From NCBI RefSeq assembly GCF_900105785.1, contig NZ_LT629799.1, forward strand, positions 1,674,001-1,738,000: a DNA stretch of 64,000 nucleotides. Direction: 5' to 3'. The position numbers and the translations under genes were made by a program. The stretch's first letter is position 1; each line of letters begins with the position of its first letter. The stretch is from Microlunatus sagamiharensis (GTDB taxonomy: Bacteria; Actinomycetota; Actinomycetes; Propionibacteriales; Propionibacteriaceae). Of the stretch, positions 1 to 64,000 are shown piece after piece. The notes under the pieces were generated by a model that was given only the letters and a program-made list of their open reading frames with translations, had not been told where the DNA came from and searched no databases.

Positions 1-3000
1 CCGGACGACGACGTCGCTGGCCAGCACCGTCGACACCAGGTCGTACGCCTTGGGGAACAGCAGCACCTCGATCGAGGCCTCGAGGTCCTCGACGGTCAGC
101 ACCGCCCACAGGTCGCCCCGCTTGGTCGTCTTGCGGTTGACGTTGGTGATCATCCCGGCGATCGTCACCTGGCCCTCGCGGGGGCCGTCGTCGGAGAGCA
201 GCTCGCCGATGCTGATGTCGCGCTCGGTGGAGAGGATGTGCTCCAGCCCGAAGAGCGGGTGGTCGCTGACGTAGAGCCCGAGCATCTCCCGCTCGAAGGC
301 GAGCTTGGTCCGCTTGTCCCACTCCGGCAGGTCGGGCACGACGCCGGTGATGTGCGAGGAACCGGCCTCGTCGTCGTCGGGGTCGAAGCCGAAGTCGAAG
401 GCGTCCTGGCCGCGCGCGGAGTTGCGCTTGAGGTCGAGCACGCCGTCGACCGCCGACTCGTAGATGCTCATCAGCGCGCGGCGGGTGTGGCCCATCGAGT
501 CGAAGGCGCCGGCCTTGACCAGCGACTCGATGAGCCGCTTGTTGCACACGACGAGGTCGGCGACGTCGAGGAAGGAGTAGAAGTCGGGCGCCTTGCCCTG
601 CTCGAGGCGGGCGACGACGATCTTGTCGACCGCGTTCGCGCCGACGTTGCGCACGGCGGTGAGGCCGAAGCGGATGTCGGTCCCGACCGGGGTGAAGTTC
701 GCCTCCGACTCGTTGACGTCGGGCGGCAGCACCTGGATGCCCATCCGCCGGCACTCGCCGAGGTAGATGGCCATCTTGTCCTTGTCGTCGCCGACCGAGG
801 TCAGCAGCGCGGCCATGAACTCGGCCCGGAAGTTGGCCTTGAGGTAGGCGGTCCAGTAGGAGACGAGCCCGTACGCCGCCGTGTGCGCCTTGTTGAACGC
901 GTAGTCGGAGAAGGGGACCAGCACGTCCCACAGCGCCTTGATGGCCGCGTCGGAGTAGCCGTTGGCCTTCATCCCGGCCGAGAACGGCTTGAACTCCGCG
1001 TCGAGGATCTCCTTCTTCTTCTTGCCCATCGCCCGGCGCAGCAGGTCGGCCTGGCCCAGGGTGTAGCCGGCGACCTTCTGCGCGGTCGCCATCACCTGCT
1101 CCTGGTAGACGATCAGGCCGTGCGTCGTGCCGAGGATCTCCTTCAGGGGCTCCTCGAGCTCAGGGTGGATCGGCGTGATGTCCTGGCGCCCGTTCTTGCG
1201 CAGGGCGTAGTTCGTGTGGCTGTCCACACCCATCGGGCCGGGACGGTAGAGCGCGAGGACCGCGGAGATGTCCTCGAAGTTGTCCGGGCGCATCAGGCGC
1301 AGCAGCGAGCGCATCGGCCCGCCGTCGAGCTGGAAGACCCCGAGCGTGTCGCCGTGGCCCAGCAGCGCGTACGTGGCCGGGTCGTCGAGCGCGAGGTCCT
1401 CCAGCACCAGGTCGACGCCGCGGTTGAGCTTGATGTTCTTGACGGCGTCGTCGAGCACGGTGAGGTTCCGCAGCCCGAGGAAGTCCATCTTGATCAGACC
1501 CAGCGACTCGCAGGTCGGGTAGTCGAACTGGGTGATGATCGCGCCGTCCTGCTCGCGGCGCATGATCGGGATGATGTCGATGAGCGGTTCGCTGCTCATG
1601 ATCACGCCGGCCGCGTGCACGCCCCACTGGCGCTTGAGGCCCTCGAGGTCGCGGGCGGTGTCGACGACCTTCTGCACGTCGGCGTCGGACTCGTAGATCG
1701 AGCGGAACTCCCCGCCCTCGCCGTAGCGGGGGTGCTCCTTGTCGAAGAGCTTGCCCAGCGGCACGTCCTTGCCCATGACGGGCGGGGGCATCGCCTTGGT
1801 CAGCCGCTCCCCCATCCCGAAGGGGTAGCCGAGCACGCGGGAGGCGTCCTTGACGGCCTGCTTGGCCTTGATCGTGCCGTAGGTGACGATCTGGCTGACG
1901 CGGTCCTCGCCGTACTTCTGCGTGACGTAGCGGATCACCTCGCCGCGGCGGCGCTCGTCGAAGTCGATGTCGAAGTCGGGCATCGAGACGCGGTCGGGGT
2001 TGAGGAAGCGCTCGAAGATCAGGCCGTGCTGCAGCGGGTCGAGGTCGGTGATCCGCATCGCGTACGCCGCCATCGAGCCGGCGCCCGACCCACGGCCCGG
2101 GCCGACCCGGATCCCGTTCTCCTTGGCCCAGTTGATGAAGTCGGCGACGACGAGGAAGTAGCCGGCGAAGCCCATCTGGGTGATGACGCCGGTCTCGAAC
2201 TCGGCCTGGCGGCGCACGTCGTCGGGGATGCCGCCGGGGTAGCGGCGGCGCAGACCGGTCTCGACCTCCTTGACGAACCAGGAGGTCTCGTCCTCCCCCG
2301 GCGGGCAGGGGAAGCGCGGCATGTAGGTGCCGGTCCCCTCGGCGAAGGAGATGTCGCACCGCTCGGCGATCGCGAGGGTGTTGTCGCAGGCCTCGGGCAG
2401 CTCGGCGAAGAGCCGGCGCATCTCGGCCGGCGACTTGAGGTAGTAGCCGTCGCCGTCGAACTTGAAGCGGTTGGCGTCGGCCATCGTCGAGCCGGACTGC
2501 ACGCAGAGCAGCACCTCGTGCGCGGCGGCCTCGGCCCGCGTCGCGTAGTGCAGGTCGTTGGTGGCGACGAGCGGGAGCTTGAGGTCACGAGAGAGCCGCA
2601 GCAGGTCCTGGCGCACGCGGTTCTCGATCGAGAGCCCGTGGTCCATCAGCTCGACGTAGTAGTTCTCGGCGCCGAAGATGTCGCGGAACTCGGCCGCGCT
2701 CGCCACCGCCTCGTCGTACTTGCCGAGGCGCAGGTAGGTCTGCACCTCCCCCGAGGGGCACCCGGTCGTGGCGATGAGGCCCTTGCCGTAGGTGTTCAGC
2801 AGCTCACGGTCGACGCGCGGCTTGAAGTAGTAGCCCTCCAGCGAGGCGAGCGAGCCCATCCGGAAGAGGTTGTGCAGCCCGGTCGTCGAGGACGCCCACA
2901 TCGTCATGTGGGTGAAGGCACCGCCGCCGGAGACGTCGTCGCCGTTCGAGCCGGCCTTGGCGTCGCCCCAGCGGACCCGCTTGCGCTCGCTGCGGTGGGT

Positions 3001-3240
3001 CTTGGGCGTCACGTACGCCTCGAGGCCCACGATCGGCTTGACCCCGGTCCCCTTGGACGCCTTGTGGAACTCGTAGGCGCCGAACAGGTTGCCGTGGTCG
3101 GTCACCGCGATGGCGGGCATGCCCTGCTCCTCGCACCCGGCGAAGAGGTCCTTGATGCGTGCCGCACCGTCGAGCATCGAGTACTCGGAGTGCACGTGCA
3201 GGTGCACGAAGCTGTCTGCCGTTGATGTGGGGCTGCTCAT
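1..3240 (-). CDS. dnaE: DNA polymerase III alpha subunit, C-terminus cut by window edge
   Basis: Replicative polymerase catalytic subunit. The reading frame starts at ATG 3240 and runs off the left edge after 1080 codons without a stop; DnaE1 proteins are near 1180 residues, so roughly the last 100 are missing. The N-terminal PHP domain is seen at once (H13, H15, H17 in FVHLHVHSEYS). The polymerase core has GPGRGSGAGS near residue 381 and the catalytic PDFDIDFDERR at P421-D428. A helix-hairpin-helix region and the start of an OB-fold (EGQVTIAGMITNVNRK) follow. No intein or frameshift is seen. A TAGGCT hexamer 9 nt before the ATG could give a nearly leaderless mRNA, and no Shine-Dalgarno is present. 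Identity is very secure. Confidence 0.97.
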   Translation of the reverse strand, partial: MSSPTSTADSFVHLHVHSEYSMLDGAARIKDLFAGCEEQGMPAIAVTDHGNLFGAYEFHKASKGTGVKPIVGLEAYVTPKTHRSERKRVRWGDAKAGSNGDDVSGGGAFTHMTMWASSTTGLHNLFRMGSLASLEGYYFKPRVDRELLNTYGKGLIATTGCPSGEVQTYLRLGKYDEAVASAAEFRDIFGAENYYVELMDHGLSIENRVRQDLLRLSRDLKLPLVATNDLHYATRAEAAAHEVLLCVQSGSTMADANRFKFDGDGYYLKSPAEMRRLFAELPEACDNTLAIAERCDISFAEGTGTYMPRFPCPPGEDETSWFVKEVETGLRRRYPGGIPDDVRRQAEFETGVITQMGFAGYFLVVADFINWAKENGIRVGPGRGSGAGSMAAYAMRITDLDPLQHGLIFERFLNPDRVSMPDFDIDFDERRRGEVIRYVTQKYGEDRVSQIVTYGTIKAKQAVKDASRVLGYPFGMGERLTKAMPPPVMGKDVPLGKLFDKEHPRYGEGGEFRSIYESDADVQKVVDTARDLEGLKRQWGVHAAGVIMSSEPLIDIIPIMRREQDGAIITQFDYPTCESLGLIKMDFLGLRNLTVLDDAVKNIKLNRGVDLVLEDLALDDPATYALLGHGDTLGVFQLDGGPMRSLLRLMRPDNFEDISAVLALYRPGPMGVDSHTNYALRKNGRQDITPIHPELEEPLKEILGTTHGLIVYQEQVMATAQKVAGYTLGQADLLRRAMGKKKKEILDAEFKPFSAGMKANGYSDAAIKALWDVLVPFSDYAFNKAHTAAYGLVSYWTAYLKANFRAEFMAALLTSVGDDKDKMAIYLGECRRMGIQVLPPDVNESEANFTPVGTDIRFGLTAVRNVGANAVDKIVVARLEQGKAPDFYSFLDVADLVVCNKRLIESLVKAGAFDSMGHTRRALMSIYESAVDGVLDLKRNSARGQDAFDFGFDPDDDEAGSSHITGVVPDLPEWDKRTKLAFEREMLGLYVSDHPLFGLEHILSTERDISIGELLSDDGPREGQVTIAGMITNVNRKTTKRGDLWAVLTVEDLEASIEVLLFPKAYDLVSTVLASDVVVR

Positions 3241-3249
3241 CGGAAGGAC

Positions 3250-3255
3250 AGCCTA
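3250..3255 (-). promoter_or_regulatory. Candidate -10 box of dnaE
   Basis: TAGGCT on the minus strand, 9 nt before the dnaE ATG. The same hexamer sits before the ABC transporter gene at 7142. No clear -35 was found, so this is an inference from position and the TANNNT pattern. Confidence 0.35.
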
Positions 3256-3284
3256 AGCGCGTCCGCGAGGAGTCCCCCACCACG

Positions 3285-3323
3285 ACGCGCCCGCCCCCGC
3301 CGCGAGGGCGGGGACGGGCGCGT
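3285..3323 (-). terminator. Strong hairpin downstream of the aminopeptidase gene
   Basis: Two 17-nt arms (3285-3301 and 3307-3323) pair with one mismatch around a 5-nt loop. The hairpin lies 47 nt past the stop of the minus-strand hydrolase at 3370 and just upstream of dnaE. There is no U-tract, so it would be an actinobacterial I-shaped terminator separating the hydrolase from dnaE. Confidence 0.65.
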
Positions 3324-3369
3324 GCGGGCCATGACGAGGGTCACCGAGCGGCGCCGGACGGGATCCGGC

Positions 3370-5040
3370 TCAGCGCGGCAGGGCCTCGCTCTTGAGCTGC
3401 TTCAGCTCGGCGTAGCGGCTCGTGTCGACGGTCTTGGCCGAGCGGCCGTTGGCCGCCGGCGGCTCCGGCGCGGGGACCGGGTCGCACTTGACGTCGGAGC
3501 GGTTGCCCGACTTCCGCTTCGGGAGCTTGCCGGTGTCGAGGTAGTCCGCGATCCGGTCGTCGGTGCAGGCCACGCCGGACAGCGAACCGGCATGGGTCGT
3601 GCCGCCGACGCCCTCGATGAGCCGGGCGCCCTTGAAGCGCTTGCGGACCTCGATGGCGCCCGAGTACGGCGTCGCCGCGTCGAGCGTCTCGTTGATCAGC
3701 AGGATGCTGCCGGTCTTGTCGCCCTTGACCTTGACCGGCTTGGTCACCTGGCCCGGCCAGTGGCGGCAGGGCTCGTTGTACCAGGTGTTGCCCCAGGTCT
3801 CGAAGGGCGCGTCGACGTAGATCGACCAGGCGTCCTTCTGCCAGGTCTTCCAGCTGTCGGGCCACGAGGCGTCGGTGCACTGCACGCCGAGGTAGACCGC
3901 GTAGCCGTTGTCGGCCTGGGGGTCGGACGGGTCGAACCCGAAGTTCGCCGCGACGCCGGAGATGTCGCCGTCGTTCACGTACGCCGAGAACGCCTCCGCC
4001 AGGTCGGTCCAGCCGTAGACGTAGTAGCCGGCCGACAGGAAGACGTCGGTCCACTCGCTGCCACCGATGAGGCCGCCCTCGGCCTGCGCGGGGTCGTCGT
4101 AGAGCTTCTCCTGCGCGCGGTAGAAGGCCAGCCGGACGGCCGTCTCCGTCGTGCCGAGGCGGTAGGTGCTGTCGTGCTCGGCGACCCACGCGAACCAGGC
4201 GTTGATGGTCTTCTCGAAGGCGCGGTTCTGGTCGAGGTTGGCCTCGTACCAGACGCCGCGCGGGTCGACGACGCCGTCGAAGACGGCCCGGCGCAGACGG
4301 TCGGGGTAGAGCGTCTTGTAGACCTGGCCGAGGTAGGTGCCGTACGAGAACCCGTAGTAGTTGATCTTCTTCTCGCCGAGCGCCCGGCGGATGCTCTCCA
4401 TGTCCTTGACCGAGTCGAGCGTGGTCAGGTGGTCGAGGATCGCGCCGTTGTTCGCAGCACAGGCGTCGGTGTAGGCGTTGGTGAGGTCGAACCACGTCTG
4501 CTCGACCGCCGGGCTCGAGGGCACGTAGCGGGGCCGGTCGAAGCCGCCGAAGCCCGGGTCGCAGGAGACGGCCGGCTCGGACTGGCCCACGCCACGGGGG
4601 TCGAAGCCGATCCAGTCGTAGGTCTCGCCGACCTTGTCCGGGACGTACTGCTGCAGGACCGGCAGGGTGAGCCCCGAGCCGCCCGGTCCGCCCGGGTTGG
4701 TCAGCATGACGCCCTGGTAGCGGTCGCCCTTGTGGACGAGCCGGGTAAGCGCGAGCGTGATCTTGGTGCCTCCGGGCTTGGCGTAGTCGAGCGGCACAGC
4801 CAGCCGGCCGCACTCGAAGCCGCGCTGCTGGAGCGCCGTCGAGGAGCACGTGCCCCAGTCGATCGGAGCCGGCGTGTAGGTCCTGTCCTGCTTCGCCGTG
4901 TCCACGGCGGGGGACTTGGGCGCGGCGGGCGCGGTGGGCGTGGTGGGGGCCGCCGGCGCGGCGGCGGCGGATGGACCGAGGAGGCCGCCGACCAGCAGCG
5001 CGGCGGCTGCGGTGGCGACGAGTGAGCGGCGAAGGGTCAC
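3370..5040 (-). CDS. Secreted tripeptidyl-aminopeptidase-like alpha/beta hydrolase (S33)
   Basis: Predicted extracellular exopeptidase of the Streptomyces Tap type, 556 aa. It begins with a signal peptide (MTLRRSLVATAAAALLVGGL, then an AAAA cleavage region) and an Ala/Pro-rich linker to about residue 48. The alpha/beta-hydrolase core shows the oxyanion motif NPGGPGGSG, the strand motif DWIGFDPRGVGQS, and the nucleophile elbow YGFSYGTYLG with Ser232. The C-terminal TAP-like domain has the acid in NETLDAATPY and the histidine in GGTTHAGS. The start is GTG 5040, preceded by GGAAGAG at 5-nt spacing. The gene is flanked by its own terminator and is transcribed alone. Tripeptide specificity is inferred from the family only. 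Confidence 0.88.
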   Translation of the reverse strand: MTLRRSLVATAAAALLVGGLLGPSAAAAPAAPTTPTAPAAPKSPAVDTAKQDRTYTPAPIDWGTCSSTALQQRGFECGRLAVPLDYAKPGGTKITLALTRLVHKGDRYQGVMLTNPGGPGGSGLTLPVLQQYVPDKVGETYDWIGFDPRGVGQSEPAVSCDPGFGGFDRPRYVPSSPAVEQTWFDLTNAYTDACAANNGAILDHLTTLDSVKDMESIRRALGEKKINYYGFSYGTYLGQVYKTLYPDRLRRAVFDGVVDPRGVWYEANLDQNRAFEKTINAWFAWVAEHDSTYRLGTTETAVRLAFYRAQEKLYDDPAQAEGGLIGGSEWTDVFLSAGYYVYGWTDLAEAFSAYVNDGDISGVAANFGFDPSDPQADNGYAVYLGVQCTDASWPDSWKTWQKDAWSIYVDAPFETWGNTWYNEPCRHWPGQVTKPVKVKGDKTGSILLINETLDAATPYSGAIEVRKRFKGARLIEGVGGTTHAGSLSGVACTDDRIADYLDTGKLPKRKSGNRSDVKCDPVPAPEPPAANGRSAKTVDTSRYAELKQLKSEALPR

Positions 5041-5108
5041 GGAGGCTCTTCCACGAGGCGACTGGGTGAGGTCACACTCGCACAGGCCACTGACAGCCCG
5101 GAAGACCC

Positions 5109-7142
5109 TCAGACCGAGACGTCGGCCCGGCGCCGCTCGCGGTCGCCGTCCTCGGGGTCGCAGAGCGTGCGCCCGTCGGTGAACAGCACCCCGTCGGCGA
5201 AGCGCGCCTCGACCTTGCCGTCACCGAACTGCTCGGCGTACAGGCGGGCGTAGAGCCCGCCCGAGGCGAGGAGCTCGGCGTGGGTGCCCTGCTCGACCAG
5301 TCGCCCGTCCTCGAGGCCGAAGATCACGTCGGCGTTCTGGATCGTCGAGAGCCGGTGGGCGATGGCGATCGTCGTGCGGCCCCTCGTGGCCCGCTCCAGG
5401 GCCTCCTGGACCAGCCGCTCGGTCTCGGTGTCGAGCGCCGAGGTCGCCTCGTCGAGGATCAGCACGCGGGGGTCCATCAGGAAGACCCGGGCGATGGCGA
5501 GGCGCTGCTTCTCCCCGCCCGAGAGCCGGTAGCCGCGCTCGCCGGTGACGGTGTCGTAGCCGTCCTCGAAGCTCATGATCCGGTCGTGGATGTTCGCGTT
5601 TACCGCGGCCTGGTGGACCTCCGCCTCCGTCGCACCAGGACGGGCGTACGCGATGTTGTCGTAGACGGTGCCGTGGAAGAGGTACGGCTCCTGGGTCACC
5701 ATCCCGACGGTCTCGGCGAGGGAGTCCATGGTGACCTCGCGGACGTCGACGCCGTCGACGAGCACCGCACCCTCGGTGACGTCGTAGAAGCGCGGCACGA
5801 GGTAGGTCATCGTCGTCTTGCCCGACCCCGACGGCCCCACGATGGCGGCGAGCTGGCCCGGCTCGATGCGCAGCGACAGCTGCCGCAGCGTCCACCGCTC
5901 ACCCGGCGGGACCTCGCCCTCGACCGCGACGCGCGGGGCGCGCTCGGGCGCCGGCTCGTCGAAGCGCGGGCCACCGGGCGCCGTGCCGCTCAGGACCCGG
6001 GGCTCGGGGTAGCGGAACGACACGTCGGCGAACTCGACCGAGCCGCCCGACACGGTCGGGGGCAGCGGCCGGGCGCCGGGGCGCTCCACGATCGCCGGGA
6101 CGAGGTCGAGGTACTCGAAGATCCGCCGGAACAGCGCCAGCGAGGTCTGCACGTCGAGCGTGACCCGCATGAGCTGGATCAGCGGCATCTGCAGACGTGC
6201 CTGCAGGGTCGTGAAGGCGACGAGCGTCCCGGCGGTGAGCGTGGCCGCCCCGGCGGTGACGCGGCCGGTGATGATGAAGCCCGCCGCCAGGTAGATCAGG
6301 GCCGGGGTGATCGCGAAGAACGTCTGCACCAGGGCGAAGAAGGCGCGCCCGGTCATGGCCTGCTCGACCTGGAGCCGCGTCTGGCGGGCGTTCTCCTCGC
6401 GGTAGCGGCGGACCTCGGAGCCGGCGCGGTTGAAGACCTTCGCCAGCAGGATGCCCGAGACCGACAGCGACTCCTCGGTGATCGCGGTCATCTCCGACAG
6501 CGACTCCTGCGTGCGCCGGGCCAGGCGCTGGCGACGGCGTCCCACGCGCAGCTGCAGCCACACGAACAGCGGCATCAGGACGAGCGTGATGACCGTCAGC
6601 TGCCAGCTCAGCAGGACCATGGCGACGAACGCCGAGATGACCGTCACCGAGTTCTGCACGATGGTCGTCGCCGTGTCGGTGAGGACCGTGCGGACCCCGC
6701 TCACGTCGTTGGCCAGCCGCGACTGGATCGCCCCGGTCTTGGTGGCGGTGAAGAACGCCAGCTCCATCTTCTGCAGGTGGGCGAAGAGGTCGCCGCGCAG
6801 GTCGGCCATCGCGGAGTTGCCGATCGTGCTGGTCAGCCAGTTCTGCCCGATGCCGATCAGCGCGGTCGCCACCGGGATCGCGCAGAGCCCGGCGACCAGC
6901 CAGCCGAGCAGGTGGAAGTCCGGCGCCCGGCCGTCGACCGGGAACAGGGCGTCGTCGAAGACGGCCTTGGTCAGGAACGGTGCGGCCACGCCGAGCAGCG
7001 CGGAGAGCACGACCGCGGCGAGGACCAGCAGCATCTTGGTCTTGTACGGCGCCAGCAGCCGGGCGATCCGGCGCAGCGTGCTGGGTCCGACGCGCTCACC
7101 GGCCGCGCCCGGCGCGTCGGGGGCCACGCTGACGTCGGTCAT
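5109..7142 (-). CDS. ABC exporter, fused permease and ATPase
   Basis: Type IV ABC half-transporter, 677 aa, acting in the cytoplasmic membrane, probably as a homodimer or with an unlinked partner. A six-helix membrane domain covers about residues 35-330. The nucleotide-binding domain has Walker A GPSGSGKTT near residue 436, the Q-loop GMVTQEPYLFHGTV, signature LSGGEKQRLAIAR near 540, Walker B VLILDEATSALD and the switch histidine in AIAHRLST. Between the first NBD strand (FADVSFRYPE) and the next (WTLRQLSLRIEPG) lies an extra Pro/Gly-rich stretch of about 40 residues that is not part of the usual fold. Substrate cannot be read from sequence. The start ATG 7142 is supported by a TAGGCT box 6 nt upstream. 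Confidence 0.9.
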   Translation of the reverse strand: MTDVSVAPDAPGAAGERVGPSTLRRIARLLAPYKTKMLLVLAAVVLSALLGVAAPFLTKAVFDDALFPVDGRAPDFHLLGWLVAGLCAIPVATALIGIGQNWLTSTIGNSAMADLRGDLFAHLQKMELAFFTATKTGAIQSRLANDVSGVRTVLTDTATTIVQNSVTVISAFVAMVLLSWQLTVITLVLMPLFVWLQLRVGRRRQRLARRTQESLSEMTAITEESLSVSGILLAKVFNRAGSEVRRYREENARQTRLQVEQAMTGRAFFALVQTFFAITPALIYLAAGFIITGRVTAGAATLTAGTLVAFTTLQARLQMPLIQLMRVTLDVQTSLALFRRIFEYLDLVPAIVERPGARPLPPTVSGGSVEFADVSFRYPEPRVLSGTAPGGPRFDEPAPERAPRVAVEGEVPPGERWTLRQLSLRIEPGQLAAIVGPSGSGKTTMTYLVPRFYDVTEGAVLVDGVDVREVTMDSLAETVGMVTQEPYLFHGTVYDNIAYARPGATEAEVHQAAVNANIHDRIMSFEDGYDTVTGERGYRLSGGEKQRLAIARVFLMDPRVLILDEATSALDTETERLVQEALERATRGRTTIAIAHRLSTIQNADVIFGLEDGRLVEQGTHAELLASGGLYARLYAEQFGDGKVEARFADGVLFTDGRTLCDPEDGDRERRRADVSV

Positions 7143-7148
7143 GGCGCG

Positions 7149-7154
7149 AGCCTA
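7149..7154 (-). promoter_or_regulatory. Leaderless -10 box of the ABC transporter
   Basis: TAGGCT followed by exactly 6 nt (CGCGCC) and the ATG at 7142. This is the TANNNT-N6-ATG spacing of actinobacterial leaderless promoters, and no Shine-Dalgarno is visible. Confidence 0.5.
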
Positions 7155-7173
7155 GGCGCGGGCGCCGCCAGCC

Positions 7174-7710
7174 TCAGCCGGCACGGGCGTCGAGCCGCGC
7201 GAGGACCTTCTCGACCGTGCCGAGCGTGCGGGTGGTGGCGCTGACGCCGACGACCCGGCTGAAGCCCGCCGCGAGCCGGCTGCGGGCCTGCCCGGCGCCG
7301 TAGCGGACCCACACCTCCCGCCCGTGGACGGCGTACGGCTCCGCCTCCGTGGCCACCGCGGCGAGCCGGTCCTCCACGCCCGCGGGCGGCTCGCCGACGA
7401 GGAAGGCGACCGTGACCTGGCTCGCCGAGGCGTCCGGGAAGGGGTTCGCGGCGAGCACCGCCCGCAGCTCGGCGGCCGTCCGCACCGTCACGTCGACGTC
7501 CGCGCCGTACTCCTCCCGGAGGGCGTGTGTGAGCTCACGCTCGACGGCGCTCGCGGCCCGGTCGGTGGTGAGCACGAGGTTGCCGGTGCGTAGGTAGGTC
7601 CAGGCGTCCGCGTAGCCGAGTCCCCCGGCGAGCTCGACGAGCCGGGGCATCGAGACCGCCCGGTCGGCCCCGAGGTTCACACCCCGCAGGAACGCCACGT
7701 ACGTCGTCAT
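7174..7710 (-). CDS. DUF1697 family protein
   Basis: Protein of 178 aa, matching the DUF1697 (PF08002) family; molecular function is not established. It opens with the family hallmark TTYVAFLRGVNLG and continues with YLRTGNLVLTT and a C-terminal SRVVGVSATTRTLGTVEKV. The start ATG 7710 is chosen because it gives the conserved N-terminus directly and has GGAGGGGAG just upstream; longer reading through 8205 is only an open frame opposite the neighbouring gene. It sits 31 nt beyond the start of the ABC transporter gene on the same strand and diverges from the broken AbiEi-like gene. Confidence 0.85.
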   Translation of the reverse strand: MTTYVAFLRGVNLGADRAVSMPRLVELAGGLGYADAWTYLRTGNLVLTTDRAASAVERELTHALREEYGADVDVTVRTAAELRAVLAANPFPDASASQVTVAFLVGEPPAGVEDRLAAVATEAEPYAVHGREVWVRYGAGQARSRLAAGFSRVVGVSATTRTLGTVEKVLARLDARAG

Positions 7711-7759
7711 CCCGCTCCCCTCCGCCCCGTTCTGCGCCCGCGTGCGCCACCTCTTCGTC

Positions 7760-7840
7760 GGGAACCTGTGCGCGCACAGGTTCCTCGCACTGGGCCCAGG
7801 CTGCAACGTCGGCTCGGTGACAGCAACCTGGGCGCAGTCC
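7760..7840 (-). repeat. Inverted 81-bp repeat, left copy, with perfect 24-bp palindrome
   Basis: On the minus strand this segment aligns without gaps to 8961-9041 on the plus strand; I count about 64 of 81 positions identical, highest at the palindromic end. The end holds a perfect 24-bp palindrome (7761-7784, half-site GGAACCTGTGCG). A 16-nt internal inverted repeat pairs 7790-7805 with 7823-7838. It lies in the divergent gap between the DUF1697 and AbiEi-like genes. Confidence 0.75.
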
Positions 7841-7930
7841 GGACGGCATGCGAAGCGGTGCGCGGAGTTGTCCACAGATGTCCTGCTGGGCGGTGGCTCG
7901 ACGCGCACCGGGGCAGCACACTCACCAGCC

Positions 7931-8916
7931 ATGGACCTCGATCCGGCGAGCCTGGGCGCCGACCGGCACGGCGTCTTCACGCGGGCCGAGGCGCTCGACC
8001 GCGGCGAGTCCGACCGGTCCCTCCTCCGTGCGGTGCAGCGCGGGGTGCTGGTGCGCCTGCGCCGGGGCATGTACGTCTCGGGCGAGAGGTACGCGGCGTG
8101 CGACGACTCGGGCAAGCACCTGCTCCACGCGTACGCCGCCGTGGCGGCGCAGGGAGGCGAGGTGGCCCTCACCGGTGCCTCGGCGGCGGCCCTGCACGGC
8201 TTCACGATCTACCAGCAGGACCTGTCGGTCGTGCACCTGCTCCGCCTCGACGGAGGTTCGGGTCGCAGGGCCGCCTCGGCCTCCCACCACCACTACCGGC
8301 CCGAGGTCGACGAGCCGAGCTCGTCGAGCGGGCCGGCGTACGGACCGTGAGCCCGGCCCGTGCCGTGTGGGAGGTGGCCTCGAGCTCGACGCTGGAGGCC
8401 GGGGTGGTCACCGCGGACTCGGCGCTGCGGGCGGACCCGGACCTCCGGGACCAGCTCGAGGACCTGCAGGCACGATTCGTCCGGGTACCGGGTTCGCGGA
8501 CCGCGCGCGCAGCGGTCGCACTCGCCGATCCCCGCTCGGAGTCGGCCGGCGAGTCGGTCACCCGGGTGCAGCTCCACCGGCACCAGGTGCCGATGCCCGA
8601 CCTCCAGCACGAGGTACGAGGCGGCGACGGACGGCTGATCGGCCGCTCGGACTTCTCCTGGCCCGAGTTCCGTCACCTCGGCGAGTTCGACGGGAAGGTC
8701 AAGTACGAGCGGTTCCTGCGCAAGGGCGAGTCGGCGTCCGACCGCGTCGTCCGGGAGAAGAGGCGCGAGGACGAGATGCGCGACGAGGGCTACGGCATGA
8801 CGCGGTTCGTCTGGTCGATGGTCATGCCCGACGCGTCCCGGCGCACGATGGCCGCGCTCCTCCCGGTGCTCGCGCGCTCGCAGCGGCTGTACGTCGGGTT
8901 CGGTGCGGCCGGGTAG
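7931..8916 (+). pseudogene. AbiEi-antitoxin-like / nuclease-like protein, broken by a -1 frameshift
   Basis: Two adjacent frames make one protein of about 328 aa. The first part (ATG 7931 to about 8314) has a winged-helix, AbiEi-like N-terminus: GVFTRAEALDRGESDRSLLR, then VLVRLRRGMYVSGERY. The second part, one frame back, runs from AELVERAGVRTVSPARAVWE to 8916 and carries RSDFSWPEFRHLGEFDGKVKY, reminiscent of a PD-(D/E)XK-like core. Restoring a single G at 8314 joins them smoothly (PEVDE-AELVER). This family is common in many copies in Nocardioides-like genomes. No AbiEii nucleotidyltransferase toxin is adjacent, so this is not a complete type IV toxin-antitoxin pair. The indel could be genuine decay or an assembly error. 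The gene is framed by the inverted repeats at 7760 and 8961. Confidence 0.75.
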
Positions 8917-8960
8917 GTCCGCGCGCGCACGGCGTGAGCACGCGCCCGGCGTCCGCGTCT

Positions 8961-9041
8961 GCACTGCGCCCTGCTTCCCCGCACCGCGCACAGGCTGCAA
9001 CCTGGGCCCGGTGCAGGGAACCTGTGCGCGCATAGGTTCCC
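8961..9041 (+). repeat. Inverted 81-bp repeat, right copy, ending in a near-perfect palindrome
   Basis: Mate of 7760-7840 in opposite orientation. Its end forms a 36-nt palindrome (9011-9046) with one mismatched pair. It lies between the convergent AbiEi-like gene and narK, so besides being half of a repeat pair it could act as a bidirectional terminator. Confidence 0.75.
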
Positions 9042-9104
9042 TGCACCGTGAGGACGTGGGCATGCGAACGCCGACCCGGGGCGGGCCCGACGAGGTGGAG
9101 AGCC

Positions 9105-10493
9105 TCAGACGCCGGCGAGGCGTCCGGGGCGGGGGCGGAGGAAGGCGGCCCAGGTGACGACGACGCAGACGACGTAGAAGACGATGAAGGCCACGTACGC
9201 GCCGTCGCCGTTCTTGAGGGTGAGGAAGGACTGGCGGAAGGCCAGGTTCACGAGCACCCCGCCGAGGCCGCCGATCGCGCCGGCCAGGCCGATGAGCGCG
9301 CCGGCTCGGCGGCCGGCGAGCCGGGTCTCGGCCTCGACGTCGCCGCCCGTCCCGGTGGCCAGCTGGGCCTTGGCGTTGAAGATCGCCGGGATCATCTTGT
9401 AGACCGAGCCGTTGCCGAGGCCGCTGAGCACGAAGAGCAGCACGAAGCCCACGACGAAGACCGGCAGCGAGTGCAGCCGGGAGGCGACGAGGACGACGAG
9501 GGCGCCGAGGGCCATGGCGCCGAAGTTGACCGCCGAGACGACCGACCCCCGGAACCGGTCGGCGAGCGCACCACCGACCGGGCGGATGAAGGACCCGAGC
9601 AGCGGGCCGAGGAACGTGAGCGCGGCGGCCTTGACCGGCACGTCGAAGTCCTCGGGGAACTGCACGAGCAGGACCTGGCCGAAGGCGAAGCCGAAGCCGA
9701 TGAACGAGCCGAACGTGCCGATGTAGAGCAGGGACACGATCCAGGTCTGGCGGTGGCGCATCACCTCGCGCATCGCGCCCTTGGCGTTGCTGTTCTGGGT
9801 GAGGTTGTCCATGAACACCGCGGACAGCAGCGCGGAGACGACGATCAGCGGGATGTAGATCGCGACCATCACCTTGGGGTGCTGCACGCCGGAGACGGCG
9901 AGCACGAGCAGGCCGACCAGCTGCACGACCGCGACGCCCAGGTTGCCCGCACCGGCGTTGATGCCCAGCGCGCGCCCCTTCAGCCGAGAGGGGAAGTAGG
10001 CGTTGATGTTGGTCATCGAGGAGGCGAAGTTGGCCCCGCCGACGCCGGCGAGCATCGCGCCGACCAGGAGCGTCCCGAGCGAGACGCCCGGCTCGAGCAC
10101 GACGGCGATGTAGATCGTCGGGACCAGCAGCATCAGCGCGGAGATGATCGTCCAGTTCCGCCCGCCGAACCGGCCGACCGCGAACGTGTACGGCACGCGC
10201 AGGATCGACCCGACGAGCGCCGGCGTGGCCGTGAGCACGAACTTCTCCGGCGCGGTGAAGCCGTACGCCGGCCCCATGAACAGCACCAGCACCGACCACA
10301 GGCTCCAGACCGAGAAGCCGATGTGCTCGCTGAGCACGCTGAAGGTGAGGTTGCGCCAGGCGACGCGCTTGCCCCCGGACTCCCAGAACTGCGGGTCCTC
10401 GGGGCGCCAGTCGTCGATCCAGCGCCCGCCGAGCCGCCTCCCGGCGACGTCGTCGGCGCGACCTGTCGTGGTGCTGGTCGTGGTCTCGGTCAT
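9105..10493 (-). CDS. narK: Nitrate/nitrite MFS transporter NarK
   Basis: Major facilitator of 462 aa importing nitrate and/or exporting nitrite across the cytoplasmic membrane. Twelve hydrophobic segments are visible. Signature-like stretches include RNLTFSVLSEHIGFSVWSLWS at the N-terminus and GGANFASSMTNINAYFP with the Gly-rich nitrate signature context. The start ATG 10493 (MTETTTSTTTG) has GGAGGAA 5 nt upstream; the longer open frame to 10688 runs into nirD and is not used. It is the last gene of nasA-nirB-nirD-narK, only 34 nt after nirD, so it is surely co-transcribed. The operon context strongly favours nitrate uptake for assimilation. Confidence 0.93.
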   Translation of the reverse strand: MTETTTSTTTGRADDVAGRRLGGRWIDDWRPEDPQFWESGGKRVAWRNLTFSVLSEHIGFSVWSLWSVLVLFMGPAYGFTAPEKFVLTATPALVGSILRVPYTFAVGRFGGRNWTIISALMLLVPTIYIAVVLEPGVSLGTLLVGAMLAGVGGANFASSMTNINAYFPSRLKGRALGINAGAGNLGVAVVQLVGLLVLAVSGVQHPKVMVAIYIPLIVVSALLSAVFMDNLTQNSNAKGAMREVMRHRQTWIVSLLYIGTFGSFIGFGFAFGQVLLVQFPEDFDVPVKAAALTFLGPLLGSFIRPVGGALADRFRGSVVSAVNFGAMALGALVVLVASRLHSLPVFVVGFVLLFVLSGLGNGSVYKMIPAIFNAKAQLATGTGGDVEAETRLAGRRAGALIGLAGAIGGLGGVLVNLAFRQSFLTLKNGDGAYVAFIVFYVVCVVVTWAAFLRPRPGRLAGV

Positions 10494-10527
10494 GGGCGTT
10501 CCTCCAGAGGGAAGGGGGGTGAGCGGG

Positions 10528-10863
10528 TCAGACGGAGAGGACGAGCTGGTCGTCCTCGACGCGGACGGCGTACGTGGACAGCGGCGGGGCGCCGGAGGTG
10601 GAGCAGCCGGTGTCGAGCTCGAAGGTGTGCAGGTGCAGGGGGCAGACGACGACCCGGGCGTCGCTCTGGCCGTCGGCGATCGGTCCACCGGCGTGCGGGC
10701 AGACCGCCGAGACGGCCCGGACCTCCCCGTCGCGGCGCCGGAACACCGCGACCTGCTCCCCCGCGACCTCGAAGGCGCGCGCGGAGCCGAACGGCACCTG
10801 GTCGACCGGCCCGAGGACGTGCTCGACCGTCCCGGGGGCCAGGCCGGCGCTGCCCGCGCTCAC
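10528..10863 (-). CDS. nirD: Nitrite reductase small subunit, Rieske type
   Basis: Small subunit (111 aa) of cytoplasmic assimilatory NADH-nitrite reductase. It has a complete Rieske [2Fe-2S] ligand set: CPH in SAVCPHAGG and CPLH in VVCPLHLHTFELDTG. Proteobacterial NirD often lacks these ligands. The GTG start at 10863 overlaps the nirB stop by GTGA, implying translational coupling. The second GTG one codon upstream is possible but would lengthen the protein by one residue only. Confidence 0.92.
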   Translation of the reverse strand: MSAGSAGLAPGTVEHVLGPVDQVPFGSARAFEVAGEQVAVFRRRDGEVRAVSAVCPHAGGPIADGQSDARVVVCPLHLHTFELDTGCSTSGAPPLSTYAVRVEDDQLVLSV

Positions 10864-13406
10864 CACGACCCCCCGAGCAGCTCGTCGGCCCGGCCGGCCG
10901 GCACCCGCGGCAGGACCTCCAGCGGCAGCGACGTCCGGAACTGCCCGGGCTCGACCGGCGCGCGGCCCTCCGACCAGGGGTCGACGTGGCGGTCGGCGTG
11001 CTCCTGCACGGCGGCGTCGAGACGCTCGGCGATGCCGTCGCGGTCGTCGACGACGACGGCGCGGACCTCCTCCAGGCCGATCCGCGGGACGAAGGCGTAC
11101 GTCCGCTCGAGCCACTTGGCGTTCTCGCGGTAGTACTGCAGGAAGCGCCCGGTCAGCCGCTTGGCGGTCTCGGGGTCGTCGACGGTGCAGAGCAGGTCGC
11201 CCTTGCGGATGTGCGCCCCGGCCGCGCCGCCGACGTAGATCTCCCAGCGCCCGCCCTCGATGGCGACGATCCCGACGTCCTTGACCAGCGACTCGGCGCA
11301 GTTGCGCGGGCAGCCGGAGACGGCGAGCTTCATCTTGGCGGGCGACTCCATGCCCTGCAGGCGCGTCTCCAGCTCGACGCCCAGCTTGGTCGAGTCCCCG
11401 GTGCCGAAGCGGCAGAACTCCTGACCGACGCACGTCTTCACCGTGCGCATCGACTTGCCGTACGCGTACCCCGACGGCATGTCGAGGTCGGCCCAGACCT
11501 TGGGCAGGTCCTCCTTGCGGATGCCGAGCAGGTCGATGCGCTGGCCCCCGGTCAGCTTGACCATCGGCACGGAGTACTTGTCGGCGACGTCGGCGATGCG
11601 CCGCAGCTGCTCGGGCGTGGTGACCCCGCCGCGCATCTGCGGCACGACGGAGAACGTGCCGTCCTTCTGGATGTTGGCGTGGACGCGGTCGTTGATGAAG
11701 CGGGCGTCCTTCTCGTCCACCATGTCCTCGCCCCACATCATCTTGAGCAGCGAGGCGAGGCCCATCTTGGACTTCGCGTCCTCGGCGCCGCCCGGGGCGA
11801 GCGCGGTGAAGACCGCCGACGGCGAGCGCAGGTCCTGCTCGCGGATGGCCTCCATCAGCGCCGGCTTGCCCATCGGGATCCCCGGCACGTAGTAGTGGAC
11901 GGAGGGGTCCTCCTCGACCGCGCCGCCCGCGGCGTGCTCGGCGACCTGCTTCACCAGGAGCTTGCACGAGCCGCAGCCCTTGCCCGCCCGGGTCGCGTCC
12001 ATGACGCCGGTGACGGTCTTGACGCCCGACCTCACGACCCCGCAGATCTGGCCCTTGGAGACGCCGTTGCAGTTGCAGACCTGCGCGTCGTCGGCGAGCT
12101 CGGCGACCCCGACCTCCGCCGACGGGCCGCCGAGGTCGAACATCAGCTCCACCCGCTGCTCCGGCAGCGGCAGCCCGCGGTCGAAGGCCTGCTGGAGGAA
12201 GGCGACCTTGCTGCTGTCGCCGAGCAGCGTGGCCCCGACGATCTTGTCGTCGCGGATGACGATCGACTTGAAGACGCCGCGCCGGGGCTCGGAGAAGACG
12301 ATGTGCTCGTCGGTCTCGCGCTCGGGCGAGGTCAGGCCCATGGAGGCGACCTCGACGCCGGCGACCTTGAGCTTGGTGGCGGTCCGGCTGCCCAGGTACG
12401 CGGCGTCCGGGTTCGCCCCCGTGACCTGGTCGGCGAGCACGGCGGCCTGCTCCCACAGCGGCGCGACCAGGCCGTAGACCTCGCCGCGGTGCTGCACGCA
12501 CTCCCCGACCGCGTAGACGTCGTCCTCGTCCTGGACGCGCATGTGGTCGTCGACGACGATCGCCCGCTCCACGGCCAGCCCGCTGAGCACCGCGACCTCG
12601 GTGTTCGGACGGATCCCCGCGGCGACGACCACGAGGTCGCACTCGAGCTCCGCGCCGTCCTTGAGCCGCAGGCCGCGTACCCGGTCGGGGCCCCAGACGT
12701 GGGTGGCGCGGTTGCCGCAGACGACGTGGATGCCCAGCGCCTCCATGCTCTGGCGCAGGATCTCCCCGCCCTCGGGCCCGAGCTGGGCGTTCATCAGGTG
12801 CTTCGGCGAGTGCACGACGGTCACGTCGAGGCCGTACGTCTGCAGCCCGCGGGCCGCCTCGAGCCCGAGCAGCCCGCCGCCGATGACGACCGCCTTGCGG
12901 TGGTCGTCGTGCGCGGCGTGGGCGATCATCGCGCGGGTGTCGTCGATCGTGCGGAAGGCGAAGACGCCGGGCAGCGTGGTCCCTCCGGTGGTGGTCAGCC
13001 CGTCCATCGGCGGCATGAAGGAACGGCTCCCGGTCGCGATGACCAGGTCGTCGTAGCCGAACGCCCGGCCGTCGTCGGTGAGGACGACCTTGGCGTGCCG
13101 GTCGACCCGCTCGACACGCACGGGAGCGTGCAGGTCGATGTGGTTCTCGGCGTACCACTCCCACGAGTTGAGGTAGATGTCGTCGTCGCTCTCCTCGCCC
13201 GAGAGGACGTGGCTGAGCATGATGCGGTTGTAGTTGCCGTACGGCTCGTCGCCGAACATCGTGATGTCGAAGAGGTCGGCGCCGCCGCGGGCGAGGATCT
13301 CCTCGACCGTCCGCGCCCCGGCCATGCCGTTGCCGACGACGACCAGGCGCCGTTTGCGCGGCCGGTCGTCCGCGTCCGCCGCGGGGCGGTCGTCGATCAG
13401 CGTCAT
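10860..13406 (-). CDS. nirB: Nitrite reductase [NAD(P)H] large subunit
   Basis: Reduces nitrite to ammonium with six electrons, 848 aa, cytoplasmic. In order: FAD/NAD-binding oxidoreductase (RRLVVVGNGMAGARTVEEIL, and the second nucleotide fold KAVVIGGGLLGLEAA); a BFD-like [2Fe-2S] site (VCNCNGVSKGQICG with CGSC later); then the sulfite/nitrite reductase ferredoxin-like half-domain and the siroheme-[4Fe-4S] cysteines in TCVGQEFCRFGTGDS and SGCPRNCAES. The siroheme demand explains the divergent cobA. ATG 13406 overlaps the nasA TGA by one base (TGATG). Full length, no anomalies. Confidence 0.96.
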   Translation of the reverse strand: MTLIDDRPAADADDRPRKRRLVVVGNGMAGARTVEEILARGGADLFDITMFGDEPYGNYNRIMLSHVLSGEESDDDIYLNSWEWYAENHIDLHAPVRVERVDRHAKVVLTDDGRAFGYDDLVIATGSRSFMPPMDGLTTTGGTTLPGVFAFRTIDDTRAMIAHAAHDDHRKAVVIGGGLLGLEAARGLQTYGLDVTVVHSPKHLMNAQLGPEGGEILRQSMEALGIHVVCGNRATHVWGPDRVRGLRLKDGAELECDLVVVAAGIRPNTEVAVLSGLAVERAIVVDDHMRVQDEDDVYAVGECVQHRGEVYGLVAPLWEQAAVLADQVTGANPDAAYLGSRTATKLKVAGVEVASMGLTSPERETDEHIVFSEPRRGVFKSIVIRDDKIVGATLLGDSSKVAFLQQAFDRGLPLPEQRVELMFDLGGPSAEVGVAELADDAQVCNCNGVSKGQICGVVRSGVKTVTGVMDATRAGKGCGSCKLLVKQVAEHAAGGAVEEDPSVHYYVPGIPMGKPALMEAIREQDLRSPSAVFTALAPGGAEDAKSKMGLASLLKMMWGEDMVDEKDARFINDRVHANIQKDGTFSVVPQMRGGVTTPEQLRRIADVADKYSVPMVKLTGGQRIDLLGIRKEDLPKVWADLDMPSGYAYGKSMRTVKTCVGQEFCRFGTGDSTKLGVELETRLQGMESPAKMKLAVSGCPRNCAESLVKDVGIVAIEGGRWEIYVGGAAGAHIRKGDLLCTVDDPETAKRLTGRFLQYYRENAKWLERTYAFVPRIGLEEVRAVVVDDRDGIAERLDAAVQEHADRHVDPWSEGRAPVEPGQFRTSLPLEVLPRVPAGRADELLGGSW

Positions 13407-16018
13407 CAGTGCTCCACCAGCCCGAGGTCGACGACGACGGTCCCCGCGAGCCCCTCCGGCGCGAGCAGCCGCAGCTCGACGGCCGAGCCCCCGTCGATGT
13501 CCTCGACCACCCGCAGGGGCACGTGCACGTCGGCCTTGGCGCCCACCGGGAAGTACCGCATCGGAACCCCGTCACGCACCAGCACGAGGCAGACGAGCTC
13601 GTCGGTGGTGTTGCCCGCGCGCAGGTAGAGCGCCTGGCTGACCACGCCCTCGGGCACCACGTACGCGAGCTCGGACGCGATCGCGGCCGGCTTGTCGAGA
13701 CCCTCCCCGGTGAAGGGGAAGACGCCTTGCAGGAAGCGGTTCTTGGCGAGCACGGGGAGGTCCTTCCGTCGGCTCTTCTGGAGCTGCTGGTTGAGGGTGG
13801 GGGCTGTGGTGGCGGACAGTGCGGTGTGCTCCGGCGGCCGGGCGAGCAGGGCGTCGTCGTCGGGGTCGCCGATGCGCTCGACCGCGACGGCGCAGACCTT
13901 GAAGGCCGGCATCCTCGAGCTCGGGTCGAGCGCGGGGTTGGTGAGCGCGTTGGCGGCGCTGGCGCCGCCCCAGTGGAAGGGCACGAAGACGGTGTCGGCG
14001 CGGATCTCGTCGGTCACCCTTGCGCGGAAGTGCGCAGCGCCGCGCCGGGTGCTGAGCCGGACGACGTCGGCGGTGCCGATCTCGAGGCGGCGGGCCAGGT
14101 CGGGGTGCAGCTGCACCTCGGGGGCGACGCTCGACTGGCTCGTGGCGGGGACGCGGCGGGTCTGCGTGCCGCTCTGGTACTGCGCCATCAGCCGGCCGGT
14201 CGTGAGCACGTACGGGTAGGCCGCGTCGGGACGCTCGGCGGGTTCGCGGTGCTCGACGCGGGCGAAGCGGGCCCGCCCGTCCGGGGTCGCGAACCTCTCG
14301 GTGAACAGCCGGGGGGTGCCCGGGTGGTCCGGCTCCCCCGCCGGCGCCTGAGGGCAGGGCCAGAACACGCCCTGCTCGGCCTCGACCCGGGCGTACGTGA
14401 TGCCGGAGTAGTCGGCGAGGCCGCCCTCGCTGGCCCGGCGGAGCTCGTCGAACACCGCGGCCGGGTCGGCGGAGAACCACGCGCCCCGGCCGAGCCGGTC
14501 GGCGAGCGCCTTGAGCACCCAGAGGTCGTCGTGCACGCCGTCGGGCGGTGGCAGGGCGCGGCGGCGGCGGATGACGCGACCCTCGAGGTTCGTCATGGTG
14601 CCCTCCTCCTCCGCCCACTGGGCGCACGGGAGGACGACGTCGGCGAGCTCGGCGGTCTCGGAGAGGAAGATGTCGGAGACGCAGAGGAAGTCGAGCGCGC
14701 CCAGCCGCGCCCGGACGCGGTTCACGTCGGGCGCGGAGACGACCACGTTCGAGGCGAGGACCAGCAGCGCCCGGACCCCGCCGGGCGTGCCGAGCCGGTC
14801 GAGCATCTCGAAGGCCGACACCCCCGGGCGGGGCAGCTCCTCGGGGTCGATCCCCCACACCGCCGCCACGTGCGCGCGGTCGGCCGGGTCGGCGAGCTTG
14901 CGGTAGCCCGGCAGCTGGTCGGCCTTCTGGCCGTGCTCGCGTCCGCCCTGGCCGTTGCCCTGGCCGGTGACGGTCCCGTAGCCGGAGCCCGGCCGCCCGG
15001 GCAGCCCGAGGGCGAGGGCGAGGTTGATCCAGGCCCGGGCGGTGTCGGTGCCGTTGCTGTGCTGCTCCGCGCCCCGCGCGGTCAGGATCATCGCGCTCCT
15101 CGCCGAGGTGAGGATCTCGAGCGTGCGTCGCAGGTCGGCGACGCTGACGCCGGTGATGCGCTCGACCCGGTCGGGCCAGTAGGCCGCCACGCCGTCGCGG
15201 ACCGCGGCGAAGCCGGTCGTGCGCGTCGCGACGTACTCCTGGTCGACGAGGTCCTCGCGGATGGCCAGGTGCAGCAGCCCGTTGGCCAGCGCGAGGTCGG
15301 TGCCGGGCAGCGGCGCGAGGTGCAGGTCCGCACCGGCGGCGGTCGGGGTCCGGCGCGGGTCGACGACGACGTGGGTGGCGCCGGCGGCCCGCCCGGCGTC
15401 GAGGTGCTGCATCGCCGGCGGCATCGTGGCCGCCGGGTTCGAGCCGACGAGCAGCACGGCCTCGGCCCGGGCCACGTCGGACAGCGGGAAGGGCAGGCCG
15501 CGGTCGATCCCGAAGGCGGCGTTGCTCGCCGTCGCGGCCGAGCTCATGCAGAAGCGCCCGTTGTAGTCGATCATCGCCGTGCCCAGCGCGACCCGCGCGA
15601 ACTTGCCGAGCGCGTAGGCCTTCTCGTTCGTCAGCCCGCCGCCTCCGAAGCAGCCGACCGCGTCCCGGCCGTACGCGTCCTGGGCCCCGGTGACCGCCTC
15701 GACGACCTGCTCCAGCGCCTCGTCCCACGACGCCGGCCGGAACGCGCTCGTCCGGTCGCCGCGGACCACGCGCACCAGCGGGGTCAGCAGCCGCTGCGGG
15801 TGGTCGAGCAGCGACGTGGCGGTCCAGCCCTTGGAGCAGAGGCCGCCTCGGTTCGTCGGGAAGCCCTCCTGCGGCTCGAGCGCCAGCGGTCCCGGCATCC
15901 CCCGCACCGTCGGTCGGAGCGTGATCCCGCACTGCAACGAGCAGTACGGGCAGTGCGTGAGGGTCGGGCCGGGATGGCTCGAGGTCGCGGGCGGGCTCAC
16001 CCGATGATGCTTGGGCAC
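13406..16018 (-). CDS. nasA: Assimilatory nitrate reductase, molybdopterin catalytic subunit
   Basis: Reduces nitrate to nitrite with a Mo-bis-MGD cofactor and one [4Fe-4S] cluster, 870 aa from GTG 16018. Cluster ligands are C23, C26, C30 and C61 (THCPYCSLQCG and GGLCSKGW). Molybdopterin oxidoreductase blocks and the C-terminal molydop-binding barrel (LTTGRLMAQYQSGTQTRR) follow. After the barrel there is an extra domain of about 140 residues (LNQQLQKSRRKDLPVLAKNR onward) rather than the BFD-type [2Fe-2S] tail seen in some NasA. The start is uncertain: GTG 16018 lacks a good Shine-Dalgarno and abuts a GlnR-type array, whereas GTG 16000 would place that array near -40. First gene of nasA-nirB-nirD-narK. 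Confidence 0.93.
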   Translation of the reverse strand: MPKHHRVSPPATSSHPGPTLTHCPYCSLQCGITLRPTVRGMPGPLALEPQEGFPTNRGGLCSKGWTATSLLDHPQRLLTPLVRVVRGDRTSAFRPASWDEALEQVVEAVTGAQDAYGRDAVGCFGGGGLTNEKAYALGKFARVALGTAMIDYNGRFCMSSAATASNAAFGIDRGLPFPLSDVARAEAVLLVGSNPAATMPPAMQHLDAGRAAGATHVVVDPRRTPTAAGADLHLAPLPGTDLALANGLLHLAIREDLVDQEYVATRTTGFAAVRDGVAAYWPDRVERITGVSVADLRRTLEILTSARSAMILTARGAEQHSNGTDTARAWINLALALGLPGRPGSGYGTVTGQGNGQGGREHGQKADQLPGYRKLADPADRAHVAAVWGIDPEELPRPGVSAFEMLDRLGTPGGVRALLVLASNVVVSAPDVNRVRARLGALDFLCVSDIFLSETAELADVVLPCAQWAEEEGTMTNLEGRVIRRRRALPPPDGVHDDLWVLKALADRLGRGAWFSADPAAVFDELRRASEGGLADYSGITYARVEAEQGVFWPCPQAPAGEPDHPGTPRLFTERFATPDGRARFARVEHREPAERPDAAYPYVLTTGRLMAQYQSGTQTRRVPATSQSSVAPEVQLHPDLARRLEIGTADVVRLSTRRGAAHFRARVTDEIRADTVFVPFHWGGASAANALTNPALDPSSRMPAFKVCAVAVERIGDPDDDALLARPPEHTALSATTAPTLNQQLQKSRRKDLPVLAKNRFLQGVFPFTGEGLDKPAAIASELAYVVPEGVVSQALYLRAGNTTDELVCLVLVRDGVPMRYFPVGAKADVHVPLRVVEDIDGGSAVELRLLAPEGLAGTVVVDLGLVEH

Positions 16019-16022
16019 AGGT

Positions 16023-16060
16023 GTTACGTCCTGCCTCGGTCGCGGTTACGGGTCGTTCAC
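16023..16060 (-). promoter_or_regulatory. GlnR-type half-site array in front of nasA
   Basis: On the plus strand: GTTAC-N6-CCTCG-N6-GTTAC-N6-TTCAC; on the minus strand GTGAA, GTAAC, CGAGG, GTAAC, every 11 bp. This matches the spacing of actinobacterial GlnR boxes (GTNAC/GAAAC half-sites every 11 bp). One of the four units (CGAGG) is degenerate. In streptomycetes and mycobacteria GlnR activates nas/nir genes, so activation on nitrogen limitation is the natural inference. Confidence 0.6.
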
Positions 16061-16122
16061 CGCTCTCTCACACCCCTCGCCCCGCGCCCGTGAGGCACGC
16101 GCGAGGCCGGGCAGGGCCGCTC

Positions 16123-16149
16123 GTTACGCCCGCATGACGGGGAGGTCAC
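16123..16149. promoter_or_regulatory. Middle GlnR-type array
   Basis: GTTAC-N6-ATGAC-N6-GTCAC. Two units fit GTNAC exactly and the third differs at one base, at the same 11-bp spacing as the arrays on either side. It could serve either divergent promoter. Confidence 0.5.
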
Positions 16150-16187
16150 CACCGTCCCCGCGGCGGTTCGGCATCACGTAGCCACGA

Positions 16188-16214
16188 GTTACGTCGCGGA
16201 AATCGTCGGGTAAC
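16188..16214 (+). promoter_or_regulatory. GlnR box in front of cobA-nnaR
   Basis: GTTAC-N6-GAAAT-N6-GTAAC, the best match in the region to the GTNAC-N6-GAAAC-N6-GTNAC consensus. Its centre lies 37 bp upstream of GTG 16238, a class II activator position if transcription starts at that codon. Confidence 0.65.
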
Positions 16215-16224
16215 GCCTGGTCCC

Positions 16225-16230
16225 TAGCGT
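16225..16230 (+). promoter_or_regulatory. Leaderless -10 box of cobA
   Basis: TAGCGT, 7 nt before GTG 16238, with the GlnR box in the -35 region. This argues for 16238 rather than GTG 16229 as the cobA start. Confidence 0.45.
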
Positions 16231-16237
16231 GATCACC

Positions 16238-17341
16238 GTGCAGCTCGACCTCGACATGACCGACCGCTCGGTCCTCGTGCTCGGCAGCGTGGTCGGCGCG
16301 CGGCTCGCCGTGGCGCGCCTGGTCCGGGCGGGCGCCCGGGTCACGCTGGCCCGCACGCCCGACGCGCCGGGCGACCGGCCGGAGACCTTGCGCACCGCCC
16401 TGCCCACGCGGACGGTCCACGCGCCCGGGCCCGACGACACGACGGGGCTGCTGCGCCTTCTCGGCCCGGCGTGGCTGCTGGTCACCGTCGACGCGCCGAC
16501 CGCGCTCGTCGAGCGGGCCACGCGGCTGGCGGGCCAGCTGCGGGTCATGGTCACCGACGAGGCCCCCGCCCCGCGCCGCGGGCAGGTCACGCTGGTCGGC
16601 GGCGGTCCCGGGTCGCCGGGACTGCTCACCGTCGAAGCGGTCGCCGCGCTCGCCGCCGCCGACGTCGTGCTGCACGACCGGCTCGGGCCGGCGGACGGGC
16701 TGGCCGACCTGGCCCCCGGCGCCACCCTCGTCGACGTCGGCAAGCAGCCCTACCACCACCCGGTCGGCCAGCGGGAGATCGAGGAGCAGCTCGTCGGGGC
16801 CGCGCAGGCCGGCCTGTCGGTCGTACGGCTCAAGGGCGGCGACCCCTTCGTCCTCGGCCGCGGAGGGGAGGAGGTGCGCGCGTGCCTCGCCGCCGGCGTG
16901 CCCGTACGGGTCGTCCCCGGCGTCAGCAGCGCCATCGCCGTGCCCGCCTCCTGCGGGATCCCGGTGACGCACCGCGGCGTCAGCCACGCCTTCACCGTCG
17001 TCTCCGGCCACCAGCGCCCGAGCGAGGAGGAGCTGGCCGGGCTCGCGCTGCTCGGCGGGACCATCGTGGTGCTCATGGGCGTGGTCAACCTCGAGCAGAT
17101 CGCCGCGGGGCTCGTCCGCGCCGGGATGGACCCCGCCACGCCGGCCGCCGTGGTCGAGCGCGGCTGGACCGACTCGCAGCGCAGCACCTTCTCCTGCCTG
17201 GCCTCCCTGGCCGAGGACGCACGACGGGTCCAGGTGGCCTCGCCGGCCGTGGTCGTGATCGGCGAGGTGGTCCGCCTCGCCCCCGGGCTCGGCGATCCCG
17301 CCGTCGTGCTCGACGGACTGCCGGTCTGGACCGGCCCGTGA
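16238..17341 (+). CDS. cobA: Uroporphyrinogen-III C-methyltransferase with CysG-like N-terminus
   Basis: Makes precorrin-2 from uroporphyrinogen III with two SAM, the first committed step to the siroheme of NirB. About 367 aa. The C-terminal 245 residues are a clear SUMT: VTLVGGGPGSPGLLT, VRLKGGDPFVLGRGGEE, VVPGVSSAIAVPASCGIPVTHR and the GTIVVLMGVVNL strand. The first 110 residues resemble a shortened Rossmann-like precorrin-2 dehydrogenase/ferrochelatase region (RSVLVLGSVVGARLAVARL) lacking a clean GxGxxA motif, so that activity is doubtful. The start at 16238 rests on the leaderless -10; GTG 16229, three codons upstream, is the alternative. The stop overlaps the next start by GTGA. It is divergent from nasA and probably shares its GlnR control. 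Confidence 0.92.
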   Translation: MQLDLDMTDRSVLVLGSVVGARLAVARLVRAGARVTLARTPDAPGDRPETLRTALPTRTVHAPGPDDTTGLLRLLGPAWLLVTVDAPTALVERATRLAGQLRVMVTDEAPAPRRGQVTLVGGGPGSPGLLTVEAVAALAAADVVLHDRLGPADGLADLAPGATLVDVGKQPYHHPVGQREIEEQLVGAAQAGLSVVRLKGGDPFVLGRGGEEVRACLAAGVPVRVVPGVSSAIAVPASCGIPVTHRGVSHAFTVVSGHQRPSEEELAGLALLGGTIVVLMGVVNLEQIAAGLVRAGMDPATPAAVVERGWTDSQRSTFSCLASLAEDARRVQVASPAVVVIGEVVRLAPGLGDPAVVLDGLPVWTGP

Positions 17342-18480
17342 GCGCACCGACCCGGACCGAGCCCGGGCTGCGGGTCGAGGAGCTGCGCGGGTTCCGCGTC
17401 GGAGTGACCTCCGACCGCCGGTCCGAGGACCTCGTCGCCGCGCTCCAGCGGCGCGGCGCGCAGGTGCTGCACGCCCCGGCCCTGCGGATCGTGCCCCACG
17501 AGCAGGACGCAGCGCTCGTCGAGGAGACGCGGGCGCTGATCCGGGCCCGCCCCGAGGTCGTCCTGCTGACCACGGGCTACGGCGTACGGCGCTGGTTCGA
17601 GGTGGCCGACGCCGCTGGGCTGGGCGCCGCCCTGACCGCCGTCCTCGACGACGCCCAGATCTTCGCGCGCGGGCCGAAGGCGGTCGGCGCCGTCCGCGCG
17701 GCGGGCCTCCTCGACGTGCAGACGAGCGAGATCGACACCACCGCGGCGCTGGTCGACGCGATCACCGGCCACGGCCTGGGCGGTCGGCGGGTCGCCATCC
17801 AGCTGCACGGGTCGACCGACCACGACGCGCTGCGGCGCCTGGCCGACGTCAGCGCCGAGGTGCTGACCGTGACGCCCTACCGCTGGGTCCGGCCGAGCGG
17901 TGACCGGCTCCTGCGGCTGGTCGAGGCGACCTGCTCGCGCCAGCTCGACGCGATCACCTACACCAGCGCACCGGGCGCGGCGGCGACGCTCGAGGCGGCC
18001 CGGGCCGCGGGCCTCGGGCCGGAGTTCGTCCGTGCCCACCGCGAGCACGTCACCGCGGCCGCCGTCGGCCCGGTCACCGCGCAGCCGCTCCTCGACGCCG
18101 GGATCGTCCCCGTGGTGCCGGAGCGCCACCGCCTCGGCGCCCTCATCCGGCTCGTCTGCGACGACCTGGCCCGCCACCACGTGCAGGTCTACCGGGCCCA
18201 CGACACGCTGGTGGAGGTCCGCGGGCGCAGCGTCTCCGTCGGCGGGCGCAACGTGCTGCTCGGCCCGAACGCCCTGGTGCTGTTCAAGACCCTCGCCGCG
18301 GGCCGCGGCGTCGTGCCGCGTTCGGAGCTCGTGGCGGCGCTGCCCGACCCGCTCGACGACCACGCCCTCGAGGTGGCGATGAGCCGGCTGCGCCGCACGC
18401 TCGACCTGCCCGGCCTGATCACCACCGTCGTCCGCCGCGGCTACCGCTTCACCGGCGTCCGCGTCGACGTCCCCGCGTGA
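17338..18480 (+). CDS. nnaR: HemD-like domain fused to winged helix, NnaR-type nitrate regulator
   Basis: Protein of 380 aa with two parts. Residues about 15-265 resemble uroporphyrinogen-III synthase (FRVGVTSDRRSEDLVAALQR, VVLLTTGYGVRRWFE, AITYTSAPGAAATLEAA, HVTAAAVGPVTAQPLLDAG). Residues about 285-378 form an OmpR/PhoB-type DNA-binding winged helix (VLLGPNALVLFKTLAAGRG, SRLRRTLDLPGLITTVVRRGYRF). This architecture next to nitrate genes is that of NnaR, a co-activator working with GlnR in streptomycetes and mycobacteria. Translationally coupled to cobA by GTGA. Whether the HemD part keeps synthase activity is unknown; context favours a regulatory role. The gene ends before a hairpin shared with convergent gltD. 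Confidence 0.85.
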   Translation: MSAPTRTEPGLRVEELRGFRVGVTSDRRSEDLVAALQRRGAQVLHAPALRIVPHEQDAALVEETRALIRARPEVVLLTTGYGVRRWFEVADAAGLGAALTAVLDDAQIFARGPKAVGAVRAAGLLDVQTSEIDTTAALVDAITGHGLGGRRVAIQLHGSTDHDALRRLADVSAEVLTVTPYRWVRPSGDRLLRLVEATCSRQLDAITYTSAPGAAATLEAARAAGLGPEFVRAHREHVTAAAVGPVTAQPLLDAGIVPVVPERHRLGALIRLVCDDLARHHVQVYRAHDTLVEVRGRSVSVGGRNVLLGPNALVLFKTLAAGRGVVPRSELVAALPDPLDDHALEVAMSRLRRTLDLPGLITTVVRRGYRFTGVRVDVPA

Positions 18481-18525
18481 CCCACCGGCCCAGACGACCG
18501 ACCCCGCACGACCGACTCCGCACGA

Positions 18526-18596
18526 CCGCGAGCGGTAGGTTGCCGCGCGATCTCGCGAGGAGAAGGCGCCGCAACCTACCGCTCGGCGGTGGTCCG
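18526..18596. terminator. Nested hairpin between convergent nnaR and gltD
   Basis: A perfect 15-bp outer stem pairs 18529-18543 with 18579-18593 (CGAGCGGTAGGTTGC and its complement), extendable outward with one bulge. A small CGCGA/TCGCG hairpin sits in the loop. It lies about 50 nt past nnaR and 30 nt past gltD, so it would work for both genes. Confidence 0.6.
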
Positions 18597-18619
18597 GGTG
18601 GGGCTGAGGCGGGTCGGGG

Positions 18620-20086
18620 TCAGACCATCAGCTGACGGACCTGCGGCCCGATCGGGCGCGGCAGGGCCGACGAGCCGCTGAGGTAGGTGTCCACGCCGTT
18701 GGCACAGGCCCGGCCCTCGGCGATCGCCCAGACGATCAGCGACTGCCCGCGGCCCGCGTCGCCGCAGACGAAGACGCCCTCGACGTCGGTCGCGTACTGC
18801 TCGTCGCGCGCGATGTTGCCGCGCGGGTCGAGGCCGACGCCGAGCTGCTCGACGAGCATCTGCTTCTCCGGGCCGGTGAAGCCCATCGCCAGCAGCACGA
18901 GCTCGGCGGGGATCTCCTTCTCCGTCCCCTCGATCGCCGTGAGCTTGCCGCCCTCGAAGACGACCTCGGACAGCACCAGGGTCTTGACCGACCCGTGGTC
19001 GTCCCCGCGGAACTCGGAGGTGGACACGGAGTAGACCCGCTCCCCCGACTCCTCGTGGGCGGAGCTGACCCGGTAGGTCATCGGGTAGGTCGGCCAGGGC
19101 TGGTTCTCGGGCCGGTCGGTCGGCGGGGTCGGCATGATCTCCAGCTGCGTGACCGAGGCCGCGCCCTGGCGGATCGCCGTGCCGAGGCAGTCCGCGCCGG
19201 TGTCGCCGCCGCCGATGATCACGACGTGCTTGCCGGCCGCGCTGATCTGGTCCTCGGGCGCGTTGCCGAGCGCCGCGCGGTTGCCCTGCGGCAGGTACTC
19301 CATCGCCTGGTGGATGCCCTTGAGCTCGCGTCCCGGCACCGGCAGGTCGCGCCCGACGGTCGAGCCGATGGCGATGACGACCGCGTCGTAGCGCTCCTTG
19401 AGCTGCGTCCAGGTCACCGAGCCGCCGACGTCGACGCCGGTGCGGAAGTTGGTGCCCTCGTCGCGCATCTGGCGGATGCGACGGTCGAGGACCTTCTTCT
19501 CCATCTTGAACTCGGGGATGCCGTAGCGCAGCAGGCCGCCGGGGGCGTCCGCGCGCTCGTACACCGCGACGGTGTGGCCGGTACGCGTCAGCTGCTGGGC
19601 CGCGGCCAGGCCGGACGGGCCGGAGCCGACCACGGCGACCGTCTTGCCGGTCAGCCAGTCCGCGGGCTGCGGGTCGACGCGGCGCTCGTCCCACGCCTTG
19701 TCGATGATCGAGACCTCGACGTTCTTGATCGTCACCGCGTCGCGGTTGATCCCGACCACGCAGGCCGTCTCGCACGGGGCCGGGCAGAGCCGCCCGGTGA
19801 ACTCCGGGAAGTTGTTCGTGGCGTGCAGCCGCTCCAGCGCCTCGTCCCAGTCGCTGCGCCACACCAGGTCGTTCCACTCGGGGATCAGGTTCCCCAGCGG
19901 GCAGCCGGTGTGGCAGAACGGGATGCCGCAGTCCATGCAGCGCCCGGCCTGCTCGCTGATGATCGGCAGCAGCGCCCGCCCCGGCGTACCGGGGTAGACC
20001 TCGTTCCAGTCGTGCACGCGCTCGCTCACGGGCCGCCGCTCGGCGACCTTCCGCGGCGTCGTGATGAACCCACGCGGGTCAGCCAT
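18620..20086 (-). CDS. gltD: Glutamate synthase small (beta) subunit
   Basis: NADPH-oxidising beta subunit of GOGAT, 488 aa, feeding electrons to GltB. The N-terminal domain carries cysteines for two [4Fe-4S] clusters ([17 protein letters not shown] and [10 protein letters not shown]). FAD- and NADPH-binding folds follow ([18 protein letters not shown] and [17 protein letters not shown]), ending in the FAD motif [25 protein letters not shown] 20086 has GGAG 7 nt upstream. It lies 27 nt downstream of gltB, as a two-gene operon. Confidence 0.97.
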
Positions 20087-20113
20087 GAGATGTCTCCGTC
20101 GTCAGGGTGCGCA

Positions 20114-23100
20114 TTACTTGGCGACCGCGGCCATCATGCGGCGGGTGGTCTCGGCCTCGTCGAGGCCCTCGGACTCCGCCGCCTCGCGGGCGGCGACGAC
20201 CTTGGCGTACTCGCGCGGCAGGACCTTGGTGAAGCGCGTCGCGGCGTGCTCCCAGTCGGCGAGCAGCCCGGCCGCCACCTCGGAGCCGGTCTCCTCCAGG
20301 TGACGCTTGACCAGGCCCTGCAGCAGCTCGAGGTCGGCCTCGCCCGGGTCGATCGCGTCGACCATCTCGGTGTTGAGCAGGTCGCGGTCCAGGTCGAGGA
20401 AGTACGCGATGCCGCCGGACATGCCGGCGGCGACGTTGCGCCCCGTCCGCCCGAGGACCACCGCGACACCGCCGGTCATGTACTCGCAGCCGTGGTCGCC
20501 GAGACCCTCGACGACCGCGGTGGCCCCGGAGTTGCGGACGCAGAAGCGCTCGCCCACCTGGCCGGCGACGAAGATCTCGCCACCGGTGGCGCCGTAGCCG
20601 ATGACGTTGCCGGCGATGATGTTCTCGCTCGCCACGAACGTCGAGGCGCGGTCCGGGCGGAGCACGAGCCGCCCGCCGGACAGGCCCTTGCCGAGGTAGT
20701 CGTTGCTGTCGCCCTCGAGGCGCAGCGTGATCCCGGCGGGGACGAACGCGCCGAAGCTCTGGCCCGCCGACCCCGTGAAGGTGAGGTCGATCGTGCCGTC
20801 GGGCAGGCCCTGCCCACGGGTCGCCTTCGTCACCTCGTGGCCGAGGATCGTGCCGACCGTACGATCCACGTTGCGGATGGGCAGCGTGGCACGGACGGCC
20901 TCGCCCGACTCGAGCGCGGGGCGGCAGATCTCGATGAGCCGCTGGTCGAGCTTGTCGGCCAGCCCGTGGTCCTGCGTGGTGACGTTGTGCAGCGGGGCGC
21001 CCTCGGGCAGCTCCGGGCGGTGCAGCATCGGGGCCAGGTCGAGCCCGTGCGCCTTCCAGTGGGTCTCGGCCTGCGTGGTGTCGAGCAGCTCGACGTGGCC
21101 GACGGCCTCGGCGAGCGTGCGGAACCCCAGCGCCGCGAGGTGCTCGCGCACCTCCTCGGCGATGAACTCGAAGAAGTTCACGACGAACTCGGGCTTGCCG
21201 GAGAACTTCTGGCGCAGCTCGGCGTTCTGCGTCGCGACGCCGACCGGGCAGGTGTCGAGGTGGCAGACCCGCATCATGATGCAGCCGCTGACGACCAGCG
21301 GTGCGGTCGCGAAGCCGAACTCCTCGGCCCCGAGCAGCGCGCCGATGATGACGTCACGACCGGTCTTGAGCTGACCGTCGACCTGCACGACGATGCGGTC
21401 GCGCAGCCCGTTGACCAGCAGCGTCTGCTGGGTCTCGGCGAGGCCGAGCTCCCAGGGCCCGCCGGCGTGCTTGAGCGAGGTCAGCGGAGCCGCGCCCGTG
21501 CCGCCGTCGTGGCCGGAGACCAGCACGACGTCGGCCTTGGCCTTGCTCACGCCCGCCGCGACCGTGCCGACGCCGACCTCGGCCACCAGCTTCACGTGGA
21601 CCCGTGCGCTCGGGTTGGCGCACTTGAGGTCGTGGATGAGCTGCTTGAGGTCCTCGATCGAGTAGATGTCGTGGTGCGGCGGCGGCGAGATGAGCCCGAC
21701 GCCCGGCGTCGAGTGCCGCGTCTTGGCGACCCACGGGTAGACCTTCTGGCCGGGCAGCTGGCCGCCCTCGCCGGGCTTGGCGCCCTGCGCCATCTTGATC
21801 TGGATGTCGGTGGCATTGGTGAGGTAGTCGCTCGTCACGCCGAACCGGCCCGACGCGACCTGCTTGATCGCGCTGCGCCGCTCGGGGTCGTAGAGGCGGT
21901 CGACGTCCTCGCCGCCCTCACCGGTGTTGGACTTGCCGCCGAGGCGGTTCATCGCGATCGCCAGGGTCTGGTGCGCCTCGAGGCTGATCGAGCCGTACGA
22001 CATCGCCCCGGTGGAGAAGCGCTTGACGATCTCGCTGACCGGCTCGACCTCCTCGATCGGGATCGAGGGGCGCGAGTCGCTGATCCGGAGCAGCCCGCGC
22101 AGCGTCATCAGCCGCTCGGCCTGAGAGTCGATGTGCGACGTGTACTGCTTGAAGATGTCGTAGCGCCCGGTCCGGGTGCTGTGCTGCAGCCGGAAGACCG
22201 TCTCGGGGTCGAACAGGTGCGGCTCGCCCTCGCGGCGCCACTGGTACTCCCCGCCGATCGGCAGGGTGCGGTGGGCCTGCGGGATGCCGTTCGACGGGTA
22301 CGCGACCAGGTGGCGGCGCCGGACCTCCTCGGCCAGCTGCGCCAGGGTGACCCCGCCGAGCTTGGAGGTCGTGCCGGTGAAGTAGCGCTCGACGACGTCC
22401 TTGGACAGGCCGAGCGCCTCGAAGATCTGCGCGCCGGTGTAGGAGGCGACGGTCGAGACGCCCATCTTGCTCATGACCTTGAGGACGCCCTTGCCGAGCG
22501 CCTTGACCACGTTCTTGACCGCGACCTCGGGCTCGACGCTGGTGTAGACGCCGCGCCGGGCCAGGTCCTCGGCGGACTCGATGGCCAGGTAGGGGTTGAC
22601 CGCGGCCGCGCCGTAGCCGATCAGCAGCGCGACGTGGTGCACCTCGCGCACGTCGCCGGCCTCGACGACGAGCCCGACCTGCGTACGGGTCTTCTCCCGC
22701 ACCAGGTGGTGGTGCACCGCGGCGGTGAGCAGCAGCGACGGGATCGGCGCCAGCTCGGCGTTGGAGTGCCGGTCGCTGAGCAGGATGATCCGGGCGCCGT
22801 CGGCGATGGCCTGGCTGACCTCGGCGCAGATGTCGTCGAGCGCCTCGACGAGGCCCTCCTCGCCGCGGGCGACGTCGTAGCGGCCGCGGGCCACGTGCGT
22901 CGCGTAGCCCGGCAGGTCGCCGTGCCGGTTGATCTTGACGATCTTGGCCAGGTCGTCGTTGTCGAGCACCGGGAAGGGCAGCACCAGGCGCCGGCACGAG
23001 GCCGGGCCGGGCTCCAGCAGGTTCTGCTCGGACCCGATGGTGTTGAACAGCGAGGTGACGAGCTCCTCGCGGATCGCGTCCAGCGGCGGGTTCGTCACCT

Positions 23101-24640
23101 GCGCGAAGAGCTGGCTGAAGTAGTCGAACAGCAGCCGCGGCTTCTCGCTCAGCGCGGCGATCGGGGTGTCGGTGCCCATCGAGCCGATCGGCTCGGCGCC
23201 CCCGGAGGCCATCGGCGACAGGATGAGGCGCAGGTCCTCCTCGGTGTAGCCGAAGACCTGCTGGCGCCGGGTCACGGAGGCGTGGCTGTGCACGACGTGC
23301 TCGCGCTCGGGCAGGTCGCCGAGCGCGATGCGCCCGGCGCTCAGCCACTCCCCGTACGGCGCCGCCGCGGCGAGGGAGTCCTTGACCTCGTCGTTGTCGA
23401 TGATCCGGTGCTCGGCGAGGTCGACCAGGAACATCCGGCCCGGCTGCAGCCGGCCCTTCTGCACGATCTTCTCCGCCGGGATGTCGAGGACGCCGGCCTC
23501 GGAGGCCAGCACGACGAGACCGTCGTCGGTGACCCAGAAGCGGCCCGGGCGCAGGCCGTTGCGGTCGAGGACCGCGCCCACCTGCGTGCCGTCGGTGAAG
23601 ACGACGCCGGCCGGGCCGTCCCAGGGCTCCATCAGGCAGGAGTGGAACGCGTAGAAGTCCTTGCGGCGCTGATCCATCGTGGGGTTGTTCTCCCACGCCT
23701 CCGGGATCATCATCAGCATCGCGTGCGGCAGCGAGCGCCCGCCGAGGTGCAGCAGCTCGACGACCTCGTCGAAGGAGGTCGAGTCGGACGCGTCGGGGGT
23801 GCAGATCGGGTAGAGCCGCTCCAGGTCGCCGGGGATCAGGTCGCTGGCCAGCAGCGCCTCCCGGGCGCGCATCCAGTTGCGGTTGCCCTTGACGGTGTTG
23901 ATCTCGCCGTTGTGGGCGATCATCCGGTACGGGTGCGCGAGCTCCCACGACGGGAACGTGTTGGTCGAGAAGCGCGAGTGGACCACGGCCAGCGCGCTCT
24001 CCACGCGGGGGTCCAGCAGCTCGGGGAAGACGAGCTCGAGCTGCTCGGTGGTCAGCATGCCCTTGTAGACGAGCGTGCGGCACGACAGCGAGGAGAAGTA
24101 GACCCCGGCCTCGTGCTGCGCGCGGCGGCGCAGGCAGAAGACGAGCCGCTCCAGCGCGAGGCCCTGGACGGGCTGGCCCGACGGCGTGACGAACAGCTGC
24201 TCGAAGACCGGCATGGTCGAGCGCGTCAGGTCCGACAGCGAGGCGTCGTCGGTCGCGACCGTGCGCCACCCGAGGACCCGCAGCCCCTCCTCCGCCGCGA
24301 CCGCCTCGATCGTCTCCTTGGCCGCGCGGCGCGCGGCCTCGTCGACGGGCAGGTAGGCGTTGCCGACCGCGTACGTCCCGGCCGGCGGCAGCTCGAAGCC
24401 GGCCACCGAGCGCAGGAAGGCGTCCGGGACCTGGATGAGGATGCCCGCGCCGTCGCCGGTCTTGGGGTCGGCACCGGTGGCACCGCGGTGGTCGAGGTTG
24501 CGCAGCGCCTCGAGGCCCTGCTCGACGATCGCGTGGCTGGCGACGCCGTCGAGCGTGGCCACGAAGGCCACGCCGCACGCGTCGTGGTCGTGGGCCGGGT
24601 CGTAGAGGCCCTGGGCCTGGGGCTTGGCGAGCAGAGTCAC
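20114..24640 (-). CDS. gltB: Glutamate synthase large (alpha) subunit
   Basis: Transfers glutamine amide nitrogen to 2-oxoglutarate, making two glutamates; 1508 aa. The catalytic Cys22 of the class II amidotransferase domain ([11 protein letters not shown]) is exposed after removal of a 21-residue propeptide. A central domain, the FMN-binding synthase barrel ([20 protein letters not shown]), the [3Fe-4S] cysteines C1120, C1126 and C1131 ([12 protein letters not shown]), and the C-terminal beta-helix follow. The start is GTG 24640 because AGGAG lies 6 nt upstream; an ATG at 24691 gives a 17-residue longer product without such a site. With nasA/nirBD close by, the window covers nitrate to glutamate. 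Confidence 0.97.
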
Positions 24641-24900
24641 GTCGGACTCCTGTCGTTCGTGGGCCGAGGGGGCTCGGCTCCGGCTCATCATCGGGCTCAG
24701 CTGCGGTCTCAGCTGGGGTCACGAACAGGCGCCCGGGACGTCACTGGCCAGGAGCGGGAGGATGCTAGCGCAGCAGCGCAGGCATCGCAGGTCTGATGTT
24801 TCGGCCTGGGACACGCGTGTGGTTGCGCGGCGTCACGGCGTTCATCGGTGCTGGCGGGAGGTCGGCATGGGTGGCGCGACCGCAGTTCCTAGGCAGTCCT
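24641..24900 (-). other. Long untranslated leader of gltB
   Basis: No convincing gene is present in this 260-nt stretch. Near the gltB start (24671-24718) an imperfect 12-nt unit with core CAGCTGAG is repeated in tandem. A TAGCAT hexamer at 24762-24767 (minus strand) is a second possible -10. I found no GlnR-type 11-bp-spaced array here, unlike at nasA. Confidence 0.4.
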
Positions 24901-24906
24901 ACTATA
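24901..24906 (-). promoter_or_regulatory. Candidate -10 box of gltBD
   Basis: TATAGT on the minus strand, close to the sigma-A consensus and rare in such GC-rich DNA. A weak -35 (TGAGGA) lies 17 nt upstream, inside the end of lgt. It would give a leader of about 250 nt. Confidence 0.35.
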
Positions 24907-24926
24907 CGGGCGTCGCGGACGGCTCC

Positions 24927-25889
24927 TCACCGTTCGGACGGCTCCTCGGACGCCGACGGTGCGGTCTCGCGGGCCTCGTCGGCCTGCTCGGGCTCGTCGG
25001 CCTGCTCGGGCTCGTCCGGCTCCCCGGGTCCGGCGCCCGGGGCGCCCTCCTCGACGACGGCCTCGCGGCCGGGACGGTGGCGCGACAGCCAGACCAGCAC
25101 GAGCGCGGCACCCACGAAGGTGATCAGCGAGGTGTAGTTGTTGAGACGGAAGCCACCGATCTCGTTGACCGTGTCGATCCGCAGCGCCTCGATCCAGAAC
25201 CGCCCGAGCGAGTAGAGCATCACGTAGAGCGCGAAGACCCTGCCGTGGCCCAGCCGGAAGCGGCGGTCCAGGACGACCAGCAGGACGGCCACGACGGCGA
25301 CGTCCCAGAGCAGCTCGTAGAGGAACGTCGGGTGGAAGGTCGCGTACTGCTCGTAGCCCTGCGGCCGGTAGCGCGGCGCGATCTCCAGGCCCCAGGGCAA
25401 CGTCGTCGGCCGCCCGAAGAGCTCTTGGTTGAACCAGTTGCCGAGCCGCCCGATCCCCTGCGCGACCGCGATGCCCGGGGCGCAGGCGTCGAGCAGGGCC
25501 GGGAAGCGGATCCCGCGGCGACGGGCGACGAGCCAGCCGCCGAGCGCCCCGAGGGCGACCGCGCCCCAGATCCCGAGACCGCCCTGCCAGATCTTGAGCG
25601 CGTCGACCGGGTTGCGCCCGGGGCCGAAGTAGAGCTCGTAGTCGGTGATGACGTGGTAGATCCGGGCGCCGACGATGCCCGCCGGCACGGCGACCACGAC
25701 GACGGACTCCAGCCCGTCGGAGGTCCCCCCGCGGGCGCGCCAGCGGCGCGTCGCGACGACCATCCCGACGATGATCCCCGCGATGATGCAGAGCGCGTAC
25801 GCCCGCAGCGGCAGCGGGCCCAGGTGCCAGACGTTCTGGCCCGGGCTGGGGATGAAGAGCGGGGCGAGCGCGGACGCCGCCGGCGTCAC
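24927..25889 (-). CDS. lgt: Prolipoprotein diacylglyceryl transferase
   Basis: Transfers diacylglycerol from phosphatidylglycerol to the lipobox cysteine of prelipoproteins in the cytoplasmic membrane; 320 aa. Seven hydrophobic segments are visible, with the Lgt signature GRLGNWFNQELFG, the arginine-rich RIYHVITDYELYF region and the YSLGRFWIEALRID motif near the end. After the last helix comes a charged, Pro/Glu-rich tail of about 45 residues with a DEPEQA repeat, common in actinobacterial Lgt and variable in length. GTG 25889 overlaps the trpA stop by GTGA; longer reading upstream lies inside trpA. Confidence 0.95.
   Translation of the reverse strand: MTPAASALAPLFIPSPGQNVWHLGPLPLRAYALCIIAGIIVGMVVATRRWRARGGTSDGLESVVVVAVPAGIVGARIYHVITDYELYFGPGRNPVDALKIWQGGLGIWGAVALGALGGWLVARRRGIRFPALLDACAPGIAVAQGIGRLGNWFNQELFGRPTTLPWGLEIAPRYRPQGYEQYATFHPTFLYELLWDVAVVAVLLVVLDRRFRLGHGRVFALYVMLYSLGRFWIEALRIDTVNEIGGFRLNNYTSLITFVGAALVLVWLSRHRPGREAVVEEGAPGAGPGEPDEPEQADEPEQADEARETAPSASEEPSER
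24975..25010 (-). repeat. 18-bp tandem repeat in the lgt tail
   Basis: Two identical 18-bp units (24975-24992, 24993-25010) followed by a partial third, encoding the DEPEQA repeat at the Lgt C-terminus. In frame, so copy-number change would alter only tail length. Confidence 0.8.
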
Positions 25890-26746
25890 GAGTCGCCCCT
25901 GACCCCGCGCACGAGGTCGTCGACGACCGCGCGCAGCCGGGTCAGGTCCTCGGGCGTGCCCGCCTCCTCGGCGTCCAGCAGCGTGCGGACCAGCGCCGAG
26001 CCGACGATCGCGGCGTCGGCGTACGTGGTGACCTCGCGCGCCTGCGTGCCGTCGGAGATGCCCAGGCCGACGCCGACCATGGCGTCGGGCGAGGCGGCCC
26101 GGATGCGGGCGACGAGGTCGGGCGCGGCGGTCGAGCTCTGCGCGCGGGCGCCCGTCACGCCCATGACCGAGGTGGCGTAGACCCACCCGCGGCACGCGGC
26201 GACGGTCTCGGCCAGGCGCTCGTCGCTCGAGGAGGGCGAGACCAGGAAGATCCGGTCCAGCCCGTACGCGTCCGACACCTCGATCCAGGTGCCGGCCTCG
26301 TCCGGGGTCAGGTCGGGGGTGATGATCCCCGCGCCGCCGGCCGAGGCGAGGTCGCGGGCGAAGGCCTCGGCGCCGTAGTGCTCGACGAGGTTCCAGTAGG
26401 TCATGACGACGGCCGGGGTGCCGGCCTGGGCGAGCGCCTCGACGGCGGTGAAGGCGTCACGCGTCCGGACGCCGCGGGCCAGCGCGCGCGTGCCGGCGCG
26501 CTGGATCGTGACCCCGTCCATCATCGGGTCGCTGTAGGGCAGGCCGACCTCGACCAGGTCGACGCCCGGGCCGTCGCCCTCGCCGGTCAGCGCGCGCAGG
26601 GCGGACACCGACGTCGCGACGTCGGGGTAGCCCACGTGCAGGAAGGCGACGAGTGCTCCGCGGCCCTGCTCCTTGGCGGCGGCGAAGACCTGCCCGGAGC
26701 GCCCGCGGTCGAAGGTCGCCGTGGGCTCGGTGGTCGGCGCGCTCAC
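25886..26746 (-). CDS. trpA: Tryptophan synthase alpha chain
   Basis: Cleaves indole-3-glycerol phosphate to indole, channelled to TrpB; 286 aa TIM barrel. Conserved: [16 protein letters not shown] (catalytic Glu and Asp), the loop [19 protein letters not shown] and the phosphate-binding [12 protein letters not shown] 26746 overlaps the trpB stop (GTGA) and its own stop overlaps lgt in the same way. Confidence 0.96.
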
Positions 26747-28083
26747 AGCTGGACCGCCGTGGTGCTCGCGGGCCCGTCCTTCTCCATGCTCATGTCGAGC
26801 TCGGGGTCGGCGCTGAGGTTGGTGCCGACCGGCCGGCCGGACTCCGAGCCGGTGCCGCGGGTGTCGACGCCGAACCACTGGATGGCGGTGTCGACGTCCT
26901 TGTCACCGCGCCCGGACAGGTTGACCAGGACGATGTTCGGCTGGCCGTCGGCGCGCGGGGGCAGCGAACGGCCCAGGCGCAGGGCGCCGGCCAGGCCGTG
27001 GGCGGACTCGATGGCCGGGAGGATGCCCTCGCTGCGGGTCAGCAGGCGGAAGGCCTCCATGGCCTCGGTGTCGGTCACCGCCTCGTACGTCGCCCGGCCG
27101 GTCGCCGCGAGCCAGGAGTGCTCGGGGCCGACGCCCGGGTAGTCGAGGCCCGCGGAGATGGAGTGCGAGTCCTTCGTCTGGCCGTCGTCGTCCTGCAGCA
27201 CGAAGGTGCGCATGCCGTGCAGCACGCCGACCGAGCCGGCCGAGATCGTCGCGGCGTGGCGGCCGGTCTCGACGCCGTCGCCGCCGGCCTCGTAGCCGTG
27301 CAGGGCCACCCCGGAGTCACCGATGAAGTCGGCGAAGATGCCGAGCGCGTTGGAGCCGCCCCCGACGCAGGCGGCGACGGCGTCCGGCAGCCGCCCGTAC
27401 GAGGCGAGGACCTGGGCGCGCGCCTCGGTGCTGATGACGCGCTGAAACTCGCGGACCAGCAGCGGGAAGGGGTGCGGCCCGGCGACGGTGCCGATCAGGT
27501 AGTGGGTCTGGTCGACGCTGGCGACCCAGTCGCGCATCGCCTCGTTCATCGCGTCCTTGAGCGTCTGCGTGCCCGACTCGACGGCGATGACCTCGGCGCC
27601 GAGCAGGCGCATGCGGGCGACGTTCAGGGCCTGGCGCTCGGTGTCGACCTTGCCCATGTAGACGGTGCACTCGAGCCCGAAGAGGGCGGCGGCGGTCGCG
27701 GTGGCGACGCCGTGCTGCCCGGCGCCGGTCTCGGCGATGACGCGGGTCTTGCCCATCCGCCGGGTGAGCAGCGCCTGGCCGAGGACGTTGTTGATCTTGT
27801 GTGAGCCGGTGTGGTTCAGGTCCTCGCGCTTGAGCAGGATCAGCGGCGCCGGACCCTCCGCCGGACGGGCGTGCTCGGCGAAGCGCGTGGCCACCGTGAT
27901 GGGCGAGGGCCGGCCGGTGTAGTCGGCGAGCAGCTGCGCGAGCTCCGCCGCGAAGGCCGGGTCCTCGGAGGCGGAGCGGAACTCGGCCTCGAGCTGGGCG
28001 AGCGCCGTCCACAGCGCCTCCGGGACGAACTTGCCCCCGAAGTCCTCGAAGTGACCGCGGGCGTCGGGCAGGGCGCTGACCAT
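26743..28083 (-). CDS. trpB: Tryptophan synthase beta chain
   Basis: PLP enzyme joining indole and serine to tryptophan; 446 aa. The PLP lysine is in [10 protein letters not shown], the phosphate-binding glycines in [15 protein letters not shown], with [13 protein letters not shown] near the active site. The C-terminus is about 35 residues longer than in compact TrpB ([17 protein letters not shown] onward). The ATG at 28083 is preceded by a leaderless-type -10, so trpBA-lgt may have its own promoter separate from trpC. Confidence 0.96.
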
Positions 28084-28089
28084 GCGCCG

Positions 28090-28095
28090 AGGATA
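28090..28095 (-). promoter_or_regulatory. Leaderless -10 box of trpB
   Basis: TATCCT, then exactly 6 nt (CGGCGC), then the trpB ATG; no Shine-Dalgarno. It lies in the 80-bp trpC-trpB gap and suggests an internal promoter for trpBA-lgt. Confidence 0.5.
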
Positions 28096-28163
28096 CGGCG
28101 CCCAGCGCGCTCGCCCGCCTGCTTTGTCGAGCGGTGGTCAGGCTCCCGGGTGGGACGTGCGGG

Positions 28164-28967
28164 TCAGCTGCGGTGCACGGCGGGGTGCGCCCCCGCGGCG
28201 ACCAGGTCGGCCACCCCGGTGCGCGGGTCGCGGCCCGTGACGAGCGCCTCACCGACGAGGACGACGTCGGCCCCCGCCCGGGCCAGCTCGATGACGTCGT
28301 GGGGACCGCGCACGCCGGACTCGGCGATCCGGACGACGCCGTCGGGGATCAGCGGGGCGAGGCGGGCGAAGGTCGTCGGGTCGACCTCGAGGGTCTGCAG
28401 GCTGCGGTTGTTGACCCCGATGATCCGGGCGCCGGCGTCGACCGCGCGGCGCACCTCGTCGGCGGTGTGGGCCTCGACGAGCGGGGTGAGCCCGATCGAC
28501 TCGGCCCGCTCGACCAGGCCGACGAGCTGGGTATCGGTGAGCGCCGCGACGATCAGCAGCACCAGGTCGGCCCCGGCCGCCCGCGCCTCGAAGAGCTGGT
28601 ACGCCGTGACGACGAAGTCCTTGCGCAGCACCGGGACGTCGACGACGGCCCGGACGCGGACGAGGTCGTCCAGCGAGCCCGAGAAGCGGCGCCGCTCGGT
28701 GAGCACCGAGATGACCGCGGCTCCCCCGGCCTCGTACTCCGCCGCCAGGGCGGCCGGGTCGGCGATCGTGGCCAGCGCGCCCTTGCTCGGGCTGGAGCGC
28801 TTGACCTCGGCGATCACCGAGACGCCCGGCCCGCGGAAGACGGGCATCGGGTCGAGCGCGGCGTCGACCTGGAGGCAACGCTCCTTGAGCCGCTCCAGGG
28901 ACACCTCGGCCTGGCGCAGCTCGAGGTCCTCGCGGACCCCGGCGACGATGTCGTCGAGCACTCCCAT
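28164..28967 (-). CDS. trpC: Indole-3-glycerol phosphate synthase
   Basis: Ring closure of carboxyphenylamino-deoxyribulose phosphate to indole-3-glycerol phosphate; 267-aa TIM barrel. Motifs: [13 protein letters not shown] (catalytic Lys and Glu), [25 protein letters not shown] and [13 protein letters not shown] 28967 has AGGGGA 6 nt upstream. It follows the HGxxPAAW gene, as in other actinobacterial trp loci. Confidence 0.96.
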
Positions 28968-29005
28968 GACGTTTCCCCTGGATCGGCTGGGCGGTCGGTG
29001 CGGCG

Positions 29006-29275
29006 CTAGTAGGCGCCGTGCCCGGTCTTCTGCAGCACCAGCGCCGCGATGCCGGCGATCGCCATCAGCGCCACCCCGACGCCGAAGACGACCCAGTTCT
29101 GGAACACGACGCCGAAGCCGCCGATGACCACGGCGACCATGGCGGTCAGGCTGCCGACCCACGCGGCCAGGGTCTGGCCGTGGTGGACGTGCTTGTGACG
29201 CTCACCGGAGGGGTCGCTGATCTCGGAGCGCCGGGCGGTGCCCGACGGGTCCGCGGCACGGGACGGGGCTGCCAT
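29006..29275 (-). CDS. HGxxPAAW-family small membrane protein
   Basis: Protein of 89 aa with two transmembrane segments ([20 protein letters not shown] and [20 protein letters not shown]). The family motif appears as HHGQTLAAW just before the first helix. It regularly neighbours trpC in actinobacteria; its function is unknown. ATG 29275 has AAGGAG 7 nt upstream. Confidence 0.85.
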
Positions 29276-29298
29276 CTCGGTGCTCCTTGTCCCCACGC

Positions 29299-29979
29299 TC
29301 AGGTGGGCTCGTCGGTCCGGGCGGACGCCCGGGGGTTCATTGTTACCCCCGACGCGGCGTCGTGCACATCGGCCCTCCCGCCCTGGGCGCTCGGGGCGGG
29401 TCCCTGGTCGGGCGTCGGGTCGAGCGTCGGGTCGACCCCCCTGTCGAGCGAGCGCCACAGCGTCGCGGGGTCGTCGGACCGCGCCGAGGGCGTCGACCCT
29501 GCCTGCCCCTCCTGCCCCGGGCGCTCGAAGCGCGCGGCCCGCGTGGGCCAGCGCGGGGCGGTCACCGCCATCAGCAGCGCCGCGGCCAGGACGAGGGCGC
29601 CGGCCGCGGCGTACACGAACGGCCACGCGGTGCCGACCAGCGCGAACTGGTCGGCCAGGCTCACCTCGAGGACCCGGCTCTCCACGGTGCCCGACGCGGG
29701 GCGGGGGCGGTCGAGGCCGACCACGACGGCGCCGGCGCCGGCCAGCGCCAGCAGCACGCCGAGGACCCGCCGGCCGCGGGCGCGCAGCACCAGGCCGAGC
29801 AGCGCGCCGGCCAGGACGACGAGGGCGAGGGCCTGCGCCAGGCCGGCCGTCGTCTCGGTGCCGCTGAACCCGACGTCCACGCCCGTGCCGGAGGCGCGCC
29901 ACCACGACCGGGAGCCGGCGACGAGCGCCAGCACGGCGCCGACGGCCAGCCCGGCGAGGGCGAGCGGACGGGCCCTCAC
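29299..29979 (-). CDS. Trp-biosynthesis-associated membrane protein (TIGR02234/PF09534)
   Basis: Protein of 226 aa with four predicted transmembrane helices ([67 protein letters not shown]) and the family SRSWWRA motif after the first helix. A charged tail of about 75 residues follows. It is known only from association with trp genes. GTG 29979 overlaps the hisI stop by GTGA; normally trpE would stand between these two genes. Confidence 0.85.
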
Positions 29980-30392
29980 GCGGTCGGCTCTCCCGACGGC
30001 TCCCCGACGACGGCGGGCAGCTCGCGCGCGTCGAAGCAGGTGCGCTCACCGGTGTGGCAGGCCGGGCCCTCCTGGCGGACGGTCACCAGGAGGGTGTCGC
30101 CGTCGCAGTCGAGGCGCACGCCGCGCACCCACTGCCGGTGGCCGCTGGTCTCGCCCTTCACCCAGTACTCGCCGCGGCTGCGGGAGTAGAAGGTCGACCG
30201 GCCCGTCGTCAGCGTGCGGTGCAGGGCCTCGTCGTCCATCCAGCCCACCATGAGCACGTCGCGCGACTCCTCGTCCTGCACGACCGCGGGGACGAGGCCG
30301 GCGGCGTCGCGCTTGAGGAGCGCGGCCAGGGCCGGGTCGAGCGACGAGACCGGGGCAGCGGGGACGGCGGGGGCGGGAGGTGCGGGGCTCAC
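29976..30392 (-). CDS. hisI: Phosphoribosyl-AMP cyclohydrolase
   Basis: Third step of histidine biosynthesis, opening the adenine ring of PR-AMP; 138 aa, single-domain form without the HisE half. Zinc and Mg sites are in [13 protein letters not shown] and [10 protein letters not shown], with [10 protein letters not shown] and [17 protein letters not shown] conserved. The first 20 residues are Pro/Ala-rich and dispensable-looking. Start GTG 30392; divergent from the TIGR03085-type gene. Confidence 0.95.
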
Positions 30393-30438
30393 AGGCCCAG
30401 TGTCCCCCGCGAGCGCCGGGGGTCGCCGCGCCCGCCAC

Positions 30439-30444
30439 TACCAT
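30439..30444 (+). promoter_or_regulatory. Leaderless -10 box of the TIGR03085-type gene
   Basis: TACCAT, 8 nt before GTG 30453, no Shine-Dalgarno. It lies in the 60-bp divergent gap with hisI. Confidence 0.4.
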
Positions 30445-30452
30445 CGACCCTC

Positions 30453-31112
30453 GTGACCTTTGCCCAGTCCGAGCGCGCCGAGCTGGCGGACCTCCTCGAC
30501 CAGGTCGGTCCCGACGCCCCCACGCTCTGCGAGGGCTGGGACGCCCACGACCTGGCCGCGCACCTGTGGATCCGCGAGACCGACCCGGTCGGGGCCGGCG
30601 GCATCGTGGCCAAGCCCCTCTCGGGCCTGCTCGAGCGGCGGATGGCCGAGGCCAAGGCGCGCTGGCCGTACGCCGAGCTGGTCGACAAGGTCCGCAACGG
30701 CCCCGCGCGCTTCTCCGTCTTCGCCATCCCGGGCGTGGACGAGGGCGCGAACACCATCGAGTACTTCGTGCACCACGAGGACGTCCGCCGCGCGGGCTCG
30801 ACGCCCCTGGAGCCCCGGACCCTGCCCGAGGACGTCGAGGGCTGGCTCTGGCGCCGGCTCAAGCTGCTGGCCCGCGCGCAGTTCCGCCGGGCCAAGGTCG
30901 GCGTGGTCCTCGAGCGCGCGGGCGTCACCGACGCCGACGGGCGACCCGAGACCATCCGCGCCGCCGCCGGTACCCACATCGTCACCGCCGTCGGCTCCCC
31001 CAGCGAGCTGACCCTGCTGGCCAACGGCCGGACGCGGGCCGCCGACGTCCGCCTCGTGGGCGAGCCCGACGCGGTGGAGGAGCTCCTCCGCCTCGACCAG
31101 GCCGACTCGTGA
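30453..31112 (+). CDS. TIGR03085-family (MDMPI/DinB-like) metal-binding protein
   Basis: Protein of 219 aa of the actinobacterial maleylpyruvate-isomerase-like fold group. The N-terminal helix bundle shows LCEGWDAHDLAAHLWIRE, and metal ligands are expected from that His and from YFVHHEDVRRA. The substrate is unknown; many relatives are thought to be mycothiol-dependent. It is typically next to hisI/trp genes, as here. GTG 30453 is chosen from the leaderless -10 and the conserved N-terminus; the open frame reaching 30054 is the antisense of hisI. Confidence 0.8.
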   Translation: MTFAQSERAELADLLDQVGPDAPTLCEGWDAHDLAAHLWIRETDPVGAGGIVAKPLSGLLERRMAEAKARWPYAELVDKVRNGPARFSVFAIPGVDEGANTIEYFVHHEDVRRAGSTPLEPRTLPEDVEGWLWRRLKLLARAQFRRAKVGVVLERAGVTDADGRPETIRAAAGTHIVTAVGSPSELTLLANGRTRAADVRLVGEPDAVEELLRLDQADS

Positions 31113-31299
31113 GCCCCCCGCCCGCACCACTGTCCGCGTCGTCGGGGTCGTCGCCCTCGTCGTCGGCGCCGTCTGGGTCGGCCAGGGCCTCGGCTACCTC
31201 CCCGGCAGCTTCATGACCGGCGTCCGCACCTGGTTCTGGATCGGCCTGGCCTGCGTCCTCGCCGGACTGGGCCTGCTGCTCTTCAGCCGCAGGAGGTAG
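31109..31299 (+). pseudogene. Small two-helix membrane protein with a C-tract frameshift
   Basis: Near the 3' part, frame 1 encodes a convincing small membrane protein: VVGVVALVVGAVWVGQGLGY, then LPGSFMTG, then WFWIGLACVLAGLGLLLF and a basic SRRR end at 31299. No ATG, GTG or TTG precedes it in that frame. A GTG at 31109, overlapping the upstream stop by GTGA, would start it if the six-C run at 31114-31119 had one more C; the product would then be about 63 aa. So it is either a one-base homopolymer error or a disrupted gene. Function unknown. Confidence 0.6.
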
Positions 31300-31320
31300 C
31301 TCCCCGTAACACGACGGCTC

Positions 31321-31326
31321 TAGTGT
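31321..31326 (+). promoter_or_regulatory. -10 box of the ligase/amidotransferase operon
   Basis: TAGTGT, 7 nt before an ATG at 31334 that opens a 12-codon frame ending at 31372. The main GTG start at 31357 lies inside that small frame, so the mRNA may begin with a leaderless upstream ORF. Confidence 0.4.
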
Positions 31327-31356
31327 CTCGGCGATGAGGCGAGCACCGGGGGAACC

Positions 31357-33912
31357 GTGCCTGCGGAGCTGACGCTCGGCGCCGAGGAGGAGCTGCACCT
31401 CGTCGACCTGGACAGCCGCCGGCTGGTCGGACGGGCGCCGCAGCTGCTGTCGCGGCTGCCGGCGAGCAGCTACTCCGCCGAGATCCAGCGCACCACGGTC
31501 GAGACGAACACCGAGGTCGTCAGCACCCTCGACGGGCTGCGGGCCGAGCTGCTGCGGCTGCGGAGGCTGCTGGTCACCGAGGCGGAGCGCGACAACGTCG
31601 GCATCGCCGCGGCCGGGACCGCCCCGAGCGCGGCGCACGCGGACATCGAGCTCACCACGACCGGGCGCTACGGGCGCATGCAGGAGCAGTACCGGATGCT
31701 CGTCGACGAGCAGCTGATCTGCGGACTGCAGATCCACGTCGGCGTCTCCGACCGCGACCTGGCTGTCGAGATCATGCAGCGCGTATCCCGCGACCTGCCG
31801 GTGCTGACCGCGCTGTCGGCCAGCTCGCCGTACTTCAACGAGCAGGACACCGGCTACTCCTCGATCCGCACGATCATCTGGCAGCGCTGGCCCACCGCCG
31901 GTGCGACCGGGCCGCTGCGCTCGGCGGCCGAGTACGACGCGCTGCTCGCCGACCTGATCCGCTCGGGCGTCATCGCCGACGAGAAGATGGCCTACTTCGA
32001 CGTCCGCCCGTCCTCGCACGCCCCGACGCTCGAGCTGCGGGTCTGCGACGCCTGCCCGGTCGTGGACGACGCGATCCTCATCGCCGGGCTGTTCCGCGCC
32101 GCCGTCCGGGCGGCGGAGATCGACGTGCTGGAGGGACGCCCGTACGAGCCGGTGCCCGCGCCGGTGCACCGGGCCGCGCTCTGGCAGGCCGCGCGCGGCG
32201 GCCTGCGGGGCAACCTGCTCGACCACGACCTGCACCCGCGGCCGGTCCCCGCGGCCGACGCCGTCTGGGCCATGGTCGAGCGGCTGGCCGGCCCGCTGGC
32301 CGAGCTCGGCGACGACGACGAGGTGCGCTGGCTGGCCGAGTCGGCGCTGGCCCGGGGCAACTCGGCGGACCGGCAGCGGGCGGCGTACGCCGAGCGGGGC
32401 CTGCTGAGCGACGTCATGGACCTGGTCGTGGCCGAGACCCGCGGCCCGGCCGAGGGCCCGCGTCCGGCCGCGCCGGAGCTGCGGCGCTACCGCTCCCGCG
32501 CCGGCGACGAGGCCGTCGGGGCGAACCGGCGCCCGCGGCCCGCGTACGAGGGGCTGGTCGAGGTGTTCCGCGACCTCGACGCCGACCGCATCGACGCCCG
32601 GGCCCGGGCCCGCGACACGTGGGTCGCCGAGCACGGGCTGACCTTCGGGGTCGAGGGCACCCAGCACCCCTTCAACGTCGACCTCGTGCCCCGGGTCGTC
32701 GCGCCCCACGAGTGGCGCGACCTCGCCAACGGGCTGGGCCAGCGGGCGCGGGCGATCGAGGCCTTCCTGCGCGACGTGTACGGCGAGCAGCGCGTGCTCC
32801 ACGACGGCGTGCTCTCCCCCGACCTCGTCGTCGGCGCCCCGGGCTGGCGCGAGGAGGCGCGGCGGCTGCCGGCCGACGCCGTCCGCGCGCCGGTGATGGG
32901 CTTCGACCTGGTGCGCAACGAGTTCGGCGGCTGGCGGGTGCTCGAGGACAACGTCCGCAACCCGTCCGGCGCCGGCTTCGCCCTCGCCATCCGCGAGCTC
33001 CTCGACGACGTCATGCCCGACCTGCCCCGCCCGCCGGGGCTGCTCGACCCGGCCGACGCGATGCCCCTGCTGCGGCGCACGCTGCTCGGCGGGGGCGACG
33101 AGGGCACCGCCGCGCTGCTCTCGAGCGGGCCGTCGAGCTCGGCCTGGTTCGAGCACCGGCTGCTGGCCGAGCGAGCCGGCCTCGTGCTCCTCACCGCGGA
33201 CGAGCTGACGGTGACCGACGGCGAGGTCCGCGACCGCCGCGACGGCCGCCGGGGTCCTCGTCTGGACGCCCTCTACCTGCGCCTGGACGTCGAGCTGGTC
33301 GACCTCGTCGACGCGGCCGGGCACCCGGTCGGCGCCGAGGTCCTCGACGTCGCGGCCGCGGGCGGGGTCCGGCTGGCCAACGCCCCGGGCAACGGCGTCG
33401 CCGACGACAAGGCGATGTACTGCTACGTGCCCGAGCTGATCGGCTACTACCTCGGCGAGTCGGCGAGCCTGGAGTCGGTGCCGACCTACCGCACGAGCGA
33501 GGAGGCGGAGTACCGCCTCGTGCTCGACCGGGTCGGCGAGCTCGTGACCAAGCCCGTCGACGGCCACGGCGGCGCCGGCGTGCTCATCGGCCCCGACGCC
33601 TCGGCCGCCGAGGTGGCGCACCGCCGGGCCGAGATCGCCGCCGCGCCCGCCCGCTGGGTCGCCCAGGAGGTCGTCGCGCTGTCCTCGCACCCGACGCTCG
33701 CCGGGAGCCTGCTGCAGCCGCGGCACGTGGACCTGCGGGTCTTCACCTACCTGACCGGCCCCGGTCCCGACGACGTCACGATCGCCAAGCTCGGGCTGAC
33801 CCGGATGGCCCCCGAGGGCTCGTTGGTGGTGAACTCCTCGCGCGGCGGGGGCGCCAAGGACACGTGGGTCGTGGGCCGGACGGACGACGAGGCAGAGCGG
33901 GGTGAGCGGTAG
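31357..33912 (+). CDS. Fusion of GCS2/YbdK carboxylate-amine ligase and circularly permuted ATP-grasp
   Basis: Protein of 851 aa with two predicted ATP-dependent peptide-bond-forming modules. Residues 1 to about 370 match the glutamate-cysteine-ligase-2/YbdK family (LTLGAEEELHLVD, TTVETNTEV, CGLQIHVGVSDRD, LELRVCDACPVVDD). From about 395 to 845 it matches circularly permuted type-2 ATP-grasp (FNVDLVPRVVAPHEW, VYGEQRVLHDGV, LEDNVRNPSGAGFA, KPVDGHGGAGVLIG, SSRGGGAKDTW). GTG 31357 has GGGGGA 3 nt upstream. Its TAG stop directly abuts the ATG of the amidotransferase. A pathway with two ligations plus amidation is inferred; substrates are unknown. Confidence 0.85.
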   Translation: MPAELTLGAEEELHLVDLDSRRLVGRAPQLLSRLPASSYSAEIQRTTVETNTEVVSTLDGLRAELLRLRRLLVTEAERDNVGIAAAGTAPSAAHADIELTTTGRYGRMQEQYRMLVDEQLICGLQIHVGVSDRDLAVEIMQRVSRDLPVLTALSASSPYFNEQDTGYSSIRTIIWQRWPTAGATGPLRSAAEYDALLADLIRSGVIADEKMAYFDVRPSSHAPTLELRVCDACPVVDDAILIAGLFRAAVRAAEIDVLEGRPYEPVPAPVHRAALWQAARGGLRGNLLDHDLHPRPVPAADAVWAMVERLAGPLAELGDDDEVRWLAESALARGNSADRQRAAYAERGLLSDVMDLVVAETRGPAEGPRPAAPELRRYRSRAGDEAVGANRRPRPAYEGLVEVFRDLDADRIDARARARDTWVAEHGLTFGVEGTQHPFNVDLVPRVVAPHEWRDLANGLGQRARAIEAFLRDVYGEQRVLHDGVLSPDLVVGAPGWREEARRLPADAVRAPVMGFDLVRNEFGGWRVLEDNVRNPSGAGFALAIRELLDDVMPDLPRPPGLLDPADAMPLLRRTLLGGGDEGTAALLSSGPSSSAWFEHRLLAERAGLVLLTADELTVTDGEVRDRRDGRRGPRLDALYLRLDVELVDLVDAAGHPVGAEVLDVAAAGGVRLANAPGNGVADDKAMYCYVPELIGYYLGESASLESVPTYRTSEEAEYRLVLDRVGELVTKPVDGHGGAGVLIGPDASAAEVAHRRAEIAAAPARWVAQEVVALSSHPTLAGSLLQPRHVDLRVFTYLTGPGPDDVTIAKLGLTRMAPEGSLVVNSSRGGGAKDTWVVGRTDDEAERGER

Positions 33913-35697
33913 ATGTGCGGCTTGAGCGGGGAGATCCGCTTCGACGGGCGCGCGGCGGACGTCGCCGCCTGCGCCTGCGCGACCGACGCCATGCAGCGGC
34001 GGGGCCCGGACGGCTCCGGGGTGTGGGCGCGCGGCCCGGTCGCGCTCGGCCACCGGCGGCTCTCGATCATCGATCTCAGCGCCGCGGGCAGCCAGCCCAT
34101 GGTCGACGCCGAGCTCGGGCTGTCGGTCGTCTTCAACGGCTGCATCTACAACTACAAGGCGCTGCGCGCCGAGCTCGAGGGCCTGGGGCGTCGCTTCTTC
34201 TCCACCTCCGACACCGAGGTGATCACCAAGGCGTACGCGCAGTGGGGCACCTCCTGCGTCGACCACCTGCTGGGCATGTTCGCCTTCGCCGTCGTCGAGC
34301 ACGCGACCGGTCGGCTGGTGCTCGCCCGCGACCGGCTGGGCATCAAGCCGCTCTACCTCGACCACACCCCCGAGCGGCTGCGGTTCGCCTCGACGCTGCC
34401 CGCGCTGATCGCCGCCGGCGTCGGCGACACCTCGATCGACCCCGTCGCGCTCGCCTGCTACATGAGCTTCCACAGCATCGTGCCGCCGCCGCGCACGATC
34501 CTCAACGGCGTCAAGAAGCTGCCGCCGGCCACCGTCCGCGTCGTCGAGCGTGACGGCACCTGGCGCGAGCACACCTACTGGTCGCCCTCCTTCACCCGCG
34601 ACGCCGAGCGCGCCGGCTGGAGCAGCCGCGACTGGGAGGAGGCGCTCCTGGAGTCGCTGCGCGTCGCGGTCGAGCGGCGGATGGTCGCCGACGTGCCGGT
34701 CGGTGTGCTGCTGTCCGGCGGCATCGACTCCTCGCTCGTGGTCGCGCTGCTGGCCGAGGCCGGGCAGAGCGACCTGGCGACGTTCAGCATCGGCTTCGAC
34801 AGCAGCGGCGGCGAGCGCGGCGACGAGTTCGAGTACTCGAGCCTGGTCGCGGAGCGCTTCGGCACCGACCACCACCGCATCGCCATCGACGGCTCCCGGC
34901 TGCTGCCCGGCGTGTCCGCAGCCGTCGCGGCGATGAGCGAGCCGATGGTCAGCCACGACTGCGTCGCCTTCTTCCTCCTCAGCGAGGACGTGAGCAAGAG
35001 CGTCAAGGTCGTGCAGTCCGGGCAGGGCGCGGACGAGGTGCTCGGCGGCTACGACTGGTACCCGCCGCTCGCCGGCGTCGCGCGCGAGGACGCCGTCGAG
35101 GCGTACGCGGACGTGTTCTTCGACCGGCGCTGGTCGGCCATGCCGTCGTTGCTGTCGCGCGGGTGGCTCGTCGACCACGACGCCCCGTACGCCTTCGTCG
35201 CCGAGCGGTTCGCCGCCCCGGGCGCGGACACCGCCGTGGACGCCGCGCTGCGCAGCGACACGACCGTGATGCTCGTCGACGACCCCGTCAAGCGGGTCGA
35301 CAACATGACCATGGCCTGGGGCCTGGAGGCGCGGGTGCCCTTCCTCGACCACGAGCTCGTCGAGCTGGCCGGGCGCATCCCGCCCGAGCTCAAGCTCGCC
35401 GACGGCGGCAAGGGCGTGCTCAAGCGCGCGGCCCGCGGGGTCGTGCCCGACGAGGTCATCGACCGGACCAAGGGCTACTTCCCCGTCCCGGCCATCCGCC
35501 AACTCCAGGGCCCGGTGCTCGGGCTCGTCCGCGACGCGCTGACCGACCCGGCGGCGCGACGACGCGGGCTCTTCCGCACCGACACCGTCGAGGCGATGCT
35601 CGCCGACCCCAACCGGACCCGGACGCAGCTGGGGTCCAACGCGCTGTGGCAGCTGGGGCTGCTGGAGATGTGGCTCCAGCACCACGGGGTCGGCTGA
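33913..35697 (+). CDS. AsnB-type amidotransferase, resembling N-acetylglutaminylglutamine amidotransferase
   Basis: Class II glutamine amidotransferase fused to an asparagine-synthetase-like ATP pyrophosphatase; 594 aa. Cys2 (MCGLSGEIRFDG) is the glutaminase nucleophile. RRGPDGSGVW, GHRRLSIIDLS, FNGCIYNY and SDTEVI follow. The synthetase half has the PP-loop LLSGGIDSSLV and SGQGADEVLGGY. From memory, the wording SFHSIVPPPRTILNGVKKLP and the overall pattern resemble the amidotransferase of NAGGN osmolyte clusters more than general AsnB. It is translationally adjacent to both neighbours: ATG directly follows the ligase stop, and the peptidase GTG is 1 nt beyond its stop. Confidence 0.85.
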   Translation: MCGLSGEIRFDGRAADVAACACATDAMQRRGPDGSGVWARGPVALGHRRLSIIDLSAAGSQPMVDAELGLSVVFNGCIYNYKALRAELEGLGRRFFSTSDTEVITKAYAQWGTSCVDHLLGMFAFAVVEHATGRLVLARDRLGIKPLYLDHTPERLRFASTLPALIAAGVGDTSIDPVALACYMSFHSIVPPPRTILNGVKKLPPATVRVVERDGTWREHTYWSPSFTRDAERAGWSSRDWEEALLESLRVAVERRMVADVPVGVLLSGGIDSSLVVALLAEAGQSDLATFSIGFDSSGGERGDEFEYSSLVAERFGTDHHRIAIDGSRLLPGVSAAVAAMSEPMVSHDCVAFFLLSEDVSKSVKVVQSGQGADEVLGGYDWYPPLAGVAREDAVEAYADVFFDRRWSAMPSLLSRGWLVDHDAPYAFVAERFAAPGADTAVDAALRSDTTVMLVDDPVKRVDNMTMAWGLEARVPFLDHELVELAGRIPPELKLADGGKGVLKRAARGVVPDEVIDRTKGYFPVPAIRQLQGPVLGLVRDALTDPAARRRGLFRTDTVEAMLADPNRTRTQLGSNALWQLGLLEMWLQHHGVG

Positions 35698-35698
35698 C

Positions 35699-37579
35699 GT
35701 GGGGGCCCGTGCGCTCGCCGACGCGGTGCGCCTCGGCGAGGAGCTGGTCGACGCCTGGGGCAGCTGGGCACCCACCCTCTCGCCGGACTGCCGGCGGATC
35801 GCCTTCGTCAGCGACCGGACCGGCACCCCGCGGCTCTTCGTCCAGGACCTCGTGCTCGCTGCGGAGGCCGTCGAGGGCGCAGAGCCGCCGGCGGCCCGCG
35901 AGGTCGTCCTCACCGACGACCCGGTGGTCGAGGTGCACTGGTCGGCCGACGGTGGCTGGCTGGCCTGCGCGCTGGCCACCGGCGGCGGCGTGCGTACGCA
36001 GGTGTGGGTCGTGCGCCCGGACGGTTCCGACGCGCGGTGCGTCGCGGGCTCGGCCGACGTGCACGCCGAGCTCGGCCCGTGGACCCGCAGCGGGCACCGC
36101 GTCAGCGTCTCCGTCCCGGGCGAGGGCCTCGGCGACCCGACGCGGGCGTTCCTCGTGGACCCGGCGACCGGGGAGCAGCACCCGCTGGCCGAGGGCGAGC
36201 TCATCAGCGTGCTCGACCTGTCGAGCGACGAGGACTTCGTGGTGCTGCGCGACGGGCAGCGCGGGCGGCAGTTCTGCGTGGTCGTCGACCGCGTCGCCGA
36301 CGCCGACCACCCGCTGCTGCCCTACCCGGCGACCGGGTCCACCGACCGCGCGTTCGTGCGCCCCGCCCCGCCGGGGGACCCGACGTCCGGGGACGCGCCG
36401 CTGATCGCCTACCTCGCGACCGACGCCGGGCTCCCCCGCCGCCAGCTCCTCGCGATCCCGCTCGGCCCGTCCGGCTGGCGCGGGCAGTCCGGCGTGCTCG
36501 CGCCGCGCTCGGACGCCGAGCTCGAGGGGCTCGACGCCGACGACGCCGGGCACCGGCTGCTCGCGGTCTGGAACGTGGCCGGCGGACGCTCCGAGCTCGA
36601 GCTCGTCGACGCCTGGACCGGCGAGACCTCGGTCGTCGAGGGCCTGCCGGGCGCGGTGGTAAGCGGGATGCTGCTCAGCCGCGACGGATCGACCGCGCTG
36701 ATGGCCGTCGAGGGCCCCGAGCGGCCGCGCGAGCTGTGGTGCCTCGACGTGGCGACCCGGACGTGGTCGCTCGCCACGGCGCGTCCGCCCCGCACGGCGG
36801 CGCGGCTGGTGACGCCCACGCTGGAGTTCCTGCACGGGCGCGACGGGCTGCCGCTGACCGGCTGGCTCTACCGGCCGCCGGGCTGGACGGGCGCGGGCCC
36901 CGCGATGCTGAGCCTGCACGGGGGGCCCGAGGCCCAGGAGCGGCCGACCTTCAACCCGCAGCACCAGGCGGTCGCCGCCGCCGGGATCGCGGTCTTCGCG
37001 CCGAACATCCGCGGCTCGTCGGGCTTCGGCCGCGCCTTCGTCCACGCCGACGACGTGCACGGGCGCCGCGACGCGTTCGACGACGTGCTCGCGTGCGCGG
37101 AGTTCCTGGTCCGGCTCGGGGTCGCCGAGCCCGGGTGCGTCGCGGTGAGCGGGCGCTCGTACGGCGGTTACCTCACCCTGGCGATGCTCGCCTTCTCCCC
37201 CGGCGTCTTCGCCGCCGGCGTCGCGGTCTGCGGGATGTCGGACCTGCACACCTTCTACCGCGACACCGAGCCCTGGATCGCCGCGGCCGCCGTCACCAAG
37301 TACGGCGACCCCGAGCGCGACGCGACCCTGCTGCGCGCCCTCTCGCCGATGCAGCAGGTCGCGAACATCGACGTGCCCCTGCTCGTCGCCCACGGCGAGC
37401 TCGACACCAACGTGCCCTTCGGCGAGGCGACGCAGGTCGTCGCCGCCCTGCGCGACCTCGGGCGGCCCGTGCAGTTCCTGCCGATCCCCGGCGAGGGCCA
37501 CGACTACCGCCGTGCGGAGTCGCGCCGGCTGCTGCTCGGCACGATGCTGCTGTTCCTCGACGAGGCCCTCGACCCCTGA
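35699..37579 (+). CDS. S9-family serine peptidase (prolyl oligopeptidase type)
   Basis: Protein of 626 aa, no signal peptide, so cytoplasmic. The N-terminal 370 residues look like a beta-propeller lid (WGSWAPTLSPDCRRIAFVSD and similar repeats). The C-terminal alpha/beta hydrolase carries Ser487 in SGRSYGGYL, an acidic residue in HGELDTNVP (D569) and His601 in GEGHDYRR. It could trim or degrade the peptide-like product of the two upstream enzymes, as the M42 peptidase does in proteobacterial NAGGN clusters; that role is inference. Start GTG 35699, 1 nt after the amidotransferase stop. Confidence 0.88.
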   Translation: MGARALADAVRLGEELVDAWGSWAPTLSPDCRRIAFVSDRTGTPRLFVQDLVLAAEAVEGAEPPAAREVVLTDDPVVEVHWSADGGWLACALATGGGVRTQVWVVRPDGSDARCVAGSADVHAELGPWTRSGHRVSVSVPGEGLGDPTRAFLVDPATGEQHPLAEGELISVLDLSSDEDFVVLRDGQRGRQFCVVVDRVADADHPLLPYPATGSTDRAFVRPAPPGDPTSGDAPLIAYLATDAGLPRRQLLAIPLGPSGWRGQSGVLAPRSDAELEGLDADDAGHRLLAVWNVAGGRSELELVDAWTGETSVVEGLPGAVVSGMLLSRDGSTALMAVEGPERPRELWCLDVATRTWSLATARPPRTAARLVTPTLEFLHGRDGLPLTGWLYRPPGWTGAGPAMLSLHGGPEAQERPTFNPQHQAVAAAGIAVFAPNIRGSSGFGRAFVHADDVHGRRDAFDDVLACAEFLVRLGVAEPGCVAVSGRSYGGYLTLAMLAFSPGVFAAGVAVCGMSDLHTFYRDTEPWIAAAAVTKYGDPERDATLLRALSPMQQVANIDVPLLVAHGELDTNVPFGEATQVVAALRDLGRPVQFLPIPGEGHDYRRAESRRLLLGTMLLFLDEALDP

Positions 37580-37596
37580 TCGCAGGCCCCCGACAC

Positions 37597-37611
37597 CACC
37601 CCGGCGGGGTG
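37597..37611 (+). terminator. Small hairpin after the S9 peptidase gene
   Basis: CACCCC/GGGGTG stem of 6 bp with a 3-nt loop, 18 nt past the stop of the three-gene operon. Weak, so some read-through into the Usp gene is possible. Confidence 0.3.
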
Positions 37612-37657
37612 CGGCATCATGCCGAGGAGGGAAAGCCCCAGCACCGCAGGAGGAAGC

Positions 37658-38014
37658 ATGAGCGTTCTGGTCGCCGTCACCGACAGCGCCGAGGGCCGGG
37701 CCGCCCTGGAGGCCGCGGCCAACGAGGCCGACCTGCTCAACGTGCAGCTCACCGTCGTCAACCTCACCGGCGCCGACCTCGACCTCACCTCGATCGCGAC
37801 CGAGGTCCCGTACGAGGTGGTCGTCCCGCACGCGGGCGCCGACGTGGACGAGGTCGAGCAGGTCCTCGCCGCCATCGAGGACCGCGCCGAGGTCACGCGG
37901 CTCGTCGTCGGCGTCCGCAAGCGCTCGCCCATCGGCAAGGCCGTGCTCGGCAGCATCGCGCAGCGCCTGATCCTCGAGGCGACGGTGCCCGTGCTGTCGG
38001 TCAAGACCAGCTGA
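37658..38014 (+). CDS. UspA-like universal stress protein
   Basis: Protein of 118 aa, cytoplasmic. It opens with SVLVAVTDSAEGRAALEAA and ends with the nucleotide-loop pattern VGVRKRSPIGKAVLGSIAQRLI followed by VPVLSVK, the Usp C-terminal signature. It is shorter than typical 140-160-aa Usp domains, having a short middle. ATG 37658 has AGGAGGA 4 nt upstream. The signal is not known. Confidence 0.88.
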   Translation: MSVLVAVTDSAEGRAALEAAANEADLLNVQLTVVNLTGADLDLTSIATEVPYEVVVPHAGADVDEVEQVLAAIEDRAEVTRLVVGVRKRSPIGKAVLGSIAQRLILEATVPVLSVKTS

Positions 38015-38023
38015 GCTGTGCGG

Positions 38024-38080
38024 CGACTGCGCGCGAAGAGGGCGACACACCCGGCGTGTCGCCCGGTCAGCGCGCAGTCG
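38024..38080. terminator. Nested double hairpin between convergent genes
   Basis: The outer stem pairs 38024-38034 with 38070-38080 (11 perfect bp, CGACTGCGCGC). The inner stem pairs 38040-38048 with 38056-38064 (9 perfect bp, GGGCGACAC). It lies between usp (plus) and the DUF559-like gene (minus); the right outer arm overlaps the last codons of the latter. Probable bidirectional terminator. Confidence 0.65.
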
Positions 38081-38963
38081 GGAACAACCGGTGCCACTCC
38101 GCGTCGAAGACGGGCTCAGGTCCCTCCCACCCGCCGGCACGGAGGGCCCGGACCACCTCGCTGACGACCGCGCGGGGATGCTCCATCCGTTGCCCGGTGA
38201 CGCGCATGAGTGCCCACCCGCCTTCGTGCAGCAGTTCGTGGCGCGCGATGTCCACGTTCCACTGGCGCTCGTCCGTGCGGTGCTGGTCGCCCTCGTACTC
38301 GAGAGCGACGCGCCACCGGCGGAGCAGCAGGTCAACCCGTCCGACCCGACGACCGTCGACCTCGATCACGGGGTTGACGTCGGGCTCCGGCAGGCCGGCG
38401 AGGACCAGGCAGAGCCGCAGGCGCGTCTCTTGCGGCGAGTCGACCCGGTCGCGCACGAGGCTTGCGGCGCGTCGTGCTCGGCGGACGTGCCGCCCGCGCG
38501 CCAAGGAGGTGATGCCGACCAGCTCGGCCCACGACGTGGCTCCCCACCGCACCAGCCAGTCGCCGGCGGCGACAAGCTCGACGAGGTCGAGGTCGAGGTC
38601 GGCCGCGGCAGTCAGGAAGGCGTGCGCGGGTGCCACGACCCGGCCGTCGGTGGTCGGCGGGAGCGCCGCCACCCGCCGTACGCGGACGCCCGGCCGGCGG
38701 ACCTGGTGCGGGTGGGTGGTGACGAACCGCGATGGCCGGGGCTCGCCGACCTCGACGGCGAGGGCGTGCAGCGCCGAGACCCCGTCCAGGAGCACGTCCT
38801 CTGGCAGCACGAGCCGCGCGGCGGCGACGCTCAGGTCGAGGTCGGGCTCCAGGAAGGACTCCACGTAGACCCCGTGGTGCTCGCGCCGCACGCGGCTGGT
38901 GCGGAGGGTGTCGGGGGTCATCCCGACCTCGGGCGCCTGGGCGGTCGTGAAGGGTCGGAACAC
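38067..38963 (-). CDS. AbiEi-like / DUF559-like nuclease-fold protein
   Basis: Protein of 298 aa. The N-terminus resembles the DNA-binding half of AbiEi-type proteins (LRTSRVRREHHGVYVESF). The C-terminus is DUF559/Vsr-like: DVNPVIEVDGRRVGRVDLLLRRWRVALEYEGDQH, with acidic residues in VDLLL and EYEGDQH fitting a PD-(D/E)XK nuclease core. Biological role unknown; such proteins are numerous in related genomes. Start GTG 38963 has only a weak AGG upstream. Unlike the relative at 7931 the frame is intact. Confidence 0.75.
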   Translation of the reverse strand: MFRPFTTAQAPEVGMTPDTLRTSRVRREHHGVYVESFLEPDLDLSVAAARLVLPEDVLLDGVSALHALAVEVGEPRPSRFVTTHPHQVRRPGVRVRRVAALPPTTDGRVVAPAHAFLTAAADLDLDLVELVAAGDWLVRWGATSWAELVGITSLARGRHVRRARRAASLVRDRVDSPQETRLRLCLVLAGLPEPDVNPVIEVDGRRVGRVDLLLRRWRVALEYEGDQHRTDERQWNVDIARHELLHEGGWALMRVTGQRMEHPRAVVSEVVRALRAGGWEGPEPVFDAEWHRLFPTAR

Positions 38964-39052
38964 GTCAGCAGCCTGCTGCTGCGAGGGCGCCTGCGGTGTT
39001 GTCCGTCGTGCCGCCTGTGGACGACCCGCCGGATCTAGCGGCGAGTGCGCAC

Positions 39053-40570
39053 CTACGTCAGGCGCTCCAGCACGAGCTCGCGGACGCGGCCCGCGTCGGC
39101 CTTGCCGCCCATGGACTTCATGACGGCACCGATCAGGGCGCCGGCGGCCTGGACCTTGCCCGCGCGGATCTTGTCGGCGACGGCCGGGTTGGCGGCGATG
39201 GCCTCGTCCACGGCGGCACCGAGGGCGCCGTCGTCGGAGACGACCGCGAGCCCGCGGGACTTTACGACCGCGGTCGGCGAACCCTCACCGGCCAGCACGC
39301 CCTCCAGCACCTCGCGGGCGAGCTTGTCGTTGATCGTCCCGGCGTCGACCAGGCCCTGCAGCTCGGCCACCTGCGCGGGGGTCACGCCGAGCGCGTCGAG
39401 CTCGACGCCGTCGTTGTTGGCCCGCCGGGCGAGCTCGCCGAGCCACCACTTGCGCGCCGACTGCGGCGAGGCACCGGCGGCCACAGTCGCCTCGACCAGG
39501 TCGAGCGCCCCGGCCGCGACGACGTCGCGCAGCTCCGCCTCGCTGAACCCCCACTCCGCGCTCACGCGGCGCAGGCGGACGGCGGGCGCCTCGGGCAGCG
39601 AGGCCCGCAGCTCCTCGACCCACGCCGCCGACGGTGCGACGGGCACGAGGTCGGGGTCGGGGAAGTAGCGGTACTCCTCCGCCTGCTCCTTGCTGCGCCC
39701 CGGCGAGGTCGTGCCGGAGGTCTCCTGCCAGTGGCGCGTCTCCTGCTTGACCCGGCCGCCGTCGGCGAGCACCGCGGCCTGCCGCGTCATCTCGAAGCGG
39801 ACGGCGCGCTCGACGCTGCGCAGCGAGTTGACGTTCTTGGTCTCGGTGCGGGTCCCGAGCGGGGCGTCCGGGGAGGGCCGCAGCGACACGTTCGCGTCGC
39901 AGCGCAGCGAACCCTGCTCCATGCGCACGTCGGACACCCCGAGCGAGCGGAGCAGGTCGCGCAGCATCGAGACGTACGCCCGCGCCACCTGCGGCGCGTA
40001 CTTGCCCGCGCCCTCGATCGGGCGCGTCACGATCTCGATGAGCGGCACGCCCGAGCGGTTGTAGTCGAGGAGCGAGTGGTCGGCGCCGTGGATGCGCCCG
40101 GTCGACCCGCCGACGTGCAGCGACTTGCCGGTGTCCTCCTCCATGTGCGCGCGCTCGATGTCGATCCGGTACGTGCGCAGCACGCCCTCGTCGTCGGGCA
40201 CCTCGACCTCGGCCCAGCCGTCGTGGGCGATGGGCTCGTCGTACTGGCTGATCTGGTAGTTCTTCGGCTGGTCGGGGTAGAAGTAGTTCTTCCGCGCGAA
40301 GCGGCACCACGACGCGATCGAGCAGTTCAGCGCCAGGCCGATCCGCACCGCCGACTCGACGGCACGCGCGTTGACCACGGGCAGCGAGCCCGGCAGCCCG
40401 AGGCAGACCGGGCAGACCTGCGTGTTCGGCTCGGCGCCGAACTCGGTCGAGCAGCCGCAGAACATCTTCGAGGCGGTGTTCAGCTCGACGTGGACCTCGA
40501 GCCCGAGGACGGGGTCGAAGCGGGCCACGACGTCGTCGTAGTCCATGACCTCAGCGGTGGTGGTGCTCAC
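39053..40570 (-). CDS. gatB: Asp/Glu-tRNA amidotransferase subunit B
   Basis: Binds mischarged Glu-tRNA(Gln)/Asp-tRNA(Asn) and activates it for transamidation; 505 aa. [23 protein letters not shown] is the signature start, with zinc-type cysteines CGC and CPVC, then IEIVTRPI and RCDANVSL. The C-terminal GatB/YqeY tail ends at 39053. The GTG start overlaps the gatA stop by GTGA. Confidence 0.97.
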
Positions 40571-42099
40571 TTGGCGACTCCTCCTTCGTGCACGGCGAGC
40601 TCCGGGGCCTGCGCCAGCAGGGGGCCGCCCCAGCGCTCCTCCAGCGCCCGCTCCAGCGCGGCGCCGACCCGGTAGAGCCGGTCGTCGGCCAGCGGCGGCG
40701 CCATGACCTGCAGCCCGACGGGGAGCGCGTCCTCGGGCGCGAGCCCGACCGGGAACGACGCGCTGGCGTTGCCGGCGAGGTTCGAGGGGATGGTGCAGAG
40801 GTCGTTCAGGTACATCGCGAGCGGGTCGTCGACCTTCTCGCCGAGGCGGAACGCGGTGGTCGGCGTCGAGGGCGACACGAGCACGTCCACCTGCGCGAAC
40901 GCGGCCTCGAAGTCGCGCGAGACGAGCGTGCGCACCTTCTGGGCTTGGCCGTAGTAGGCGTCGTAGTAACCGCTCGACAGCGCGTACGTGCCGAGGATGA
41001 TGCGGCGCTTGACCTCGGCGCCGAAGCCGGCCTCGCGAGTCAGCCCCATGACCTCCTCGGCGCTGCGGCTGCCGTCGTCGCCGGCCCGCAGGCCGAACCG
41101 CATGCCGTCGAACTTGGCCAGGTTGGAGCTCGCCTCGCTCGGCAGCACCAGGTAGTACGCAGGCAGCGCGTAGGAGAAGTTCGGGCAGGACACCTCGACG
41201 ACCTCGGCCCCGAGCCCGGCGAGGGTCTCGACCGCCTCGTGGAAGCGCTGCTCGACGCCGGGCGCGTAGCCCTCACCGCCGAGCTCGCGCACCACGCCGA
41301 TCCTCATGCCGCGCACGTCGCCGGAGCGGGCCGCGCCGACGACGTCGGGCACCGGCGCGTCGATCGAGGTCGAGTCGCGCGGGTCGTGCCCGGCGATCAC
41401 CTGGTGCAGCAGGGCCGCGTCGAGGACCGTGCGCGCGCAGGGGCCGGGCTGGTCGAGGCTCGACGCGAGCGCGACGAGGCCGTAGCGCGAGGTGCCGCCG
41501 TACGTCGGCTTGATGCCGACGGTGCCGGTGACCGAGGCGGGCTGGCGGATCGAGCCGCCGGTGTCGGTGCCGATGGCCAGGGGCGCCTCGTACGCGGCGA
41601 CAGCGGCCGCTGAGCCGCCGCCGGAGCCGCCGGGGATCCGGTCGAGGTCCCACGGGTTGTGCGTGGGTCCGTACGCGGAGTTCTCGGTCGAGGAGCCCAT
41701 GGCGAACTCGTCGAGGTTCGTCTTGCCGAGGATGACCAGGCCGGCGTCGAGCATCCGGCGCGTGACGGTGGCGTCGTACGGCGGGACCCAGCCCTCGAGC
41801 ACCTTCGACCCGCAGGTCGTCGGGGCGCCGGCCTGGGTCAGCACGTCCTTGAGCGCGACGGGCACGCCGGCCAGCGGGCCGAGCGGCTTGCCCTCGGCGC
41901 GGTCGGCGTCGACGCGCGCCGCGGCGGCCAGCGCCCGCTCGCCGTCGACGTGCAGGAAGGCGTGGACCGCCGGCTCGACCGCGGCCATCCGGTCGAGGTG
42001 GGCCTGGACGACCTCGACCGAGCTGGTCTCGCCCGAGGCGATGGCGGTGGCCAGGTCGGCCGCGGTACGGCGGGTCAGGTCGGTGCTGCTCGTGCTCAT
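40567..42099 (-). CDS. gatA: Asp/Glu-tRNA amidotransferase subunit A
   Basis: Amidase subunit releasing ammonia from glutamine; 510 aa. The Ser-cisSer-Lys triad region shows [10 protein letters not shown] (Lys), [15 protein letters not shown] and [13 protein letters not shown] (both serines). ATG 42099 overlaps the gatC stop by one base (TGATG). It works with GatB and GatC in a cytoplasmic complex. Confidence 0.97.
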
Positions 42100-42395
42100 C
42101 AGCCCTCCTCCCCCAGGATCCGCGGGACGCGGAACCGGTCCTCCTCGGCCGCGGGCGCGCCGGCCAGGGCGGCCTCGCGCGGCATCGAGGGCACGACGAC
42201 GTCGGCGCGCTGGACGTTGTCCAGCGGCAGCGGGTGCGACGTCGGCGGGATGTCGTCGGCCGCGACCTCGGAGACCTTGGCGACGGCCTCGAGGATCGCG
42301 TCGAGCTGGGGCGCGAGGTGCTCCAGCTCGGCCGGGGTCAGCTCGATCCGGGCCAGGCGGGCCAGGTCGGCCACGTCGTTCGGCGTGAGGGCCAC
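42099..42395 (-). CDS. gatC: Asp/Glu-tRNA amidotransferase subunit C
   Basis: Small GatC (98 aa) that wraps GatA and Gat[14 protein letters not shown] and the acidic linker to [13 protein letters not shown] are typical, ending in [10 protein letters not shown] 42395 is the start; a purine-rich AGAGGAAG lies rather far upstream (about 13 nt). First gene of gatCAB. Confidence 0.93.
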
Positions 42396-42427
42396 CGGGG
42401 CGTCACTCTTCCTCTAGGGGTTCGGGA

Positions 42428-42456
42428 CCGGGTCGACCGCACGGGGCGGGACCCGG
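42428..42456 (-). terminator. Hairpin after the DUF1015 gene
   Basis: CCGGGTC/GACCCGG, 7 perfect bp with a 15-nt loop, 40 nt past the DUF1015 stop and upstream of gatC. Modest evidence. Confidence 0.35.
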
Positions 42457-42496
42457 CTGTCCATCCTAGGGCTGCGGCTCCCCCGGCCTCCCGGGT

Positions 42497-43657
42497 TCAT
42501 CCCGCCAGCGGACGCAGCACCGCGCCGGTCTTGAGCTTGGGGGTGAAGAACGTCGACTTGGGCGGCATCAGCAGGCCCTCGCGGGCCGTGCGCTGGATCT
42601 CGGCCAGCCCCGGCGGACGGACCAGCACCGCCGCCACCGCCCGGCGGTCGGCCACCGCGTCGAGGGCCTCCTCGACCCCGTCGTGGTAGGCCACCTGCAC
42701 GTCGAGCCCCTCGAGCGCGACCTCCAGCCACAGCCCGTCGAGGGCCCGTACGCCGTCGAACGCGCCGGGCCGCGGGTCGAGGCGCCAGGCCCCGTCCGCG
42801 GTGAGCAGCACCAGCGACCCGGCGCGCGGCTCGACCGGCGTGAGGACGAAGAAGCGCTCGAGCGCCTCCCGCAGGGCCGCGACCTCGACGCCCGTGTAGT
42901 GCCGGTGGATGGGCTCGACGCTCAGCTGGTCGGCGACGAGCTCGGCGACGAAGGCCAGGGTCGTCTCGGCGTCGGTGTCCTCGCGGCCGGTCGCGGCCCG
43001 GACCTCGTCGCGGTAGGTGCGGCTGACGGCGTAGCGGTGGTGGCCGTCGGCGATCAGCACGTCGTCGGAGGCGAGCAGGTCGCGGATCGCCCGGAGGCGC
43101 GCCGGGTCGGTCACCCGCTCCCACACGTGCTCGACCCCGTCCTCGACGACCCGCCCCACCGGCTCCCCCGGCTCGGCGAGCAGCGCGGCGAGGCCCGGCG
43201 CGAGCGAGAGGCCCCAGACCGGCGAGAGGTTGGCCCGGGTGGCCCGGGTCAGCTCGAGCCGGTCGGTCGAGTCCTTGGGCGTCGTGCGCTCGTGCGGCAG
43301 GACGCCGTGCGCGCCGCCCTGCGTCGGGGCGTCGACGACCTCGAGCGCGCCCAGCACCCCGGCCACGTCACGCCGTGCCCCGCTCGCGTCGGTGAACCGC
43401 AGCCGGTAGATGGTGAAGGACGCCGTGTCGTCGAGCGCGACCACGCCGGTGTCCACCCAGCCCTGCAGCGTCTGCGCCGCCCGCACGTAGCGGTCGGGAC
43501 CGCCGCGGGGCACGTCGACGAACGTCACGTTGTGCGGCGATCGCGCCTGGAGGGCGTCCACGTCGGCGTCGTCGAGGACGTCGTACGGCGGCGCGAGCAG
43601 CGGCTCGAGGTCCTCCGCCACGAAGCGGAGGGCGCGGAAGGGTTCGAACCTGGGCAT
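42497..43657 (-). CDS. DUF1015 family protein
   Basis: Protein of 386 aa of the DUF1015 (PF06245) family, function unknown. Typical blocks are RFEPFRALRF, LLAPPYDVLD, HNVTFVDVPRG, LPHERTTPK, IADGHHRYAVSRTYRDE and LLMPPKSTFFTPKLKTGAV at the end. ATG 43657 gives the conserved start; a CAGAAT hexamer 6 nt upstream hints at a leaderless transcript, and no Shine-Dalgarno is seen. The open frame continuing to 44485 is antisense to the ACT gene. Confidence 0.88.
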   Translation of the reverse strand: MPRFEPFRALRFVAEDLEPLLAPPYDVLDDADVDALQARSPHNVTFVDVPRGGPDRYVRAAQTLQGWVDTGVVALDDTASFTIYRLRFTDASGARRDVAGVLGALEVVDAPTQGGAHGVLPHERTTPKDSTDRLELTRATRANLSPVWGLSLAPGLAALLAEPGEPVGRVVEDGVEHVWERVTDPARLRAIRDLLASDDVLIADGHHRYAVSRTYRDEVRAATGREDTDAETTLAFVAELVADQLSVEPIHRHYTGVEVAALREALERFFVLTPVEPRAGSLVLLTADGAWRLDPRPGAFDGVRALDGLWLEVALEGLDVQVAYHDGVEEALDAVADRRAVAAVLVRPPGLAEIQRTAREGLLMPPKSTFFTPKLKTGAVLRPLAG

Positions 43658-43792
43658 GAGGAGATTCTGAAGGCTCGACGGGAACGAGCACCTTCCGGAC
43701 CAGTACCGACTCGGGTCGGAGCCGGGGCACGTCCGAGCGGAGCGAGGACCAAAGATGCTGAAACCCCTTGGTAACCCCGGGTCTGCGACGAT

Positions 43793-44425
43793 GTGCGCGT
43801 GTTCCTGATGCGCGTCACGCTGCCCGACCGGCCCGGTTCGCTGGGCTCGGTCGCCACCGCCATGGGTGGGGTCGGCGGCGACATCAACGCCGTCGAGATC
43901 GTCGAGAAGGGCGAGGGGGTCGTCGTCGACGACTTCATCGTCGACCTGCCGCCGGGCCAGCTGCCGGAGTCGCTGGTCAGCGCCTGCCAGGGGCTCGAGG
44001 GCGTCCGCGTCGAGTGGATCGCCCGCTACCCCGAGGGCGGCGGGCTGCAGTCCGACCTCGAGGCGCTCGAGCGCATGACCGCCGACCCGACCCACGCGGC
44101 GGAGACGCTCGTGTCGCTCTGCCCGGTCGTCTTCCGCTCCCACTGGGCGGTGCTCGTGCAGACGGGCGGCGACGGGCCGGAGATGACCTTCTCGACCACG
44201 CTCGCGCCCGACATCACCCCCGAGCTCGCGGAGCGCTTCGCCCCCTTCGACGTGACCCACCGGCTCGACCTCGAGAGCGGCTGGTCGCCGGGCTGGGGCG
44301 ACTGCACCCTGGTCGTCACCCCGATCACCCAGGACCGCGTGATCGCGATCGGCCGCCTCGGGGGCCCGGCGTTCCTCGACTCCGAGGTCGCCCGCCTGAA
44401 CCACCTCGCCGCCCTGGTCAAGTAG
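43793..44425 (+). CDS. ACT-domain protein
   Basis: Protein of 210 aa. The first 75 residues are an ACT ligand-binding domain (FLMRVTLPDRPGSLGSVATAMG, then GGDINAVEIVE). The rest may be a second, divergent domain. No catalytic domain is attached, so it is probably an amino-acid sensor or a regulatory partner; ligand unknown. The GTG start at 43793 could be replaced by GTG 43799, which has GACGAT 6 nt upstream. Confidence 0.8.
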   Translation: MRVFLMRVTLPDRPGSLGSVATAMGGVGGDINAVEIVEKGEGVVVDDFIVDLPPGQLPESLVSACQGLEGVRVEWIARYPEGGGLQSDLEALERMTADPTHAAETLVSLCPVVFRSHWAVLVQTGGDGPEMTFSTTLAPDITPELAERFAPFDVTHRLDLESGWSPGWGDCTLVVTPITQDRVIAIGRLGGPAFLDSEVARLNHLAALVK

Positions 44426-44483
44426 GCCCCGCAGCCCTCGCGCCGGCCCCCGTCCGGGCAGAATGCCCTGCACGGGGGTGCGC

Positions 44484-44990
44484 ATGGACGCGTGGGGCTG
44501 GGCCGAGCTGGGCGAGCTGGTGACGTCGTTCGGCTACGGCGTGCTGTCCGCGGTCGTGCCGCTGGCCAACGCCGAGGGCTACGTCGTCGTCTCCGGCTAC
44601 TCCTCCCTCGGCCACGCCATGCCCGTCGTGGTCGGCGTGGTCCTCGGGCAGACGCTCGGCAAGGTGCTGCTCTTCCTCGGCGTCCGGCGCGGCAAGGCCT
44701 TCCCCTTCGTCCGCCACCAGCGGGCACGCATCCGGCGCCAGAACGTCGGCCCCGCCCGGCGGCGGTTCCGGGCCGTCCTGGCCACGCTGCTGCGGCTCGT
44801 CGGCGAGAAGCGCTGGGGCCTGCCGATCGTGCTGCTGGCCGCGGTGGTCGGCTTCCCCCCGCTCTACGCCGTCGCCCTGCTGGCCGGGGCCACCCGGATG
44901 CGGCTCGGGTGGTTCGCCGCCGCGGTGCTCGTGGGCCGCACGGTCCGGTTCGCCCTCGTCGCGCGCGGGGTCGCCGTCCTGCACCCCTGA
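44484..44990 (+). CDS. VTT/SNARE-associated-like membrane protein
   Basis: Protein of 168 aa with about four hydrophobic segments. The Gly-rich pattern GYGVLSAVVPLANAEGYVV, then VVGVVLGQTLGKVLLF and FPPLYAVALLAGATRM resembles the DedA/VTT family, though it is shorter than typical members. Function unknown. ATG 44484 has a GGGGG run 5 nt upstream; ATG 44463 lacks one. Confidence 0.65.
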   Translation: MDAWGWAELGELVTSFGYGVLSAVVPLANAEGYVVVSGYSSLGHAMPVVVGVVLGQTLGKVLLFLGVRRGKAFPFVRHQRARIRRQNVGPARRRFRAVLATLLRLVGEKRWGLPIVLLAAVVGFPPLYAVALLAGATRMRLGWFAAAVLVGRTVRFALVARGVAVLHP

Positions 44991-45040
44991 GGGCTGCCTG
45001 TGAGTCTGCGCCGACCCCTGGGCGGGGACCCACCGATCGC

Positions 45041-45046
45041 TAACCT
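45041..45046 (+). promoter_or_regulatory. Leaderless -10 box of the small membrane protein gene
   Basis: TAACCT, 7 nt before ATG 45054. This sets the start at 45054 rather than at GTG 45000. Confidence 0.5.
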
Positions 45047-45053
45047 TGCACGC

Positions 45054-47682
<2,629 letters not shown>

Positions 47683-47691
47683 CGTGCGCTC

Positions 47692-49170
47692 GTGCGTCAT
47701 CCCCTGCGCGGCTGGGCCGCCCTCCTCACCAGCACGGCCGTGGGCCTGGCTCTCCTGCCCGGGGCCCCGGCCGCCGCGGCTCCCGCCGTGCCCGCAGCCA
47801 AGCCTGCGCCGGTCGCCGGCGGCCAGAGCGTCGACGACTCGTTGTTCCCCGAGATCGGCGGCACCGGCTACGACGTCCGCCACTACGGCATCGCGCTGAC
47901 GTACGCGACCGGCGGCACGATCAAGGCCACGACGACGATCCAGGCCAGGGCCGCCCGGCCGCTGTCGGAGCTCACGCTCGACCTCGAGGGGCTGAGCGTC
48001 GACCGCGTCACCGTGGACGGCCGGCGCGCCAGGTTCGTGCGCCGCGACACCAAGCTCGTCGTCACCCCGGCCCGGGCCGCCAGCGGCCGCTTCACCGTCG
48101 AGGTGCGCTACCACGGCCGCCCGACCACCCACATCGACCCGGACGGTGCGAAGGACGGCTGGGTGCCGAGCGCGACCGGCGCGACCGCGCTGTCGGAGCC
48201 GGTCGGCGCGCAGACCTGGTTCCCGAACAACAACACGCCGCGCGACAAGGCGACCTTCGACGTCGCTATCACCGCGCCGAAGAAGCTGGCCGCGGCCTCC
48301 AACGGCGAGCTCCGCAGCCGCCGGACGCGCGACGGCCAGACGACGTGGCGCTGGCGCCAGCGCCAGCCGATGGCCACCTATCTCTCGCTGCTCGCGATCG
48401 GCCGCTTCGACGTCTACCGCTCCACCGTCGCGCTCGCGGGTGGCCGCACGATCCCCGCGTGGACGTTCGTCGAGCCCGGGCTCGGCTCGGCCAAGGCACA
48501 GCGCGACCTCCTGCCGAAGGTCCTGCGCTTCAGCGAGAAGCAGTACGGCCGCTACCCGTTCAGCGCGACCGGCATGGTCATCCAGGACCTCGGGGTCGGC
48601 TACGCGCTGGAGACCCAGACGCGGCCCTTCTTCGACGGCGTCCCTGACGACGCCACGCTCGTCCACGAGCTCGCGCACCAGTGGTACGGCGACTCGGTCA
48701 CCCCGCGCGACTGGGGCGACATCTGGCTGAACGAGGGCTTCGCCACCTACGCCGAGGCGAACTACGCCGCCGAGCACGGCGGCCCGACGACGTGGCAGGC
48801 CTTCCAGCAGGCGTACCGGGCGAACGGTCCCGGGTCCGACCTCTGGTCCCCGGCGCCGGCCGCGCTGACCAACCCGGCCGACCTCTTCGGCTCCCCCGTC
48901 TACGAGCGCGGCGGGCTGACGCTCGAGGCCCTGCGGCACCGGATCGGCGACGAGAAGATGCGGACGCTGCTGCGCGCCTGGGCGCGGCAGCAGGCGCACG
49001 GGGTGGTCGCGACGAGCGACTTCATCGCGCTCGCCGAGCGCACCACCGGGGAGAACCTCGGCGCCTTCTTCGCCACCTGGCTCTACCAGGAGGGACGACC
49101 GGCGGGCTACGAGGACGCGGGCGTCACCCGGGTCGCGCCGTCCTCCGGCAGCCGGAGCCGCCACGAGTAG
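47692..49170 (+). CDS. Secreted M1-family zinc metallopeptidase
   Basis: Aminopeptidase-type enzyme of 492 aa. A signal peptide (MRHPLRGWAALLTSTAVGLALLPGAPAAAA) precedes the M1 N-terminal beta domain. The zinc site is HELAHQW (H325, E326, H329) with E348 in NEGFATYAE. It lacks the large C-terminal helical domain of PepN, as in compact secreted actinobacterial M1 proteins. The last 64 nt overlap tail-to-tail with the minus-strand membrane protein gene ending at 49107. Confidence 0.92.
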   Translation: MRHPLRGWAALLTSTAVGLALLPGAPAAAAPAVPAAKPAPVAGGQSVDDSLFPEIGGTGYDVRHYGIALTYATGGTIKATTTIQARAARPLSELTLDLEGLSVDRVTVDGRRARFVRRDTKLVVTPARAASGRFTVEVRYHGRPTTHIDPDGAKDGWVPSATGATALSEPVGAQTWFPNNNTPRDKATFDVAITAPKKLAAASNGELRSRRTRDGQTTWRWRQRQPMATYLSLLAIGRFDVYRSTVALAGGRTIPAWTFVEPGLGSAKAQRDLLPKVLRFSEKQYGRYPFSATGMVIQDLGVGYALETQTRPFFDGVPDDATLVHELAHQWYGDSVTPRDWGDIWLNEGFATYAEANYAAEHGGPTTWQAFQQAYRANGPGSDLWSPAPAALTNPADLFGSPVYERGGLTLEALRHRIGDEKMRTLLRAWARQQAHGVVATSDFIALAERTTGENLGAFFATWLYQEGRPAGYEDAGVTRVAPSSGSRSRHE

Positions 49171-49502
49171 GAGCAGTACGCGGTGATGGCGCAGAGGACC
49201 AGCACGCCGAGGAAGACGTGCGCGCCCCTGACGCCGGCGAAGCCGAGCGTCATCTGCAGCGCGATCGCGACCACGATGCCGAGCGGGAAGAAGAGGGTCC
49301 AGCCAGGCCCGCCCGACCTGCGCAGGCCGAACCCGAGGACGGCGCCGATCACCGCCAGCACGAGGACGGCGAAGGCGTTCGTCGCGTGCGCGACCAGCAG
49401 CGCGGCGCCGCCGTCGAGGTAGCCGGAGCCCAGCCCCGCCTGCGCCACCGCGAAGGAGAGGAGCAGCGTCGTGACGAGGCGGAGCTGCGTGATCTGGGCC
49501 AT
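49107..49502 (-). CDS. Four-helix membrane protein, unknown function
   Basis: Protein of 131 aa with four transmembrane segments (VTTLLLSFAVAQAGLG; ALLVAHATNAFAVLVLAVIG; TLFFPLGIVVAIALQMTLGF; GAHVFLGVLVLCAITAY). Histidines in helices 2 (AHATN) and 4 (AHVFLG) resemble small DUF6220-like or b-type-cytochrome-like proteins; that is a guess. ATG 49502 has CATGAT 6 nt upstream. Its 3' end overlaps the M1 gene by 64 bp on the opposite strand. Confidence 0.65.
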   Translation of the reverse strand: MAQITQLRLVTTLLLSFAVAQAGLGSGYLDGGAALLVAHATNAFAVLVLAVIGAVLGFGLRRSGGPGWTLFFPLGIVVAIALQMTLGFAGVRGAHVFLGVLVLCAITAYCSYSWRLRLPEDGATRVTPASS

Positions 49503-49537
49503 CGCGTCATCATGCCGCAGCGCCGCTGCGCCCGCGC

Positions 49538-50554
49538 TCAGCCGAGCAGGCGGTCGGTGACGATGTCGGCGGCCGAGCGGAGGGTGCGCAGCGCGGCGGT
49601 CGCACCCGCGCGGTCGAAGCCCGCGAGCCCGCAGGCGGGCGTCAGCACCGTTCGCAGCCCTGCGTCCGCGTCGAGCCCGAGGTCGTCGAGACGACCCAGC
49701 ACGCGCCGCGCGACGACGTCGGGCCGGTCGACGGGGACCGGGCCATCGGTCGCCAGGGCACCCGCGCCGAACCACATCCCCTCGGCGAGTCCCTGGCCGA
49801 CCTCGTCCCACTCGCGGGTGCTGGTCTGCGCGAGGTCGAGGCCCACCCCGATGACGCCCGCGCGGCGCAGCAGGTCGACCGGTGCCCCGGCGGCGCAGCA
49901 GTGCACGACCACCGGGCGGCCGACGTGCTCGACGAGCGCCGTGTAGACCTCGGCCACCTCCGGCCGGTCGACCGAGCGGTGCCGGGAGAAGCCGCTGGCC
50001 GTGCTGAGGGCGCCGGTGAGGACGGCGGGCAGGAGCGGTTCGTCGAGCTGGACGACCAGCGAGACGTCCGGGAGCCGGCGACGCAGCTCGCCCACCAGCT
50101 CGCCGATCCCCTCGGTCAGCGACTGGGCGACGTCGCGGCGTGCACCCCGGTCGGCGACGACGCGGTCGCCGCGCGGGCGCTCGAGCGCCGCCGACAGCGT
50201 CCAGGGCCCCGCGACCGCGACCTTGACCGGACCGGCGTAGCCCTGGGCGACCTCCTCGAGCACGTCGAGGTCGGAGCGGAACAGCGAGCGCGCGAGCCGG
50301 GCGTCCCGGTTGGGGGCGTCGGCGAGTCGCCAGCCGGCGGGCTGCAGGTCGACCGCGATCCCGCTGAGCAGGCTCGCCGCCCCGCGGCCGACGAGCTGCG
50401 CGCCGATCCCCCGGGCGGGCAGCTCGGGCAGGTAGGGCAGGTCCGGGCACTCGGCGAAGGCCGTCTTGGTCGCGTCCGGCATGTCGGTGCCGGGCCAGGA
50501 GCCGACGCCGGTCCACCAGACGGAGGTGGGCGTGTTCGGGACGGGCGTGGTCAC
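49538..50554 (-). CDS. MetE-like (cobalamin-independent methionine synthase) C-terminal domain protein
   Basis: Protein of 338 aa, a TIM barrel like the C-terminal half of MetE. It shows [50 protein letters not shown] (zinc-type His/Cys) and TPACGLAG at the end. Single-domain relatives in actinobacteria are of unproven activity; methyl donor unknown. GTG 50554 overlaps the mnmA stop by GTGA, so it is translationally coupled to mnmA. Confidence 0.85.
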
Positions 50555-51642
50555 GACGTCAGCGCCGGCGAGCGGGTGGAGGAGATCGTCGCGCTGCCGA
50601 CGACGCGCGTGTCGTCGTACGCCACCACGGCCTGCCCCGGCGCGACCCCGACGAGCGGCTGGTCGGTGTCGACCACGAGCTCGTCCTTGCGAAGCTCCAG
50701 CGTGGCGCCCACCGGCCCGCCGTGCGCACGCACCTGCACCAGGCCGCGCCAGCGACCCGCAGGGACCGCGCCGGTCCAGGTCGGGCGGGTGCCGGCGAGG
50801 TGCGTGACCGCGAGGGCCTCGCGGGGGCCGACGGTGACGGTTCCGGAGACGGGCGTGACGTCGAGGACGAACCGCGGCCTGCCGTCCGCCGCGGGCACGC
50901 CGAGCCGGAGCCCGCGACGCTGGCCGACGGTGAAGTGGTGCGTGCCGTCGTGCTCGCCGAGCAGCGTGCCGTCGGCGTCGACGACCGCACCCGGGCGACG
51001 GCCCAGACGCGCGTCGAGGAAGCCCGCCGTGTCCCCGTCGGCGATGAAGCAGATGTCGTGGCTGTCCGGCTTGGCCGCCACGCTCAACCCGCGCGCGGCC
51101 GCCTCCGCCCGCACCTCGATCTTCGTCGAGGGGCCGAGCGGGAAGAGGCTGTGCGCCAGCTGGTGCGCGGTCAGGACCCCGAGCACGTACGACTGGTCCT
51201 TGGCCTGGTCGACGGCCCGGTGCAGCTCGACGGAGCCGTCCTCGCCGCGCTCGAGGCGCGCGTAGTGCCCGGTGCACACCGCGTCGAAGCCCAGGGCGAG
51301 GCCGCGCTCGAGGACCGCCTCGAACTTGATCTTCTCGTTGCAGCGCAGGCAGGGGTTCGGGGTGCGGCCGGCGGCGTACTCGGCCACGAAGTCCTCGACG
51401 ACCTCGGCGGCGAAGCGGTCGGAGAGGTCCCACACGTAGAAGGGGATGCCGAGCCGGTCGGCCGCGCGGCGCGCGTCGTGGGCGTCCTCGCGCGAGCAGC
51501 AGCCTCGGGCGCCGCTGCGGAAGGACTGCGGGTTCTTGGACAGGGCCAGGTGCACCCCGGTGACCTCGTGCCCGGCGTCGACCGCACGGGCCGCGGCCAC
51601 GGCGGAGTCGACCCCGCCGGACATGGCGGCGAGCACCCTCAT
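50551..51642 (-). CDS. mnmA: tRNA-specific 2-thiouridylase
   Basis: Thiolates U34 of Lys, Glu and Gln tRNAs using sulfur from the cysteine desulfurase encoded next door; 363 aa. The PP-loop [13 protein letters not shown] is at the N-terminus, with the catalytic cysteine pair in [12 protein letters not shown] and [13 protein letters not shown] 51642 has GGGAG 6 nt upstream. Confidence 0.96.
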
Positions 51643-51685
51643 CTGCGTCTCCCTGGTGTCATGGCCGCCCCACTCTACGGGCGCC

Positions 51686-52855
51686 TCAGACGTACGCGGC
51701 CGCGGCGCGGGCGCGGGCGACGACGTCGGGGAGCACCGCGGACACGCGCTCCAGGTCGGCGGTCGTGGTCGTGTGCCCGAGCGAGAAGCGCACGACGCTG
51801 CGGGCGTCGGCCTCCTCCACGCCGAGCGCGGTCAGCACGTGGCTCGGAGCGGTGACGCCCGCCGAGCAGGCCGAGCCGGTGGAGACGTCCACGCCCGCGG
51901 CGTCGAGGAGCATGACGAGGGCGTCGCCCGGCGCGCCGGGGAAGCCGACGCTGAGCACGCCGGGCAGCCCGGCCGCCGGGTCCTCGGGCGACGCGGCGCC
52001 GTGGCGCACCGCCTCCGGGACCGCCGCCCGGACCCGCGCGAAGAGCTCCTCGCGCAGCGCCGTCTCCCGGACCGCCTCGGCCTCGAGCGTGCGGACGGCG
52101 ACGTCAACGGCTGCGGCGAAGCCGGCCGCGCCCACCACGTCGAGCGTCCCCGAGCGCACGTCGCGCTCCTGCCCGCCGCCGTGCTGCACCGCAGCCAGCG
52201 CGGTCGAGCGCCGCGCGAGCAGCGCGCCGATGCCCACCGGCCCGCCGAGCTTGTGCGCGGTCAGGCTCAGCAGGTCCAGGCCGCTGGCCGCGAAGTCGAC
52301 CACCACGTGGCCGACGGCCTGCACCGCGTCGCTGTGCAAGACCGCTCCGGCCGCGTGCCCGGCCGCCGCGACCTCGGCCACCGGCTGCAGCGTGCCGACC
52401 TCGTTGTTGCCCCACATCACCGAGACCACCGCGCTCTGCGGGCCGAGCGCGGCCGCGTACGCGTCGAGGTCGAGCCGCCCGGTGCCGTCGACCGGCAGGA
52501 TGCGAACCTGCGCCCCCTGCGCCTGCGCCAGCCACAACGCGGCGTCGCCCACGGCGTGGTGCTCCACCGCGCTGACGAGCACGTCGCGGCGGGCGGCGTC
52601 ACGCCTCCCCCAGTAGGCACCCTTGACCGCGAGGTTGTCCGCCTCGGTGCCGCCGCCGGTGAAGACGACCTCGGCGGGCTCGGCCCCGAGCCGCTCGGCG
52701 ACGAGCTCTCGCGCGTCCTCCACGACCCGGCGCGCGGCGCGGCCCGAGCCGTGCGCCGAGGACGGGTTGCCGGTCCGGGTCAGCTCAGCGGTCACCGCCG
52801 CCACGGCCTCGGCCCGCATCGGGGTCGTCGCCGCGTGGTCGAGGTAGCTGCGCAC
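51686..52855 (-). CDS. Cysteine desulfurase (NifS/IscS type)
   Basis: PLP enzyme giving persulfide sulfur, here most likely for MnmA; 389 aa. [11 protein letters not shown] at the N-terminus, EHHAV, the PLP lysine in [10 protein letters not shown] and the persulfide cysteine in STGSACSAG are all present. GTG 52855 fits the conserved N-terminus; the ATG at 52921 adds 22 poorly conserved residues. Confidence 0.94.
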
Positions 52856-52910
52856 CCCCTCAGTCTGCCGCGCGGACCGGAGGCCGCTGGTTCGCGCGAG
52901 AGCGGAATCC

Positions 52911-54410
52911 TCAGGCCGCACCGACCCGCTCCTTCGTGCTCCTATCCTCGGCGGGATCGCAGTCCCAGAGCGCGCGGCTGTACGGCGTGCGGCCGAGCGC
53001 GACGGTGCCCTGGTTGGTCGTGAGGTAGACGTAGCCGTTGGGCGAGGCGAAGAGGTAGGTGCCCGGCTGGGGTTGTCGTCGCTTCCAGCCCGCGAAGGTC
53101 ACCGCGCGGTGGTGCGACCTGGCCAGGAAGCCGAGGTTGTGCGTGCCGGTCTGCCCGGGTGGTCCACCGGCGCCGGGTGGCACGTACGGGGTCGTGTGGT
53201 CGAGGTCGAGGGTGCGGCTGGTGGCCTGCCCGAAGGGGAAGACGTCGACCGGGTTGCGGAGGAACAGCGCCTCGCGCAGCCGGAGCGGGATCTCGTAGGC
53301 GTCGACGGGGGCGGTGTCGAGGGGGTCGCGCACGGGCCGGACGGTGATCGGGCACCCGGTGTCGGCGAGCCAGTCGCGGGCCTGGTCGAGCGTCATCGCC
53401 TCCCCGTGCTCGGGGCGGACGAGCCCGTCGCCGCAGCGCAGCGCGGTGTCGGTCACGTGCAGGTGGAGCACGACCCGCGGTCGCGCCGCCCGCAGGTCGT
53501 GGCGGAGCAGGTCGCGCCGCAGCACGAGGTCACGGCCGCTCCCGTCCGGGTCCGCGTCCTCGTCCTCGTCCAGCCGCGCGGTGGTCGCGGGTCCCGGGGC
53601 GGGGCTCTCGACGGCGTGAGGCGCCTGGGCGGGAGGCAGCCGGTCGGGGTCGTCGGCGTGGTCGAGGAGGAGGGCGAGCGCGAGGGCGGGCTGCGCGAGG
53701 AGGCCGATGGCCTTGGACCTCCGGACGTCCACCGGGTCGGTGTCCCCGTCGGCTCGGAGGACCTCGGCGAGGCGGTCGACAGTGGCCATGAACCAGACGG
53801 CGTCCCCTGACGCGGCCTTGGCCACGACGGTGCGCAGGCCGTGGTCACCCGTCCACGACCAGACCCCGCGCTGCTCGCCGGCGTCCTGCTCACGTCGCCG
53901 GCGGGCCTCGGGGTCGGCGTCCAGCACGGCCGCGTGCAGCAGCCGCCGGAACCGCGGCCAGGCGAGCAGCGGCAGCGAGCGGCTCAGCGCCTCGTCGACG
54001 TCGGTGCACGCCTCCCACGACAGGTCGTGCGTGGTCTGGGCGACGTGGCGCGCCTGCCAGGCGCGCACCGTCCCGGTCCTGACGAGCTGCCACAGGTGCG
54101 GCAGCCGGTGGCGCAGGTCGAGGGCGTCAGCGATGAGCATGCGGGCGGCGGTCGCCCCGGTACCCCTCAGCGCGCCGAGCTCCAGGGCGCAGTGCTCCGC
54201 CACGGGAGGGCAGCCCTGGCCGCCCCACGCGCACGACCGCTCCACGAGCGGTCGGTAGCCCGCCTCGTCGCCGTCGAGGTAGTGCACGTCCGCCCATGCG
54301 GCGGCGAGCACGAGCTCCTCGCACTCGGTCTCGCGCAGGGTGGCGTGGCTGGCGGCGATTCTGGAGCAGAGCTCGGCAGCAGTGTGCCCCTGCGTCTCCG
54401 GATCGAACAT
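52911..54410 (-). CDS. DUF222 (13E12-type) protein with HNH nuclease motif
   Basis: Protein of 499 aa. A helical DUF222 domain covers about residues 20-300 (ELVLAAAWADVHYLDGD, VRAWQARHVAQTTHDLSWEA). A C-terminal HNH region has LDLDHTTPYVP, THNLGFLARSHHRAVTF. Such proteins are multi-copy in actinobacteria, as in the mycobacterial REP13E12 family, and their role is unsettled. Separating the halves is a disordered acidic linker (DEDEDADPDGSGRD). CAGAAT lies 7 nt before ATG 54410. No flanking repeats or attachment site were seen. Confidence 0.82.
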   Translation of the reverse strand: MFDPETQGHTAAELCSRIAASHATLRETECEELVLAAAWADVHYLDGDEAGYRPLVERSCAWGGQGCPPVAEHCALELGALRGTGATAARMLIADALDLRHRLPHLWQLVRTGTVRAWQARHVAQTTHDLSWEACTDVDEALSRSLPLLAWPRFRRLLHAAVLDADPEARRRREQDAGEQRGVWSWTGDHGLRTVVAKAASGDAVWFMATVDRLAEVLRADGDTDPVDVRRSKAIGLLAQPALALALLLDHADDPDRLPPAQAPHAVESPAPGPATTARLDEDEDADPDGSGRDLVLRRDLLRHDLRAARPRVVLHLHVTDTALRCGDGLVRPEHGEAMTLDQARDWLADTGCPITVRPVRDPLDTAPVDAYEIPLRLREALFLRNPVDVFPFGQATSRTLDLDHTTPYVPPGAGGPPGQTGTHNLGFLARSHHRAVTFAGWKRRQPQPGTYLFASPNGYVYLTTNQGTVALGRTPYSRALWDCDPAEDRSTKERVGAA

Positions 54411-54505
54411 ACGAACGATTCTGCCCGTCCGGTCCGACAGAAGCGGCCGGTCGGTGTTGTCCGCACGAGGCGGGGTGTCGTCCGCTCGCGCTCCCCCGCC
54501 GCCGC

Positions 54506-55468
54506 TCAGGCGCCGCTCTCCTCCAGGCCCTGGACGACGCCGTCGAGGACGGTCTGCAGGTCGCCGACCACGCCCAGGTCGGCGAGGGCGAAGATCGGGG
54601 CCTCGGGGTCGGAGTTCACGGCGACGACGGCCTTCGAGGTCTGCATGCCCGCCCGGTGCTGGATGGCACCCGAGATGCCGGCCGCGACGTAGAGCTGCGG
54701 GGAGACCGTCGTGCCGGTCTGCCCGACCTGGTAGGCGTGCGGGTACCAGCCGGCGTCGACCGCGGCGCGCGAGGCACCGACGGCGCCCCCGAGCGCGTCG
54801 GCGAGCGCCTCGACCTTGGCGAAGTCGCCGCCGGTGCCGCGGCCGCCCGACACGACGACGCGGGCCTCGGTGAGGCCCGGGCGCCCGGTCGCGACGCGCG
54901 GGTCGCGCGCGGTGACGCGGGCTCCCCTGGCGGCGTCGGAGAAGGTGACCGCGACCGGTTCGACCTCGACCTGGGCCGGGGCGTCGACGGTCGCCGGAGT
55001 GACGCTGTTCGGCTTGAGGGTGGCGACGAGGACGTCGCGGTCCCCGCGGGCACGCACGGTCCAGCCGCCGGCGAGCACGGACTGGGTGGTGGTGGCGTCG
55101 GCGTCGAGGTCGACGGCGTCGGTGATGAGGCCCGCGCCGAGGCGCACGGCGAGGCGGCCGGCGATCTCCCTGCCCTCCAGGGTCGACCCCAGCAGGACGA
55201 GCGACGGGGCGACCGAGCCCGCGACCTGGGCCAGCGCCTCGGACTTGGGAACGACGAGGTAGTCGTCGAACGCCGCGTCGACGACGCTCAGCACACGCGT
55301 GGCGCCGTGCTGCGCGAGCGCCGCGGCGGCCGCCGCGGAGACGCCCGCGGCAGGGTCGAGGACGACTGCGACCGGGTCGCCGACCCGTGCGGCCAGGGTC
55401 AGCAGCTCGAGGGTCGCCCGGGTGGGGGCGTCACCGTCGAGGTCGGCGAGGACGAGGACGTCGGCCAT
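54506..55468 (-). CDS. etfA: Electron transfer flavoprotein alpha subunit
   Basis: FAD-binding subunit that passes electrons from acyl-CoA dehydrogenases to ETF:quinone oxidoreductase; 320 aa. The C-terminal FAD site is clear: VVSGGRGTGG, YQVGQTGTTVSPQLYVAAGISGAIQH. ATG 55468 has AGGAG 5 nt upstream; the longer frame to 55579 overlaps etfB. Second gene of etfBA. Confidence 0.95.
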   Translation of the reverse strand: MADVLVLADLDGDAPTRATLELLTLAARVGDPVAVVLDPAAGVSAAAAAALAQHGATRVLSVVDAAFDDYLVVPKSEALAQVAGSVAPSLVLLGSTLEGREIAGRLAVRLGAGLITDAVDLDADATTTQSVLAGGWTVRARGDRDVLVATLKPNSVTPATVDAPAQVEVEPVAVTFSDAARGARVTARDPRVATGRPGLTEARVVVSGGRGTGGDFAKVEALADALGGAVGASRAAVDAGWYPHAYQVGQTGTTVSPQLYVAAGISGAIQHRAGMQTSKAVVAVNSDPEAPIFALADLGVVGDLQTVLDGVVQGLEESGA

Positions 55469-55496
55469 GGGGTCTCCTGGGGTCGAGGGTCGGGGT

Positions 55497-56282
55497 TCAG
55501 GCGTACCGGCCGGCGGCGAGGAACTCGAGCACCGCGGCCGATCCGGAGCCCTCGGCGTCGGTGACGACGCGCCCGGCACCCTTCGCGGGCCGGGGCTCGG
55601 TGCCGACCACGCGGGTCGAGGCCGCGTCGAGGCCGACGTCGGCCGGGTCGAGGCCGAGGTCGTCGAGCTCCCACTCCACGACCGGCTTCTTCTTCGCCGC
55701 GAGGATCCCCTTCATGGAGGGGTAGCGCGTCTCGCCCGACTGGTCGGTGACGCTGACGACCGCGGGCAGGTCGACCTCGACGGTGAGCCGGGCCCGGTCG
55801 TCCTCGCGCATGATCGTCGCGTGCCCGTCGGCCACCTCGAGGTGCCCGGCGTAGGTGGCGCCCGGCCAGCCGAGGCGCTCGGCGAGCATCGCCGGGACGA
55901 CGCCCATGGCGCCGTCGGTGGACGACATCCCGCAGACCACGAGGTCGGCGCCGGCCTTGGTGACGGCGGCAGCCAGGACGGCGCTCGTGCCGAGGGCGTC
56001 GGTGCCGTGGAGCGCGTCGTCGACCACGTGGATCCCGGAGGTCGCGCCCATCTGCAGGGCCCGCTTGATCGCCGCGGCCGCGTCGTCGGGCCCGATCGTC
56101 AGCGCGACGACCTCGACGTCGCCGTCGGCCGCCTCGGCGACCCGGAGGGCCTGCTCGACGGCGTACTCGTCGAGCTCGGACAGCAACCCGTCGACGGCCT
56201 CGCGGTCGAGGGTCAGGTCGGAGGCGAACCCGCGCTCACCGCTCGCGTCGGGGACGTGCTTCACGCAGACGACGATCTTCAC
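55497..56282 (-). CDS. etfB: Electron transfer flavoprotein beta subunit
   Basis: AMP-binding ETF subunit, 261 aa. MKIVVCVKHVPDASGERG opens the protein, followed by DEYAVEQALR, VVCGMSSTDGAMGVVPAM and VVSVTDQSGETRYPSMKGI, the ETF-beta signature region. GTG 56282 is set by a TAACAT box exactly 6 nt upstream. An operator-like palindrome overlaps that box. Confidence 0.95.
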   Translation of the reverse strand: MKIVVCVKHVPDASGERGFASDLTLDREAVDGLLSELDEYAVEQALRVAEAADGDVEVVALTIGPDDAAAAIKRALQMGATSGIHVVDDALHGTDALGTSAVLAAAVTKAGADLVVCGMSSTDGAMGVVPAMLAERLGWPGATYAGHLEVADGHATIMREDDRARLTVEVDLPAVVSVTDQSGETRYPSMKGILAAKKKPVVEWELDDLGLDPADVGLDAASTRVVGTEPRPAKGAGRVVTDAEGSGSAAVLEFLAAGRYA

Positions 56283-56288
56283 GCGGTC

Positions 56289-56294
56289 ATGTTA
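56289..56294 (-). promoter_or_regulatory. Leaderless -10 box of etfBA
   Basis: TAACAT on the minus strand, then 6 nt (GACCGC), then GTG 56282. Confidence 0.55.
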
Positions 56295-56306
56295 CCCACG
56301 GGTAAC
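56291..56306. promoter_or_regulatory. Operator palindrome over the etfBA promoter
   Basis: GTTACCCACGGGTAAC: perfect 7-bp arms around a 2-bp centre, overlapping four bases of the -10. Position and symmetry fit a TetR-type repressor of fatty-acid or acyl-CoA oxidation genes. The regulator is not in the window. Confidence 0.6.
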
Positions 56307-56320
56307 TTGTGGGCGCGGAA

Positions 56321-56348
56321 GAGGGCGCCCGGTCTCCCGGACGCCCTC
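56321..56348 (-). terminator. Hairpin downstream of the S53 peptidase gene
   Basis: Arms 56321-56332 and 56337-56348 pair over 12 bp with one mismatch and a 4-nt loop. A second, perfect 16-bp palindrome (56360-56375, GGGCCCGTACGGGCCC) lies between it and the stop codon. Confidence 0.65.
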
Positions 56349-56387
56349 CGCTCGTGCTCGGGCCCGTACGGGCCCCCTGCTGCTAGC

Positions 56388-58367
56388 TCAGCGCTTCGCC
56401 GCGGCGACGGCCGAGGAGGCCGGCGTCGTCAGGGCGAGGAACTTCGCGTTCGGCACGCCGATCCCGGTGACCGGGTCCCAGCCCTTGTCGGTCCAGAGGC
56501 TGGAGTCGCGACCGAACTCACGCACCGAGTAGATGACCGGGGACGAGGAGTCCGTGGGGTCGGTGTAGTCGGCCCGCACCACGCCGAGGCGCGTCGGCTG
56601 CTTGACGACGTCGTCGGCCACGCCCTTGGTCGCGTACAGGCGCGGGTTGAGCGCGCCGAACGGACGCCCGCCGTTGTGCTCGATGGTCAGCGCGAGCATC
56701 GCCGCCGCCAGCGGGCTGGCGAGGCTGGTGCCGCCGATGCGGTACTCCCCGTAGTGCACGTAGTCGGGGAAGGTCTGCGTCTGCCCGACCAGGAAGCCGG
56801 TGTTCGGGTCGGCGTCCATGGCGATGTCGGGGAAGGCGCGCCCGGCCGGCGCGGAGGAGGGCACGACGCCCTTCTGGTAGGCCGGCCGGTTGAACAGCGA
56901 CGAGAAGCCGCCGCCCGCACCGGAGGTGAACCCGATCGAGGACCAGGACTTGCCGTCCTTGCTCAGGTTGTCCTTGACGGTGCCCCACCCGGTGTCGAAG
57001 ATCCGCTTGCCCGAGGCGTCGATGCCCGTCGAGGTGCCGCCGACGGCGGTCACGTTCGGGTTCGAGGCCGGCGAGCTGGCCTGCTTGATGCCCGTGGAGG
57101 CCAGGTTGTCGCCGTCGTCGCCGGAGGAGAAGAGGAACGTGGTGCCCTGCAGCGCGCCCTGGAGGAAGACCTGGTTGTAGGCGACCACGAGGTCGCTGGT
57201 CTCGGCCTCCTCGGGACCGCCCCAGGAGTTCGTCACCACCTTGGCGATGTCCTCGTCGACGACCTTGGCCAGCGTGTCGGCGAAGTCGTCGTCGTTGCAG
57301 CTCGGCGAGGCGTAGTAGCGGATGTTCGCCGCGGGGGCGAGGGCGTGCACGGCCTCGACGTCGAGGGTCTCCTCACCGCTCCAGCCGGACGGGTCGCACG
57401 CGTCCTGGTCGGTGAAGGTCTTCGGCAGGACCTGCGTCAGCTGGCCCGCCTTGTAGTGGCCGTCGCCGTGCTGGGTGGCGTACTTCTCGGCGTCGGAGGC
57501 GATGAGCTGCCAGGCGTACGCGTCGGTGATGGCCACCGTCACGCCCTTGCCCGAGAGCGTCGTGCCGGGCGTGTACGCCGCGCGCAGCTGCGGGCCGGTG
57601 TAGCCGCAGGGCGCGTACGGCAGCGTCTGGCCGTTGAACTTGGGCAGCGCCGTGGAGTAGTCGTCGGCGTACTTGGCCGCGACCTGGCCGTAGTAGACGC
57701 TGCAGGGGCGCGCGTTCTGGAAGGCGTCCGGCGGGGTCACCTTGGGCTTCGAGTCGTGGGTCTTGCGCGCGACGCTGGTGTCGAGCCCGCTGACGGTCAG
57801 CACCGAGGAGGCGAGCGAGGCCGGCACCTGGGCGGCCGTCGTCGGGGCGACGACCTTCTGGCCGTCGTGGGTGAGCTTGCTCAGGCTGACGTCGAACGCC
57901 TTGTCGAGCTGCGCGACGGTGCCGCTCGCACCGACCCAGCGGCGGTTCGCGCCGGTGCCCGTGACCTTGAGGTGCTTGGACTTCAGCCACTTGGTGACCG
58001 ACTTGGCCGAGGCGCTGGTCGGCTCGTACGCGGCCTGGAACTGCGGCGCGCTCAGGAACTGGCCGTAGGAGGAGGACGAGGGGTCCGAGACCGCGGCGGC
58101 GGCTTGCTCGAGCGCGGCCTGCCCGCCCTTGGGGGCGAGGTAGACACGGATCGCGAGGCGCTGCTTGGCGTCGGCCTTGGGGACGGCGACCCGCGAGCGG
58201 GCCCCGGCGGCGGGCTTCGGCAGCCACTGCGGCAGCGTCGAGGCGATGGACACGGAGGCGGTCGACGGGGCGGCCGTGGCCGTCTGCGCGGAGGCGAGGA
58301 GCGCTGCCGGCACGAGCAGCGTGGAGGCGGCGACGAGCAGGCGTGCTCGTCGTGTCCGGAGGTGCAT
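56388..58367 (-). CDS. Secreted S53 sedolisin (pro-kumamolisin-like) peptidase
   Basis: Serine-carboxyl peptidase of 659 aa. A signal peptide (LLVAASTLLVPAALLASAQTATA) is followed by the pro-kumamolisin activation domain to about residue 205 (SDPSSSSYGQFLSAPQF, RWVGASGTVAQLDKAF). The catalytic Glu332 and Asp336 are in SGEETLDVEAVHALAP, the oxyanion Asp in FLFSSGDDGDN, and Ser548 in IGGTSLASP. C-terminal Ca-site region DKGWDPVTGIGVPNAKF. Such enzymes work at acid pH and mature by removing the propeptide. ATG 58367; divergent from glgX. Confidence 0.93.
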   Translation of the reverse strand: MHLRTRRARLLVAASTLLVPAALLASAQTATAAPSTASVSIASTLPQWLPKPAAGARSRVAVPKADAKQRLAIRVYLAPKGGQAALEQAAAAVSDPSSSSYGQFLSAPQFQAAYEPTSASAKSVTKWLKSKHLKVTGTGANRRWVGASGTVAQLDKAFDVSLSKLTHDGQKVVAPTTAAQVPASLASSVLTVSGLDTSVARKTHDSKPKVTPPDAFQNARPCSVYYGQVAAKYADDYSTALPKFNGQTLPYAPCGYTGPQLRAAYTPGTTLSGKGVTVAITDAYAWQLIASDAEKYATQHGDGHYKAGQLTQVLPKTFTDQDACDPSGWSGEETLDVEAVHALAPAANIRYYASPSCNDDDFADTLAKVVDEDIAKVVTNSWGGPEEAETSDLVVAYNQVFLQGALQGTTFLFSSGDDGDNLASTGIKQASSPASNPNVTAVGGTSTGIDASGKRIFDTGWGTVKDNLSKDGKSWSSIGFTSGAGGGFSSLFNRPAYQKGVVPSSAPAGRAFPDIAMDADPNTGFLVGQTQTFPDYVHYGEYRIGGTSLASPLAAAMLALTIEHNGGRPFGALNPRLYATKGVADDVVKQPTRLGVVRADYTDPTDSSSPVIYSVREFGRDSSLWTDKGWDPVTGIGVPNAKFLALTTPASSAVAAAKR

Positions 58368-58589
58368 GGGTCTCCCGAGAGGTGGGGTTGCAAGGGCTCC
58401 GGCAACGTAAGTCCGAACACCGTCAAAGGTCTATAGCCCGAGAATATTGTGTTTCTCATCTCAACCTCTGGAGCTCCTCAAGGTCGTCCACGACCGCTCC
58501 CGATCGGTCACCCGACGCCACCGGAACGGGCATGATGAGGGCTTCTCCGCTCCCTCACGGGTGCCGCCCGACCCGAAAGGGGAACGCCG
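58368..58589. promoter_or_regulatory. Divergent promoter region of the S53 gene and glgX, AT-rich core
   Basis: No gene here. A 40-bp tract around 58425-58465 is strikingly AT-rich for this genome. It contains TATAG-type hexamers in both directions and an 18-bp inverted repeat with arms GAGAA (58440-58444) and TTCTC (58453-58457). On the glgX side, AAAGGGGA lies 6 nt before its GTG. Confidence 0.4.
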
Positions 58590-60701
<2,112 letters not shown>

Positions 60702-60728
60702 GGAGGGCCGCTGAACCGCCGCACCCGG

Positions 60729-61667
60729 GTGCTGACGTCCCTCAACCGACGCCTGCCGCGGCCCGACCCGCCACCCGAGGCCTACCTGCGGCGCATCCGC
60801 CGCGAGCTCCCGCGGCCCCTCGCCCGTGCGGTGCTCGGGCCCGTCGACCGCGGCGTACGGCTCGTGGACCGGGTCCTGCCCACCGAGCCGGTCGCCGTGC
60901 CGGTCCGGGTCTACCGGCCGCGGCGCACGACCGCGGTGCTGCCCCTGGTCGTCAACCTGCACGGCGGCGGCTTCGTGCTCGGCAACCTGACCGGCGCCGA
61001 CTGGTTCTGCGGCCACCTCGCCACGATGGCCGACGTCGTCGTGGTCTCCGTCGACTACCGCCTCGCCCCCGAGCACCCGGCGCCGGCCGCGTCCGAGGAC
61101 GCGCTGGCCGCGACCTCCTGGCTGCTCGCCGACGCCGGGCGCACGGCCTCGCTGCTCGGCGCCGACGTCGCCCGGACCGCGGTCGTCGGCGAGAGCGCGG
61201 GCGGCAACCTCGCCGCGCTGGTCGCCCTCGCGCTGCGCGACCGGCTGGCCGCGCAGGCGCTGCTCTACCCCGCCACCGACATGACGATGACGTCGGCCTC
61301 GGTCCTCGAGCTCGCGGACGCGCCGGTGCTGCCCAAGACGTCGATCGACTGGTTCGGTCGGCAGTACCTGCCGCAGGGCCTGCCCCACTCGATCGCCCCC
61401 GACGACCCGCGCGTCAGCCCCGTGCACGCCCCCGACCACGCCGGCCTGCCGCCCACGCTCGTCGTCGCCGCCGGCCTCGACCCCCTGCGCGACGACGCCC
61501 TGCGCTACTCCGCCGTGCTGCAGGCCGCGGGCGTCGACGTCCGGACGGTGCTCTACCCCCGGGCGGTGCACGGGTTCATGGCGATCCCGCGCTTCGAGGA
61601 CGCCGCGGCCCAGGCACTCGACGAGGTCGTAGCACACCTCCGTGGGCGGCTCACAACCCACCCCTAG
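60729..61667 (+). CDS. HSL-family alpha/beta hydrolase (esterase/lipase)
   Basis: Carboxylesterase-like enzyme, about 312 aa. The oxyanion motif HGGGFVLG, nucleophile GESAGGN, acid in AAGLDPLRDD and His in VHGFM define the hormone-sensitive-lipase family. VDYRLAPEHPAPAA is also typical. The start is uncertain: GTG 60729 has no Shine-Dalgarno, while a CTG at 60711 has GGAGGG directly before it. It follows glgX by under 30 nt and is probably co-transcribed. Substrate unknown. Confidence 0.85.
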   Translation: MLTSLNRRLPRPDPPPEAYLRRIRRELPRPLARAVLGPVDRGVRLVDRVLPTEPVAVPVRVYRPRRTTAVLPLVVNLHGGGFVLGNLTGADWFCGHLATMADVVVVSVDYRLAPEHPAPAASEDALAATSWLLADAGRTASLLGADVARTAVVGESAGGNLAALVALALRDRLAAQALLYPATDMTMTSASVLELADAPVLPKTSIDWFGRQYLPQGLPHSIAPDDPRVSPVHAPDHAGLPPTLVVAAGLDPLRDDALRYSAVLQAAGVDVRTVLYPRAVHGFMAIPRFEDAAAQALDEVVAHLRGRLTTHP

Positions 61668-61672
61668 GGGTG
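61659..61672 (+). terminator. Palindrome over the esterase stop codon
   Basis: CACCCCTAGGGGTG, followed by AAAA. The TAG stop is at its centre. Short stem, so a weak terminator at best. Confidence 0.3.
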
Positions 61673-61684
61673 AAAACCATGCCT

Positions 61685-61716
61685 GTTCGCAACTGGTGTT
61701 CCGCACCACCGCGAAC
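61685..61716 (+). promoter_or_regulatory. Interrupted inverted repeat upstream of the redox enzyme gene
   Basis: GTTCGC (61685-61690) pairs with GCGAAC (61711-61716), with an inner GGTG/CACC pair. It lies 80 nt before the redox enzyme start and could be an operator or leader hairpin for the two-gene unit. Confidence 0.35.
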
Positions 61717-61797
61717 CTTTCAGGCCGGTGTGTTGAAGCACGCGTCGGTCCTTCCGACGGCGCGACCGCGCGTCGTCACCGACGATGGAGGAACGCC

Positions 61798-62853
61798 GTG
61801 ACCATCGACACCGCCGTCGCCAGCCCCGCGCTGCACGACGACCCCGCACCCCTGCCGCAGCCCCGCGGGCCGCTGACCGCCGCGCTGCTCGCCGCGCTGG
61901 TGCGCGACCCGCACCGCAGCCTCGACCTGCGCCACCTGCTGTGGTCGGGCGAGCCCGCCACGGCCCTCGCCGACGAGGACCTCCAGCTGGCGCTGTGGCT
62001 CGCCTACGAGCTCCACTACCGCGGCCTCGCGGGCGTGGACGAGGGCTGGGAGTGGCACCCCGAGCTGCTCTGGGCACGCGCCCGCTGGGAGGATCAGCTG
62101 CTCGCCGGGCTCGAGCTCGCCGTGCCCCACCCGACGGACCTCGGCGTCGACGACGTCGTCCGTGAGCTGGTCGCGCTGGCCGACGCCGACGGCGGCCCCT
62201 CGCTGGCCAAGCACCTGATGCGCGACGCCGACGTCGAGCAGCTCCGTGAGTTCCTCGTGCACCGCTCGATCTACCACCTCAAGGAGGCCGACCCGCACAG
62301 CTGGGGCATCCCGCGCCTCAGCGGGAGGGTGAAGGGCGCACTCATCACCATCCAGGCCGACGAGTACGGCGGCGGCGTCCCCGCGGGCATGCACGCGCAG
62401 CTCTTCCGGACGTTGATGCAGGACTGGGGCGTTGACAGCGCGTACGGCTCCCACGTCGACCACGTCCCCGGGCTCACCCTGCTGGGGACGAACGTCATGT
62501 CCCTGTTCGGCCTGCACCGGCGTTGGCGTGGCGCCCTCGTCGGGCACTTGACCGCGATCGAGATGTCCTCCTCGACGCCGAACGCCCGCTACGCCCGGGG
62601 GCACCGCCGGCTGGGCGGCGGCGAGGCGGCCGCGCGCTTCTTCGACGAGCACGTCGTGGCCGACGCGGTGCACGAGCAGATCGCGCTGCACGACCTCGCC
62701 GCCGGGTTTGCGCGCGTCGAGCCGGCGTTCGCCGGCGACGTGGTGTTCGGCGCGCGGTGCGCCGCCCACACCGACGCCCTGCTCGCCGAGCACGTCATCG
62801 CGGCCTGGGAGGCGGGGCGCAGCAGCCTGCGGACGGCAGAGGTGGCCGCGTGA
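61798..62853 (+). CDS. Iron-containing redox enzyme family protein (heme-oxygenase-like diiron fold)
   Basis: Protein of 351 aa matching the actinobacterial iron-containing redox enzyme family, an HDO-type helical bundle. Putative metal ligands include ELHYRG, the ADEYGGG segment, and HEQIALHDLA near the end (FFDEHVVADAVHEQ). The reaction is unknown. GTG 61798 has GGAGGA 5 nt upstream. Its stop overlaps the CDGSH gene start by GTGA, so the two products are made together. Confidence 0.82.
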   Translation: MTIDTAVASPALHDDPAPLPQPRGPLTAALLAALVRDPHRSLDLRHLLWSGEPATALADEDLQLALWLAYELHYRGLAGVDEGWEWHPELLWARARWEDQLLAGLELAVPHPTDLGVDDVVRELVALADADGGPSLAKHLMRDADVEQLREFLVHRSIYHLKEADPHSWGIPRLSGRVKGALITIQADEYGGGVPAGMHAQLFRTLMQDWGVDSAYGSHVDHVPGLTLLGTNVMSLFGLHRRWRGALVGHLTAIEMSSSTPNARYARGHRRLGGGEAAARFFDEHVVADAVHEQIALHDLAAGFARVEPAFAGDVVFGARCAAHTDALLAEHVIAAWEAGRSSLRTAEVAA

Positions 62854-63122
62854 GCGCCGACGAGGTGAGCATCACCGTCTGCCCGGACGGCCCACTGCTG
62901 CTGCGCGGGCCCGTCCGGCTCCTGGGCGTCGACGGCTCCGAGGTGGACCACGACCGCGCGGTCATCGCCCTGTGCCGCTGCGGCCGCTCGCGTCTCAAGC
63001 CGCTCTGCGACGGCTCGCACCGCCTCGCCCGGTTCAAGGACGCGGCGACGCCCGAGCAGATGGCGCACGTGCTGGCGCACGCGACGCCGCTCCCCGCCGA
63101 CGAGAGCGACGACGCGGCCTGA
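62850..63122 (+). CDS. CDGSH iron-sulfur domain protein
   Basis: Protein of 90 aa carrying one CDGSH [2Fe-2S] site: C42, C44, C53 and H57 (CRCGRSRLKPLCDGSH), the 3-Cys-1-His pattern. The N-terminus (VSITVCPDGPLLLRGPVRLL) forms the usual beta cap. Likely an electron-transfer partner of the co-translated diiron-type enzyme. Convergent with glgP, with only 14 bp between the stops. Confidence 0.9.
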   Translation: MSADEVSITVCPDGPLLLRGPVRLLGVDGSEVDHDRAVIALCRCGRSRLKPLCDGSHRLARFKDAATPEQMAHVLAHATPLPADESDDAA

Positions 63123-63136
63123 CCCCTACCCCCGGC

Positions 63137-64000
63137 TCAGGCCGAGGGCGGCGAGGACAGCCCGGTGGGCAGGGCCGCGAGGCCCATCTCGGCGGTGCTG
63201 GCCAGCAGCGGGTGGTGCGGGACGACGCGGACGGTGTAGCCGATCGAGCCGGCGCGGCGGGCCTGCACGGTGCCCTCGTAGCGGCGCAGGCCGCCGTCGA
63301 CCTCGGTCCCCTCGGGGAACGGGTTGATCCGCGGCTCACGCAGCTGGTCGTCCGAACCCACCCGGCCCGTCACCAGCTGGACCTCGACGTCCTCCGGGGA
63401 CAGCGCCCCGAGGTCGACCAGCGCGGAGACGTGGATCGGGGTGTTGACCTCGACCTGCTCGCCCTCGAGGGACTGGACGTGGTCGACGACGACGCCGCCC
63501 CAGGCGTCGCGGACCTTGCGCTTCCACTCCGCGAGCGCCTCCGGCCCGCCCGTCTCGGCCTCGAGCGCCCGCGAGGACGCGGCCGACGGGGCGTACAGGT
63601 GGGTGACGTAGTCGCGGACCATGCGCGAGGCGAGGACCTTGGGGCCCAGGCCGGCCACCGTCTCGCGGAACATCTGCACCCAGCGCCGCGGGACGCCCTT
63701 GGAGTCGTGGTCGTAGAAGCGCGGGACGATCTCGTTCTCGATGATGTCGTAGAGCGACCTGGCCTCGAGGTCGTCGCGCTGGTCGCCGCTGACGCCCTCC
63801 GCGGAGGGGATCTCCCAGCCGAAGGCCGGGTCGTACCACTCGTCCCACCAGCCGTCGAGGATCGACAGGTTGGCCGCGCCGTTCAGCGCGGCCTTCATGC
63901 CCGACGTGCCGCAGGCCTCGTACGGGCGCAGCGGGTTGTTCATCCAGACGTCGCAGCCCGGGTAGAGCGGCTTGGCCATGCCGATGTCGTAGTCGGGCAG
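63137..64000 (-). CDS. glgP: Alpha-glucan (glycogen) phosphorylase, N-terminus beyond window edge
   Basis: Only the C-terminal 288 codons are present; the frame is open through base 64000. DYDIGMAKPLYPGCDVWMNN, EACGTSGMKAALNGAANLS (the phosphate and PLP region), LDGWWDEWYDPAFGWEI and the C-terminal beta-rich domain identify the TIGR02094 type of phosphorylase found in actinobacteria. It releases glucose-1-phosphate from alpha-1,4 chains and complements GlgX. The PLP lysine lies in the missing part or near the edge and could not be checked. Confidence 0.93.
   Translation of the reverse strand: MPDYDIGMAKPLYPGCDVWMNNPLRPYEACGTSGMKAALNGAANLSILDGWWDEWYDPAFGWEIPSAEGVSGDQRDDLEARSLYDIIENEIVPRFYDHDSKGVPRRWVQMFRETVAGLGPKVLASRMVRDYVTHLYAPSAASSRALEAETGGPEALAEWKRKVRDAWGGVVVDHVQSLEGEQVEVNTPIHVSALVDLGALSPEDVEVQLVTGRVGSDDQLREPRINPFPEGTEVDGGLRRYEGTVQARRAGSIGYTVRVVPHHPLLASTAEMGLAALPTGLSSPPSA

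Follow-up and report, generated by a model that had tools for sequence, protein, structure and literature searches.

The closest described counterpart of the locus considered here is the pathway for N-acetylglutaminylglutamine amide (NAGGN), encoded by asnO-ngg-M42 operons (TIGR03104, TIGR03103 and TIGR03106) in S. meliloti and P. aeruginosa (PA3459-PA3461). Studied members of the amidotransferase family of this pathway are given a role in osmoprotection (PMC8070244). Here we describe an operon of Microlunatus sagamiharensis (Table 1), lying in a stretch of 64,000 nucleotides (the window), in which an amidotransferase of this family is combined with other partners. The initial annotation had reported three genes separated by 0 and 1 nt, and rechecking of coordinates and strands upheld this: the genes are co-directional, with 0 nt between genes 1 and 2 and 1 nt between genes 2 and 3. 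Our analysis suggests that many soil and plant actinobacteria have kept the amide-forming enzyme, given it unrelated partners and now probably make a different, undescribed small peptide amide.

Table 1. Genes of the operon, in window coordinates
Gene	Product	Length (aa)	Start codon	Position	Strand	Basis
1	Fusion ligase	851	GTG	31357..33912	+	ORF and profiles
2	AsnB-fold amidotransferase, NAGGN type	594	ATG	33913..35697	+	TIGR03104
3	S9 (prolyl-oligopeptidase family) peptidase	626	GTG	35699..37579	+	PF00326

Both halves of the fusion originally proposed for gene 1, a YbdK-type ligase and a circularly permuted (CP) ATP-grasp, were recovered in profile searches. The N-terminal half matches PF04107 (GCS2) over residues 7 to 280 (153 bits; Pfam cut-off, 21), with the carboxylate-amine ligase model NF010041 extending to residue 361 (343 bits; cut-off, 332), while the C-terminal half matches PF14403 (CP_ATPgrasp_2) over residues 445 to 818 (350 bits). 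Relatives in the PDB are 1r8g and 1tt4 (YbdK type) and 3n6x (CP ATP-grasp). Residues D517, E530-D531-N532, K685 and K732 are invariant across nine orthologs and have counterparts in 3n6x; by analogy with GspS, we take D517, E530, N532, K685 and K732 to have metal or ATP roles. For gene 1, AlphaFold gave a model of poor quality (mean pLDDT of 55), which was left unused. A gamma-glutamyl ligase activity is predicted for the GCS2 domain from its family, and the linkage that it would form, like the order in which the GCS2/YbdK and CP ATP-grasp domains would act, is an extrapolation.

The likeness of gene 2, a Cys2 amidotransferase, to the NAGGN enzyme, suggested earlier from its sequence, proved to be close. 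The match of gene 2 to TIGR03104 reaches 953 bits (cut-off, 570), and the protein begins with MCG and combines a Cys2 glutaminase domain with a synthetase domain bearing an SGGIDSS loop (GATase and Asn_synthase in Pfam). Like TIGR03104 members generally, it clears the threshold of the broad asn_synth_AEB model as well (409 bits against 267). All seven further copies that were scored, including fusion-, GCS2- and Ngg-linked ones, pass TIGR03104 (903 to 1037 bits). A careful tree containing both NAGGN-type and AsnB-like proteins places gene 2 outside the AsnB-like group, with 49 NAGGN-type rows separated at 100/100 support from four AsnB-like rows, the latter being proteins from related genomes with no biochemically studied AsnB among them. 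In this tree, as in a quicker one, the fusion-linked amidotransferases group with the Ngg-linked ones and away from the AsnB-like proteins. Moreover, 55 family-typical positions are common to all variants and missing from the AsnB-like rows, and only eight positions set Ngg-linked and fusion-linked enzymes apart. Family score and trees together rule out an ordinary AsnB asparagine synthetase. Since this enzyme differs so little from its NAGGN form, glutamine is probably still the residue that it amidates.

Gene 3 matches PF00326 (Peptidase_S9) with 154 bits. Its predicted triad, Ser487/Asp569/His601, is intact, invariant in nine orthologs and presumably the catalytic one. The initial annotation had called the protein a cytoplasmic S9 peptidase; the S9 family was borne out, and the N terminus, which by eye is polar and without a signal-like stretch, is consistent with a cytoplasmic location. 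The Atxe2-type isopeptidase model NF033523 reached 70 bits on gene 3, below its cut-off of 400.

It had further been proposed that this operon follows NAGGN logic with both partner enzymes replaced. Neither Ngg (TIGR03103) nor the NAGGN-system M42 peptidase (TIGR03106) was found in any of 20 genomes of the genus, the source genome included, at E values up to 1e-60, and these genome-wide searches rule out a canonical NAGGN operon whose partners lie elsewhere in the genome. Among 57 relatives, two carry Ngg and the same two carry M42; both belong to other genera of the same family and have an amidotransferase of the same family adjoining Ngg, with M42 adjacent in one and on a separate contig in the other. 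Replacement of ligase and hydrolase is directly shown, since close relatives hold the same amidotransferase with Ngg and M42. The NAGGN trio had also been described as proteobacterial, but it is not solely so, being present in this same actinobacterial family.

The association of the three families is widespread in Actinobacteria. Among the best 80 of at least 505 fusion loci confirmed in a scan of a genome collection, 60 are followed directly by a co-oriented amidotransferase gene, and all three genes occur together in 54; this gene order is far beyond chance. Neighbor calls rest on tblastn and profile matches, a simple ORF caller having sometimes taken the wrong strand in high-GC DNA. The amidotransferase itself is present in 46 of 396 actinobacterial genomes, 32 of which also carry Ngg. 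A GCS2 gene (fused, split or alone) adjoins it in 12 of the 14 carriers that lack Ngg, and one further carrier of the 14 has a CP ATP-grasp only; no GCS2 or CP ATP-grasp flanks the Ngg-linked amidotransferases in the 28 of 32 copies whose flanks were read. GCS2 and Ngg are alternative neighbors of the amidotransferase.

Several variants of this arrangement occur. A stand-alone GCS2 gene precedes the amidotransferase and S9 genes in four large genomes that have no PF14403 match, so that the fused ATP-grasp is not essential; the same order is found in Nonomuraea and Embleya. In Streptomyces fungicidicus, GCS2 and the amidotransferase are joined by an alpha/beta hydrolase in place of S9, and a GCS2 gene is also present at positions 10152-11292 of locus L193. 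Identification of the Streptomyces-type GCS2 with EgtA of ergothioneine synthesis was rejected, the similarity being weak (33 bits; cut-off, 371). In three genomes with fusion and S9, the amidotransferase lies apart from them and belongs to a canonical Ngg operon, one genome (G391; 87% complete) has the fusion followed by S9 with the amidotransferase not found, and another (G372) has an amidotransferase-S9 pair with no adjacent ligase; all of these weigh against the pathway proposed below.

In 16 of the best 80 of at least 505 fusion loci, the fusion stands in a genome that lacks TIGR03104. An S9 ortholog was found in all nine tested genomes with the amidotransferase and in none of the 16 without it (agreement in 25 of 25); six of six independent pairs agree in the presence of the two genes (sign test, P = 0.031). 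We read the joint absences as losses, with at least six independent changes. Solo fusions are scattered among operon lineages, which rules out that they form a separate old group. Since the fusion persists in these 16 genomes, amidation cannot be its sole use, and the ligase product must be useful there in un-amidated form or the fusion must have some other role. With regard to the history of the ligase swap, the quick amidotransferase tree nests the split GCS2/CP ATP-grasp type within Ngg-linked rows, and the careful tree likewise nests the fusion- and GCS2-linked group (support, 81/98). An exact count of two swaps is not established, as AU tests reject neither a single clade of the 27 GCS2/CP ATP-grasp-linked rows (P = 0.44) nor one of the 21 Ngg-linked rows (P = 0.52).

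We lean, with confidence a little past the midpoint, toward a general mechanism in which the operon encodes a peptide-amide pathway of NAGGN type, with other enzymes standing in for the usual ligase and hydrolase. The GCS2 domain would use ATP to activate the side-chain carboxyl of glutamate and join it to an amino acid, giving gamma-Glu-X, and the fused ATP-grasp would add one more residue to the carboxylate of X, by a logic like that of glutathione synthetases of the GshF type. The amidotransferase would then convert the C-terminal carboxylate to an amide with ammonia from glutamine, and the S9 enzyme would hydrolyze the product once it is no longer needed. Such a peptide amide may serve as a NAGGN-like compatible solute, a use to which the products we guess at, as net-neutral zwitterions, would be suited. 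These are gamma-Glu-Gln-Gln-NH2 ([M+H]+ 403.1936) for the fused type and gamma-Glu-Gln-NH2 ([M+H]+ 275.1350) for stand-alone GCS2, a specific guess that is unlikely to be right. A wider reading, which we put forward tentatively and with some doubt as a whole, is that the NAGGN pathway may have been rebuilt on GCS2 chemistry, once or more, in Actinobacteria, giving new gamma-glutamyl peptide amides as compatible solutes, with the hydrolase (S9 or DUF1028) following the product. The rebuilt pathway would make a dipeptide amide without the CP ATP-grasp and a tripeptide amide with it, in streptomycete-type bacteria, Microbacteriaceae, Geodermatophilaceae, Kineococcus and Microlunatus.

The same enzymology could instead yield something other than an osmolyte, such as a peptide with a redox role or one that stores nitrogen, a signaling compound or a secondary metabolite. 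We regard this as rather unlikely, even though GCS2 relatives include glutamate-cysteine ligases and an un-amidated version is maintained in 16 genomes. Nor was an osmotic regulator tied to the operon seen among the ten recurring neighbor groups that were annotated, nine of which are limited to one or two genera, the tenth being an ABC ATPase at varying distance from the operon. An osmolyte is favored over these products by the osmoprotective role given to studied amidotransferases in the source cited above and by the retained division into ligase, amidotransferase and hydrolase. Many carriers, moreover, are dry-soil or leaf genera, judging from their names and general knowledge of their habitats. 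It is less probable still that the product remains NAGGN or another N-acetylated peptide amide, with the fusion acting as an analogous ligase in place of Ngg and a separate GNAT enzyme acetylating. Such a product would accord with the nearly unchanged amidotransferase, which the S. fungicidicus database record names NAGGN amidotransferase, and in 10 of 18 Curtobacterium loci a co-oriented GNAT acetyltransferase gene comes after S9, which would fit acetylation of the product in that genus. However, that gene is absent from other genera among the loci examined, gene 1 contains no acetyltransferase domain by Pfam, and the bond predicted from GCS2 chemistry is gamma-glutamyl. The hydrolase also switches along with the ligase (S9 or DUF1028, not M42), which suggests a changed substrate.

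GshF is a single polypeptide in which a gamma-glutamyl ligase domain is followed by an ATP-grasp domain, and this similar domain logic, together with the NCBIfam label of glutamate-cysteine ligase on the GCS2 matches of gene 1, might point to a glutathione- or bacillithiol-like thiol peptide, with the amidotransferase incidental. We consider this very improbable: the GshF models (TIGR01435 and NF002688) are absent among the ten families matched by gene 1 in the profile search, and the amidotransferase adjoins as the next gene in 60 of the best 80 of at least 505 loci. Peptide tagging or protein modification is the role proposed for operons of a CP ATP-grasp with Alpha-E, and a second CP ATP-grasp of this genome does adjoin Alpha-E. 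A tagging role for the present operon nevertheless seems to us highly improbable, as it has no Alpha-E neighbor (PF04168 matches in this genome lie at 518332-519321 and 3744149-3745027, far from the window at 1674001-1738000) and the fused ATP-grasps form a group of their own that leaves out 15 of 16 generic ones (support, 87) and takes in the sixteenth, the long row L175.

If the exchanged-partner pathway is correct, the label NAGGN is being assigned automatically, and wrongly, to a substantial fraction of actinobacterial amidotransferases (14 of 46 carriers in the phylum sample lack Ngg), and small peptide amides of a new class are still to be detected in familiar soil and leaf genera. YbdK-type GCS2 and CP ATP-grasp enzymes, for which we know of no defined cellular product, would gain a concrete, testable reaction and a role in a pathway. 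In the stand-alone GCS2 version one of the two ligation steps would occur by itself, and natural variants could therefore be used to dissect the chemistry.

As with the asnO-ngg-M42 operons, the present locus is a three-gene unit in which a ligase and a peptidase are encoded next to an amidotransferase that scores above the curated family cut-off; it differs in that the GNAT/ATP-grasp Ngg and the M42 peptidase are replaced by a GCS2-CP ATP-grasp fusion and S9. Gene 1 resembles the bifunctional GshF in carrying a gamma-glutamyl-type ligase domain and then an ATP-grasp domain on a single chain, but its domains come from other families. With the CP ATP-grasp and Alpha-E operons, one pair of which lies elsewhere in this genome, it shares the ATP-grasp family, although the operon is without Alpha-E and its fused ATP-grasps, save for the long-branched L175, branch apart. 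Finally, the two halves of gene 1 belong by profile to the YbdK/NF010041 ligases and to the 3n6x-type CP ATP-grasps; unlike these, gene 1 fuses both and ties them to an amidotransferase, which provides a pathway context.

The operon formed by genes 1 to 3 is well explained as a real and conserved rewiring of the N-acetylglutaminylglutamine amide (NAGGN) system, whose canonical form comprises an amidotransferase (TIGR03104), the Ngg ligase (TIGR03103), and an M42 peptidase (TIGR03106). The window occupies positions 1674001 to 1738000 of a 4.4-Mb, single-contig genome, and at the operon its closest named relative is Microlunatus flavus (protein identity, 88% for gene 1, 91% for gene 2, and 85% for gene 3), which places the host most probably in Microlunatus (Propionibacteriaceae). 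The three ORFs are separated by 0 and 1 nt, just as the initial annotation had stated. Gene 1 encodes a GCS2 domain (residues 7 to 280) and a CP_ATPgrasp_2 domain (residues 445 to 818), and a domain search identified gene 2 as an AsnB-fold amidotransferase and gene 3 as Peptidase_S9.

Coordinates of the operon and of other features discussed in the text
Locus	Coordinates	Strand	Feature
Window	31357-33912	+	Gene 1, GCS2/CP-ATP-grasp fusion ligase, 851 aa
Window	33913-35697	+	Gene 2, amidotransferase, 594 aa
Window	35699-37579	+	Gene 3, S9 peptidase, 626 aa
Window	37619-38014	+	Small ORF directly behind operon; by eye, UspA-type universal stress protein
Window	39053-42395	-	Three genes; by eye, gatB, gatA, gatC (tRNA amidotransferase)
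L001 (G000:C1)	3742649-3746527		Second CP-ATP-grasp of the window's genome, adjoining Alpha-E gene
L042	6195-7973	-	Ngg-linked amidotransferase starting MSG
L100	16110-16988		DUF1028
L115	16250-17257		GNAT-family acetyltransferase (Curtobacterium)
L185	3252-9615		Amidotransferase, S9, GntR regulator, cytosine/purine-type permease
L186	9062-9784		DUF1028, split GCS2/CP-ATP-grasp type
L187	7000-7788		DUF1028, split GCS2/CP-ATP-grasp type
L188	9745-10419		DUF1028, split GCS2/CP-ATP-grasp type
L195 (G391)	7788-11353		Fusion, then S9 directly

Gene 2 scored 953 bits against TIGR03104 (cutoff, 570), more than twice its score against the broad asn_synth_AEB model, whose cutoff it also exceeds (409 versus 267 bits). 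Seven more copies, partnered by the fusion (the gene 1 type), stand-alone GCS2, or Ngg, scored 903 to 1037 bits, and two AsnB-like rows scored 350 and 321, both under the cutoff. A quick tree (123 rows) placed 114 NAGGN-type rows (chosen by similarity to gene 2, with model scores for part of them) apart from 9 AsnB-like rows (support, 99). A careful tree of 53 rows gave a 49-versus-4 split at 100/100, the AsnB-like rows being below-cutoff TIGR03104 matches from relatives and none of them a biochemically studied AsnB. The model score and this split uphold the earlier placement of gene 2 as NAGGN-like and outside the AsnB-like group. At 55 positions, at least 95% of the 114 rows share a residue that no AsnB-like row has (some of the positions are gapped in most of those nine rows), and Ngg-linked and fusion-linked copies differ consistently at just 8 positions (at least 85% in each set); because of this, the acceptor group is probably unchanged and would be the C-terminal glutamine carboxylate of a peptide. 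In L042, Ser takes the place of Cys2, the glutaminase nucleophile, the sole case among the 123 rows, and this enzyme may be ammonia dependent.

Among 57 relatives, 11 had a TIGR03104 match above the cutoff, and 9 of these carriers belong to the window's genus (20 genus genomes searched, its own counted). All 9 have the order fusion, amidotransferase, S9; the 11 genus genomes left over gave no match above the cutoff. G020 and G028, the last two carriers, belong to different genera within the family. In both, a canonical Ngg adjoins the amidotransferase (748 and 735 bits; cutoff, 569), and an M42 gene is present too, next to these genes but on the other strand in G020 and on a separate contig in G028. 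This use of the canonical partners by relatives bears out the proposal that both have been replaced in the window's operon. Searches for Ngg and M42 (E values up to 1e-60) gave no match in the window's genome or in the 19 other genomes of its genus.

Across the phylum, TIGR03104 was present in 46 of 396 actinobacterial genomes and Ngg in 32, every one among the 46 (30 above the cutoff and 2 partial), leaving 14 carriers without Ngg. GCS2 adjoins the amidotransferase in 12 of the 14: as the fusion in G000 (the window's genome), G161, G382, and G460; in a GCS2-amidotransferase-S9 arrangement in four large genomes (G098, G203, G268, and G320); next to the amidotransferase in G196; and with GCS2, CP-ATP-grasp, and amidotransferase as separate genes in G205, G311, and G453. 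In G151, CP-ATP-grasp adjoins the amidotransferase and no GCS2 was seen; G372 has amidotransferase-S9 with no ligase seen. No PF14403 match was found in the four large genomes, and therefore GCS2 alone must supply the amidotransferase substrate there. The stand-alone GCS2 form also occurs, at the locus level, in Nonomuraea gerenzanensis and Embleya sp. NBC_00888 (by tblastn) and in Streptomyces fungicidicus, where the middle gene is recorded as N-acetylglutaminylglutamine amidotransferase and the third as an alpha/beta fold hydrolase. Neither GCS2 nor CP-ATP-grasp was found in the flanks (mostly 1.5 kb) of 28 of the 32 Ngg genomes or on the amidotransferase contig of the other 4 (two candidates scored per genome). 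Tree topologies favor at least two changes for the ligase swap, and AU tests reject no alternative. In G151, G205, and G311, the gene after the amidotransferase encodes a DUF1028 protein (the G453 contig stops within the amidotransferase), possibly a third exchangeable hydrolase. One of the tabulated DUF1028 genes is placed some 2 kb downstream, in a Geodermatophilus locus. The L185 cluster has no ligase nearby and may be a variant for uptake or recycling.

In the evenly sampled phylum set, few genomes (5 of 396) have the full-length fusion. A genome-collection scan yielded at least 505 confirmed stretches, the best 80 of which were examined, all actinobacterial by title. Within these best 80 of at least 505, 60 loci have the amidotransferase, every time as a same-strand neighbor of the fusion; 57 have S9 and 54 have both, so that the expected co-occurrence of the three genes was recovered. 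In 16 of the 20 loci lacking the amidotransferase, the sequence extends some 10 kb downstream, and no TIGR03104 match was found in their whole genomes (E values up to 1e-60); three have S9 right behind the fusion and the amidotransferase elsewhere in the genome, beside Ngg, and one stops at a contig edge. Quadrisphaera-like genomes (L088, L091, and L095, with L178 to L180) hold a canonical amidotransferase-Ngg operon plus a separate fusion-S9 pair that has no amidotransferase of its own.

The S9 enzyme and the amidotransferase go together. All 9 tested genomes that carry the amidotransferase have an S9 match above 500 bits, three of them being Geodermatophilaceae with unlinked S9 (951, 523, and 505 bits), and none of 16 fusion-only genomes has one (top score, 120 bits). 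Solo fusions are dispersed over the fusion tree, with at least six changes forced by well-supported branches (L099, which ends at a contig edge, and L195 counted as operon rows). All six independent pairs agreed in amidotransferase and S9 state (P = 0.031 by sign test, the minimum attainable with six; 73 of 77 rows, excluding L047, L068, L099, and L195, with S9 state taken from adjacency or genome S9 search and 12 Curtobacterium loci omitted). L195, for which no amidotransferase was found in a genome 87% complete, is a counterexample to a strict rule. The top NCBIfam match of the S9 enzyme, a lasso-peptide isopeptidase at 70 bits (below the cutoff of 400), is a weak hint that would fit hydrolysis of an isopeptide (gamma-glutamyl) linkage by this enzyme.

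Nine of the 10 annotated recurring neighbor groups each occur in no more than two genera; the most widespread group, an ABC transporter ATPase, lies at varying distance in 21 of the 80 loci (best 80 of at least 505). In Curtobacterium, 10 of 18 loci have a gene for a GNAT-family acetyltransferase behind S9 in the same orientation. The loci compared yielded this gene from no other genus; it may reflect chance synteny or an extra (fourth) acetylating step in that genus. In the window, the small ORF behind the operon gave no tblastn match at any other locus searched, and the gat genes are ordinary and outside the operon. The Alpha-E neighborhood of L001 is the usual setting of that CP-ATP-grasp family.

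In published accounts, Ngg acetylates Gln and adds a second Gln, and AsnO performs the amidation (PMC5563000, PMC8070244). The Frankia "Ngg" is less than 15% identical to other Ngg proteins, with a dipeptidase between the genes (PMC5563000), and may be another exchanged ligase. NAGGN is produced by Micromonospora provocatoris (PMC8146288), and an amidotransferase is raised on PEG in Frankia alni (PMC5768760). The covered parts of PMC10513789 and PMC10979467 hold nothing on GCS2 or CP-ATP-grasp pairing with the NAGGN amidotransferase, and among the papers listed (lists of at most 15 to 30), titles and abstract beginnings yielded no literature link between them.

As its family suggests, the GCS2 domain would carry out gamma-glutamyl ligation. 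The ATP-grasp half of gene 1 retains D517, E530, N532, K685, and K732, which we take to be the metal/ATP ligand positions in glutathionylspermidine synthetase. Given the GCS2 family, the retained ATP-grasp residues, the NAGGN-type amidotransferase, and a domain order like that of GshF, the predicted product is gamma-Glu-X-Y-NH2, or gamma-Glu-X-NH2 where the ATP-grasp is absent; the predicted operon product is probably new. In GshF, the bifunctional glutathione synthetase, the gamma-glutamyl ligase domain likewise precedes the ATP-grasp, an order that gene 1 parallels.
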